A stretch of 46,428 nucleotides of DNA, taken from the NCBI GenBank assembly GCA_028712175.1, contig JAQTQQ010000009.1, positions 1-46,428 of the forward strand, in the 5' to 3' direction. Each line of letters begins with the position of its first letter. The first letter of the stretch is position 1. A model generated the notes under the pieces. That model saw nothing but the letters and a program-made list of their open reading frames with translations. It was not told the origin of the DNA and did not search any database. Made by a program: the position numbers and the translations under genes. Below, piece by piece: positions 1 to 46,428 of the stretch. The stretch is from Candidatus Omnitrophota bacterium (GTDB lineage Bacteria; Omnitrophota; Gorgyraeia; Gygaellales; Profunditerraquicolaceae).

Positions 1-1047
1 TCAACCAGAGTCGCTATCGGGGATAACTATATTGACGGTGCTGCCTATACCTGGGAATCAACAGATGGTGACGGCGGGGAAGTAGACTATCGGGCAGACC
101 TTATTGTTCAAGAAAATGTCGGTATCGGCACAGCAAATCCGAGAAGCAGGCTGGAGATTGTAGGCTCTGCTTCAAATGTAAGCGCTCTGCATGTAAATCT
201 GGGCGATATCTCTTTAAGAGGCGGGAATATGGGTAATTGCGGAATAAGGTTTTTTGACCTGACTGACACCAATCACCGCATATATTATTCAGGAGTAACA
301 AACAGCCTGCACTTTGACAGCTTTGCTCAAATGTATTTTAACCAGGGGTTTTACACTCCCGGTAACGTTGGTATCGGGATAACTGCTCCAACGGGTAAAT
401 TAGTTGTTAGAGGGGCAGGGACAACAACCGGGATAGGTTTACAGACGCAAAACTCCTCTGGTACTGCTTTAGTAACTATGCTGGATAGCGGCAATGTCGG
501 TATTGGTTCAATAAACCCCGGAAGCAGGTTAGAGGTTGTGGGTTCTGCATCAAATGTCAGTGCGTTGCACGTAAATCTGGGGGATATCTCTGTAAGAGGC
601 GGGAATATGGGTAATTGCGGAATAAGGCTTTTTGATCGTACAGACACCAACCACCGTATATATTATTCAGGAGCAACGAACAGCGTGCACTTCGATAGCT
701 ATGCCCAGATGTATTTTAACCAAGGGTTTTACACTCCCGGAAATGTCGGTATTGGTATTACTACGCCTGCAGAAAAATTGCATGTAAGCGGTGGATTTAT
801 CCGTGGGCAACTTAAATGCAGGAGGGTTAGCGCAGTAGGTCCTGCGCCTACCTATGTTAGCAGAGCAACTTGTAACGCTAATGAATGGCTATTGAGTGGT
901 GGGGGAGGGTGTTCAAATCCAACCATTGCCTATTTACATGAAAGTGCCCCATATCCAGGTTTAGAGGCTTGGCAGGTAGATTGTTACCGTCATGATGGCA
1001 GTGGCGATAATCCGAGTTTTGCTTATGCTATATGTTGTGAGAAATAG
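1..1047 (+). CDS. Repetitive cysteine-rich surface or tail-fibre-like protein, 5' end missing
   Basis: The frame is open from base 1, so this is the C-terminal part (about 348 residues) of a longer protein. It contains four short NVGIG-type motifs (codons at 115, 364, 493 and 742), each followed by a Pro and a short beta-like segment such as GKLVV or EKLHV. This pattern is common in tail-fibre-like and large extracellular proteins of uncultured bacteria. Two of the motifs head a long duplicated block that includes GGNMGNCGIR. The last 85 residues form a different domain with six cysteines, a GGGGC turn and a terminal ICCEK, which suggests a disulfide-stabilised exported tip. A PilV-like pilus tip or a phage-derived fibre are both possible. 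No signal peptide is visible because the start lies outside the window. The specific function is unknown. Confidence 0.7.
   Translation, partial: STRVAIGDNYIDGAAYTWESTDGDGGEVDYRADLIVQENVGIGTANPRSRLEIVGSASNVSALHVNLGDISLRGGNMGNCGIRFFDLTDTNHRIYYSGVTNSLHFDSFAQMYFNQGFYTPGNVGIGITAPTGKLVVRGAGTTTGIGLQTQNSSGTALVTMLDSGNVGIGSINPGSRLEVVGSASNVSALHVNLGDISVRGGNMGNCGIRLFDRTDTNHRIYYSGATNSVHFDSYAQMYFNQGFYTPGNVGIGITTPAEKLHVSGGFIRGQLKCRRVSAVGPAPTYVSRATCNANEWLLSGGGGCSNPTIAYLHESAPYPGLEAWQVDCYRHDGSGDNPSFAYAICCEK
115..792 (+). repeat. Tandem coding repeat, two copies 378 bp apart
   Basis: Copy 1 (115-414) and copy 2 (493-792) encode nearly the same sequence. The best-matched block is 249 bp (115-363 and 493-741), and both copies keep the same distance to the following NVGIG motif. 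Many differences between copies are silent third-position changes, so the duplication is not brand new and the protein sequence appears to be under selection. Confidence 0.85.
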
Positions 1048-1073
1048 TTTGTTCGGAATAAAGAGAAATCTTC

Positions 1074-1367
1074 ATGGAAAAGCAGCTCCATCTTTTTTAT
1101 TCAGGCAAGGTTCAGGGAATAGGGTTTCGTTATACTGTTAAGGATATAGCAAATAAGCTTAAGGTTTATGGCTGGGTTAAGAATTTAGATGACTCAAGGG
1201 TAGAGGTTTTAGCAGAGGCCGAAGAGGAAAAACTTAATAATTTTCTTGAGCTTGTTCAGCAACACTTTTCCCATTATATCAGCGAAGTAAGCGTAGAGTG
1301 GTTTCCGGCCGGCTCTCCTGCCGGCAGTAAAAGCAGCGAATCTTGCGATTTTCAGGTCGTATTCTAA
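1074..1367 (+). CDS. acyP: Acylphosphatase
   Basis: This small cytosolic enzyme hydrolyses the carboxyl-phosphate bond of acyl phosphates. The 97-residue length is typical of the family. The phosphate-binding loop reads GKVQGIGFR, with the catalytic arginine at residue 19. The catalytic asparagine is residue 37 in GWVKNL. The C-terminal tail carries a PAGSPAGSKSS insertion before the last beta strand, a little longer than usual. The ATG follows a purine-rich AAAGAGAAA about 8 bases upstream. It ends 17 bases before the preferred ligA start, so the two genes are probably co-transcribed. The family assignment is secure; the physiological substrate is not known. Confidence 0.92.
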   Translation: MEKQLHLFYSGKVQGIGFRYTVKDIANKLKVYGWVKNLDDSRVEVLAEAEEEKLNNFLELVQQHFSHYISEVSVEWFPAGSPAGSKSSESCDFQVVF

Positions 1368-1384
1368 TTATCCGATTAGCAAAA

Positions 1385-3382
1385 ATGTCCGTTCAAATAA
1401 GAAATAAGATTGAGCAGCTAAAGGAGGCGCTTAAGAAGCATGACTATCTTTATTATGTCTTGAGCCAGCCGCATATTTCGGATAAAGAATACGATGATTT
1501 AATACGGCAGTTAAAATTACTTGAAGATAAGTATCCTCTTTATCGTAGCAGTGATTCTCCTACCCAGAGGCTAAGCCCAGGCGTAAGCGAAGGTTTTAAG
1601 ACGGTCAGGCATAATGCCGGGATGTTTTCTTTAGATAACACTTATTCCATAAATGAATTAAGGCTTTGGGATCAGCGTGTACGTAAAGGATTAGGAGAAA
1701 ATCGTGCTTATGAATATGTTGTTGAACTTAAAATCGATGGAGTAAGCGCCAATTTAACTTATACTGGAGGGAAGCTAAAGATAGGAGCTACCCGGGGAGA
1801 TGGCTTAACCGGTGAGGATATAACTGCCAATATAAAGACTATACGTTCTATACCGCTTGCGCTTTTAGGCAAGCATCTGCCGGATTTTATTGAAATCCGC
1901 GGCGAAGTGTATATGGACAAAAAAGATTTTTTAAAGGTTAATCATGAGCGTATGGATAAGGAGGAAGCTTTATTTGCTAATCCCCGTAACGCGACAAGCG
2001 GTTCGTTAAAGTTATTAGATAGCAGTATTACCGCAAAAAGGCATCTTAATTTCTTCGCGCATTCCTTGGGCGCTTATCGCAAAGAGGATATTGATACTCA
2101 GTGGGATTTCTTGGGTAAGCTTAAAGGGTGGGGTTTGCCTGTGGATACTCATTCTGCGCTTTGTGGCAATATAGATGAGGTTGTCCGATATTGTAGAAAA
2201 TGGGAGGCCTTGCGCGATGAGCCTAGTTATGAGATTGATGGTATGGTAATTAAATTAAACAATTTTAAACAACAAAAGGAGTTGGGGTTTACCGCTAAAA
2301 GCCCCCGTTGGGCAGTTGCTTATAAATTTGCCGCACGTCAGGCGACTACTGAGTTATTGGCGATTAAGGTTAATGTGGGGAGGACGGGAGTAATTACTCC
2401 GACGGCACAACTTAAGCCCGTAGAATGTTCCGGAGTAGTTATAAGCAACGCTACTTTGCACAACTTTGATGAAATAGAAAGGTTGGGTTTACGGGTTGGA
2501 GATCGTATTCTTATTGAGCGCGCCGGAGACGTGATCCCTAAAGTAGTTAAAGTTGTTGAGCAAAAAGGCAAGGCGCAGTATATTAAACCTCAAGAGTGCC
2601 CTGCATGCGGTGAAAAGATCGTTAAGGAAAAAGCAGAGGATGTAGCTTATCGTTGCATCAATACTGACTGCCCCGCGCAACTTGAGCGTGCGCTGCTGCA
2701 TTTTGCGAGCCGGGATGCCTTGGATATCGAAGGCTTGGGTGAGGCAGTAATAGCTCAGCTTATAAAGTTAAGGTTATTAACTAGTTTGGCAGATATTTAT
2801 AAGCTTAAAAAAACAGACCTGCTAGAATTAGAGTTATTTAAGGAGAAAAAAGCTGACAATTTGCTGGCTGCAATTGAGAAAAGTAAGCGCCGGAGTTTAG
2901 CGCGTTTAATTTTTGCTTTAGGTATACGCCATGTGGGGGAGAAGGCCGCTTATACATTGGCAGGAGAGTTCACCGATATAGATAGGCTTATGCAGGCAAA
3001 ATTTGAGGAATTAGATAAGATACCGGAAATAGGGTTCGTTATGGCCCGCTCAATTGCGGATTATTTTAAGCTCAAGCAAACAAAGAAACTGATTGATGAA
3101 TTAAAAAAATCCGGCCTCAACATGCGTCAGGAATCTGCTAAGGTTAAGTCCGGCAAGCTAAGCGGAAAGACAATAGTTTTTACCGGGCAATTGAATAAAT
3201 TTTCGCGTTCTCAGGCGGAAAGCCTGGTGCGCCGTTATGGCGGCGTACCTTCTTCTTCTGTAAGCAGGAAGACTGATTTCTTAGTTTCCGGAGAGGATGC
3301 CGGCACGAAATTCAATAAGGCCAAAGATCTGGGAGTTAAAATTATTACAGAGGCAGAATTCTTGCGTTTAATTGATTTATAG
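1385..3382 (+). CDS. ligA: NAD-dependent DNA ligase LigA
   Basis: LigA seals nicks in DNA during replication and repair, using NAD+ to adenylate itself. The 665-residue product has all domains in order: an Ia domain for NMN binding (with the YDDLIRQL helix), the nucleotidyltransferase with active-site Lys116 in ELKIDG, an OB fold, a four-cysteine zinc finger (CPAC, then CINTDCP), helix-hairpin-helix repeats, and a C-terminal BRCT domain beginning near KTIVFTGQL. I chose the ATG at 1385. The frame can be opened upstream at a TTG (1343), but that would overlap acyP, and the ATG places the catalytic lysine almost exactly where E. coli LigA has it. No clear Shine-Dalgarno site precedes the ATG, so translation may depend on coupling to acyP. 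Confidence 0.97.
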   Translation: MSVQIRNKIEQLKEALKKHDYLYYVLSQPHISDKEYDDLIRQLKLLEDKYPLYRSSDSPTQRLSPGVSEGFKTVRHNAGMFSLDNTYSINELRLWDQRVRKGLGENRAYEYVVELKIDGVSANLTYTGGKLKIGATRGDGLTGEDITANIKTIRSIPLALLGKHLPDFIEIRGEVYMDKKDFLKVNHERMDKEEALFANPRNATSGSLKLLDSSITAKRHLNFFAHSLGAYRKEDIDTQWDFLGKLKGWGLPVDTHSALCGNIDEVVRYCRKWEALRDEPSYEIDGMVIKLNNFKQQKELGFTAKSPRWAVAYKFAARQATTELLAIKVNVGRTGVITPTAQLKPVECSGVVISNATLHNFDEIERLGLRVGDRILIERAGDVIPKVVKVVEQKGKAQYIKPQECPACGEKIVKEKAEDVAYRCINTDCPAQLERALLHFASRDALDIEGLGEAVIAQLIKLRLLTSLADIYKLKKTDLLELELFKEKKADNLLAAIEKSKRRSLARLIFALGIRHVGEKAAYTLAGEFTDIDRLMQAKFEELDKIPEIGFVMARSIADYFKLKQTKKLIDELKKSGLNMRQESAKVKSGKLSGKTIVFTGQLNKFSRSQAESLVRRYGGVPSSSVSRKTDFLVSGEDAGTKFNKAKDLGVKIITEAEFLRLIDL

Positions 3383-3434
3383 GGTGCTTGATTTTTCACA
3401 TTTGGTAGTTTATTTTAAAAAAGGAGAATGGCGA

Positions 3435-3929
3435 ATGTGGGGCAAGAGGTTTTTTTTATTTTTTCTGCTTGGATTTTTATTGATAAATTTAGTCGGCTGC
3501 GAGTCTTTTGTGCGTAAATTCACACGTAAATCAAAAAAATCCGGCCAAGCCGTAGAAATGGTCCTTGTTCCGGAGGAATATAAGGGGCCGAATTTAACCA
3601 AGGAAGAGCTTTATCGCCAGTATTATCTTTATTGGAAATCCTGGCAGGATGAATTAATTAATGCCCTTACTTATAAAGCTAGCCAAAAAAAGAAGGTAGA
3701 TTGTGCCCAGGAAGCCCTGAAGCAGTTGGTTAATATGAAGATGATGCTGGTTTCTGATGCGCAAAAAAACTTCGATGGGCATATTTCCAAACTAACTATT
3801 CTCTTGGTGAGTTTAAAAAATGATGCCTATGGCTCAAATGATGCCCGCCATCTCCAGTCTGCCGAGAGAATTAAGGCAGGCATTCAGAAGTGGCTTATTT
3901 ATCCAAAGGTAAAAAATTATTTAAAATGA
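3435..3929 (+). CDS. Small predicted lipoprotein of unknown function
   Basis: The 164-residue product starts with a lipoprotein signal peptide: Lys4/Arg5, then a very hydrophobic FFLFFLLGFLLINL stretch, then the lipobox LVGC with the lipidated cysteine at residue 22. After a basic linker the rest looks helical and charged, with YRQYYLYWKSWQDEL followed by a Lys/Gln-rich helix. I do not recognise the family. The ATG at 3435 has a good ribosome site (AAGGAG about 9 bases upstream); a frame-extending TTG further upstream would bury the signal peptide. Its stop overlaps the next start in an ATGA, so it is translationally coupled to the hydrolase. LspA and Lgt, which would process it, are encoded at 30951-32112. 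Confidence 0.8.
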   Translation: MWGKRFFLFFLLGFLLINLVGCESFVRKFTRKSKKSGQAVEMVLVPEEYKGPNLTKEELYRQYYLYWKSWQDELINALTYKASQKKKVDCAQEALKQLVNMKMMLVSDAQKNFDGHISKLTILLVSLKNDAYGSNDARHLQSAERIKAGIQKWLIYPKVKNYLK

Positions 3930-4540
3930 TATTTGAAACTATTAATGTGGGGCCGATGCAGGTTAATTGTTATATACTTGCTTGTTCATCTGGCAATTCC
4001 GCTATTATTATCGACCCCGGGGACCAGGCCGGAAAGATAGCGGGGGTTTTAGAAAGGCATAAATTAAAACCGGAAATGGTGATAAATACCCATGGGCATT
4101 ATGACCATATTGGTTGTGATGATGAGTTTGGGGTAGATGTCTACGTGCATAAGCAGGATTTGGCAATGCTTGTTGATGCAAGAAAGAATCTTTCCGCTAT
4201 TTATTCAGCAGCTTATCAAGTCAGCTCCGGTATTAAAATCTTGGAAGATAAGCAAGTTATTAAATTGGATTGTTTAGAGCTTGAGGTTATGCATTTACCG
4301 GGGCATACCTTGGGAGGCATAGGATTGTTAATGAAAAAACCATACACAGATATTGTTTTTACCGGAGATACCTTATTTTACCGCGGGATAGGCCGCTATG
4401 ATTTGCCCGGTGGCAGCCGCGATTCTTTGGAAAAAGCAATTAAGGAAAGATTGTTTGTTTTGCCCGATAATACAAAAGTTTATCCGGGGCATGGGCCTCA
4501 AACAACAATAGGTAAAGAGAAACAAACTGATTTCTTTTAA
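3926..4540 (+). CDS. Metallo-beta-lactamase-fold hydrolase, glyoxalase II-like
   Basis: This 204-residue protein belongs to the small GloB-like group of the MBL superfamily. The metal motif is THGHYDHIG (HxHxDH), followed by further histidines in LPGHTLGG and YPGHGPQT and the conserved aspartate in FTGDTLF. These supply the usual two-metal site. The family hydrolyses thioesters such as S-lactoylglutathione or related substrates; the real substrate cannot be read from the sequence. I chose the ATG at 3926, which overlaps the upstream stop as ATGA, over a GTG at 3890 that would run deep into the lipoprotein gene. It is the last gene before a heptad-repeat gap. Confidence 0.9.
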   Translation: MIFETINVGPMQVNCYILACSSGNSAIIIDPGDQAGKIAGVLERHKLKPEMVINTHGHYDHIGCDDEFGVDVYVHKQDLAMLVDARKNLSAIYSAAYQVSSGIKILEDKQVIKLDCLELEVMHLPGHTLGGIGLLMKKPYTDIVFTGDTLFYRGIGRYDLPGGSRDSLEKAIKERLFVLPDNTKVYPGHGPQTTIGKEKQTDFF

Positions 4541-4548
4541 TCATAGAT

Positions 4549-4638
4549 CTTTAGTCTGGACGATAGCCTATGGTCGATAGTCTATAGAAATTTCAAAACA
4601 TGAAGGTTTTATCGGCTATCGTCTATAGACTATAGACC
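4549..4638. repeat. Heptad array A: palindromic 7-base tandem repeat
   Basis: This lies in the gap between the MBL hydrolase and the Xer gene. The left arm has ATRG words starting at 4563, 4570, 4577 and 4584, exactly 7 bases apart, with the general form ATRGNCN. The right arm has YTAT words at 4609, 4616, 4623 and 4630, again 7 apart. The arms pair: GACGATAGCC (4559-4568) is the exact reverse complement of 4614-4623, and the stem continues outward with a two-base bulge. The core at 4601-4616 recurs inverted in array F. Confidence 0.85.
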
Positions 4639-4661
4639 CTGAATCTTTTAAGGGAAACGTT

Positions 4662-5549
4662 ATGAAAGAGTTAATTGATTCGTTTTTAGATTATCTTTCC
4701 GTTGAGCGTGGTTTATCCAAAAATACTATTATTGCTTACCGCCAGGATTTAAATATTTACCTTGATTTTCTTATGGGACGCGGGATAGATGCTCTTTCCA
4801 GAGTGGTTAAGAATGATATTATTGAATTTATGCTTTTTGAAAAAGATAAGATGATCTCGCCGACTAGCATATCCCGCCGGCTCGCAGCTATTCGTATGTT
4901 CCATCGTTTTCTAACACGCGAGAGAGTGCTAAAAAGCGATCCTACTGTATTAATCGATTCACCTAAATTATGGAAGAAGGTCCCGGATACCCTCTCTTTA
5001 AATGAGGTAGAGGCGTTAATTAGCCAGCCGGATGTGCGCACCCGCCAGGGGATAAGAGATAAAGCTATACTTGAGACACTTTACGCTACGGGTATGCGAG
5101 TCTCTGAATCTACTGACCTTAAGGCAAACAATGTAAACCTGGATATAGGTTTTTTGCGTTGCGTCGGAAAAGGCAATAAGGAGCGGGTTATTCCGCTGGG
5201 AAAGTGCGCAATTAAAAGTATTAACAGGTATTTGGAATCAAGCCGCCAGGATTTTCTAAAAAATAAAACCTCGGAATACCTTTTTGTCAGCCGCTGTGGA
5301 GCAAAGTTATCCCGGCAATCCGTCTGGAAATTAATTAAGCGTTATGCCAAAGAGGCTAAAATTAAAAAGCCGATAAAGGTCCATTCCTTAAGGCATTCGT
5401 TTGCTACTCATCTATTGGAAAGGGGCGCTGATCTTCGTTCGGTACAGGAAATGCTCGGCCACTCAAATATTTCCACGACGCAAATTTACACGCACATTGA
5501 CCGCAACCGTTTAAAAACAATTCATAAAATGTTCCACCCGAGGCCTTAA
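4662..5549 (+). CDS. xerD: Tyrosine recombinase of the XerC/XerD family
   Basis: Xer recombinases resolve chromosome dimers at dif sites near the terminus, acting with FtsK at the septum. The 295-residue length is standard. An N-terminal SAM-like core-binding domain spans about residues 1-90 and the catalytic domain about 110-290. All catalytic residues are visible: Arg146 in TGMRVSE, Lys170 in GKGNKER, His241 and Arg244 in HSLRH, His267 in LGHSN, and the nucleophile Tyr276 in IYTH. It is the first gene after array A, with AAGGGAAA upstream of the ATG. The spacing of motifs matches housekeeping Xer proteins rather than integron or phage integrases. The D versus C name is a best guess, since many bacteria carry both and only one is in this window. 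Confidence 0.92.
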   Translation: MKELIDSFLDYLSVERGLSKNTIIAYRQDLNIYLDFLMGRGIDALSRVVKNDIIEFMLFEKDKMISPTSISRRLAAIRMFHRFLTRERVLKSDPTVLIDSPKLWKKVPDTLSLNEVEALISQPDVRTRQGIRDKAILETLYATGMRVSESTDLKANNVNLDIGFLRCVGKGNKERVIPLGKCAIKSINRYLESSRQDFLKNKTSEYLFVSRCGAKLSRQSVWKLIKRYAKEAKIKKPIKVHSLRHSFATHLLERGADLRSVQEMLGHSNISTTQIYTHIDRNRLKTIHKMFHPRP

Positions 5550-5551
5550 AG

Positions 5552-6829
5552 ATGAAAGAATATTTTAAATTGCTCCCCCAGAAATTAAAGACAATTGTTA
5601 GCTGTATCGCGCAGGTTTCGGAAGAAACCCACATGCCGGCTTATTTGGTGGGGGGGTTCTTGCGCGATTTAATTTTGCAGGTTAAAAATTTTGATTTGGA
5701 TATTGCTGTTGAAGGCAACGGAATTATTTTTGCCGAACATCTGGCTGGAAAATTAAAATCGGAATTAAGGACGCATGAGCGTTTTGGCACAGCCACTCTG
5801 CTGCTGGACGGATTTTTAAAAATAGATATTGCTACTACCCGCAAGGAAGAATATTCCTCTTGCGCGTCTCTTCCGGAAGTCCGTTTTTCTCCGTTGCAAG
5901 ATGACCTTATGCGTCGCGATTTTACCATTAACGCTATGGCTGTAAGTATTTCCGAAGGTTGTGCCCAGGTTTTAATCGACCCTTTTGGCGGCAAAGATGA
6001 TTTGTCTTGCGGGGTGATCCGTATTTTGCATGATTTAAGTTTTGAAGATGACCCTACGCGTATATTAAGGGCCATCCGCTTTGAGCAGCGTTTTAATTTT
6101 AAGATTGAGCCAAAGACCCTATCGCTTATAAATGATGCCGTTAAAAAGGGGATGTTAAATAAAGTTAGCCCGCATAGGATACGGGATGAGCTTGTGTTAA
6201 TGCTTAAGGAGGGTAATTTATTAAAACAGATAAAACGGCTCGATAGTTTATGTTCGTTATCTTTTATCGATAAGAAATTAAAGGCAACAAAATCGACGTA
6301 TGATTTATTTAAATCCATAGATAAAGAGGTTATTTGGTTTAATAATAATTTTTGCGGATATAGGCAGCTTGATACTTGGCTTATTTATTTTACAGCTTTA
6401 CTTCTGCCGCTCGCCTTGCGGGAAGTTAAGAAAATTACTTCAAGGCTCAGCCTGTGCAGGGGCGAGGCTAAGAGGATTATTAGCTATTATGTTTTAAGGC
6501 ATAAATTAATCCGGGCTTTGAGCAAAAAAAATGTTTTGCCAGCGCGCATTTTTACTATGCTTGAACCTTTAAGTTATGAAACGATTATTTTATTGAAGTC
6601 TTCATCGAGCAATAAATATCTTAAAAAGTACATCGCAAATTTCCTTGAAATTTATAATGGTATGCGCCTTTATATTTCGGGAAAAGATCTAGCCGGCATG
6701 GGCCTATTACCGGGGCCGAGGTATCAAAAAATATTTGCTAAAGTATTGGAAGCTAAGCTTAATGGAGTGGTTGAAAACCGCAGGCAGGAGCTGGTTTTGA
6801 TCAAGAAATTAATAAAAACAACAAATTAA
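5552..6829 (+). CDS. cca: tRNA nucleotidyltransferase / poly(A) polymerase family protein
   Basis: This is a class II nucleotidyltransferase that adds CCA (or A) to tRNA 3' ends. The 425-residue product has the head domain with GG at 34-35, the RD at 38-39 and the catalytic DLD at 48-50. RRDFTINAMA at 121-130 is the nucleotide-recognition region, followed by the DDPTRILRAIRF neck helix. The C-terminal half is a helical body with no HD domain motif that I can see. It could be a full CCA-adding enzyme or an A-adding enzyme; the motifs alone do not decide. It starts two bases after xerD stops, so the pair forms an operon. Confidence 0.9.
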   Translation: MKEYFKLLPQKLKTIVSCIAQVSEETHMPAYLVGGFLRDLILQVKNFDLDIAVEGNGIIFAEHLAGKLKSELRTHERFGTATLLLDGFLKIDIATTRKEEYSSCASLPEVRFSPLQDDLMRRDFTINAMAVSISEGCAQVLIDPFGGKDDLSCGVIRILHDLSFEDDPTRILRAIRFEQRFNFKIEPKTLSLINDAVKKGMLNKVSPHRIRDELVLMLKEGNLLKQIKRLDSLCSLSFIDKKLKATKSTYDLFKSIDKEVIWFNNNFCGYRQLDTWLIYFTALLLPLALREVKKITSRLSLCRGEAKRIISYYVLRHKLIRALSKKNVLPARIFTMLEPLSYETIILLKSSSSNKYLKKYIANFLEIYNGMRLYISGKDLAGMGLLPGPRYQKIFAKVLEAKLNGVVENRRQELVLIKKLIKTTN

Positions 6830-6841
6830 AACGGAGCTAAA

Positions 6842-7192
6842 ATGTCCAGGCATGAACGAGTAGAGGAGGCAATAAAAAAAGAAGTAAGTACTATTATTCA
6901 CGATGAGCTCAAGGATCCTAGGATAGGCTTTGTTACTATAACCAGGGTCGATCTTTCAAAAGATTTAAGAAACGCAAAAATTTATTACAGTGTATTAGGT
7001 AAAGAGGATGACTATAAAAAAACAAAGATTGCTCTTGATTCAGCTTTAGGGTTTATCCGCAGTTTGGTTGCTTCGCGGATTAACCTGCGCTTTGCCACTG
7101 AACTTATGTTTAAGGAGGACCGTTCAACCGAGTATAGCGTAAAAATCGAAGAGCTGTTAAATAAGATAAAGGAGACAGATGGGGATAAATGA
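6842..7192 (+). CDS. rbfA: Ribosome-binding factor A
   Basis: RbfA binds the 30S subunit and helps mature the 5' end of 16S rRNA. The 116-residue product begins with the typical MSRHERVEEAIKKEVSTII helix, followed by the KH-like core with DPRIGFVTITRVDLSKDL and AKIYYSV. ACGGAG lies just upstream of the ATG. In many bacteria rbfA follows infB; here it follows cca instead. It overlaps the next gene by 14 bases, which points to translational coupling. Confidence 0.95.
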   Translation: MSRHERVEEAIKKEVSTIIHDELKDPRIGFVTITRVDLSKDLRNAKIYYSVLGKEDDYKKTKIALDSALGFIRSLVASRINLRFATELMFKEDRSTEYSVKIEELLNKIKETDGDK

Positions 7193-8150
7193 TGCCTGTG
7201 CCGCAATAAAGAAATACAAAAGATTTCTTATAACCGTACACACTAGCCCCGAAGGTGATGCTTTAGGCGCCGAAGTTGCTTTCTATAACCTTGTTAGAAA
7301 ACTCGGTAAATCCGCAATAATTGTAAATGAGGATAAGCCGCCTTATGGCTATGATTTTCTTTGTAAAAATAAACCGATACATCTTTTAAGCAAAAAAGAG
7401 AAAAATATTAAATTTGATTGTTTTGTGGCTTTGGATTGCGCGGATTTAAAACGTACCGGGAAGGTTTATGGATTGAATAAAAATAATAATCCGGTGTTAA
7501 ATATTGACCACCATATTAGCAATAATTTTTTCGGCCGGATTAATTGGGTTGATCCAGAGGCCTCTTCCTGCTCGGAAATGATTTTTAAACTATTTAAAAA
7601 ATTACGCCAGAAAATAGATAAAGATACCGCTTTGGCATTATATACTGGGATAATGACCGATACGGGTTCATTTCGTTATTCCAATACTACAGCTTTTACC
7701 TTTCAAGCCGCAGGGGAGCTTTTAAAATACGGGGTGAATGTCCCCTATGTTTATCGAAATGCCTATGAGAACATCCCGCTTAGCGATATAAAATTGCTGC
7801 TCAGGATTTTACCTAAAATAAAATTCTATTCTCAGGGCAGGATCATAGGATTTGAAATTAAAAAGGAGCTGATCAAAATTAAAAGGCCGTCTATTGATTT
7901 GGCAGACCAGCTTTTAAGTTTCGGCCGTTCTATTAAGGGGGCCGAAGTAGTGGTATTGTTTAAGGAGAATTCAGGCGAGAAGAACCAAGTGCGCGTTAAT
8001 TTAAGAAGCCAGGGCAAGGTGGACGTAAATAAGATTGCGTCATTTTTTCAAGGGGGAGGGCATAAGACGGCAAGCGGCTGTACATTGGTTGGCAGTATTG
8101 AAGAAATCGAAAAAGAAGTTATCACTAAAATCCAATCCTATTTAATATAA
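7179..8150 (+). CDS. nrnA: DHH-family phosphoesterase, NrnA-like oligoribonuclease / pAp phosphatase
   Basis: NrnA-type enzymes degrade very short RNA oligonucleotides and 3'-phosphoadenosine 5'-phosphate. The 323-residue product has the N-terminal DHH domain: HTSPEGDALG near residue 21, the ALDCAD aspartates, and the signature IDHHIS. The C-terminal DHHA1 domain ends with the GGGHKTASG substrate loop. Motif I reads PEGD where PDGD is more usual, a conservative change. The ATG at 7179 sits inside the end of rbfA with GGAGACAG upstream. The rbfA-nrnA-ribF order is conserved in many bacteria, but truB, which usually lies between nrnA and ribF, is missing here. Confidence 0.92.
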   Translation: MGINDACAAIKKYKRFLITVHTSPEGDALGAEVAFYNLVRKLGKSAIIVNEDKPPYGYDFLCKNKPIHLLSKKEKNIKFDCFVALDCADLKRTGKVYGLNKNNNPVLNIDHHISNNFFGRINWVDPEASSCSEMIFKLFKKLRQKIDKDTALALYTGIMTDTGSFRYSNTTAFTFQAAGELLKYGVNVPYVYRNAYENIPLSDIKLLLRILPKIKFYSQGRIIGFEIKKELIKIKRPSIDLADQLLSFGRSIKGAEVVVLFKENSGEKNQVRVNLRSQGKVDVNKIASFFQGGGHKTASGCTLVGSIEEIEKEVITKIQSYLI

Positions 8151-8156
8151 GTCTAA

Positions 8157-9068
8157 GTGAAAATAATCCGTGGAATAAATAAAATTAAGAGATATAGATT
8201 TGTAGTTGTTGCTTTGGGGGTTTTTGACGGGCTGCACCGTGGGCATCTAAGCATTTTGAAAGCAGCAGTTAAGAAAGCCAGGCAGATAAAAGGGACAAGT
8301 ATGGTGTTAACCTTTTGGCCGCATCCGCAAAAAAAAGAAAGCCTCTATTCTTTGGAGCACCGTTTGAGGCTGCTTGAAAGTATAGGCATAGATGTCTGTA
8401 TCATAATTAATTTTAATAAAAAATTCTCACAAATCAGAGCGCAAGATTTTATTAAAAATATATTGGTCGATAAAATTAACGCACGGCATATTTATATCGG
8501 TAGAAATTTTCGTTTTGGTTGGCAGGCAGAAGGTAATTATAATTTCTTGCAAAAAGAAGCTAAAATTCATAAATATAATATAAAGCTTTTTTCCACAATT
8601 CGCGTCGGCGGCAAACCGGTTAGCAGCACGGCTATAAGAAAATTAATCAGGAGAGGGGATTTAAAGGCAAGCGAAGAATTGCTTGGCCGTCCGGTCAGCG
8701 TCTTAGGTTCGGTAATTAAAGGCAGCTCGCTCGGCCGCAGGATAGGCTGCCCTACGGCAAATATTAATCCTCATCATGAGGTTATTCCTCCTGCTGGTAT
8801 TTATGCGGTTAGGATTATTTTCTCCGATAAAACCTATCGTGGTATATGTTATATCGGCCGCAGGCCTACGATATATGCTAAAAAAAGTCCGCTGCGCATA
8901 GAGGTGCACATCTTCGATTTCCACAAAAATATTTACGGTAAGTTTCTTGAAATCCAGTTTATAGAATTAATCCGTGCGGATCAAAAATTTGCTTCTCTGG
9001 CGGATTTAACAGCCCAAATTCAAAAAGACTTAATTTACTGCTCTAAGATTCTGCCTCCTTCTTCATAA
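8157..9068 (+). CDS. ribF: Bifunctional riboflavin kinase / FAD synthetase
   Basis: RibF phosphorylates riboflavin to FMN and adenylates FMN to FAD. The 303-residue product has the N-terminal adenylyltransferase domain with GVFDGLHRGH near residue 21, GRNFRFG, and the VSSTAIRKLI motif. The C-terminal kinase domain starts near residue 180, with the GCPTANI motif and the EVHIFDF strand that carries the catalytic glutamate. Start is GTG at 8157, six bases after the nrnA stop, with no clear ribosome site. No FMN riboswitch lies upstream, so control is probably through the operon. It is the last gene before the dcw promoter. Confidence 0.95.
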   Translation: MKIIRGINKIKRYRFVVVALGVFDGLHRGHLSILKAAVKKARQIKGTSMVLTFWPHPQKKESLYSLEHRLRLLESIGIDVCIIINFNKKFSQIRAQDFIKNILVDKINARHIYIGRNFRFGWQAEGNYNFLQKEAKIHKYNIKLFSTIRVGGKPVSSTAIRKLIRRGDLKASEELLGRPVSVLGSVIKGSSLGRRIGCPTANINPHHEVIPPAGIYAVRIIFSDKTYRGICYIGRRPTIYAKKSPLRIEVHIFDFHKNIYGKFLEIQFIELIRADQKFASLADLTAQIQKDLIYCSKILPPSS

Positions 9069-9098
9069 AAACCACAATACCTAGTCCTCAACCTGTCT

Positions 9099-9107
9099 TT
9101 ATCCACA
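9099..9107 (+). promoter_or_regulatory. Single DnaA-box match upstream of the dcw promoter
   Basis: TTATCCACA is a perfect match to the DnaA-box consensus and lies about 40 bases upstream of the mraZ -35 element. It stands alone, with no dnaA or dnaN gene and no cluster of boxes, so it is not evidence of an origin. The same 9-mer occurs at 14955-14963 inside murF, which shows that chance hits occur. Confidence 0.3.
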
Positions 9108-9144
9108 ATTGATTGTATTTATTGAATTTAGGCGAATTTTTTTC

Positions 9145-9173
9145 TTGACAAAGGGGAGGATTTTGTCTATACT
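9145..9173 (+). promoter_or_regulatory. Sigma-70-type promoter of the dcw cluster (PmraZ)
   Basis: A perfect -35 TTGACA (9145-9150) and a -10 TATACT (9168-9173) are separated by the optimal 17 bases. Transcription should start near 9180, about 40 bases before mraZ. This is among the best promoter matches in the window. Confidence 0.88.
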
Positions 9174-9183
9174 TTTGGTATTC

Positions 9184-9209
9184 AGTGGATAGAAGTGGAG
9201 TAAAGTGGA
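9184..9209 (+). promoter_or_regulatory. MraZ operator: three AGTGGA direct repeats
   Basis: AGTGGA occurs at 9184-9189, 9194-9199 and 9204-9209, exactly 10 bases apart, so all copies face the same side of the helix. MraZ is known to bind short GTGG-type repeats with 10-base spacing between its promoter and its own gene. The position just downstream of the predicted start of transcription suggests negative autoregulation of the dcw operon. Confidence 0.88.
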
Positions 9210-9221
9210 AGGAAAGAAAAA

Positions 9222-9659
9222 ATGTTCTATGGCGAGTTTGAACATTCAATAGACCGCAAGGGGCGCTTGATCCTGCCTGCTAAATTCCGCGAGGCTGCCA
9301 AAAATCAATTCGTTGAAAAATTTTTTGTTACCCGGGGCCTGGATAAATGTCTTTTTATGTTTTCCGAAGAAGAATGGCGTTCTCAGGAAAACAAATTTAA
9401 GACCATGTCATTTACTAAGCAGCAATCCCGTACTTTTAACCGCCTGCTTTTTAGCGGAGCTGTGGAAGTATCTTCCGATAAACAGGGCAGAATCTTGGTG
9501 CCGCAGTACCTGAAAGATTTTGCGGAAATCAAAAAGGATGTAATGATTGTAGGAGTTTCTAACCGTATCGAGATTTGGGCAAAAGACAAATGGCATGATT
9601 TCTACGCCAACAGCCGTCAGTCTTTTGAAGAGATCGCAGAAAAGTTAATGGACGTATAG
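9222..9659 (+). CDS. mraZ: Transcriptional regulator MraZ
   Basis: MraZ is an oligomeric DNA-binding protein that controls the dcw cluster. The 145-residue product has two AbrB-like half domains, each with the DxxGR signature: DRKGRLILP near residue 12 and DKQGRILVP near residue 88. The start MFYGEFEHSID is typical of the family. AAGGAAAG lies just upstream of the ATG. Its likely operator is present in its own leader. The stop codon directly abuts the rsmH start. Confidence 0.97.
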   Translation: MFYGEFEHSIDRKGRLILPAKFREAAKNQFVEKFFVTRGLDKCLFMFSEEEWRSQENKFKTMSFTKQQSRTFNRLLFSGAVEVSSDKQGRILVPQYLKDFAEIKKDVMIVGVSNRIEIWAKDKWHDFYANSRQSFEEIAEKLMDV

Positions 9660-10565
9660 ATGTTAGATGAGAAATTGATGCATGTGCCGGTGATGTTAGA
9701 TGAGGTATTGAATTATTTGAATCTTGCTCCCGGCAAAATAATCGTGGATGCGACTATGGGAACCGGAGGGCATTCTTTTGAAATATTGAAAAGAATTACT
9801 CCCGGAGGCAAGCTGGTTGGCATTGACCGGGATGAAGATTCATTGGCTATCTGCCGCCATAGGCTTGCTGAATTTAAAGATACCTGTGAATTCGTCCATG
9901 CTAATTTTGCTGATTTAGACCAGGTTTTAGAAAAGCTGGGCATAAAGGAAGTAGACGGTATAATCTTTGATTTGGGTATCTCCAGTTACCAGTTAAAAGA
10001 CGCGCAAAGAGGATTTAGTTTTCAAGAGGAGGGGCCGCTGGATATGCGTTTAGACAGAAGCAGCTATATTTCAGCATACGACCTGATAAATAATCTCAAT
10101 GAAAATGAGATCTCCCATTTGCTTTGGAGCTTCGGGCAGGAGCGCTGGCATAACCGTATTGCGCATTTATTGATTGAAGAGCGGAAACTGGAGCCTATTT
10201 CTTCAACTAAGCAATTAGCCGATTTAGTGATGCGCGCTATCCCCTATAGGTATCGCAAGAGCTATTACCGTATACATCCAGCTACACGGACTTTTCAGGC
10301 GGTGCGTATTGCCGTAAACCGTGAGTTAGAAATTTTAGAGAGTTCAGTCAGGAAAGCCGTTGCAATTTTGAAAAAGCAGGCTAGAATATGTGTTATTTCT
10401 TTTCATTCTTTGGAAGACCGCGTAATCAAACATACGTTTCGTGCGCTTAAGGCAGACGGATTAATCGATATTATTACAAGTAAGCCCCTGACTCCTGCGG
10501 ATAGCGAGGTAGAAAAAAATCCTTCTAGCCGTAGTTCTAAATTCAGGGTAGCACAGAGGATATAA
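9660..10565 (+). CDS. rsmH: 16S rRNA (cytosine(1402)-N(4))-methyltransferase
   Basis: RsmH (MraW) methylates N4 of C1402 in the 16S rRNA decoding centre, using SAM. The 301-residue product has the SAM-binding DATMGTGGHS loop near residue 30, the DLGISSYQL motif, and the C-terminal ISFHSLEDR motif. The core begins at HVPVMLDEV; the ATG at 9660 is immediately after the mraZ stop, and an internal ATG six codons later (9678) is an alternative start. It occupies its usual place as second gene of the cluster. Confidence 0.97.
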   Translation: MLDEKLMHVPVMLDEVLNYLNLAPGKIIVDATMGTGGHSFEILKRITPGGKLVGIDRDEDSLAICRHRLAEFKDTCEFVHANFADLDQVLEKLGIKEVDGIIFDLGISSYQLKDAQRGFSFQEEGPLDMRLDRSSYISAYDLINNLNENEISHLLWSFGQERWHNRIAHLLIEERKLEPISSTKQLADLVMRAIPYRYRKSYYRIHPATRTFQAVRIAVNRELEILESSVRKAVAILKKQARICVISFHSLEDRVIKHTFRALKADGLIDIITSKPLTPADSEVEKNPSSRSSKFRVAQRI

Positions 10566-10571
10566 AATAAT

Positions 10572-10940
10572 ATGAAACTGACCAAATTTCTTTCAACGGT
10601 AGTATTTATTACTTCTTTCTCTGTGCTTTATGTTTATCAGCAAAGCGAGATTTTCCGATTGGCTTACCTTGGCCAGAAAAAGCAAGCCCTCTTTACGGAA
10701 TTACTGGATAAGAATACCGCGTTAAGATATAATATCAATAAAAGCTCTTCTTTGGTAAAAATCGGCGGCAGGATTAATGAGACAAGCGAATTTCAGATGC
10801 CGGATAACTACCGGTTTGTTAAGTTTGTTTCTTCCAAAGAAGGTTTAAAACTTGCTGATCAGGACCAAAACAAGGAAGGGCTTTTAGCAAGGATTTTTAG
10901 CTTAAAGCGGGAAGCTCAGGCAAAGACAATTAACCCCTAA
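10572..10940 (+). CDS. ftsL: FtsL-like bitopic division protein
   Basis: FtsL is a single-pass membrane protein that, with FtsQ and FtsB, activates septal FtsWI. The 122-residue product has a membrane segment at about residues 4-20 and then a periplasmic helix (QQSEIFRLAYLGQKK) with FtsL-like spacing. The identification rests on topology, size and position between rsmH and ftsI, because FtsL sequences are poorly conserved. No FtsB homologue is in the window. The C-terminal tail after residue 75 is longer than in many FtsL proteins and looks unstructured. Confidence 0.75.
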   Translation: MKLTKFLSTVVFITSFSVLYVYQQSEIFRLAYLGQKKQALFTELLDKNTALRYNINKSSSLVKIGGRINETSEFQMPDNYRFVKFVSSKEGLKLADQDQNKEGLLARIFSLKREAQAKTINP

Positions 10941-10964
10941 TATTTATTACTCCTAGAAAATATA

Positions 10965-12662
10965 GTGTATATCAGTAATTATCGCCGAAGGAATGAGGCG
11001 GTATTTTTGGTTTTCTTTATTTTTCTGCTACTTTGTGTAGGCCGTCTTCTTTTTATCCAATTTTTCCGCTCCAGTTACCTTACTTCAATAGCTAATAAAC
11101 AACACAACCAGATTGTAGAACTTGAGCCGCGGCGCGGTACAATTTATGATTCTAATCTTAAGGCTCAGGCATTTAATATGTCCATGGACTCGCTTTATGC
11201 TGTTCCTAATGCGATTAAGGATAAAGAAAGCGTAATAAATAAACTGAATTCAATACTTGGCCTTAAACATAGCTATCTTGAAGATAGGCTAAACCGTAAG
11301 AAATCATTTATTTGGTTAGCGCGTAAAATTGCTCCTGATCAAGCAGCAGCGATTAAGAAATTAAATATTAAAGGATTAGATTTCTTAAAGGAAACCAAGC
11401 GTATTTATCCTAACAGCTATTTGGCAAGCCACATAATTGGTTTTAGCGGTATGGATAACGTGGGTCTTGAAGGCGTAGAAAGGACTTATGACAGGTATTT
11501 AAAAGGAGTCCCCGGCTGGGCTGTTTTTTTGCGCGATGCCCGTCAGAAAAAATTGGATATCTGGGAAAAGATGGTCGTTCCCGTTGACGGAGAGGATATA
11601 GTTTTAACTATCGATGAGGTTATTCAGTATATCGCAGAAAGAGAATTAGATAAGGCATTTAGAGATTTTAATGCCAAAGGCGCCAGTATCGTGGTGATGG
11701 ATCCGCATACAGGTAGAATTCTCGCCATTGCTAACCGGCCGACTTATGATTTAAATGACCATTCTCAAGTCAGTAAAGATGCTATGCGTAACCGGGCTAT
11801 CTGCGATCTATTGGAGCCAGGGAGCGTGTTTAAAATAGTTACTGCTTCTGCTGCCCTCGAAGAAAAGAAGATTACCGAGGAAGATGTAATTTTCTGTGAA
11901 AATGGCAGCTATAAAGTAGGCGGCCGCATACTGCATGACCACCGGCCGCATGGCTTGCTTACTTTTAGGCAGGTAATCGAAGAGTCCAGTAATATCGGTA
12001 CGGTTAAGGTTGCTCAGCGTTTGGGTCAGGATAAACTTTACCAGTACGTAAGGGCTTTTGGTTTTGGTTCTAAGTTAGGGATTGATATATCAGGTGAGAT
12101 ATCCGGCATAATTAACCCTCCGCGGCTTTGGTCGAAGACATCTATCACCGCTATACCTATGGGCCACGAGGTAGGGGTTACCGCCCTGCAATTAGCTAGT
12201 GCAATTTCGGTAATTGCTAACGGCGGGCAGTTAATGAAGCCTTATATCATTGATTCTGTGCGCGATAACCAGGGCCGCCTGATTAAACAGAATAAACCGG
12301 TATTAATCCATAAAGTTATTTCATTGGATACGGCTATGCGTATTAAGAAAATACTGACTGGAGTCATTGAGGAGGGAACCGGGAAATTAGCCAAAGTTAC
12401 CGGATTTAGCGCCGCAGGAAAAACCGGTACAGCCCAGAAAATTGAACCAGGCGGGGGCTACTCTCATAGTAAATACGTTGCTTCTTTTATCGGTTTTGCC
12501 CCGGCAGAAGACCCCATGCTGACTATTGTCGTTATAGTCGATGAGCCGCATCCATATTATTTTGGCGGCGTAGTGGCTGCCCCTGTGTTTCAAAAAGTTG
12601 CAAGAGATGCCATACGTTATATAAAAGGTAACGAATTTCCTGTAGAGGCTTTGGCTCAGTGA
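10965..12662 (+). CDS. ftsI: Peptidoglycan D,D-transpeptidase FtsI (PBP3)
   Basis: This class B penicillin-binding protein crosslinks septal peptidoglycan together with FtsW. The 565-residue product has a short cytosolic tail, one membrane segment (about 13-32), a pedestal domain beginning at RRGTIYD, and the transpeptidase domain. The active-site motifs are SVFK with the nucleophile Ser287, SSN at 341-343, and KTGT at 486-489. No PASTA domains follow, which fits a Gram-negative-type enzyme. The start is GTG at 10965, 24 bases after the ftsL-like gene, without a strong ribosome site. It is followed by a 73-base gap before murE, the largest gap inside the cluster. Confidence 0.95.
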   Translation: MYISNYRRRNEAVFLVFFIFLLLCVGRLLFIQFFRSSYLTSIANKQHNQIVELEPRRGTIYDSNLKAQAFNMSMDSLYAVPNAIKDKESVINKLNSILGLKHSYLEDRLNRKKSFIWLARKIAPDQAAAIKKLNIKGLDFLKETKRIYPNSYLASHIIGFSGMDNVGLEGVERTYDRYLKGVPGWAVFLRDARQKKLDIWEKMVVPVDGEDIVLTIDEVIQYIAERELDKAFRDFNAKGASIVVMDPHTGRILAIANRPTYDLNDHSQVSKDAMRNRAICDLLEPGSVFKIVTASAALEEKKITEEDVIFCENGSYKVGGRILHDHRPHGLLTFRQVIEESSNIGTVKVAQRLGQDKLYQYVRAFGFGSKLGIDISGEISGIINPPRLWSKTSITAIPMGHEVGVTALQLASAISVIANGGQLMKPYIIDSVRDNQGRLIKQNKPVLIHKVISLDTAMRIKKILTGVIEEGTGKLAKVTGFSAAGKTGTAQKIEPGGGYSHSKYVASFIGFAPAEDPMLTIVVIVDEPHPYYFGGVVAAPVFQKVARDAIRYIKGNEFPVEALAQ

Positions 12663-12735
12663 GTCATTTAACACTTTTCTTATTTAATTTATTAAAACAT
12701 ATGTTTATAATGAGTGAATAAATAGAAGGTTCGGG

Positions 12736-14151
12736 ATGAAAATTGCGGATATAACTATAAAAGGCATAACTTGTAAATCCAAGAATGTCAAAAGTGGTTT
12801 TGCCTTTGTGGCAATAAAAGGCAATCGCCAAGACGGAAGTGATTTTATAAAAGAAGCAATTTCTAGCGGCGCAAAGGTAGTAGTTGTGCAAAAGGGTTCC
12901 GGAAAAATAGAGCTTCCGGAGGGGGTTAAATTATTGCAAGTAAAAGATTGCCGTAAATTTCTGGCAGATGCCTGCGCTGAGTTCTTCAGGTTTCCTTCGC
13001 ATAAGCTTAAAGTTTTCGGTATTACAGGTACCAACGGTAAAACAACTATTTCATATTTAATTGAGGCTATCCTAAAAACATCAGGGTTTGACTGTGGAGT
13101 AATCGGCACAATCAATTACCGTTTTAGCAATAAAGTGGTTGCAGCTAAGAATACCACACCTTCTTCGGAAGAGCTTCAGGAACTGTTTGCGAAAATGCTC
13201 GATAGAAAAGTTAAATACTGCGCCCTGGAGGTTTCTTCCCATGCCCTGGACCAGGAGAGAGTAGCAGGGGTAAATTTTAAAGGGGCCATTTTTACCAATC
13301 TTACCCAGGACCACTTAGATTATCATGATAATTTCGAGAATTATTTTCTGGCTAAAGCAAAGCTTTTTCGAAGCTTAAAGGCCTCTGGAGTTGCGATAAT
13401 TAATAATGATGATAAATACGGCCGCAGGCTTAAGCGCCTCACTAAAGCCCGGATTATAACCTATGGGATAAAAAATAATTCGATGATTATGGCGAAAGAT
13501 ATTTTGTTAGGTAGCCGGGCTACGGAGTTTACTCTGGTTGCGCCGAAAATAAATATCAGGTTTAAAGCTAACCTTGTTGGCGTACATAATATTTATAATA
13601 TTTTAGCGGCTGTTGGATGGGGGATAAGCCAGAGGTTAAATATCAGGGCAATAAAGGGCGCAATTGAAAAATTCGAAAATGTTCCCGGAAGGCTGGAGAA
13701 GGTAAGCTGTAAAAACGGATATAGTATTTTTGTGGATTACGCGCATACGCCTGACGCTTTATTGAATGTAGTTAGAACATTAAGGGCAGTTGTAAGCGGC
13801 AGGATAATAGTAATTTTTGGCTGCGGAGGAGAGAGGGATAAGTTTAAGCGTCCTAAGATGGGTAAAGTGGTGACAGATTTGGCAGATTATGCGTTAATTA
13901 CCAGCGATAATCCGCGTTCCGAGGATCCTTGCCAGATAATCAAAGATATACAGAGCGGCATAGGCAAGGATAATTACTGCTTGGTTCCTGATCGCAGGCA
14001 AGCAATACGTAAAGGCGTATTAATGCTTAAAAAAGAAGACTGTTTGCTTATTGCAGGCAAGGGACATGAGGATTACCAGGCGGTGGAAGGTAAAACTTTG
14101 CATTTTAATGACAGGGAGGAAGCAGAGAAGTGTTTAGTGTTGAAGAAATAG
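12736..14151 (+). CDS. murE: UDP-MurNAc-tripeptide synthetase MurE (meso-DAP type)
   Basis: MurE adds the third amino acid to UDP-MurNAc-L-Ala-D-Glu using ATP. The 471-residue product has the ATP loop GTNGKTT at 98-104, the EVSSHAL motif, and the DYAHTPD segment. The substrate-selecting motif reads DNPR at 391-394, the form found in meso-diaminopimelate-adding enzymes; lysine-adding enzymes differ there. This implies DAP-type peptidoglycan. The end of the gene overlaps murF by 22 bases. AGAAGG lies about 8 bases upstream of the start. Confidence 0.97.
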   Translation: MKIADITIKGITCKSKNVKSGFAFVAIKGNRQDGSDFIKEAISSGAKVVVVQKGSGKIELPEGVKLLQVKDCRKFLADACAEFFRFPSHKLKVFGITGTNGKTTISYLIEAILKTSGFDCGVIGTINYRFSNKVVAAKNTTPSSEELQELFAKMLDRKVKYCALEVSSHALDQERVAGVNFKGAIFTNLTQDHLDYHDNFENYFLAKAKLFRSLKASGVAIINNDDKYGRRLKRLTKARIITYGIKNNSMIMAKDILLGSRATEFTLVAPKINIRFKANLVGVHNIYNILAAVGWGISQRLNIRAIKGAIEKFENVPGRLEKVSCKNGYSIFVDYAHTPDALLNVVRTLRAVVSGRIIVIFGCGGERDKFKRPKMGKVVTDLADYALITSDNPRSEDPCQIIKDIQSGIGKDNYCLVPDRRQAIRKGVLMLKKEDCLLIAGKGHEDYQAVEGKTLHFNDREEAEKCLVLKK

Positions 14152-15485
14152 TCAAGGCAACAACCGGCAAGCTTATTCATGGGAGTTTTAAGGACCGGGT
14201 ATCGGGTATTTCCACCGATTCAAGAAAATTAAAACCGCAGGAGGCATTTTTAGCTTTAAAAGGCAATAATTTTGACGGCCATGATTTTATCGAAGAATCA
14301 TTAAAGTCAAATATTTCTGCTCTAATCGTAGAAAGAGTGCCTGATCATTTACCGTTACATCAGGTAGCGCTGATTAAGGTTAAAGATACCGCTTTAGCAT
14401 TAGGTAACATTGCCCGTTTTCAAAGGCAGAAATTTAATGTACCGGTTATTGCAATTACGGGTTCAAATGGGAAAACTACAACCAAGGAGATGGTTGCTTG
14501 GGTTTTATCTTTAAATTCAAAAGTGTTGAAAACTGAAGGGACAAAGAATAACCAGATAGGCCTTCCTCAGACCTTAATCCAGCTTAGCCAAAAAGATGAT
14601 TTTGCGGTAGTTGAAATTGGCACTAATCATTTCGGTGAAGTGGATTATTTGGCTAAAATTGCCAAGCCCAATATCGGTATAATTACCAATATTGGATTAA
14701 GCCATATAGAGTTTTTAAATAACCTAAGAGGGGTTTTGAAAGAAAAATCAAGCTTGCTGGATAATTTAGCCCAACCGGCGTTTGCCGTTGTTAATGCCGA
14801 CGACAAACTGCTTAAAGGTATAATTACTCAGAATAATAAAAGAAAACACGTCTTTAGTTATGGAATTCATGAAAAAAGCGATTTTTCTGCCTCCGTAATT
14901 AGGCTTAAAGGCGGCAAGCTAGAATTCAAAGTCAACAGAAAATTTGATTTTGCGTTATCCACATTAGGATATTATAATACTTATAATGCTTTGGGGGCGA
15001 TTTCAATTGGGCGTCTGTTGGGACTAGGTTATCCTGAAATGAGCTGCCGTCTGGCTGCCTTTAAGTTCCCCAAAGGCAGGCTTAATCTCGTTGATTTTAA
15101 AGGATTGAAGTTTATCGATGATACTTATAATTCTAACCCGCTTTCCTTAAGAGCTGCACTGGCAGCTTTAGATGGTGTCAGGTGTAAGGGTAAAAAGATT
15201 TTAATCATGGGCGATATGCTGGAGCTAGGAAAGCAAAAAGAGTTATTGCATAGGCAAATTGCAAGGAGTATAACTAATACGTGCGATATCCTTTTGACAG
15301 TAGGCTCGCTCGCCCGGTTTACTGCCGAAGCAGCCGAAAAAATCGGTTTTAAAAACGTATTTTGCTGCGATAGTTCAGAAGAGGCCAGGAATTTGCTGTT
15401 TAATAAGATTTCTCCGGGCCCTTGTGATTTTATTCTTGTAAAGGGTTCACGGGCGATGAGGATGGAAGAAATTTTTTCTGTTTAA
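14130..15485 (+). CDS. murF: UDP-MurNAc-tripeptide:D-Ala-D-Ala ligase MurF
   Basis: MurF adds the D-Ala-D-Ala dipeptide made by Ddl (encoded downstream) to the cytosolic precursor. The 451-residue product has the Mur ligase N-domain, the ATP loop GSNGKTT at 111-117, EIGTNHFGE, the DDTYNSNP motif and a C-terminal domain. The start is GTG at 14130, inside the end of murE, with GGGAGGA about 10 bases upstream, so translation is coupled. The length is normal. Confidence 0.96.
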   Translation: MFSVEEIVKATTGKLIHGSFKDRVSGISTDSRKLKPQEAFLALKGNNFDGHDFIEESLKSNISALIVERVPDHLPLHQVALIKVKDTALALGNIARFQRQKFNVPVIAITGSNGKTTTKEMVAWVLSLNSKVLKTEGTKNNQIGLPQTLIQLSQKDDFAVVEIGTNHFGEVDYLAKIAKPNIGIITNIGLSHIEFLNNLRGVLKEKSSLLDNLAQPAFAVVNADDKLLKGIITQNNKRKHVFSYGIHEKSDFSASVIRLKGGKLEFKVNRKFDFALSTLGYYNTYNALGAISIGRLLGLGYPEMSCRLAAFKFPKGRLNLVDFKGLKFIDDTYNSNPLSLRAALAALDGVRCKGKKILIMGDMLELGKQKELLHRQIARSITNTCDILLTVGSLARFTAEAAEKIGFKNVFCCDSSEEARNLLFNKISPGPCDFILVKGSRAMRMEEIFSV

Positions 15486-15541
15486 GATAAGCCGCCCGCG
15501 GAGGGAAAATATAAGATTTTGAGTTTTGTGCTAATATAATT

Positions 15542-16630
15542 ATGCTTTACCACTTACTTTATCCGCTCAGAGATTTTATTTCTGTTTTTAACTTATTCCG
15601 TTACATTACCTTCCGTGCGGCAATGGCTGCCTTAACAGCTTTTGTGCTTAGCTTAATTTTTGGCCCGCCGCTGATTAAAAAACTAAAGTCCCTGAAAATA
15701 GGAGAGAAAATAAATAAAGCTGATAGCTTAAAGCTTGATGATTTACATCGCCATAAACAGAGCACGCCTACGATGGGTGGTATATTGATATTAGGTGCGG
15801 TTATAATTTCAACCTTGCTTTGGGCTGATATCTCTCAGCGCTATATTTGGATTGTTTTATTCTCGACGGTATGGCTTGGGCTTACCGGTTTTGCGGATGA
15901 TTATTTAAAGCAGGCGAAGAAAAAAGCAGGCGGCTTATCATCAAGCATAAAATTAACCAGCCAGATTGTTTTGGGCTTGATTTTGGGTATTATTTTAATT
16001 ATGAATGCTCAGCATAATGTTAACCTTGAGATTCCTTTTTTAAAAGGAGTCAATTTTGATTTGGACGGTTTGTATATTTTATTTGTAATAATCGTAATTG
16101 CCGGATCCTCTAATGCTGTAAACCTTACTGACGGTCTGGACGGGCTTGCTATTGGTATTGTGGTGATGGTAGGTATTGCTTTCAGCCTGCTTTGTTATGT
16201 TTCCGGGAATATGAATTTGAGCGAGTATCTTTTGATTCCTTATATTAAAGGGGCAGGTGAGTTGACTATTTTTTGCGCAAGTATTGTCGGGGCGGGATTA
16301 GGTTTTCTTTGGTTTAACTGTTATCCTGCTTCAATCTTTATGGGAGATGTCGGCTCGCTTGCTTTGGGAGGGGCTATCGGAACCGTTGCCCTGTTAATTA
16401 AAAAAGAGCTGCTGCTTATAATCGTAGGCGGCATATTTGTTGTTGAGGCGCTTTCGGTTATATTGCAGGTAGCTTCTTTTAAATTGACTAAAAAGCGAAT
16501 TTTTAGGATTGCACCTCTGCATCACCATTTCCAGTTTCTGGATTGGCCTGAGAATAAGGTAATTGTCAGGTTCTGGATTATCGCAGGACTACTTGCCCTC
16601 TTTACGCTGGTTACCTTAAAGATCAGATAA
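15542..16630 (+). CDS. mraY: Phospho-MurNAc-pentapeptide transferase MraY
   Basis: MraY moves phospho-MurNAc-pentapeptide onto undecaprenyl phosphate, making lipid I at the inner face of the membrane. The 362-residue protein has about ten hydrophobic segments. Key motifs are TPTMGG near residue 75, the paired aspartates at 119-120 in GFADDY, NLTDGLDGLA at 194-203, and LHHHFQ near the C-terminus. The N-terminus aligns with full-length family members, so the ATG at 15542 is right. It lacks a well-spaced ribosome site; a GGAGGG lies too far upstream. A 56-base gap separates it from murF. Confidence 0.97.
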   Translation: MLYHLLYPLRDFISVFNLFRYITFRAAMAALTAFVLSLIFGPPLIKKLKSLKIGEKINKADSLKLDDLHRHKQSTPTMGGILILGAVIISTLLWADISQRYIWIVLFSTVWLGLTGFADDYLKQAKKKAGGLSSSIKLTSQIVLGLILGIILIMNAQHNVNLEIPFLKGVNFDLDGLYILFVIIVIAGSSNAVNLTDGLDGLAIGIVVMVGIAFSLLCYVSGNMNLSEYLLIPYIKGAGELTIFCASIVGAGLGFLWFNCYPASIFMGDVGSLALGGAIGTVALLIKKELLLIIVGGIFVVEALSVILQVASFKLTKKRIFRIAPLHHHFQFLDWPENKVIVRFWIIAGLLALFTLVTLKIR

Positions 16631-16637
16631 ATTATTT

Positions 16638-17903
16638 ATGCGAAACAGCGGATACTTTAAAAATAAAAAAGTTACGATTGTAGGTTTAGCCCGCTCCGGA
16701 GTTGCCTGTGCCAACCTTTTGTACAGTTTAGGGGCCATAGTAAGCGTTACGGAGAACAAAGATAATGCGCAAACCAGAGAGGCCAGCGCTAAGCTTTGTT
16801 CGCAAGAGATCTCTGTTGAGATGGGTAAGCATAGCCGGAATTTTATCAATAATGCGGACCTGGTGGTTATTTCTCCGGGTGTGCCTCTGACTTCAGAGCC
16901 AATTAAATGGGCCGCTCAATTTAATAAACCGGTAATAAGCGAAATTGAAGTAGGAAGCATTTTGTGCCCTGCCCGGATTATTGCCGTAACAGGCGCAAAC
17001 GGAAAAACAACGGTTACTACTTTAATCGGTTGTGTTTTGAAAGAAGCTAAAAAGAATGTTTTTGTATGCGGAAATATTGGAAAGCCTTTTTGCGGCGATG
17101 TCGGGCAGATGCAGGAAGGGGATTTTGTTTTGCTTGAAGTGAGCTCTTTCCAACTTGAGGCAATAAAAGATTTCAAGCCTCAAATCGCAATTATTTTAAA
17201 TCTTACCCCTAATCACCTTGACCGTTATAATAATATGCAGGAATATTTAGATGCCAAGAAACGTATTTTTCTTAATCAGGATCACGATGATTTCTTGGTT
17301 CTTAATGCCGAGGATCACGCTTTATCCGGGATTAAGGGCGAGGCAAATTCCAAGGTTGTCTTTTTTAATAAGCGGCAAGGGTTTAATTCCAATCAAAGCG
17401 CGGTACTTTGTGTAGGAAAGATCTTGGGTCTTGACGAAGGTTTAATGCTTAAAGTTTTTAGTGAGTTTAAGGGAATCGAGCACCGCATGGAAGAGTTGCG
17501 GCAGATTAAAGGCGTAAGGTTCATTAATGATTCTAAGGCGACTACCGCGGATTCGGCGGTTTGGGCAATTAATAATGTTAATGCGCCTATAATCCTTATT
17601 GCCGGAGGCAGGCATAAAGGTATCGATTATCGGGTAATTCTTGAGCCCGCTCGGGGTAAAGTTAAGAAGGCAATTCTTATCGGAGAGGCGAAAGAAAAGA
17701 TTGCCGCCAGCTTAAGAGGCGAAATTCAGATAGAGATGTCCGCAAGTTTAGAAGATGCGGTAAAGAGGGCTTATGGTTTGGCTGAGCCGGGATATACCGT
17801 ATTGTTTTCACCTATGTGTTCAAGTTACGATATGTTTAAAGATTACGAAGAGCGGGGCAGGGAATTTAAAAGGATTGTAGCGGAGTTAGTTCCTAAAAAT
17901 TAA
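16638..17903 (+). CDS. murD: UDP-MurNAc-L-alanine:D-glutamate ligase MurD
   Basis: MurD adds D-glutamate to UDP-MurNAc-L-alanine. The 421-residue product has an N-terminal Rossmann-like domain (VTIVGLARSG), the ATP loop GANGKTT at 119-125, EVSSFQLE, the NHLDRY motif and the C-terminal INDSKATT motif. The gene follows mraY by seven bases and precedes ftsW by five, so it is inside the tight operon. Nothing unusual was seen. Confidence 0.96.
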   Translation: MRNSGYFKNKKVTIVGLARSGVACANLLYSLGAIVSVTENKDNAQTREASAKLCSQEISVEMGKHSRNFINNADLVVISPGVPLTSEPIKWAAQFNKPVISEIEVGSILCPARIIAVTGANGKTTVTTLIGCVLKEAKKNVFVCGNIGKPFCGDVGQMQEGDFVLLEVSSFQLEAIKDFKPQIAIILNLTPNHLDRYNNMQEYLDAKKRIFLNQDHDDFLVLNAEDHALSGIKGEANSKVVFFNKRQGFNSNQSAVLCVGKILGLDEGLMLKVFSEFKGIEHRMEELRQIKGVRFINDSKATTADSAVWAINNVNAPIILIAGGRHKGIDYRVILEPARGKVKKAILIGEAKEKIAASLRGEIQIEMSASLEDAVKRAYGLAEPGYTVLFSPMCSSYDMFKDYEERGREFKRIVAELVPKN

Positions 17904-17908
17904 TTTTT

Positions 17909-19003
17909 ATGGTCAGAAAAACGCGTATTAATTTGCTTACGATATCAATTTTACTGGTTTGTATAGGGGTAGTTATGATTTATAGCTCATCAAGTATTTA
18001 TGCCTGGGAGAAATATGGAGATAGTTTTTATTTTCTAAAGAGGCATTTAGCATTTATTTCCATCGGTATATTATTTACTTTTTTAGCCATGATCTTTGAT
18101 TACCGGGTTCTTAGAAAGTATTCTCGACCCTTGCTTTGGGCAGCTCTTATTCTACTTGTTTTAGTGCTTATACCGGGAATAGGCCGTGAGGTTTCCGGGG
18201 CCAGGAGATGGTTCAGGTATAAATTTTTCAGTTTTCAGCCTTCGGAGTTTGTTAATTTAGCGGTTATTATTTATATTGCAGATTTTATTTGCCGTAAGGC
18301 AGATAAAATTAAAATGCTTGTCCAGGGGTTTCTGCCTCCGATGTGCGTATTGGGCGCAACTGTTTTACTTATACTTTTACAGCCGGATTTGGGCACGGTT
18401 ATTGCCTTAGGCAGCGTAGTCTTGCTTATGCTTTATATAGCAGGAGTAAGAGGGAGGTATATCCTGACTTTGATACTTTGCAGCTTGCCGGCGCTTTATC
18501 TTTTAGTATTTAGCGTGCCTTACCGTAGGGCAAGGGTCCTTGCGTTTTTAAACCCCTGGCTTGACCCTAAAGGTACCGGTTTTCAAATTATTCAGTCACA
18601 GGTGGCTATTGGTTCAGGCGGATTATTCGGGCGGGGGCTGGGCCATTCCCAGCAAAAGCTTTTTTACCTTCCCGCAGCGCATACAGATTTTATTTTTTCT
18701 ATCATCGGCGAAGAGCTTGGTTTATTCGGGACGCTCGGTATAATTTTACTATTTATGCTTTTTATTCAGCAGGGGCTTAAAATTATTAAAAATTCACAGG
18801 ATAAATTTGGTTACTTTCTTGCTTTAGGCTTAATTTTAATGATTTCTCTTAAGGCAATCATAAATATCGGGGTTTCCTGTGGTATATTCCCGACCAAGGG
18901 TCTTCCGCTGCCTTTTATAAGCTATGGCGGTTCTTCGTTGATATTTGATATGGTGAGTTTAGGTATATTAATCAATATTGCCCGTACCGGAGAATACCCT
19001 TAA
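17909..19003 (+). CDS. ftsW: Septal peptidoglycan glycosyltransferase FtsW
   Basis: FtsW is the SEDS-family polymerase that works with FtsI at the septum. The 364-residue product has about ten membrane segments. SEDS motifs are present: MIYSSSS near the start, SGARRWF, QPSEF, QPDLGT with the catalytic aspartate, and the AHTDFIFSIIGEELG loop. The C-terminus has KGLPLPFISYGGSS, as in other SEDS proteins. The choice of FtsW over RodA rests on its place between murD and murG; a second SEDS gene at 39683 sits beside PBP2 and is the RodA. Confidence 0.96.
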   Translation: MVRKTRINLLTISILLVCIGVVMIYSSSSIYAWEKYGDSFYFLKRHLAFISIGILFTFLAMIFDYRVLRKYSRPLLWAALILLVLVLIPGIGREVSGARRWFRYKFFSFQPSEFVNLAVIIYIADFICRKADKIKMLVQGFLPPMCVLGATVLLILLQPDLGTVIALGSVVLLMLYIAGVRGRYILTLILCSLPALYLLVFSVPYRRARVLAFLNPWLDPKGTGFQIIQSQVAIGSGGLFGRGLGHSQQKLFYLPAAHTDFIFSIIGEELGLFGTLGIILLFMLFIQQGLKIIKNSQDKFGYFLALGLILMISLKAIINIGVSCGIFPTKGLPLPFISYGGSSLIFDMVSLGILINIARTGEYP

Positions 19004-19004
19004 T

Positions 19005-20093
19005 ATGCGCGTTTTAATTGCCAGCGGCTCAAGCGGCGGGCATATTTTTCCTGCCCTTGCTTTAATCAATTCGTTAAAGGAGCCTTCTATCCGGATACTT
19101 TTGGTCCTGCCTCAGAAGGCCAAAGAGAATAAAATTCCTGTTAATGCAGTAACAACAGAATATATTCATACCGTTAATTTAACCTTAAGCTTAAGTAAAA
19201 AGAATATTTTAGGCGCATTCATTTTTTTATTGGCAGCTTGGGAAAGTTTGCGTATTATCCTGAGATTTAAACCCGAAGTAGTCGTAGGATTCGGCAGTTT
19301 AAATACCGTTGCTTTAATTTTCTGGGCATGGTTGTTTAGGATAAACACTATAGTCCATGAACAGAATGTTATTCCCGGAAGGGCAAACCGTCTTTTATCC
19401 AAGATAGCCGATAAAATAGCAGTTTCTTTTATCCAAACAGCGGGATATCTTAACGTATCCGGAAGAAAAGTTTTTTTAGTAGGAAACCCCGTGCGCAGAG
19501 AATTGGTTAAATTGGACCAGAAAGAGGCGCTTGAATTTTTTGGGTTTAAAGAAGGAAAGTTTAATTTATTGATTACCGGAGGAAGCCAGGGATCGCATAA
19601 ATTGAATACTGTAGTTTTTGAAACAATTGCTGCTTTAAAGGTTAAGGATGCTTTCCAGGTGGTCCATATTTCGGGGTCCCAGGATTTTGCTGAGCTTAAA
19701 AGCAGGTATGCTTCTTTGGCGGTGCCGCATAAAATTTTTGATTTTTTTCCGAATATGCAGTATGCTTATAGCGCTTCCGATCTTGTGATTTGTAGAGCCG
19801 GGGCGACAACTATCGCAGAGTTGCAGAAATTCGCTATACCTGCGGTATTGGTGCCGTATCCTTATGCTTATGCGCACCAGTTGGCCAATGCCCGGGCGCT
19901 AGAAATCACTAAAGCCGCCGTGATTATTAATGATCAAGAACTGAATGTGGAGAAATTAAGCAGGTTGCTTATTGATTTTTTAGAAAATCCGGCTAAGTTA
20001 ACGGAGATGCGCTCTGCTTTTAAAGTTATCGGTATTTCCGATGCTGCAGGTTTACTTGCTAAGGAAGTATTAAGTTTTACACATAATAACTAA
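19005..20093 (+). CDS. murG: UDP-GlcNAc:lipid I N-acetylglucosaminyltransferase MurG
   Basis: MurG makes lipid II from lipid I at the inner membrane face. The 362-residue product has the GT-B fold with the N-terminal glycine-rich loop SGSSGGHIFPA, the EQNVIPGRAN motif, the GGSQGSHKLN loop, and the CRAGATTIAE motif that binds UDP-GlcNAc. I chose the ATG at 19005, one base after the ftsW stop; a longer in-frame version from 18978 would overlap ftsW and add nine residues before the conserved MRVLIA start. Confidence 0.97.
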   Translation: MRVLIASGSSGGHIFPALALINSLKEPSIRILLVLPQKAKENKIPVNAVTTEYIHTVNLTLSLSKKNILGAFIFLLAAWESLRIILRFKPEVVVGFGSLNTVALIFWAWLFRINTIVHEQNVIPGRANRLLSKIADKIAVSFIQTAGYLNVSGRKVFLVGNPVRRELVKLDQKEALEFFGFKEGKFNLLITGGSQGSHKLNTVVFETIAALKVKDAFQVVHISGSQDFAELKSRYASLAVPHKIFDFFPNMQYAYSASDLVICRAGATTIAELQKFAIPAVLVPYPYAYAHQLANARALEITKAAVIINDQELNVEKLSRLLIDFLENPAKLTEMRSAFKVIGISDAAGLLAKEVLSFTHNN

Positions 20094-20107
20094 AGAAAAT
20101 ATAACGA

Positions 20108-21466
20108 ATGAAAAAGTATTATCACTTTATAGGCATTGGCGGAATAGGAATGAGCGGCATTGCTCTTTTGTTACTTAAAAGCGGTTTTAAAGTAAGCGGA
20201 TCGGATTTAAAGGAAAATCGCGTCACTAAAGAACTAAAAGGATTGGGGGCCAGGATATCTATCGGCCACTGCCGGAAGAATATCTGTGATCAGGATGTAG
20301 TTGTATATTCCTCTGCGATAAAAGAAGATAATCCTGAAATGCAGCAGGCTAAAATCTTAGGTATAACTTTGATTAAACGGGCGGAGGCATTGGCATTACT
20401 CATGCAGCAGAAAAAAGCAATAACCATTGCCGGAAGCCATGGCAAAACCACTACTACTTCTTTGGTCTCCTATATGCTTCTTGAGGCCGGGTTAAGCCCA
20501 ACGGTAGCTATAGGCGGGATACTTAATAATATCAATACCAATGCCTGCTTAGGGACGGGTGAATTTTTTGTCGCCGAAGCCGATGAGTCTGATGGGTCAT
20601 TCTTAAGCTATACACCTAAGTATTCAATTATTACTAATATTGACCGCGAACACCTGGATTTTTATCATAATTTTAATAATGAATTAAAAGCTTTTAAGGT
20701 TTTTATCGAACGCACCCAAGAAGGTGGTTGTATTTTTGCTTGTTTCGATGATGCAGTGCTTTTGAATTTGATGAAAACTTATAAAGCAAGATATCTGTCA
20801 TTTGCCTTAAATGCTCGTGCGGATATTTACGCAAAGAATATTTTATTTACTGAATTATCTTCCGATTTTGATTGTTATTTTAAAGATAAATTTATCAGTC
20901 GTTTTCATCTTGCCCTAGGCGGAAGGCATAATATTTCAAATTCCCTTGCGGTGATCGGTTTAGGTTTAGAGCTGGGGATAGATTTAAAACATATCTATAA
21001 GAGTTTAAAAGAGTACAAGGGCTCAGGCCGCAGGCTTGAGACAAAACTAAGAAATGATAAATATCTGGTAATTGATGATTATGGCCATCATCCTTCCGAA
21101 ATAAGGGCTACTTTGGATGCAATATCTAATTTGAAAGCCAAGCGCAGGATCGTGGTCTTCCAGCCGCATCGCTATAGCCGTACCCAATTACTTCTGGATG
21201 ATTTTGCCAGGTCATTCGGTCCGGCGGATTATTTGATTATTACTGATATATATGCGGCTAGCGAGCATCCGATTGAAGGGGTGAACGCACAAATCTTGTT
21301 GAACCGGATTAAAGAATGTGCTCCGGAGAAAAAAGTAGTATATTTAGCTAAAGAAAAAATCCTTAAGCATCTCCTTGGGCTGCTTTGCGCCGGAGATATT
21401 GTAATTACTTTAGGCGCCGGAGATATTGTAAAGGTTTCTGATGAATTGGCCAAAGAGCTTAATTAA
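20108..21466 (+). CDS. murC: UDP-N-acetylmuramate:L-alanine ligase MurC
   Basis: MurC adds L-alanine to UDP-MurNAc. The 452-residue product has the N-terminal FIGIGGIGMSGIA dinucleotide-like loop, the ATP loop GSHGKTT at 109-115, EADESDGSF, NIDREHLD and the DDYGHHPSE motif. All are standard. It overlaps murB by 26 bases, so the two are translationally coupled. Confidence 0.97.
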   Translation: MKKYYHFIGIGGIGMSGIALLLLKSGFKVSGSDLKENRVTKELKGLGARISIGHCRKNICDQDVVVYSSAIKEDNPEMQQAKILGITLIKRAEALALLMQQKKAITIAGSHGKTTTTSLVSYMLLEAGLSPTVAIGGILNNINTNACLGTGEFFVAEADESDGSFLSYTPKYSIITNIDREHLDFYHNFNNELKAFKVFIERTQEGGCIFACFDDAVLLNLMKTYKARYLSFALNARADIYAKNILFTELSSDFDCYFKDKFISRFHLALGGRHNISNSLAVIGLGLELGIDLKHIYKSLKEYKGSGRRLETKLRNDKYLVIDDYGHHPSEIRATLDAISNLKAKRRIVVFQPHRYSRTQLLLDDFARSFGPADYLIITDIYAASEHPIEGVNAQILLNRIKECAPEKKVVYLAKEKILKHLLGLLCAGDIVITLGAGDIVKVSDELAKELN

Positions 21467-22325
21467 TAAAATAAAAACCAAAGTTAATTTAGCCGCTTAT
21501 ACGAGTTTTAAAATCGGCGGGGCGGCGGAATTCTTCTTTGAGCCAAAAAATATCCAAGAGCTAAAAAAAATTCTGGTTTTAGCAAAGAAAAAAAAGCTGC
21601 CGGTTTTTATATTAGGCTCGGGCAGTAATATTTTAGTAAGCGATAGCGGGGTAAAAGGGCTGGTAGTTAAGATAAATGAAGAATGTTTTAAAAGCGTGTA
21701 TAGTAAAGGGGTTTTTTTAACAGCACCAAGCGGGCTAAAATTAAGCAAACTGATTTTGTTCGCAAAGAAAAAAGGCCTATCCGGCTTGGAGTTTTTAGCC
21801 GGGATACCCGGGACAGTCGGAGGCTCTTTGGTTGGTAATGCCGGGGCATGGGGCAGTTCCATAGGAGACCTGGTTGAAGATATCTGTGTTTTGGACTATA
21901 ATGGTAAAAAGAAATTGTTTTGCGGAAACCAGCTGAAGTTTTCTTACCGCAAATCAAACCTAAATAAATATATTATTCTTTGGGTCAAACTAAGGCTTAA
22001 GAGTAAAAGCAGAGATAGTATCGCATCAAAGATAAATAATTATCTTTTGCTGCGCAGGGCGTCTCAGAGCAATATTTTTCCTAATGCCGGATGCATTTTT
22101 AAAAATCCGGCCGGCAAAATTCCTGCCGGAGAGCTTATAGATTTATGCCAGCTAAAAGGAAGAAGAAAAGCTAAGGCGATGATTTCAAAAGCGCATGCGA
22201 ATTTTATACTGAATTTAGGCAACGCAAAAAGCAGCGATGTTATATTTCTTATGAATTTAATCCGGAAAAAAGTGAAGGCAAAATTTAAGGTCAATTTAGA
22301 GCCTGAGATAAAATTATGGAGATAA
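21441..22325 (+). CDS. murB: UDP-N-acetylenolpyruvoylglucosamine reductase MurB
   Basis: MurB reduces UDP-GlcNAc-enolpyruvate to UDP-MurNAc using NADPH and FAD. The 294-residue product has the FAD-binding motifs YTSFKIGG, LGSGSNILVSD and GIPGTVGGSLVGNAG, and a C-terminal domain with FKNPAG and AGELID. MurA is not in the window. The start lies within murC. The 3' end overlaps ddl by 10 bases. Both overlaps favour a single polycistronic message. Confidence 0.96.
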   Translation: MNWPKSLINKIKTKVNLAAYTSFKIGGAAEFFFEPKNIQELKKILVLAKKKKLPVFILGSGSNILVSDSGVKGLVVKINEECFKSVYSKGVFLTAPSGLKLSKLILFAKKKGLSGLEFLAGIPGTVGGSLVGNAGAWGSSIGDLVEDICVLDYNGKKKLFCGNQLKFSYRKSNLNKYIILWVKLRLKSKSRDSIASKINNYLLLRRASQSNIFPNAGCIFKNPAGKIPAGELIDLCQLKGRRKAKAMISKAHANFILNLGNAKSSDVIFLMNLIRKKVKAKFKVNLEPEIKLWR

Positions 22326-23260
22326 GGGATTTCGGAAGGGTTGGGGTATTGATGGGCGGGCCGTCTTCGGAGCGCCAGATTTCTTTAAAAAGCGGGAAAG
22401 CTGTATTTTCCGCGCTGCTTGACTTGGGCCTTGATACTGTTAGCATCGATATTGTAACCGAGAATAAAAAAGAAAACATACGTTTATTTAAAGAAAATAA
22501 AATAGATTGCGCATTTATTGCCCTTCATGGCCGGTTCGGAGAGGATGGAGGAATTCAGGAAATTTTGGAAGAAATGGACCTGCCTTATACGGCCTCAGGA
22601 GTTTCTGCCAGCCGCCTGGCTATGGATAAGGCAGGATCTCTGGAGATATTCAGGCGGGGCGGTTTGTGCGTGCCTAAATCCCAGGTTTTAGAAAAATCTG
22701 CTTATCGGGGTATAGCTGGTTTTGAAAATAGATTAGGTTTGCCCCTGATAGTTAAGCCTGCCAATCATGGATCAAGTATCGGGCTTTCCCTAGTTGAGGA
22801 TACACAGAATCTGCCTCTGGCTATCGATCTTGCTTTTAAATTTGACCAGCGTGTCATAATCGAAGAGTTTATATATGGCAGGGAGCTTACGGTCGGAGTT
22901 TTGGATAAAGAGGCATTGCCGCCGGTTGAGATCATCCCAAAAAATAAATTTTTTGATTTTGAAGCTAAATACCAGTCAGGGTTGACAGAGTATATTGTTC
23001 CGGCTCATATAGAAGGGGCCGTTGCTAAAAATATACAGCACCTAGCCTTAAAGGCGCATAGGCTTTTGGGTTGTTCCGGATGTTCGCGCACAGATATTAT
23101 ATTAGCTAAAGACGGTTTATCTTATATCTTAGAAGTCAATACCATCCCGGGGATGACCGCTACCAGCCTTTTGCCCAAAGCGGCTAAAATTATAGGAATT
23201 GATTTCAATCATCTTTGCCTTAAGTTGTTGGAATTAGCTTATGAAAAGACAAAAGTATAA
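22316..23260 (+). CDS. ddl: D-alanine--D-alanine ligase
   Basis: Ddl joins two D-alanines for the MurF reaction. The 314-residue product is an ATP-grasp enzyme: GGPSSERQISLKSG near the start, KPANHGSSIGLS, the EEFIYGRELTVGV strand, and EVNTIPGMTATSL near the C-terminus with metal and substrate residues. Nothing in the active-site motifs suggests D-Ala-D-Lac specificity, though I did not align the omega loop. It overlaps murB before it and ftsQ after it. Confidence 0.96.
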   Translation: MEIRDFGRVGVLMGGPSSERQISLKSGKAVFSALLDLGLDTVSIDIVTENKKENIRLFKENKIDCAFIALHGRFGEDGGIQEILEEMDLPYTASGVSASRLAMDKAGSLEIFRRGGLCVPKSQVLEKSAYRGIAGFENRLGLPLIVKPANHGSSIGLSLVEDTQNLPLAIDLAFKFDQRVIIEEFIYGRELTVGVLDKEALPPVEIIPKNKFFDFEAKYQSGLTEYIVPAHIEGAVAKNIQHLALKAHRLLGCSGCSRTDIILAKDGLSYILEVNTIPGMTATSLLPKAAKIIGIDFNHLCLKLLELAYEKTKV

Positions 23261-24029
23261 ATTTCCGATAAACCTAATAATTGTTCTAGCCGTAATTTTT
23301 CTTGCTATCTTTTTATTAATAGGATATATTTGGGAAGTATTAAATACCTCGGATTTTTTTAGCGTTAAGCAGGTTGTCGTGAGAAATTCCGAAGGATATT
23401 TTGATTATTTAAAAGGAAAAAACATATTTAGCTTGGATTTAGATAGCCTGTCGCAAAGGGTTCTTGCCGGATGCACCGATTGCCGCAAGGTAAGGTTCTC
23501 TAGGGTGCTTCCGGATTGTATAGTGGCTGATTTCGTTTATAGGCAGCCAGCCGCTTTAATTAAGTTCTATAAAAATTTCGTCGTAGATGATCAGGGAATA
23601 TTATTTTATCCGAGCTCTGATATCAACCAAGCCGGACTGCCTTTAATTTACGGACTTGAAACGAAGATATTTGCTCCCAAGCTGGGAATAAAATACAAAC
23701 GGCCTGAGCTTGATCTGGCTTTGAATATTATCAGCGAAATTAAGTCCAATAGGATTTTTAAAGATTTTACGCTCAAGAGTATTGATGTTTCAAGTCTCGC
23801 CAGTGCCAGTTTTTTTATGCTTCTTCCGCCGCAGGCCGGAGAGCATACCTTGGTGAAAACGCAAATAGAGCGGTTTGGTTTTGAGGTACGTTTGGGGCCG
23901 GGAAATATTAAGCAGAAGTTGATGATTTTGGGCGGCTTAATAATGCAGGCGCGTAAAGATTGGGGCAATATAAAATATATTGATCTTAGGTTTAAGGAGC
24001 CTTTAATTAAATTAAACAATGCTAAATAA
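23241..24029 (+). CDS. ftsQ: Cell division protein FtsQ
   Basis: FtsQ is a bitopic inner-membrane protein that recruits FtsL and FtsB to the divisome. The 262-residue product has a short basic cytosolic tail (KRQKYK), one membrane segment at about residues 10-30, a POTRA domain beginning at SDFFSVKQVVV, and a beta domain ending in KYIDLRF, which is a typical FtsQ C-terminal strand. Sequence conservation is low, as usual, so position between ddl and ftsA adds weight. It overlaps both neighbours. Confidence 0.9.
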   Translation: MKRQKYKFPINLIIVLAVIFLAIFLLIGYIWEVLNTSDFFSVKQVVVRNSEGYFDYLKGKNIFSLDLDSLSQRVLAGCTDCRKVRFSRVLPDCIVADFVYRQPAALIKFYKNFVVDDQGILFYPSSDINQAGLPLIYGLETKIFAPKLGIKYKRPELDLALNIISEIKSNRIFKDFTLKSIDVSSLASASFFMLLPPQAGEHTLVKTQIERFGFEVRLGPGNIKQKLMILGGLIMQARKDWGNIKYIDLRFKEPLIKLNNAK

Positions 24030-25275
24030 CAATTATATCTGCGCCATAGATATAGGTTCGAATAAGATATCGGCTTGCCTTGCGTTGATTAGGAAAAATA
24101 AGATTGAGAATATTTTCTTTGAAACCATTGTTTCCAGGGGAATCAAAGAAGGCGTGATTGTGGATGCTACAGAGCTGGTAATTTGCATTACTAAGATTAT
24201 AAAAAGCTTAAAGGTCAAATCCGGGTTAAAAATTAAATTCATCCATACAAATTTTTCCGGAAAGGATATTTCGACTAAGCATAGCCATGCAATCATTCCC
24301 CTTGCCGAACGCGGCAATAAAGTAGTTACTTCAACCGACATTGCCTTAGCTAACGAGCAAGCGCGTATTTTGGGCTCAAGCCTGGATGAGGAGATAATCC
24401 ATGTAATTCCTTCCAGTTATTCTATTGATTCTAAAAGTAATGTGATTAACCCTATAGGTTTATACAGCCATAAATTAGAGGTGGATTTATATTTAATCTG
24501 TGCAAGGCTTGCTTCTTTACAAAGCCTAAGCCGGGTTATAGGGCAGGCCGGATATGAAATCAGAAGTCTTTCTTTTTCAGGGCTTGCAACAAGTAAAGCT
24601 GTATTTGCTGGCGAGGAAAAACGGGGGGTAAGCATTTTATGCGATATAGGAAGCGATGTAACTGAGCTTCTTACATTTAAAGACGGCCTCCTGCAAAATA
24701 TCCAGATTTTGCCTTTGGGGGGCAATAGCATGACTCAGCAGCTTTCCGAGGGACTAAAAATAAATTTTGAACTGGCGGAGGATATTAAGCGTTCTTACGG
24801 AGTTATCGGCGGGGCGGAAAATATTCAAGAGGACAAAGAGATTTTAGTTAAGAAAGACGAATTTTATAAACCGATAAAACAAAGGGAAGTTGCACAAATG
24901 GTTACTAATTCAAGCCGCTTGATATGTTCTCAAATTAAGGAAGCGGTTGAAAATAAGTTGGCTCTTCACGAGATTGACCATTTTGTTATCGCCGGTAAGA
25001 CTCTTCTGACCGACGGGTTTATCGAAATGATGGAAGAGGTGATACGTATTCCGGTTGCAATCGGTAGGATCAAAAATCCGTATGCAGCTGTTTTGGCAAA
25101 AGAAAATAGCGATTTAACCGGGCAGAAATATTTAACTTACTTGACCTGCCTTGGGATGATTTGCGAGGATTTAGAGAATAAAAACTTTGGGACCACGAAA
25201 TTAGTCAAGCCTGCCAAGAATCTACTGATTAAAGCGCTAATCCGCTTCAAAGAAGTCTATCAGGAATATTTCTAA
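24019..25275 (+). CDS. ftsA: Cell division protein FtsA, with divergent nucleotide-binding motifs
   Basis: FtsA is an actin-like protein that anchors FtsZ filaments to the membrane. The 418-residue product has the phosphate-1 loop AIDIGSNKISA near residue 9, the SHS2 region with IKEGVIVDATE, and a C-terminal segment (LLIKALIRF to the end) that could be the membrane-binding amphipathic helix. Two conserved ATP motifs look degraded. Phosphate-2, normally DIGGGTTD-like, reads DIGSDVTE at 209-216. The adenosine motif, normally TGGGxxLPG-like, reads IAGKTLLTDG at 324-333. The gene is the last of the dcw cluster here, and no ftsZ follows; a heptad array and then yggS come next. Confidence 0.9.
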   Translation: MLNNNYICAIDIGSNKISACLALIRKNKIENIFFETIVSRGIKEGVIVDATELVICITKIIKSLKVKSGLKIKFIHTNFSGKDISTKHSHAIIPLAERGNKVVTSTDIALANEQARILGSSLDEEIIHVIPSSYSIDSKSNVINPIGLYSHKLEVDLYLICARLASLQSLSRVIGQAGYEIRSLSFSGLATSKAVFAGEEKRGVSILCDIGSDVTELLTFKDGLLQNIQILPLGGNSMTQQLSEGLKINFELAEDIKRSYGVIGGAENIQEDKEILVKKDEFYKPIKQREVAQMVTNSSRLICSQIKEAVENKLALHEIDHFVIAGKTLLTDGFIEMMEEVIRIPVAIGRIKNPYAAVLAKENSDLTGQKYLTYLTCLGMICEDLENKNFGTTKLVKPAKNLLIKALIRFKEVYQEYF

Positions 25276-25277
25276 TT

Positions 25278-25348
25278 TAGTTTTTAGTTCGTAGCTCTTA
25301 GCTAATTGGAAGCCATTACAATAGTACCTATGAGCTATGAGCCAACTA
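25278..25348. repeat. Heptad array B, at the site where ftsZ would be expected
   Basis: TAG starts at 25278, 25285, 25292 and 25299, exactly every 7 bases, covering all three frames. The facing arm has CTATGAG twice in a row (25328-25341). CGTAGCTCTTAG (25290-25301) pairs with 25328-25339 apart from one mismatch and one G-T wobble. The word TAGTTTTTAG and the heptad TAGCTCT recur in array D. Confidence 0.85.
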
Positions 25349-25352
25349 ACAT

Positions 25353-25380
25353 TTGACCCTCTCCCGATATTGTGTATAAT
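25353..25380 (+). promoter_or_regulatory. Strong sigma-70-type promoter for the yggS operon
   Basis: The -35 TTGACC (25353-25358) and a perfect -10 TATAAT (25375-25380) are 16 bases apart, with a TGTG just before the -10. Transcription should start near 25387, leaving a leader of only about 8 bases before the yggS ATG. Confidence 0.85.
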
Positions 25381-25394
25381 ATATTATCTAATCT

Positions 25395-26048
25395 ATGATT
25401 AAAGAAAATATTGAAAGAGTTAGGCAGCGTATTTCCGCAGTTTGCGCAAGGATTAATGTTTGTCCGCATAAAATATCGATAGTTTGTGTAACTAAGGGCC
25501 GGACGCTTGAGCAGATTGCGCAGGTAATCGGTTTAGGATATAAAGATATCGGCGAAAACAGGGTGCAGGAGGCTTCGGAGAAACATAAGCAGATCTTTGG
25601 GGCAAAGTGGCATATGATCGGCCACCTGCAGTCAAACAAAACAAAAGAAGCCGTAAGAATATTTGATTTAATCCATTCAGTTGATAGTGTTGGGTTGGCC
25701 CGGGAAATTAATAGGCAGGCAATTAAGATAAACAAAACCCAGGATGTCATTCTTGAGGTAAAGACTTCGGAAGAAAAAACTAAATTTGGCTTCGTTCCGG
25801 TTGAGCTTCAGGATGCTGCTATTGAAATTTGTAAATTAAGTAATCTTAGCGTAAAAGGGCTAATGACCATCGCCCCATTGATGGAGAACAGCCAAGAAAC
25901 GCGGAAATATTTCTCTTTGGTCCGCAAATTGCGCGATCGGTTAAATCCTCGGTGGTTGCTTTCAATGGGCATGTCTGATGATTTTGAAATAGCGATAGAA
26001 GAAGGGGCGGATATAATAAGGCTAGGAAGAGTGATATTTGAGGGGTAA
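25395..26048 (+). CDS. yggS: YggS/YlmE-family pyridoxal-phosphate homeostasis protein
   Basis: These PLP-binding proteins keep free pyridoxal phosphate and amino acid pools in balance and have no proven catalytic activity. The 217-residue product has the PLP lysine at residue 34 in VCVTKGR, the GENRVQEA motif, WHMIGHLQSNK, and the C-terminal MSDDFEIAIEEGADIIRLG. In many bacteria this gene follows ftsZ near the end of the dcw region, so its position here marks the missing ftsZ site. The predicted leader is too short for a ribosome site and none is visible. proC begins two bases after it, a common pairing. Confidence 0.95.
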   Translation: MIKENIERVRQRISAVCARINVCPHKISIVCVTKGRTLEQIAQVIGLGYKDIGENRVQEASEKHKQIFGAKWHMIGHLQSNKTKEAVRIFDLIHSVDSVGLAREINRQAIKINKTQDVILEVKTSEEKTKFGFVPVELQDAAIEICKLSNLSVKGLMTIAPLMENSQETRKYFSLVRKLRDRLNPRWLLSMGMSDDFEIAIEEGADIIRLGRVIFEG

Positions 26049-26049
26049 G

Positions 26050-26880
26050 ATGAAAAACGTTGGCATCATCGGCTATGGAAATATGGGTTGTGCAATAGCA
26101 GAACGCATAAAAGATAAATATGCGGTATGTGTTTTTGATAATGATAAAGATAAGACTGCCGCCTTAGAAGATGTGGTTGTCGCCGAAGATATTCCCGGCT
26201 TAATAAAACAATCAGAAGTCGTAATTTTAGCAGTTAAACCGCAGGATTTCGATTCATTGCTTGGCGAAATCAAGGATTATTTGCAGGATAAAGTAGTAAT
26301 TACTATTGCCGCCGGTGTTACTACGAAATATATGAAAAACCGTTTGGGAGAAAAAGCCCGTATCGTAAGAGTGATGCCTAATATGCCTGCTCAAATAGGT
26401 AAAGGAGTTTCTGTTATATGCAAAGGGCAGAGCAGTAATGACTCCGGACCGGATTTGGCCTGGCATCTGGCCCATGATATATTCAGTAATTTAGGTTCGG
26501 TATTGGTTGTAGATAAAGAAGAAATGGTCAATGCAGCAACCGCGGTTTCCGGAAGCGGTCCGGCTTTTTTCTGCTACCAGATAAAAGACAAGAAAAACGC
26601 TGCTTCTAAGCGCAACGAGTTCATAAAATTACTTACTGAATCCGCGGCCAGCCTTGGTTTTGATTGGAAAGAAGCAGAATTTTTGTCCGAAAAAACTGTA
26701 GACGGTATTATCGCTATGTTAATCGAGCGGAATTTATCCTGTGTGGATATAATAAAAATGGTTGCTTCTAAAGGAGGGACAACCCAAGCAGGCCTTGAGG
26801 TTTTAAATTCAGGGGGCTCTCTCGAAGAAGCAGTTAAAAGCGCATATAAACGCGCAGATGAACTGGGACAAAGGAGTTAG
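26050..26880 (+). CDS. proC: Pyrroline-5-carboxylate reductase
   Basis: ProC makes L-proline from pyrroline-5-carboxylate using NAD(P)H. The 276-residue product has the Rossmann loop VGIIGYGNMGCAI, AVKPQDF, RVMPNMPA, SGSGPAFF, and the C-terminal SKGGTTQAGLEVL motif. The segment after SGSGPAFF, where other ProC proteins have an alanine-rich helix, reads KDKKNAASKRNEF and is unusually charged. I chose the ATG at 26050, with GAGGGG upstream, rather than the TTG at 26038 that overlaps yggS. Confidence 0.94.
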   Translation: MKNVGIIGYGNMGCAIAERIKDKYAVCVFDNDKDKTAALEDVVVAEDIPGLIKQSEVVILAVKPQDFDSLLGEIKDYLQDKVVITIAAGVTTKYMKNRLGEKARIVRVMPNMPAQIGKGVSVICKGQSSNDSGPDLAWHLAHDIFSNLGSVLVVDKEEMVNAATAVSGSGPAFFCYQIKDKKNAASKRNEFIKLLTESAASLGFDWKEAEFLSEKTVDGIIAMLIERNLSCVDIIKMVASKGGTTQAGLEVLNSGGSLEEAVKSAYKRADELGQRS

Positions 26881-26881
26881 T

Positions 26882-27742
26882 ATGTCTAGAATAGGTATCA
26901 TCGGCGGAAGCGGATTGTATAATATTGAAGGGCTGGAAGTCGTTAAGCAGACTGCCGTTATAACTCCTTTCGGCAGGCCGTCAGATAAGTTTACTATCGG
27001 CAGGCTTGAAAATAAAGAAATTGTTTTTTTGCCGCGTCACGGTTTGGGGCACCGGATATCCCCGAGTGAAATAAATTACCGCGCTAATGTTTTTGGTATG
27101 AAAAAATTGGGTGTAGAGCAGATTATTTCGGTTGCCGCCTGCGGCAGTTTAAGAGAAGAGATGAAGCCGCTCGATTTTGTAGTAGTAGATCAGTTTGTTG
27201 ACCGCACGAATTACGGCCGCGACATGACTTTTTTTAGCCGGGGAATTGTCAGTCATATAGTTTTTAGCCATCCGGTCTGCTTTGAGCTTTCCTCAAGTAT
27301 ATATTCGGCAGGCAAATCACTAAATTTAAATATGCATATGGGTGGTACTTACATTAACATGGAAGGCCCGCAATTTTCTACTCTTGCTGAGAGCAAGCTT
27401 TACCGTAGCTGGGGCATGGATGTAATCGGCATGACCAATATAGCCGAGGCTAAACTTTGCCGCGAGGCAGAAATATGCTATTCAACGCTTGCCTGCATTA
27501 CGGATTATGATTGCTGGCATCCGGATCATGAATCGGTAACTTTAGAGATGGTTATAAGCAACCTGAAGAAGAATGTTGAAAATGCCAGGAAGATTATTAC
27601 TAAAGTAGTTAAAGAATCTGCATCAACGCGTGTTTGTAGTTGTAAAGACGCATTGAAATTTGCGATTGTTACCGATAAGAAATTGATTCCGGCTAAAGTT
27701 AAGAGAGATTTAAATATAATCATAGGTAAATATGTCAAATAA
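26882..27742 (+). CDS. mtnP: S-methyl-5'-thioadenosine phosphorylase
   Basis: MTAP cleaves methylthioadenosine to adenine and methylthioribose-1-phosphate, the first step of methionine salvage. The 286-residue product has IGGSGLYNIEG near the start, LPRHGLGHRISP, the MEGPQFST motif, and GMTNIAEAKLCREAEI, followed by TDYDCWH. The last favours MTAP-type enzymes over purine nucleoside phosphorylase, but a relaxed or inosine-specific member cannot be excluded. I chose the ATG at 26882 because AAAGGAG lies 6 bases upstream. It overlaps ileS by 11 bases. Confidence 0.9.
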   Translation: MSRIGIIGGSGLYNIEGLEVVKQTAVITPFGRPSDKFTIGRLENKEIVFLPRHGLGHRISPSEINYRANVFGMKKLGVEQIISVAACGSLREEMKPLDFVVVDQFVDRTNYGRDMTFFSRGIVSHIVFSHPVCFELSSSIYSAGKSLNLNMHMGGTYINMEGPQFSTLAESKLYRSWGMDVIGMTNIAEAKLCREAEICYSTLACITDYDCWHPDHESVTLEMVISNLKKNVENARKIITKVVKESASTRVCSCKDALKFAIVTDKKLIPAKVKRDLNIIIGKYVK

Positions 27743-30548
27743 ATCCGAATATAAACATACCTTAAATTTACCTAAGACGGATTTTCCGATGAAGGCGGAT
27801 CTACCTAAAAGAGAGCCGCTCATGTTGGAAGCTTGGAATAAATTGGATCTTTACGGCCTTATCCGGGAAAAACCGGCGGGAAAAGGCAGGTATGTCCTTC
27901 ATGATGGCCCGCCTTATGCTAACGGCGATATACATATCGGGCATGCCCTAAATAAAACATTAAAAGATATAGTCATTAAATATAAAACCATGCAAGGTTA
28001 TGATTCGCCGTATGTCCCGGGCTGGGACTGTCATGGTTTACCGATTGAGCACCAACTGTTCAAAGAGCTGAAAATAGCCAAACATCAGATTGCGCAGCTT
28101 GAGTTTAGAAAGAAAGCCCATGATTACGCGATGAAATATGTGGCTAATCAAAGAGAGCAGTTTAAGCGTCTGGGGGTGTTCGGAGACTGGGAGAATCCTT
28201 ATCTGACTTTAAGCCATGACTATGAAGAGGCAATCATCAGCTCTTTTAAAAATTTGTTTAATCAGGGGTTTATTCAGCGCGGGCTTAAGCCGGTTAATTG
28301 GTGTTTTAAATGCGAAACCGCTTTGGCCGAAGCAGAAGTGGAATATGAAAATCATACTTCTCCCTCGGTATTCGTTAAATTTAAAATTAACGAAGAGAAA
28401 GTTTTTTCAAAAGATAGCTCGCTTGTACTCTGGACAACTACGCCTTGGACATTGATCGCTAACGTCGCCGTCGCGGCGCATCCGGAGTTTAGGTATTCTT
28501 ATATAAAGACAGATAAAGGTAATTTGATTCTCGCTAATTCCCGCCTTTGCGTATTAGAGCAGATGGGTATTGATAAATATGAGGTCATAAAAGAGTTAAC
28601 GGGGAAAGAGCTGGAAGGTATTACTTATGTTCATCCGTTCGGATTGCGTTCGGGTAAAGTAGTTTTGGCGGAATATCTGTCTTGCGCAGAGGGAACGGGG
28701 TTAGTGCACATTGCTCCGGGCCATGGCGCAGAGGATTATCAGGTTGGATTAAAATACGGTTTAAATATTGTGATGCCTGTCGATACAAGGGGTAAATTTG
28801 ATTCATCCTCCGGAGAGTTTGCCGGACAGAATGTATATGAAGCCAATAAAACGATTACCGAAAAACTAAATAGCTTAGGGGCATTGCTTTTAGAGCAAAA
28901 GATTTCCCATTCATATCCTCATTGCTGGCGCTGTAAGAACCCGATAATTTTCCGGGCGACAAAACAGTGGTTTTTAGTTATTGACCATAAAAATTTGCGT
29001 AAGGGTCTGCAAAAAGCTATAAAAGAAGATGTGCGTTGGATTCCCGAGTCAGGCAGAGAAAGGATTTCTGCGATGGTGGGGTTGCGCCCGGATTGGTGCC
29101 TTAGTCGCCAGAGATACTGGGGTGTTCCTGTTCCGGCCTTAGTTTGCCAGGAATGCAAGGAAGAATTCTTTGATTCCAGGGTAATTGATAAATTCGCTCA
29201 ATTTGCGGCTACGGAAGGTTCTAACAGCTGGTTTAGCCGCACCATAAATGATTTTCTTCCTGAAGGCTTGGTTTGCCCTATATGCAAAAAAGGAAAATCA
29301 TTCACCAGGGGAATGGATATTCTTGATGTCTGGTTTGATTCCGGAGTAAGCAGCCAGGCAGTATTAAAAAAAAGAAAAGAACTGGGGGGGGTTCCTGCCC
29401 AGTTGTATCTGGAAGGTTCTGACCAGCATAGAGGATGGTTTCAGTCGTCAATTATCCCCGCAATGGCAATTGATGCAAGGCCGCCGTTTGAAAATGTGCT
29501 TACCCACGGTTTTGTAGTTGATGGTGAAGGTAGAAAAATGTCAAAGTCCCAGGGTAATGTAATTTCTCCTTTTGAGATTATTAAAGATTATGGCGCGGAT
29601 ATCTTAAGGATGTGGGTAGCTTCAAGCGACTATAATGAGGATATCCGTATTTCTAAAGAGATTCTCACCAGGCTTTCGGAGGCTTACCGAAAAATCCGCA
29701 ACACCGCAAGGTTTATTTTAAGCAATCTTTATGATTTTAATCCGGATACGGATAAAGTATCCTATGGTTCTTTGCGTAAAATTGATCAATGGATTCTCTA
29801 CCGGATGGAGGTTGTTAGAAACGATGTAGAGGCTGCTTATGGGTTGGAGCAAAATCCCCTATTTGAATTCCACCGCGCGTATAAGGGTATTTATGATTTT
29901 TGTAATTTGGAGCTTTCCATGTATTATTTGGATATGGTAAAAGGCAGGCTTTATACTTACCGTTTTGATTCCGTAGAGAGGCGTTCGGTGCAGACAGCGA
30001 TTTATGAAATATTGCACCGTTTAATTAGATTGATGGCCCCGATTTTAGTTTTTACGTCTGAAGAAATCTGGCAGAATATGCCTAAGGAAGAAAAAGATAC
30101 CGCTTGCCCAAGCGTGCATCTTTTGGGTTTTCCTCAAGCCAATCCCGTTTTTAGCCAAGAGGGCCTTGTGTCTAAGGGGTTAAAAACTGTGGATCAGGAA
30201 TTGGGCGGACTGATAGCATTAGTCCCGCAGGCTGCCAAAGCCCTGGAAGAGCTGCGTGCATCCGGAATTATCGGCAGCTCATTTGATGCACAAATAAATA
30301 TATTGACAAAAACTAAAAACAGTTATACATTCTTACAAAGCTTTAGTTTTGAGCTTTGTGAGATTTTTAAGGTTTCTCAGGCAAAAGTAAATTTTGATGA
30401 TAAGGGCAGTAGCGAATTCTCTATTAAAGTAGCTAAGGCAGAAGGCGTTAAATGTCCGCGTTGCTGGAATTATTCGCTTGATATAGGAAAAGATAAATTG
30501 CATCCTTTGATTTGCGGTAATTGCAGGGCGGCAATAAGGGGGCAGTAA
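27732..30548 (+). CDS. ileS: Isoleucyl-tRNA synthetase
   Basis: IleS charges tRNA-Ile and edits misactivated valine. The 938-residue product has the HIGH-type motif GHALNKT after DGPPYANGDIH, an editing domain with the WTTTPWT motif, the KMSKS signature near residue 600 (GRKMSKSQGN), an anticodon-binding domain, and a C-terminal zinc ribbon (CPRCWNY and CGNCRAAI). This is the bacterial type with the C-terminal zinc finger. The gene overlaps mtnP, and the next gene starts one base after it. Confidence 0.97.
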   Translation: MSNKSEYKHTLNLPKTDFPMKADLPKREPLMLEAWNKLDLYGLIREKPAGKGRYVLHDGPPYANGDIHIGHALNKTLKDIVIKYKTMQGYDSPYVPGWDCHGLPIEHQLFKELKIAKHQIAQLEFRKKAHDYAMKYVANQREQFKRLGVFGDWENPYLTLSHDYEEAIISSFKNLFNQGFIQRGLKPVNWCFKCETALAEAEVEYENHTSPSVFVKFKINEEKVFSKDSSLVLWTTTPWTLIANVAVAAHPEFRYSYIKTDKGNLILANSRLCVLEQMGIDKYEVIKELTGKELEGITYVHPFGLRSGKVVLAEYLSCAEGTGLVHIAPGHGAEDYQVGLKYGLNIVMPVDTRGKFDSSSGEFAGQNVYEANKTITEKLNSLGALLLEQKISHSYPHCWRCKNPIIFRATKQWFLVIDHKNLRKGLQKAIKEDVRWIPESGRERISAMVGLRPDWCLSRQRYWGVPVPALVCQECKEEFFDSRVIDKFAQFAATEGSNSWFSRTINDFLPEGLVCPICKKGKSFTRGMDILDVWFDSGVSSQAVLKKRKELGGVPAQLYLEGSDQHRGWFQSSIIPAMAIDARPPFENVLTHGFVVDGEGRKMSKSQGNVISPFEIIKDYGADILRMWVASSDYNEDIRISKEILTRLSEAYRKIRNTARFILSNLYDFNPDTDKVSYGSLRKIDQWILYRMEVVRNDVEAAYGLEQNPLFEFHRAYKGIYDFCNLELSMYYLDMVKGRLYTYRFDSVERRSVQTAIYEILHRLIRLMAPILVFTSEEIWQNMPKEEKDTACPSVHLLGFPQANPVFSQEGLVSKGLKTVDQELGGLIALVPQAAKALEELRASGIIGSSFDAQINILTKTKNSYTFLQSFSFELCEIFKVSQAKVNFDDKGSSEFSIKVAKAEGVKCPRCWNYSLDIGKDKLHPLICGNCRAAIRGQ

Positions 30549-30549
30549 G

Positions 30550-30933
30550 GTGAAGAAAAAATTTACTAAAAAAGATTTGAAAGACTTCAAGAAAATTGTG
30601 CAAAAAAGAAAAGAAGAGATTCTTGACGACCTTAAGCATATATCCGATGATACATTGAGGAAATCCCAGAAAGAAGCCTCAGGGGATATTTCTGGCTATA
30701 CTTATCACATGGCCGACGTGGCCACCGATAATTATGACCGCGAGTTTTCTTTAGGGTTGGCTTCAGATGAAAGAAAAGCTCTTTATGAGCTGGATGATGC
30801 GTTAAAAAGGATAGAAGATGGTTCCTTTGGTATTTGTGATGATTGCAAGGGCACTATTACTAAGATCAGGTTAAAAGCCGTCCCTTCTGCGCGTCTTTGC
30901 ATTAAATGCCAGCAGAAGAGAGAAAAAAAATAA
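30550..30933 (+). CDS. DksA/TraR-family zinc-finger protein
   Basis: The 127-residue product has an N-terminal coiled-coil hairpin rich in Lys and Glu and a C-terminal C4 zinc finger (CDDC then CIKC, after SFGICDDC and RLKAVPSARLC). True DksA binds RNA polymerase and, with ppGpp, adjusts transcription of ribosome genes. Many shorter family members have unknown targets. The coiled-coil tip would need to carry the DksA aspartates; I see acidic residues there but cannot align them by eye. Start is GTG at 30550. Location between ileS and lspA suggests co-expression with translation and lipoprotein processing. Confidence 0.85.
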   Translation: MKKKFTKKDLKDFKKIVQKRKEEILDDLKHISDDTLRKSQKEASGDISGYTYHMADVATDNYDREFSLGLASDERKALYELDDALKRIEDGSFGICDDCKGTITKIRLKAVPSARLCIKCQQKREKK

Positions 30934-30950
30934 TAGCTCTAATCTATTAG

Positions 30951-31394
30951 ATGATCTTTATCATCGCAGCAAGCATTATTTTTTTAGATCAAACCACCAA
31001 GTTTTTTGCAACAAAATTCCTGCAAGTAAATACTCCGGTTGTTTTTATAAAAAACTTTTTAAATTTTACGCTCGTATATAACCGAGGAGCAGCTTTTGGG
31101 TATTTTCAGAATCAACTGCTGTTGTTTATTTTTATTTCCGTTTTTTCTATTGCGCTGATTTTTTATAATTTAAGGGATAAAAAAAGTTCAAGAATTTTTA
31201 AATTATCCTTGAGCCTGGTCTTGGGAGGGGCGATAGGCAACCTGATTGACCGCCTGCGGTTTGGTTTTGTGATTGATTTCCTGGATTTTAGGGTATGGCC
31301 GGTGTTTAACCTGGCGGATTCCTTTATAACAATAGGCGCACTTTTATTAACCTGGGAGTTATTATTTAAGAAAGATGCATCCAGAAATTTGTAA
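30951..31394 (+). CDS. lspA: Lipoprotein signal peptidase (signal peptidase II)
   Basis: LspA cuts the signal peptide from prolipoproteins after Lgt has lipidated them. The 147-residue protein has four hydrophobic segments. The DQTTK motif is at residues 13-17, NRGAAFG at 44-50, GNLIDR at 96-101, and the catalytic aspartates are 109 (VIDFLDF) and 123 (FNLADS). The ileS-lspA neighbourhood is widespread in bacteria; here a zinc-finger gene lies between. The 3' end overlaps lgt by 20 bases, so the two lipoprotein enzymes are translationally coupled. Confidence 0.96.
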   Translation: MIFIIAASIIFLDQTTKFFATKFLQVNTPVVFIKNFLNFTLVYNRGAAFGYFQNQLLLFIFISVFSIALIFYNLRDKKSSRIFKLSLSLVLGGAIGNLIDRLRFGFVIDFLDFRVWPVFNLADSFITIGALLLTWELLFKKDASRNL

Positions 31395-32112
31395 AATCGG
31401 TTCATTTACAATTTATTCCTACGGCCTTATGCTTGTGGCGGCTTTTTTTGTATCCAGCTATTTGGTTAGGTTTCAGGCTAAAAAAGAAGGATTTGACCCT
31501 GAAAAGATCTTTAACCTTCTTTTTTATGTTTTTCTTTCAGGGATAGCCGGTTCTCGCCTGTTTTATGTTTTTTATAATTTCTCCTTTTATTTAAACAACC
31601 CGCTTGAAATTATTATGCTGCAGCGCGGGGGGATGGCATGGTTCGGCGGATTGATCTTCGGTACAGCTACGGCAATCATAATTATTAAAAAATATAAGAT
31701 TGGCCTTTTAAAGACACTGGACTTATTGATTCCTTTTGTTGCTTTAGGACAATCAATTGGCAGGATCGGCTGCCTTTTGAATGGCTGCTGTTTTGGAAAA
31801 ACCTCTATGTTCGGCATATATTTTGAAAATCTTGATCAGGTTTTAATACCTACGCAGCTTTATTCATCGCTTCTTTTGCTTTCGATCTTTATTATCTTAA
31901 GGTTTATGCAGGATAGAAAACACCTGCCCGGACAGATTCTTTCTAGCTACCTTTTACTGTATTCCATAAAACGTTTTGTGATTGAGTTCTTTAGGGATGA
32001 TAGTCCTAAAGAATTTTATGGACTGACCATTTTCCAGCTACTATCACTGGCAGTTTTTATAATTTCCCTCGTGATATTTAAAAGAATATTCCGCAGCAGA
32101 GATAAACGTTAG
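31375..32112 (+). CDS. lgt: Prolipoprotein diacylglyceryl transferase
   Basis: Lgt attaches diacylglycerol to the lipobox cysteine, the step before LspA. The 245-residue polytopic protein begins with the typical MHPE and IGSFTIYSYGLML, has GGMAWFGGLIFG, and contains the Lgt signature GRIGCLLNGCCFGK with the key arginine and asparagine. PTQLYSSLL and RFVIEFFRDD follow. The small lipoprotein at 3435 is a likely client in this window. A 93-base gap without recognisable signals separates it from rluD. Confidence 0.96.
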   Translation: MHPEICKIGSFTIYSYGLMLVAAFFVSSYLVRFQAKKEGFDPEKIFNLLFYVFLSGIAGSRLFYVFYNFSFYLNNPLEIIMLQRGGMAWFGGLIFGTATAIIIIKKYKIGLLKTLDLLIPFVALGQSIGRIGCLLNGCCFGKTSMFGIYFENLDQVLIPTQLYSSLLLLSIFIILRFMQDRKHLPGQILSSYLLLYSIKRFVIEFFRDDSPKEFYGLTIFQLLSLAVFIISLVIFKRIFRSRDKR

Positions 32113-32205
32113 TATTGCAAAAACTAAGAGTTGGGTTATGGTGAGCTGTTTTCTGATTCATATTTGACAGGCAACCTTATTCTTAACTGCAATTTTTATT
32201 TAAAT

Positions 32206-33120
32206 ATGGATGAGATATTGATACAGGTGTTGCCTGAACAGGAGGGAAAACGGCTAGATTTATTTTTGACCGAATTTTCCGATACTAATAAGCTTGGACT
32301 ATCCCGCACAATATTGCAAAGGCTGATTAAGGACGGAAAGGTTTTTATAAATTCTCAACCGAAGAAAAAGCCGCATCATAAAATATTCTCGGGTGATTGC
32401 GTTCAGGTGATCATACCCGAAAAGGAAAGAACAGAATGTTTGCCCGAAGAAATACCTCTGGAGATTATTTATGAAGATGCGGACCTTTTAGTAATTAATA
32501 AGCAATCGGGTATGGTGGTGCATCCAGCCCCGGGAAACCTTAAGCATACTTTAGTTAATGCTTTGCTTGGCCGCCTTATGCCATTATCCGATATAAATAA
32601 AAACCGGCCTGGTATCGTCCATCGCCTTGATAAGGAAACTAGCGGCCTTTTAATAATTGCGAAAAATAACGCAAGCCATTTGAATTTAGCTAAACAGTTT
32701 GCTCAGCACACAATACAAAAGAAATATATCGCTATAGTCTGCGGGCGCGTCCAGTTCGACGAGGATCTAATCGATGCCCCGATAGGCAGGGACCCCTTAA
32801 GAAGAAAAAATATGGCAATAAGTTTTTTGGCAAATACCAAATATGCCAAGACTTATTATCGTACTTTAAAGCGGACAGATAAATTCAGCCTTTTGGAATT
32901 AAGGCCGTTTACCGGCAGGACTCATCAGTTAAGGGTGCACTTGGCGCATTTGGGGCATCCCATCTTAGGCGATGTTAAGTATGGAAAAAATAAAAATTTT
33001 CCGCGGCTGGCATTACATGCGAAAGAAATCGGCTTTGTCCATCCCTCTGCAGGCAAACAGATGCATTTTACCAGCCAGATCCCCCAGGAATTCCAGGATT
33101 TTATTAAGAAGAATATATAA
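32206..33120 (+). CDS. rluD: RluD-family 23S rRNA pseudouridine synthase
   Basis: RluA/RluD-type enzymes convert specific uridines in 23S rRNA to pseudouridine. The 304-residue product has an N-terminal S4 RNA-binding domain (about 14-62) and the catalytic domain with HRLDKETSG, where Asp142 is the catalytic residue. GRTHQLRVHLAHLGHPILGD follows. I chose the ATG at 32206, since the upstream extension from 32131 adds 25 residues unlike the family. The lspA-lgt-rluD order resembles the lspA-rluD neighbourhood of many Firmicutes and Proteobacteria. Which uridines are modified is not certain from sequence. Confidence 0.93.
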   Translation: MDEILIQVLPEQEGKRLDLFLTEFSDTNKLGLSRTILQRLIKDGKVFINSQPKKKPHHKIFSGDCVQVIIPEKERTECLPEEIPLEIIYEDADLLVINKQSGMVVHPAPGNLKHTLVNALLGRLMPLSDINKNRPGIVHRLDKETSGLLIIAKNNASHLNLAKQFAQHTIQKKYIAIVCGRVQFDEDLIDAPIGRDPLRRKNMAISFLANTKYAKTYYRTLKRTDKFSLLELRPFTGRTHQLRVHLAHLGHPILGDVKYGKNKNFPRLALHAKEIGFVHPSAGKQMHFTSQIPQEFQDFIKKNI

Positions 33121-33137
33121 TCTCAGAAATTCAGGGT

Positions 33138-33253
33138 CTAAAGTCTAATGACTAATGTCTAAAAATTCGTCAAAGGCCTAAAGTCTTTTGACGCCTTTTT
33201 AGTCCTTTGTTTTTTTACCTTCGGCCAATCATCGTTTTTCTACGAGCTAAGAA
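33138..33253. repeat. Heptad array C
   Basis: CTAA begins at 33138, 33145, 33152 and 33159, exactly 7 bases apart, and a further CTAAAGT sits at 33178-33184. After the terminator hairpin, CTACGAG (33240) and CTAAGAA (33247) form another two-heptad run. The 11 bases CTACGAGCTAA at 33240-33250 recur at 35529-35539 in array D. Confidence 0.8.
33168..33200 (+). terminator. Rho-independent terminator after rluD
   Basis: CGTCAAAGG (33168-33176) pairs with CTTTTGACG (33185-33193), nine pairs with one G-U, around an 8-base loop. A T-rich tail (CCTTTTT) follows, and a longer T run lies further on at about 33208-33216. It would end the yggS-to-rluD transcript, and it is built inside heptad array C. 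Confidence 0.7.
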
Positions 33254-33264
33254 CCAAATTTATC

Positions 33265-33292
33265 TTGATTTTCACATAACCAGTGTTATATT
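33265..33292 (+). promoter_or_regulatory. Probable sigma-70-type promoter for the coiled-coil/aroA operon
   Basis: TTGATT (33265-33270) and TATATT (33287-33292) are 16 bases apart. Both elements deviate slightly from consensus. It lies directly after array C and about 30 bases before the next start codon. Confidence 0.55.
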
Positions 33293-33324
33293 AATGGGTA
33301 ATAGACACTATAATAGGAGGCAGG

Positions 33325-34146
33325 ATGAATCGTAAAGGTGCAGTTTTATTACCGATTTTAATAGTCTTAATTATTATTTCTTTTGCCCTTGCCGCAGGGG
33401 CGTTTTATCTGTATCAAAGGGAGCATGCGCATAATATTCAGCTTCAGGGCCAGATTGCCGATTTAGAAAACAGCAAGCGTCTTACGGAAGGAAAGCTTGA
33501 AGACTCTAAGAAAATGGCTTCAGAGCTGCAGCTTAAGTTGCAGGAAATAAAAGCCAATATAAGTTCTTTAACTGAAGAATTTAGTAAGGAAAAAACAGCG
33601 CATGCTGATGCGTTAAATCAATTAGAACAATTTAAATCAGATCTGCAGCAGCAAAAGTCTTTACGTCAGGATCTTGAAAATAAACTTAAAGAAGCTCAGG
33701 ATGAAGGCAAGAAAATAAAGGAGCAGCTAAAGGTTATTGAAAAGCAGAAAACTGAGTTGGAAGAAAAAATAAAAAGTTTACAGTCCGATGAGGATAGTGT
33801 AGAGTTAGGCACTGTTGTAGTAAATAATGAGCCGGTAGTTACTGTCGATAATCCCCCTTTGGATAAAAATGCCCCGGTCAAAGCCGTTAAGAAAAGTTCT
33901 TCTAAGGCGAAGCTCTTAGAGGGACGAATTATGGTGGTAAATAGGGAGTTTAATTTTGTAGTGATTAATTTAGGAAGTAAGGATGGCGTTGCGGTTGGGG
34001 ATATATTCTTGGTTTCTCATGAAGGAAAAAACCTGGGTGAGATAAAAATTGAGAAGGTCCATGATTCCATGTCAGCCGCAGGTTTTGCGCTTGAATTGAA
34101 GGATCAGATAAAAGAGAACGATCAGATAATTCAGAAGGCAAAGTGA
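33325..34146 (+). CDS. Membrane-anchored coiled-coil protein with a C-terminal MreC-like beta domain
   Basis: I do not recognise a named family. The 273-residue product has a membrane segment at about residues 7-30, a long coiled coil rich in Lys, Glu and Gln at about 35-155, a flexible Pro/Ser/Lys linker, and a C-terminal domain from about 200. That domain reads VINLGSKDGVAVGD and then EGKNLGEIKI, which resembles the pattern of MreC beta barrels (compare IIDKGKKSGIKSG and RGLIGRI at 36729-37502). The protein is probably a periplasmic scaffold attached to the inner membrane. AGGAGG lies 5 bases before the ATG. Its stop overlaps the aroA start as GTGA, an unlikely partner functionally but clearly co-translated. 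Confidence 0.8.
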   Translation: MNRKGAVLLPILIVLIIISFALAAGAFYLYQREHAHNIQLQGQIADLENSKRLTEGKLEDSKKMASELQLKLQEIKANISSLTEEFSKEKTAHADALNQLEQFKSDLQQQKSLRQDLENKLKEAQDEGKKIKEQLKVIEKQKTELEEKIKSLQSDEDSVELGTVVVNNEPVVTVDNPPLDKNAPVKAVKKSSSKAKLLEGRIMVVNREFNFVVINLGSKDGVAVGDIFLVSHEGKNLGEIKIEKVHDSMSAAGFALELKDQIKENDQIIQKAK

Positions 34147-35465
34147 AGCCTTTATTAATTAAGAATAAATTTGTGCCCCGCGGTAAGGTAATCATTTGCG
34201 GCGACAAATCCATAGCCCATCGAGCGCTAATCTTAAGCGCTTTAAGTTCCGGTAAAACAATCCTTAAGAATTTCCCGATTCATGATGATTCTTACGCAAC
34301 CATGAGTGCATTAGGCGCTCTAGGGGTAAAAATATTGCGCAAGAGGCATAACCAGGTTTTGGTTTTTGGAAAAGGCCTGCGGGGGTTAGTTAGCTGCCGA
34401 AAGCCGGTTTTTGTAGGGGATTCTGGAACTACCTTGCGTTTATTGCTCGGTGTTTTAGCCGGGCAGGATTTTAAGACTAAAGTTATCGCAGGAAAATCCC
34501 TTTCTTTAAGGCCGATGGCCAGAGTTAGCCTGCCTTTGCGCTTAATGGGGGCTAAAATTTCTTCGAAAGTAAAAGGTAACGAGGAATATGCGCCTATAAC
34601 TATTCAAGGAGGCAGCCTGAAAGGAATTATCTACCGGTTGCCTGTAAGCTCCGCCCAGGTAAAATCAGCAATTCTTCTGGCAGGGCTCTTCGCTAAAGGC
34701 AGGACTTGTGTAATAGAAAAAACAGCTACCCGCGATCATACTGAACGTATGCTCAGAATTTTCGGAGCGGATTTAGTTACAAAAGGCAAAAGCGTGTATT
34801 TAAACCCCGGGAAAGATTTAACCAGCCCGGGAGAAATTTACATCCCGGCCGATATTTCATCGGCTGCTTTTTTTCTGGTCTTGGCGTTGGTAATCCCCGG
34901 GTCAAGGATTACAATCCGGCGTATTGGCCTTAATCCGGGCCGATGCGGGCTGATTGATGTTCTTAAAAGAATGCAGGCTAAAATCAAAGTGTCGTATTCA
35001 AAAGGCAATAAAACGCAATGTGCCGAACCAGTAGGCGATTTGTCAGTTTGTGCAAGTAAACTTAAAGGCAGGGTAGTTTATCCTGATGAGGTGCCTTCTT
35101 TGATTGATGAGCTTCCAATCCTTATGGTTGCTGCTTGTTTTGCTCAAGGGATAACTATAATTAAAGGGGCCCAAGAGCTTAAGGTTAAGGAGACAGACCG
35201 TATTAAGTCCATGGTCAGCAATTTAAAAAAAATGGGCGCGGATATTAAAGTTGATAAGCTTAGTTCGGATGAAAGTATAATAATAAAGGGCAAAGGAAGA
35301 TTAAGCGGTGCTAATTTAAAAAGTTTTGGGGACCATAGAACCGCTATGAGTGTGGTTATAGCTGCCCTTGCCGCAGCCGGAGAATCTCGGATTGATGATA
35401 TCAGCTGCATTAGCAAATCCTTCCCCGGATTTTTAACTGTTCTTAATGGTTTATCCCGAAGTTAA
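34143..35465 (+). CDS. aroA: 3-phosphoshikimate 1-carboxyvinyltransferase (EPSP synthase)
   Basis: AroA condenses shikimate-3-phosphate with PEP on the way to chorismate. The 440-residue product has GDKSIAHRALILSAL near residue 20, GDSGTTLRLLLGVLAG near residue 95, the SSAQVKSAILLAG motif, DELPILMVAACFA, the KETDRI motif and DHRTAMS near the C-terminus. These are the substrate-binding segments. The start is GTG at 34143, overlapping the upstream stop by four bases. MurA shares the fold, but MurA lacks this KETDRI and DHRTAMS arrangement. It ends the operon before array D. Confidence 0.95.
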   Translation: MKPLLIKNKFVPRGKVIICGDKSIAHRALILSALSSGKTILKNFPIHDDSYATMSALGALGVKILRKRHNQVLVFGKGLRGLVSCRKPVFVGDSGTTLRLLLGVLAGQDFKTKVIAGKSLSLRPMARVSLPLRLMGAKISSKVKGNEEYAPITIQGGSLKGIIYRLPVSSAQVKSAILLAGLFAKGRTCVIEKTATRDHTERMLRIFGADLVTKGKSVYLNPGKDLTSPGEIYIPADISSAAFFLVLALVIPGSRITIRRIGLNPGRCGLIDVLKRMQAKIKVSYSKGNKTQCAEPVGDLSVCASKLKGRVVYPDEVPSLIDELPILMVAACFAQGITIIKGAQELKVKETDRIKSMVSNLKKMGADIKVDKLSSDESIIIKGKGRLSGANLKSFGDHRTAMSVVIAALAAAGESRIDDISCISKSFPGFLTVLNGLSRS

Positions 35466-35480
35466 CTCTTCATGGTAGAT

Positions 35481-35542
35481 TAGTTTTTAGCTCTTAGGTG
35501 TCATCGGTTGGTTTTTACTAGCTAAGACCTACGAGCTAAAAG
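35481..35542. repeat. Heptad array D upstream of mreB
   Basis: TAG starts at 35481, 35488 and 35495; on the facing arm CTA starts at 35522, 35529 and 35536, each series with an exact 7-base period. The 15-base arms at 35485-35499 and 35527-35541 are reverse complements with one mismatch. The left arm matches array B after removal of one heptad, TTCGTAG. Confidence 0.88.
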
Positions 35543-35574
35543 CGAAAGCGCGCTAAACATTGATAATATTATGT

Positions 35575-35603
35575 TTGACAAAGAGTTCAATCTTTGTTAG
35601 AAT
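35575..35603 (+). promoter_or_regulatory. Strong sigma-70-type promoter for the mre operon
   Basis: A perfect -35 TTGACA (35575-35580) is followed after 17 bases by the -10 TAGAAT (35598-35603). Transcription would start near 35610, about 24 bases before the preferred mreB ATG, leaving room for the GGGAG ribosome site. Confidence 0.85.
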
Positions 35604-35633
35604 TCACCTACTGTCTAAGCAATGGGAGATAAT

Positions 35634-36707
35634 ATGGAAAAATTCAGCCAACAGTTAAAAAGAGGGGTCAATTACGTACTTGGCCTGTTCTCTAATGATA
35701 TGGGAATTGACCTGGGAACAGCTACGACTCTGGTTTTTGTAAAAGGAGAAGGGGTAGTGCTTTGCGAGCCTTCTGTAGTAGCTATTGAACGCGGGACTTC
35801 ACATGTTTTAGCTGTTGGTGATGAGGCTAAGCGTATGCTTGGGCGCACTCCGGGTAATATTATTGCAATACGTCCGATGAAAGACGGGGTTATTTCCGAT
35901 TTTGAGATTACCGAAGCTATGCTTCGGTATTTTATTAAAAAGGTGCATCACCGCAAGGTTTTAGTGCGTCCCCGAATTGTGATTGCTATTCCTTCCGGGA
36001 TAACCGAAGTTGAAAAACGTGCGGTAAAAGATTCTGCCGAAAGGGCAGGCGCAAGAGAGGTCTTTTTGATTGAGGAGCCGATTGCCGCAGCTATCGGCGT
36101 AGGGCTGCCTATCCAGGAGCCTATTGGTAACATGATCATTGATATCGGCGGCGGTACTACAGAGATTGCGGTTATCTCGCTTTGCGGTACGGTTTTTTCA
36201 AAATCTATCCGCATCGGCGGTGATGAAATGAATGAGGCGGTTATTGAATACCTTAAAAAGACATATAACTTGATGGTCGGCGAACGCAGCGCTGAAGAGA
36301 TAAAAATTAAAATTGGCTCAGCTTATCCTTTAGAGGAAGAGATGAGTATGGAGGTCAAGGGGAGGGATTTGGTTGCAGGTCTTCCTAAAACAGTTACAAT
36401 TACCAGCGAAGAGATCCGCGAATCCCTGCAAGAGCCGCTGCGTGCCATATTGGAAGTTATAAAAATATCATTAGAGCGTACTCCCCCTGAATTAGCCGCT
36501 GACCTTATTGATCATGGCATAGTTATGGCCGGTGGCGGTTCGCTATTAAGGGGATTAGATAAATTGATTTCCGAGGAAACCGGGCTTCCGGTGCATATAA
36601 CCGATGATCCAGTTACTGCGGTTGCTAATGGAACAGGCGTCGTCCTTGGTGAAATACACTACCTTAAGAAAGTAACCGTACCCGTTAAAACCGAGGTACG
36701 TAATTAA
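35634..36707 (+). CDS. mreB: Rod-shape protein MreB
   Basis: MreB is the bacterial actin that guides lateral wall synthesis. The 357-residue product has the phosphate-1 loop [14 protein letters not shown], the phosphate-2 loop [14 protein letters not shown], and the adenosine motif [13 protein letters not shown], all intact, unlike FtsA in this window. An N-terminal helix with Lys/Arg and hydrophobic residues ([13 protein letters not shown]) could bind membrane. I chose the ATG at 35634 because GGGAG sits 5 bases upstream; the ATG at 35622 overlaps that site. Confidence 0.97.
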
Positions 36708-36728
36708 ATCTTCCCAGATCCCTAGAAT

Positions 36729-37502
36729 GTGTTTAAGCCGTCCCGTAAAACCATAATTAATCTCGTCATTTCTGTCTGCGCCGTAATTCTGATTTCTAAT
36801 TCTCTGTCTTGTTTTAAAAATTACGCACAAAAATCACTTAAGCCCAGTCTTTCTCTAATCGGTTTGCTTAAACGCGAATTTGGAGGTATGATTTTCTACC
36901 ATCGGAATATGATTAAGGCTGAGGAGCTAGATAGCGAGGTTGAAAAGTTGCGCTTGAACCTGTTTGAGCTGCGTGAAATTTATCAGGAGAATATTCGGCT
37001 TAACAATTTGTTAAATTTTAAACAAAAATCTCCTCTGCGTTTGGTTTCTGCGAGGGTAATCGGACGCGCTGTCGATAGCTGGACATCATGCGTTATTATT
37101 GATAAAGGTAAAAAAAGCGGGATTAAATCCGGGATGGTGGTAATTAACCATCGTGGTTTAATCGGAAGAATAGCCGAAAGCAGCGATTCTACCAGCAAAA
37201 TATTGTTGATTAATGATCCCAGCCAGGGTATTTCAAGTATTGTCCAGCGCAGCCGGCAGGAAGGGCTGGTTAGCGGGACTCTCGGGACAAATTTAGTCAT
37301 GAAATACCTGCCCGAGGATGCGCAAATTGCTTCCGGAGACGTTATTGTTACTTCGGAGTTAAGCCGGGTATATCCTAAGGGCCTTTTAATCGGCAGGGTT
37401 ATTAATGTCGGTTACGAATTTTCCGGTCTTAACCGCTATGCTGTTATCCGGCCGGCAGTTGACCTTGCTAATATTGAAGAGGTCCTGGTAATTATTCCAT
37501 GA
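36729..37502 (+). CDS. mreC: Rod-shape protein MreC
   Basis: MreC is a bitopic periplasmic scaffold that activates PBP2-RodA. The 257-residue product has a membrane segment at about residues 9-27, a coiled coil at about 55-95, and two beta barrels with VIIDKGKKSGIKSGMVVI and the HRGLIGRI strand. Start is GTG at 36729; the overlapping ATG at 36727 is in another frame and stops at once. The gene overlaps mreD in an ATGA. Confidence 0.94.
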   Translation: MFKPSRKTIINLVISVCAVILISNSLSCFKNYAQKSLKPSLSLIGLLKREFGGMIFYHRNMIKAEELDSEVEKLRLNLFELREIYQENIRLNNLLNFKQKSPLRLVSARVIGRAVDSWTSCVIIDKGKKSGIKSGMVVINHRGLIGRIAESSDSTSKILLINDPSQGISSIVQRSRQEGLVSGTLGTNLVMKYLPEDAQIASGDVIVTSELSRVYPKGLLIGRVINVGYEFSGLNRYAVIRPAVDLANIEEVLVIIP

Positions 37503-37969
37503 AGAAGGCCTTTCTTTTTTTGGCTGTAATTATTCTATCCATACTGCAATTGACTTGGCCGGGTTTTTTGGTTTTTTTCCATTGTAAGCCGGATTTTCTT
37601 TTGGTTTTTGCCGTCTCGGCTGTTTTTTATTTAGATTTTAAATCAGCCCTGATGGCAGCTGTTATATCCGGGCTGGTTAAGGATATATCCCTGCCGGGAA
37701 ATTTGCCGGTAAATACAATCCTTTTTAGCCTATGGAGCTATCTGGTTTATCGATTATCTCAACAGATTTCTACCGACAGCCATTATGTGCGCCTGGCCAT
37801 TGTTCTAATCGCAGCTTTTTTTAATAATATAGCAACCGGCTTATGGGTTATAAATTCCGGTAATACCATACCGGCAGGCATATTTATTCGGAATCTTATT
37901 ATTCCTTCAGTTTATTCAACTATATTATCACCTTTAGTTTTTAAACTTATTAAAAAAATAACAGCATAA
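37499..37969 (+). CDS. mreD: Rod-shape protein MreD
   Basis: MreD is a small polytopic membrane protein of the elongasome. The 156-residue product has about five hydrophobic segments and the family-like FFHCKPDFLLVFAVSAVFY stretch near residue 22, with the glycine-rich GLVKDISLPG after it. Its short length, hydrophobicity and position between mreC and PBP2 support the name. The start overlaps the mreC stop, and PBP2 starts four bases later. Confidence 0.9.
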   Translation: MKKAFLFLAVIILSILQLTWPGFLVFFHCKPDFLLVFAVSAVFYLDFKSALMAAVISGLVKDISLPGNLPVNTILFSLWSYLVYRLSQQISTDSHYVRLAIVLIAAFFNNIATGLWVINSGNTIPAGIFIRNLIIPSVYSTILSPLVFKLIKKITA

Positions 37970-37973
37970 TCTA

Positions 37974-39686
37974 ATGGACCGAAAAATCATATTAAATTTC
38001 TTTGTTATTTTTATGTTTATTGCTTTGTTGGCCGGTTTATTTAACCTCGATTTGCTGCAGGGCAGTAAATTCCGTAAACTTAGCGATAGTAATTGTATCC
38101 GCCTCATATCGCAATTAGGCGCAAGGGGAAATATTTTAGACCGTAACGGGGAAGTTATCGTAAATAATAAAATATCTTATGATGTAATGGTCCTGCCTCA
38201 GGATTTAAGCCAAATCGGGCCTGTTTTGACTAAGATCAGCCGTATATTAGGAATAAGCACTAATGAATTGAATGCTGCTTTCAAGAAAAATTTTATTTCT
38301 GCAAGCGTCCCGGTGACTGTTGCCAGTAACATAGAGCTCAAAAAAGCTGTAGCCCTTGGCGAATATAAGGCTGAAGAGCCAAGCATTATAATTGCGCCCA
38401 AGCCGTTGCGCAATTATCCATACGGCGCCTTAGCCTGCCATATTATCGGTTATGTAAATGAAATTGACCGTTGGCGGCTTACGAAACTTGAAGATTACGG
38501 CTACAAAACTAAAGATATCGTAGGGTTTGGCGGTGTTGAGGAGAAATACGATTATTACCTTCGCCAGGAAGAAGGGGGGCTGTCTGTTGAGGTAAATCAT
38601 CGGGGAAAATTTATGCGTGTTTTGGGTTTTCAGGCGCCCAGAAACGGTAAAGATGTCCAGCTTACCATAGACCTCAATATCCAGAAAGCCGCGGAGGAGG
38701 CATTGTCAGGCAAGAAAGGAAGCGCAATCTTAATGGATGCGCAAAGCGGAGAGATTTTAGCGTTAGCCAACTACCCGAATTTTAATCCGGCAGTTTTTGT
38801 AAATCAACGCTCTAAAATTTCCAGGCTTTTCAATAATCCCGATTCTCCATTGGTAAACCGCGCAATCGGATCAAGCTATCCGCCGGCATCTATTTTTAAA
38901 ATTGTTGGTTCTGCGGCCGGCCTTGAGTTAAAAAAAATAAACCTTTCTACTACCTATGTGTGTTCCGGCTCTACTATGGTAGGCCGAAGAAAGTTTGCCT
39001 GCTGGGATACACACGGGCCTCAGGATATTTATCAGGCGCTCGCGCATTCCTGCGATATATTTTTTTATAAAACCGGGTTATTGATGGGTGCTCAAAGTAT
39101 TCATGATTATGCTTTAAAGCTGGGCTTAGGCAGGACTATGGGATTTGAGCTGCCCTATGAGGTAAGCGGTTTTATCCCCTCTCCTTTGTGGAGGAAAATT
39201 AATAGGTTTCAGAATTGGTTTGACGGAGATACTGCTAATTTGAGTATCGGACAAGGTGATTGCCTGGTTACTCCTTTACAGGCAACTAACATGATAGCCC
39301 CATTTGCAAACGGCGGTTATTTATTGAATCCTTATATCGTAAAAGCCATAGGCGGTTTGGACCTTTCGGCGAAAAAGAAAAAGCTTACGGCGGTAAATTT
39401 TAGGAAAAGTACTCTGGATGTGGTTACCAAAGGGTTACGCAGGGTGGTCTCCGATAAAGAAGGTACAGGGAATGTTTTATCAAGCCTTCCTGTTGCGGTA
39501 GCCGGTAAAACAGGTACGGCGCAGGTTACCCGTGGTGCGACGCATGCGTGGTTTGTCGGATTTTTCCCCTATGAGAATCCAAAATTTATAATTTGTGTTT
39601 TTTTAGAGCACGGCGGCCCGGGGCATGCTGCCGTGGTTTGTGCTAAAAAGATTATCGAAGAAATGAGCCTAAAGGGGTTAATATGA
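37974..39686 (+). CDS. mrdA: Penicillin-binding protein 2 (elongation transpeptidase)
   Basis: PBP2 is the class B transpeptidase that pairs with RodA in side-wall growth. The 570-residue product has a membrane segment at about 7-27, the RGNILDRNG pedestal motif at 51-59, and the transpeptidase motifs SIFK with Ser306, SCD at 359-361 and KTGT at 512-515. The SxD form of the second motif is typical of PBP2, whereas FtsI here has SSN. The start follows mreD by four bases and the end overlaps rodA. It ends shortly after GHAAVVCAKKI, so there is no long tail. Confidence 0.95.
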   Translation: MDRKIILNFFVIFMFIALLAGLFNLDLLQGSKFRKLSDSNCIRLISQLGARGNILDRNGEVIVNNKISYDVMVLPQDLSQIGPVLTKISRILGISTNELNAAFKKNFISASVPVTVASNIELKKAVALGEYKAEEPSIIIAPKPLRNYPYGALACHIIGYVNEIDRWRLTKLEDYGYKTKDIVGFGGVEEKYDYYLRQEEGGLSVEVNHRGKFMRVLGFQAPRNGKDVQLTIDLNIQKAAEEALSGKKGSAILMDAQSGEILALANYPNFNPAVFVNQRSKISRLFNNPDSPLVNRAIGSSYPPASIFKIVGSAAGLELKKINLSTTYVCSGSTMVGRRKFACWDTHGPQDIYQALAHSCDIFFYKTGLLMGAQSIHDYALKLGLGRTMGFELPYEVSGFIPSPLWRKINRFQNWFDGDTANLSIGQGDCLVTPLQATNMIAPFANGGYLLNPYIVKAIGGLDLSAKKKKLTAVNFRKSTLDVVTKGLRRVVSDKEGTGNVLSSLPVAVAGKTGTAQVTRGATHAWFVGFFPYENPKFIICVFLEHGGPGHAAVVCAKKIIEEMSLKGLI

Positions 39687-40783
39687 GGAATTCATTTTTT
39701 ACGATCTTAATTCTGGCTTTAATTATCGCCATTTCCGGAGTCTTATCTATTTACAGCAGTACTTATCAGAAAGAAGGGGCATGGCAGGATATACATCTTC
39801 GCCAGATACTCTGGGTTACCATTGGTTTAGTTTGTTTTTTTATTGTTTCCGGTCTTAACTATCGTAAGCTTTGGGATGCCAATTATTTTATTTATGGAGC
39901 AGCGCTATTCTTTCTTTTTTTGGTTTTTGTCCTTGGGATCACAAGGTTGGGCGCGCAGCGCTGGCTCAAGATTGCCTGGTTTAATTTTCAGCCCTCTGAG
40001 TTTGCAAAACTTGCGATTATCATATTTTTAGCCCGGTATTTTAGCCGTAAGTCAGTGGATGATACCTCTCTATTATCCGGTAAATTCGGGATCTTTAGGG
40101 GCCTGATCCTGCCTTTTATATTCGTTGGGATTCCAATGTTTCTGATTATTGAGCAGCCGGATTTAGGAAGCGGCCTTATGCTTTTGTTTGTTTTTGTCTG
40201 CCTGCTTTATTTAACCAATGTCCGGCTAAAATATATTCTTACGTTTTTAACCCTAATAATTTTGCCGCTGCCTTTTTTCTGGCATTTCCTGCGGGATTAC
40301 CAGAAACAGAGGTTATTGGTTTTCTTAAATCCGAATATTGACCCTTTAGGCGCAGGATATACAATAATCCAGTCGCGTATAGCTATTGGTTCCGGAGGTT
40401 TCTTTGGCCGCGGCTGGCTAAGTGGTTCCCAGAGCCAGCTGTATTTCTTGCCGGAATCGCATACGGATTTTATTTTTGCTACGTTTAGCGAACAGTGGGG
40501 TTTTTTGGGAAGCTCTCTTTTAATTTTACTGTATTATTTGATTATCCGTCAGGGTTTTGTGATCGCCCAAAGGACACAAGATACATTTGGCAGGCTGCTT
40601 GCTTACGGCATATCCCTCTTATTGTCAATGCAGGTATTTATTAATATCGCGATGAATATGGGGCTTGCTCCGGTAGTAGGGCTGCCGCTTCCTTTAATGA
40701 GCTATGGCGGATCAAGCATTTTGGTTACCTTTATTGCATTGGGTATCTTGGTGAATATCGATAGGACCAGGACCGTATTTTAA
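39683..40783 (+). CDS. rodA: Rod-shape SEDS glycosyltransferase RodA
   Basis: RodA polymerises lateral-wall peptidoglycan in complex with PBP2. The 366-residue product has about ten membrane segments, the GAQRWLKIAWFNFQPSEF motif, QPDLGSG with the catalytic aspartate, the ESHTDFIFATFSEQWG loop, and GLPLPLMSYGGSS. It is a paralogue of ftsW at 17909. The start overlaps the PBP2 stop as ATGA. It closes the elongasome operon before gap E. Confidence 0.95.
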   Translation: MRNSFFTILILALIIAISGVLSIYSSTYQKEGAWQDIHLRQILWVTIGLVCFFIVSGLNYRKLWDANYFIYGAALFFLFLVFVLGITRLGAQRWLKIAWFNFQPSEFAKLAIIIFLARYFSRKSVDDTSLLSGKFGIFRGLILPFIFVGIPMFLIIEQPDLGSGLMLLFVFVCLLYLTNVRLKYILTFLTLIILPLPFFWHFLRDYQKQRLLVFLNPNIDPLGAGYTIIQSRIAIGSGGFFGRGWLSGSQSQLYFLPESHTDFIFATFSEQWGFLGSSLLILLYYLIIRQGFVIAQRTQDTFGRLLAYGISLLLSMQVFINIAMNMGLAPVVGLPLPLMSYGGSSILVTFIALGILVNIDRTRTVF

Positions 40784-40804
40784 ATGGCCGATCTTGGCTT
40801 AAAA

Positions 40805-40849
40805 ATAGCAGGCCTATAGATACACCATCAACTATAGCTATCGACCTGG
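40805..40849. repeat. Degenerate palindromic element E, possible decayed heptad array
   Basis: This gap holds words like those of arrays A and F (CTATAG, CTATCGACC, ATAG) and an imperfect inverted pair: CAGGCCTATAG near 40809 against TATAGCTATCGACCTG near 40833. However, the spacing is 6 and 11 bases rather than 7, so the family link is weak. Confidence 0.4.
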
Positions 40850-40864
40850 TAATTAATATTAACT

Positions 40865-42616
40865 ATGATTGAAGATTTACTTTTAAATGTGCATCGGCCG
40901 GGACAATATTTAGGCAATGAATGGAATGCCTATAAGAAAGATTTTAATTCCTGCAGCCTTCGCGTTGCTTTAGGTTTTCCTGATTTATATGAGGTAGGGA
41001 TGAGTAACCTGGGCTTGCGTATTATCTATGGGGTCCTAAATAACATCCCCGATGTAACCTGCGAAAGATTTTTCTCCCCGGAAGCCGATATGGAGGCAAC
41101 ATTAAAAAACGTTTGCCGCCGCATGTTTTCTTGGGAGACGAATCGGGAATTATCTGATTTTGATTTTTTGGGTTTTTCGCTTGGTTCGGAATTAAATTAT
41201 ACCAATGTCTTAAGTATAATGGAGCTATCCGGCCTGCCTTTTGAGGCGGAATTGCGCGATCATAATTATCCTTTGGTTATAGGCGGCGGGCCGGCTGTAA
41301 TGAACCCGGAGCCTATAGCAGAATTCTTCGATCTATTCATTATCGGCGAGGCGGAAGAAGCGATTGTTGAACTTCTGGATATATATCGTAAGTTTAAAGC
41401 CGAGTATAAAAATGGGAAATTATCAAAGGAGAACCTTTTAACCGAATTTTCTAAAGTAGGGGGCGTTTATGCACCTTCCCTTTACCATGTGGATTATAAT
41501 GAATCAGGCAAGCTTATTGGTTTTTCACCAAAAATAGGAGGTTTGCCTTTAAAGATAAGGAAACGCACAGTAGAGAATTTTAATTCCTCATATTTTCCAT
41601 GCAACTGGGTAACTCCTTATGTCCAGACAATCCATGACCGGGTAACTTTGGAAATTATGCGCGGCTGCCCTAATCGCTGCCGTTTTTGCCAGGCGAGGAG
41701 CCAGTATTACCCTTTAAGAATAAGGAGTAAAGAAAAAGTAATTTCATTAGCTAATCTTGCCTATGCGTCCAGCGGATATGAGGAATTATCTTTGGCAGGC
41801 TTATCCGTAAGCGATTATCCGGATCTAGTAAATTTAGTTACCCAGCTTACCGGCATTTTTAAGGAGAATTCCGTAAATTTATCACTGCCTTCATTAAAAG
41901 CCAAATCTTTGTTGGGCAATGTTTCTACTCTGATTGCTAAAATTAAAAAAACCGGTTTGACATTTGCCCCTGAAGCCGGTACTGAAAAGCTGCGCCAGGC
42001 GCTGGCGAAAGATTTTTCTGTTGAGGAATTTTTTAGGGCCATAGGAGAAGCGTACCAGGCAGGTTACCAGCATTTAAAATTGTATTTTCTTATTGGTTTA
42101 CCCCTTGAAAACGAGGCGGACATTAAGGGTATAATCGATTTTGCCAAAGAAACATCGGAGTTAAAAAGAAAAATAAACGGTTCGCCTGCGCAAATCAATA
42201 TAAGCATTAATCCATTAATTCCCAAACCGCATACGCCGCTGCAGTGGTTTAAGATGGCTTCGCTTGATTCTCTCAAAGAAAAACAGGGGTATTTAAGGGC
42301 GCATTGCAAAAATAGAAGGCTTAAGCTCAATTTTCATAATTTTCAGATGGCATATTTAGAAGGCGTGCTTTCGCGCGGAGACAGAAAATTAAGCAAAGTC
42401 ATTATGTCGGCTTACAAAAAAGGGGCTAAATTCGATGCATGGTCAAGTTTTTTTTCCTTTAGCAGGTGGCAGGAAGCGTTTTTGGAACAAGGAGTTAATC
42501 CACAGGAATATATTGATGAAAAGCCAGCCGGAGAGCTTCTGCCATGGGATTTTATTGATACGGGTATAAGTAAGGAAATTTTACTCGGTGAATTTAACAA
42601 ATGTATTGATATGTAA
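40865..42616 (+). CDS. Radical SAM protein, TIGR03960-like
   Basis: The 583-residue product looks like the uncharacterised radical SAM group that carries an N-terminal B12-binding-like domain. That region has YEVGMSNLGLRIIYG, the LGFSLGSELNYTN segment and IGGGPAVMNPEP. The 4Fe-4S motif is Cys268, Cys272 and Cys275 in RGCPNRCRFC, the standard CX3CX2C. TFAPEAGTEKLR and LKLYFLIGLPLE are later barrel motifs. The function is unknown. In many bacteria this protein is fused to, or followed by, a DUF2344 (TIGR03936) protein and an RNase E/G gene; here neither follows. No ribosome site is evident. Confidence 0.85.
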   Translation: MIEDLLLNVHRPGQYLGNEWNAYKKDFNSCSLRVALGFPDLYEVGMSNLGLRIIYGVLNNIPDVTCERFFSPEADMEATLKNVCRRMFSWETNRELSDFDFLGFSLGSELNYTNVLSIMELSGLPFEAELRDHNYPLVIGGGPAVMNPEPIAEFFDLFIIGEAEEAIVELLDIYRKFKAEYKNGKLSKENLLTEFSKVGGVYAPSLYHVDYNESGKLIGFSPKIGGLPLKIRKRTVENFNSSYFPCNWVTPYVQTIHDRVTLEIMRGCPNRCRFCQARSQYYPLRIRSKEKVISLANLAYASSGYEELSLAGLSVSDYPDLVNLVTQLTGIFKENSVNLSLPSLKAKSLLGNVSTLIAKIKKTGLTFAPEAGTEKLRQALAKDFSVEEFFRAIGEAYQAGYQHLKLYFLIGLPLENEADIKGIIDFAKETSELKRKINGSPAQINISINPLIPKPHTPLQWFKMASLDSLKEKQGYLRAHCKNRRLKLNFHNFQMAYLEGVLSRGDRKLSKVIMSAYKKGAKFDAWSSFFSFSRWQEAFLEQGVNPQEYIDEKPAGELLPWDFIDTGISKEILLGEFNKCIDM

Positions 42617-42634
42617 CGGGTTATGGAGTATAAT
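42606..42634 (+). promoter_or_regulatory. Strong sigma-70-type promoter for the GGDEF gene
   Basis: TTGATA (42606-42611) and a perfect TATAAT (42629-42634) are 17 bases apart. The -35 lies inside the last codons of the radical SAM gene. Transcription would start near 42641, about 50 bases before the GGDEF-protein start. Confidence 0.82.
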
Positions 42635-42690
42635 TTATTCAACAAATTTGATGGATAAAATGTTAAATTAGCGCAAAAAGCGGAGAAAAT

Positions 42691-44106
42691 ATGGAAAAGA
42701 AAATCGATCGACTTTCTTTGAATTCGCGGACAATCAAGCAAAAACTTATGATTGCTTTCCAGCTTATGTCTATACTGCCGTTTTTAGTTTGCGTGTACCT
42801 TGTCTCAAATTATATCCTGCCTAAAATCGGGCTCAAATTTGATATTGTTGTTTCCCTTGCCGTGAGTATTTTTGTGGCGCTTGTTGGGCTCTTAGTGATC
42901 AAAGAAGTTTTTGACCGCCTTACTTCAGTGGCTAATCAGGCAAAATCCATTGCCGCAGGGGATATTAACCGCAGATTAGAAGTGGAAGATGATGATGAAG
43001 TCGGTGAGCTTGGCAATGTATTAAACCAACTTACCCAGCGTATCCGCGGAAACATGAATGAGCTTGAGCGTTACAGCGAAAAAACAACCGAGATCAATTT
43101 AGAGATCCAGAAAAAAATAATCATTCTTTCTAATTTGATGCAGGTTAGTTCGCTTATTTCGCAAGGGGAGAAATTTGATGAAATATTAAGAATTGCCGTC
43201 GAGAAATCCCGGCTTCTGGCTAATTCTGAAACCGCCTTTTTGCTCTTTAAGGAGGAAATGAAGGAATCGTTTTCGATGAAGGTGGTTGCTGGCGTTAATG
43301 CGGATTATTTGGAGAAATTGGAGGTTGGCCCGAAAGAGGATATTTATAATAAGGCCCTTAATTTAAATAAGCTGCTTGTTTTAGACAGGCAGAACTTGTT
43401 AAGCGAAAATCTTACCGTTGATTTTCTTGCTAAGTTCCAAATGAAGAATTGTTTGGCTATGCCCATTTATTTAAAGGATAGGGTTAAGGCGGTATTAGGA
43501 ATTGCCAATAACCGCGAGAATTTTTCTTACTCTAAAGATGATATTGAGCTTTTGGAGATATTCTCAAAACAGATAGCTATTGCCATCGAAAATGATATTT
43601 TGGCACATCGCGTCGAGAAGCTTGAAATAAAAGACCTGCTTACCGGGCTTTATAATAAGGTCTTTATTGCCAGCCGCCTGCAGGAGGAGATTAAGAGGTC
43701 GATCATCTATCAGCGGCCTTGCGCGTTTGTTGTTTTTGATATTGATAATTTTAAGAATTACCGTGAAAAGTTTGGGCTGATTAATGCCGAAGTAGTTTTA
43801 AAGAAAATAGCTGTTTTAATACAGAATTCGATTACTGAAGTTGACCGGGTGGGAAGGACCGATTCCGATGAGTTTTCGCTTATTCTGCCTGAAAGAAATA
43901 AGCGGCAGGCGCTTGAGACCGCTGAAGATATCCGCAAGCAGGTTCAAGATGCCTTTTCTAAAGATCACGATAGCTGTATTACTTTTAGCGCAGGAGTTAG
44001 CGAAAACCCTCTTGATGGGGTAGAGGCGGAACAGTTAATTGCAAAAGCCAGAGAATTGTTAAAAAAAGCAAAGATTAACGGAAAAAATCAGGTCGCCATA
44101 TTTTAA
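42691..44106 (+). CDS. Membrane HAMP-GAF protein with a degenerate GGDEF domain
   Basis: The 471-residue product has two membrane segments (about 22-44 and 51-72), a HAMP-like linker (about 72-125), a coiled coil, a GAF domain (about 160-305) and a GGDEF-type domain (about 310-470). The signature reads DSDEF at 391-395, so both glycines that hold GTP are missing. The metal/substrate region reads DIDNFKNYREKFG, keeping the aspartates but losing the usual ND. The inhibitory RxxD site lacks its arginine. It is probably not a c-di-GMP synthase; it may be a sensor or a GTP or nucleotide receptor. GCGGAG precedes the ATG. The MshEN gene is 16 bases downstream. Confidence 0.88.
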   Translation: MEKKIDRLSLNSRTIKQKLMIAFQLMSILPFLVCVYLVSNYILPKIGLKFDIVVSLAVSIFVALVGLLVIKEVFDRLTSVANQAKSIAAGDINRRLEVEDDDEVGELGNVLNQLTQRIRGNMNELERYSEKTTEINLEIQKKIIILSNLMQVSSLISQGEKFDEILRIAVEKSRLLANSETAFLLFKEEMKESFSMKVVAGVNADYLEKLEVGPKEDIYNKALNLNKLLVLDRQNLLSENLTVDFLAKFQMKNCLAMPIYLKDRVKAVLGIANNRENFSYSKDDIELLEIFSKQIAIAIENDILAHRVEKLEIKDLLTGLYNKVFIASRLQEEIKRSIIYQRPCAFVVFDIDNFKNYREKFGLINAEVVLKKIAVLIQNSITEVDRVGRTDSDEFSLILPERNKRQALETAEDIRKQVQDAFSKDHDSCITFSAGVSENPLDGVEAEQLIAKARELLKKAKINGKNQVAIF

Positions 44107-44122
44107 AGAGGTTATTTAAAAA

Positions 44123-44569
44123 GTGATCAGGAGAGTCAATAACAAACAATTGGGCGAATTATTGCTTGACCGTGGGATAATCACGCAATCCCAGTTGGAT
44201 CAGGCATTAAGCGTGCAGCGGGACAAAGGCGGGTTAATCGGTGAGATCCTGGTTGATCTGGGGTTTGTTAAAGAGGATGATATCGCCCAGTCATTGACCG
44301 CGCAGTATGGCTTTCCTTATCTGCCTTTAAGTAATTATGACGTAAATGCAGACATCACTAACATTATTCCCGGCCGGGTTGCGCGGCAGTACCTGCTTGT
44401 GCCAATAGATAAAATAGGCAATAATCTTACGCTGGCCATGTCTAATCCTCTAAATGTCCAGGCCATTGAAGACGTGGAGTTGCTTTCAGGATGCAGCGTG
44501 CAGACGTTTGTTTCTACATCCTCCGATATTAAGAAAGCGATTGAGAAATATTATAAAGACAAAGAATGA
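44123..44569 (+). CDS. Stand-alone MshEN (GspE/PilB N-terminal) domain protein
   Basis: MshEN domains bind c-di-GMP and control type IV pilus and type II secretion ATPases. The 148-residue product is almost only this domain: two helical repeats (QLGELLLDRG at 9-18 and IGEILVDLG at 39-47), then a beta region ending in SDIKKAIEKYY. The two motif glycines (18 and 47) are kept, although the leading arginine is a glutamine. It aligns along its whole length with the N-terminus of the ATPase encoded next. Start is GTG at 44123 without a well-spaced ribosome site. It could act as a free c-di-GMP sensor for the ATPase, which is inference. Confidence 0.85.
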   Translation: MIRRVNNKQLGELLLDRGIITQSQLDQALSVQRDKGGLIGEILVDLGFVKEDDIAQSLTAQYGFPYLPLSNYDVNADITNIIPGRVARQYLLVPIDKIGNNLTLAMSNPLNVQAIEDVELLSGCSVQTFVSTSSDIKKAIEKYYKDKE

Positions 44570-44713
44570 ATGGTCGATGGACTATAGTCGATTGCCGATA
44601 AAACCTTCACAACCGGTACATTTTCATCGCCGATAGCCTATAGTCTTTTTGACCGCCATCAATTTATTTTTAGATAAGGTTTTATCGACCATAGTCCATC
44701 GATTATCGACTAG
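44570..44713. repeat. Heptad array F, filling the gap before the ATPase gene
   Basis: Heptads of the form ATNGNCN begin at 44570, 44577, 44584 and 44591, with ATAAAAC at 44598. A middle run starts at 44626, 44633 and 44640. The right arm has heptads at 44684, 44691, 44698 and 44705. Left and right arms are near reverse complements (CGATGGACTATAGTCGAT against the complement of 44685-44702, one mismatch). GCCGATAAAACCTTCA (44594-44609) is identical to the reverse complement of 4601-4616 in array A. Confidence 0.88.
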
Positions 44714-44716
44714 TAT

Positions 44717-46428
44717 ATGCTTTCACTCAAAGACCGGCTTACCGAAATATTAATTAATAACAAGCTTATTACCGTTGAACAGCTAGAGCAAGCCCTTAAA
44801 GTGCAGACTACTAAAGGCGGAAAGCTCAGTGATATTATCATTGAGCTAAAATTTATCAAAGAGAATGAATTGATCACTACCTTAAGCGAGGGGTTGGGCC
44901 TGCCCCTAATCGATTTAAAACGCTTTAAAATTGATTTAGATATCGTAAAAATAATACCCGTTGATATTGCCCGCCATTATCAGATTATTCCCGTATCTAA
45001 AATGGGTGATACAATTACATTGGCCATGGCCGATCCTTTAAATATTTTTGCCATTGACCACGTGCAGTCGCTTACCGGTTTTAAAATAAACCCGATTATC
45101 TCTTCGGTTCAGGATATTAACCAGACTATTGAATTATCTTATCCTGATACGGCTAAGGGGATTATCGATGACTTGGTCAAAGAAATGACTGTTTCTTCTA
45201 TTGAACTGGTAAAAGAGGAAAAGGATGTCCTGCCTAGCGACCAGGAGCTCAGCAGAATCAGCCATGAGGCCCCGGTAATTAAAATCGTCAATATGATCCT
45301 TGAGGAATCGATTAAAAAGAAATCCTCAGATGTTTTAATTGAACCGTTTGACAGGAAACTGCGCATTCGTTTTCGTATTGACGGGGTGCTTCAGGAGCAA
45401 AAATCTCCTCCTAAGAATATGCACGCTTCAATAGTTTCGCGCGTTAAGGTTATGTCGGAACTGGATATTGCCGAGCACCGCCTTCCGCAAGACGGGCGTT
45501 TCAAGATAAGGATACTTAACCGGGAGGTGGATTTTCGTGTTTCAATTTTGCCATCGGCCTACGGAGAAAAAGTTGCTTTACGTATTTTAGATAAATCACA
45601 GGCAAATTTGGATATAAAAAGTTTGGGTTTTAGCGACCATGCTTTGGAAATCTTAGCTAAAGTTTCCAAATTGCCCCATGGCATGATATTGGTTTGCGGC
45701 CCTACCGGCAGCGGTAAAACTACTACGCTTTATGCGGTGTTAAAATCCGTAGATAGCCCGGAAAAAAATATTGTTACGGTGGAGGACCCCGTAGAATTCC
45801 AATTAGAAGGTATTAATCAGGTAACTGTAAGGTCAGAAATAGGCCTTAGTTTTGCCGCAGCCCTGCGATCTATCCTGCGTCAGGATCCCAATATAATTAT
45901 GATTGGAGAAATCCGTGATTATGAGACAGTTGATATTGCGATTAAGAGCGCACTTACCGGGCATCTCGTGCTTTCCACTTTGCATACAACTACTGCGGCG
46001 GGCGCAGTGGTTAGGTTGGTGAATATGGGGGTGGAGCCGTATTTAATTAATTCTTCTCTTGTGTGTGTTTTGGCACAAAGGCTAGTACGCAAAGTTTGCC
46101 CAAATTGCAAGGATAGTTATATTCTTAAAAATGAAATTGCTGAAAGTTTAAAAATAGATACGAAAAAAATCGGGAAATTGCAATTCTATAAAGGCAAGGG
46201 GTGCCAGCATTGTTTTGATACCGGTTATTCCGGAAGAACGGTAATCTCCGAAGTTCTGCCGATTAGCCCGAAGATCAGGGAATTAATTTTAAGCGGTTCA
46301 CAAGAGCAGTTTATTAAACAGCAGGCGCGCCTTGAAGGTATGAATACTTTGCGCGAGGATGGATTGGGAGCAGCCTTAAAGGGATTGACTACAATTGAGG
46401 AAGTATTGCGCGTAACTGCGCCGGATGA
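44717..46428 (+). CDS. Type IV pilus / type II secretion assembly ATPase (PilB/GspE family), 3' end at window edge
   Basis: This hexameric ATPase drives pilin assembly at the inner membrane. The frame is open to the end of the window (570 codons) and probably stops just beyond it. It has an N-terminal MshEN domain (1-140), the N2 domain with SSDVLIEP, and the motor domain: Walker A GPTGSGKTT with Lys334, the Asp box VEDPVEF, Walker B GEIRD, and the His box TLHTTTAAGA. A tetracysteine zinc motif (CPNC and CQHC) follows. PilB and GspE cannot be separated without the neighbouring genes. The two motif glycines of its MshEN are lysines (16 and 45). The ATG at 44717 is the first possible one and lacks a ribosome site; it lies 4 bases after array F. 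Confidence 0.93.
   Translation, partial: MLSLKDRLTEILINNKLITVEQLEQALKVQTTKGGKLSDIIIELKFIKENELITTLSEGLGLPLIDLKRFKIDLDIVKIIPVDIARHYQIIPVSKMGDTITLAMADPLNIFAIDHVQSLTGFKINPIISSVQDINQTIELSYPDTAKGIIDDLVKEMTVSSIELVKEEKDVLPSDQELSRISHEAPVIKIVNMILEESIKKKSSDVLIEPFDRKLRIRFRIDGVLQEQKSPPKNMHASIVSRVKVMSELDIAEHRLPQDGRFKIRILNREVDFRVSILPSAYGEKVALRILDKSQANLDIKSLGFSDHALEILAKVSKLPHGMILVCGPTGSGKTTTLYAVLKSVDSPEKNIVTVEDPVEFQLEGINQVTVRSEIGLSFAAALRSILRQDPNIIMIGEIRDYETVDIAIKSALTGHLVLSTLHTTTAAGAVVRLVNMGVEPYLINSSLVCVLAQRLVRKVCPNCKDSYILKNEIAESLKIDTKKIGKLQFYKGKGCQHCFDTGYSGRTVISEVLPISPKIRELILSGSQEQFIKQQARLEGMNTLREDGLGAALKGLTTIEEVLRVTAPD

Follow-up and report, generated by a model that had tools for sequence, protein, structure and literature searches.

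The window, i.e., the whole stretch of DNA analysed here (46,428 nucleotides), is contig C4 of an Omnitrophota MAG with 1.26 Mb in 24 contigs (94.95% complete, 0.19% contaminated), whose named close relatives are nearly all Candidatus Omnitrophota MAGs. The features of interest are as follows.

10965..12662, + strand: ftsI-type transpeptidase (PF00905, PF03717)
17909..19003, + strand: ftsW, septal glycosyltransferase (TIGR02614 equivalog, 421 bits at a cut-off of 337.5)
23241..24029, + strand: ftsQ (PF03799, 25.3 bits, above cut-off)
24019..25275, + strand: ftsA, cell-division actin FtsA, 418 aa (TIGR01174, PF14450, SHS2_FTSA, alignment)
25276..25394, no strand: ftsA-yggS intergenic gap, 119 bp, ORF-free; the slot of ftsZ in complete dcw clusters
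25276..25349, no strand: copy of a dispersed heptad hairpin repeat, called array B in the original prediction (arms 25284-25304 / 25325-25345)
25353..25380, + strand: yggS promoter TTGACC-16-TATAAT (11/12 consensus matches; conservation)
25395..26048, + strand: yggS/ylmE, PLP-binding protein (TIGR00044 with 173 bits, PF01168); flanks ftsZ in complete clusters
26038..26880, + strand: proC, pyrroline-5-carboxylate reductase (PF14748, PF03807); next in the conserved flank
35622..36707, + strand: mreB, elongasome actin (PF06723 with 493 bits, TIGR00904 with 511 bits)
36729..37502, + strand: mreC (PF04085)
37499..37969, + strand: mreD (PF04093)
37974..39686, + strand: PBP2-type transpeptidase (PF00905)
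39683..40783, + strand: rodA (PF01098; TIGR02210 rodA equivalog)

FtsZ is the almost universal cell-division tubulin, and FtsA is usually seen as its membrane anchor. Compared to the canonical dcw order (mraZ...ftsI-mur-ftsW-murG-murC-murB-ddl-ftsQ-ftsA-ftsZ), the order in the window is intact through ftsA and ftsZ is absent; several mur and mra gene names are assigned here by position and translation alone. Between 25275 and 25395 there are 119 bp without a gene, which confirms the original prediction that ftsZ is missing between ftsA and yggS. A full mreBCD-PBP2-rodA elongasome cluster is located 10 kb from ftsA, i.e., on the same contig as ftsQ, ftsW and the ftsI-type gene, and FtsK is encoded in the host genome.

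We searched the entire host genome with the tubulin/FtsZ model PF00091, which yielded zero matches; the same search is positive in 13/14 control genomes. No match is found in 39 order-level relatives either. For the phylum, we surveyed 384 Omnitrophota genomes, among them 249 of high quality and some consisting of a single contig (e.g., G110 and G108), using PF00091 and the FtsZ model TIGR00065. Both models are positive in 13/14 controls, archaea included. PF00091 matches are restricted to 2/384 phylum genomes (382/384 are without), and TIGR00065 exceeds its cut-off in 1/384. A credible native FtsZ is found in 0/384 genomes. SepF, considered as an alternative factor, is above cut-off in none of 145 genomes. 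The loss of FtsZ is phylum-wide and probably ancestral. The option that ftsZ may merely have moved is refuted, since FtsZ is found neither in the host genome nor in its 39 relatives nor in the phylum survey, and the suggestion of a possible FtsZ-free division is supported, for the whole phylum and not only for this organism.

The sole canonical FtsZ of the phylum set (L001) is encoded on the 3.7-kb contig C130 of genome G302. It is most similar to the FtsZ1 of Methanocaldococcus (309.6 bits, compared to about 249 bits for the best crystallised bacterial homologues) and adjoins an FKBP26-type gene. Given the archaeal FtsZ1 as nearest sequence, the FKBP26-type neighbour and the short contig, we reject it as a native gene. 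It is probably archaeal contamination, DPANN-type or other, and contaminants of this kind could mislead FtsZ surveys. Furthermore, only two Omnitrophota genomes encode TubZ/RepX-like tubulins (L002:1012-2295 in G220 and L003:999-2261 in G302). These proteins measure about 425 aa, carry a lysine-rich tail at the N-terminus and possibly derive from plasmids or other mobile DNA. When the G220 protein is used as query, no second full-length match is obtained in 193 genomes, and we therefore reject the TubZ-like protein as a phylum-wide FtsZ replacement.

We also inspected the ftsA-yggS junction in relatives, where ftsZ was never found. In close relatives, yggS follows ftsA, mostly directly and in few cases with a small ORF in between; in a few further loci an unrelated gene follows ftsA or the locus ends too early. 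Distant families show the order ftsQ-ftsA-yggS-proC-yggT-mtnP-like-ileS, or ftsA-proC where yggS is absent, or other genes. No constant gene that occupies the ftsZ slot was found in these families. The ancestral arrangement is ftsQ-ftsA-ftsZ-ylmE-proC-ylmG, and the present junction is its remnant after the deletion of ftsZ.

The FtsA of the window reaches 191.2 bits for the TIGR01174 equivalog (cut-off 175.85) and shows both FtsA domains of Pfam (PF14450, SHS2_FTSA), with 55.8 bits (cut-off 25.4) for the SHS2 (1C) subdomain specific to FtsA (PF02491). With 34 bits against 133, it is clearly separated from the PilM model, and it is distinct from MreB as well. Foldseek ranks FtsA structures first, with global TM-scores of merely 0.33-0.38; the AlphaFold model of the protein is poor, i.e., its pLDDT of 59.6 is too low for claims on the FtsZ pocket. 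In the least saturated pairs, FtsA shows dN/dS values of 0.07-0.13 and thus purifying selection. FtsA (PF02491) is present in 328/384 phylum genomes and in 219 of the 249 high-quality ones. About 14% of the phylum genomes are without an FtsA match, some of which are perhaps true losses. In good genomes of the families f14 and f37 (e.g., G067, G117, G191, G197, G200, G220, G221) the SHS2_FTSA match is none or marginal; here FtsA may be decaying or lost, which would make them test cases for MreB-only division.

To compare FtsA sequences, we aligned 58 Omnitrophota FtsA with 18 FtsA from Proteobacteria, Bacillota, Spirochaetota, Campylobacterota and Fusobacteriota, whose sources presumably all carry FtsZ; in three fetched control loci ftsZ is adjacent to ftsA. 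Following work on the E. coli and Thermotoga proteins, we take the helix with R300 and E303 (E. coli numbering) to be FtsZ-binding. The PDB contains the Thermotoga FtsA:FtsZ(336-351) complex (4A2A). R300 is found in 18/18 controls vs. 8/58 Omnitrophota, for which the Fisher value of 1e-11 ignores shared ancestry and is descriptive only. Within the window's own clade it is retained in 0/20 sequences, 17 of which show a serine. For E303, the numbers are 16/18 vs. 11/58, and a basic/acidic pair at both positions is retained in 12/58 Omnitrophota; the window's FtsA has Ser and Leu at the equivalent positions. Since other columns conserved in the controls have drifted too (D242, T249, G214, L334, T335), the loss of R300/E303 is part of a wider FtsA divergence. 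Judged from the alignment and the role assumed for the two residues, the FtsZ-binding signature of Omnitrophota FtsA appears to be mostly eroded.

The predicted ATP-site residues, on the other hand, are retained to 74-100% in Omnitrophota FtsA, and the C-terminal tail ends in YF in 58/58 sequences (...QEYF in the window). The median hydrophobic moment of the tails is 0.60 vs. 0.62 for E. coli, but the moment exceeds that of shuffled versions of the same tail (p<0.05) in only 47% of cases. The tail of the window's FtsA is weaker than that of most members (hydrophobic moment 0.49, p 0.32 vs. shuffles). Omnitrophota FtsA has the equivalog model, the SHS2 (1C) subdomain, the ATP-site residues and a putative amphipathic C-terminal tail in common with canonical FtsA (E. 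coli, Vibrio, Thermotoga, S. aureus) and differs from it in that the genome encodes no FtsZ partner and R300/E303 are mostly lost.

The absence of FtsZ in Omnitrophota is already known in passing, i.e., a figure legend in Pende 2021 (PMC8178401) shows Omnitrophica among the FtsZ-less phyla based on a small sample. The same paper names only Planctomycetes and Chlamydiae as also lacking FtsA and SepF, which implies that FtsA is kept in Omnitrophica, and does not discuss FtsA persisting alone. Rivas-Marin 2016 (PMC5147048) detected FtsZ in OLB16 alone and drew no conclusion for the other Omnitrophica. Because of that genome it also groups Omnitrophota with FtsZ users, and a 2017 review (PMC5945725) and a 2025 paper (PMC12283558) place them with FtsZ-using phyla as well, the latter describing the dcw genes of Omnitrophota as highly conserved. 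The classification of OLB16 was wrong, and the genome is now assigned to Ca. Hinthialibacterota (PMC10066038, PMC11382960). This clears up the contradiction within the PVC literature: the 'Omnitrophica' FtsZ genome from 2016 belongs to another phylum. We found no paper in the open-licence literature on the persistence of FtsA in Omnitrophota without FtsZ. What looks new is the retention of FtsA without FtsZ, under purifying selection (dN/dS of about 0.1) and with an eroded FtsZ-binding signature.

Two other FtsZ-less systems are related. Chlamydiota (dividing via MreB/RodZ and FtsK) have in common with Omnitrophota the PVC superphylum, the lack of FtsZ, and the retention of MreB, FtsK and peptidoglycan synthesis genes. 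Planctomycetota likewise lack FtsZ and keep some dcw genes. FtsA is absent from Chlamydiota (PMC8178401), whereas Omnitrophota keep it within a nearly intact dcw cluster; Planctomycetota, in contrast to Omnitrophota, have no FtsA and a fragmented cluster (PMC12283558).

The interpretation that we favour, with slightly better than even confidence, is that FtsA acts as a membrane-bound, ATP-binding actin in FtsZ-independent division, its curved filaments steering FtsW/FtsI, after ftsZ was deleted in or before the Omnitrophota ancestor. That is, the dcw cluster would have lost ftsZ by the time of the phylum's common ancestor and closed up to ftsQ-ftsA-yggS-proC-...-ileS, and the cells would divide without a Z-ring. 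FtsA would have been kept after the loss of its partner, with a role in division that does not depend on FtsZ, and its putative curved filaments would direct the septal synthases FtsW/FtsI via FtsQ and related proteins. MreB or FtsK, which are both present, may help to choose the division site, such that FtsA filaments, alone or with MreB, would replace the Z-ring as organiser. FtsA of E. coli and Vibrio forms curved antiparallel double filaments with an MreB-like preference for negative Gaussian curvature; these filaments have been proposed to keep septal synthesis aligned (PMC7613929). In Omnitrophota, most cells measure about 0.2 um (PMC10066038), so the need for a long-range organiser may be relaxed. 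Going by sequence, Omnitrophota FtsA probably has a role in division. We put forward only tentatively the stronger claim that division throughout the phylum relies on an autonomous FtsA-actin divisome, i.e., that FtsZ-free FtsA filaments are the primary scaffold steering septal wall synthesis.

As the main alternative, the organisation of division may have been taken over by MreB, together with a RodZ-like partner, and by FtsK, as in Chlamydia. FtsA would then be no more than an accessory, connecting MreB or FtsQ with the septum, or would have another role in the envelope. MreB is found in 190/193 genomes and in 162/162 high-quality ones, where weak cross-matches to other actin-like proteins are counted and 179 are above cut-off. 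The complete elongasome cluster near ftsA and the presence of FtsK are in line with such a take-over, and chlamydial MreB and RodZ can substitute FtsZ activity in E. coli (PMC7029139). However, MreB is universal in FtsZ-bearing rods also, i.e., its presence is unspecific. Moreover, purifying selection maintains FtsA in most of the phylum, and its gene has remained beside ftsQ in the dcw cluster, whereas FtsA is lost in Chlamydiota and Planctomycetota (PMC8178401). We consider a take-over of this kind rather unlikely.

It is improbable in our view that the FtsZ function is carried by a protein that sequence searches do not recognise, be it a strongly diverged tubulin or an unrelated filament protein with its gene elsewhere. 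The TubZ/RepX-like tubulins of two genomes document that odd tubulins do occur in the phylum, and the conservation of FtsA invites a partner. But PF00091 and TIGR00065, which detect FtsZ even in archaeal controls, yield nothing in the host genome, the TubZ-like protein has no second full-length match in 193 genomes, the ftsZ slot of distant families holds no constant gene, and FtsA has mostly lost its presumed FtsZ-docking pair. An artefact of assembly or binning by which ftsZ is systematically missing could draw on the fact that most searched genomes are fragmented in the style of metagenome assemblies. It is nevertheless extremely improbable, as the very same assemblies do contain FtsA and MreB and the survey that left no credible native FtsZ includes high-quality and single-contig genomes. 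An assembly gap at the junction is refuted, since ftsA and yggS are contiguous without ftsZ in many independent assemblies.

The presence of FtsA and a nearly full dcw cluster without FtsZ separates two roles of FtsA, namely that of a tether and that of an organiser of septal synthesis. Omnitrophota provide a natural setting in which to ask whether an actin can drive septation by itself.

Finally, the original prediction had placed a heptad array and a new promoter in the gap left by ftsZ. For the array, the position is literally true but the meaning does not hold, since it is a dispersed repeat that is not conserved at the junction. It consists of just 2.1 exact copies of CTATGAG with a TRF score of 30, which equals the threshold, and forms the right-hand one of two 21-nt arms in an imperfect inverted repeat (76% complementary), which folds better than 198/200 shuffles (z -2.65). 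Given that its hairpin family has 25 further matches in the host genome, several with (TAGCTCT)n-type arms, we reject the idea that the array is left over from ftsZ or replaces it. Dispersed, hairpin-like intergenic heptads of type TAGCTCT/TAGCTCG are seen, e.g., at G000:C16:14962-15013, C22:68995-69059 and C19:30148-30177; the repeat is possibly a small mobile or REP-like element.

Among relatives, the content of the gap varies, i.e., it holds other sequences or almost none; in L056 and L058, which belong to distant families, ftsA and yggS are separated by 3 bp. In L005, L006, L009 and L022, the gap is occupied by short elements that differ from one another and are palindromes or inverted repeats, e.g., GGGGTCAGAGCTAA..., GGGGACGGTTCT... 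and GTCACAGGCATGCCTGTGAC. The gap thus resembles a site where insertions of small repeats are tolerated. The array at the junction is incidental. The promoter, on the other hand, is real, as its TATAAT is kept in 14/16 loci compared (window included), but it is not new; it is the yggS promoter common to relatives. In the window, its -10 box ends 14 nt before the ATG of yggS, with similar spacing in relatives, which suggests that the yggS mRNA is nearly leaderless.
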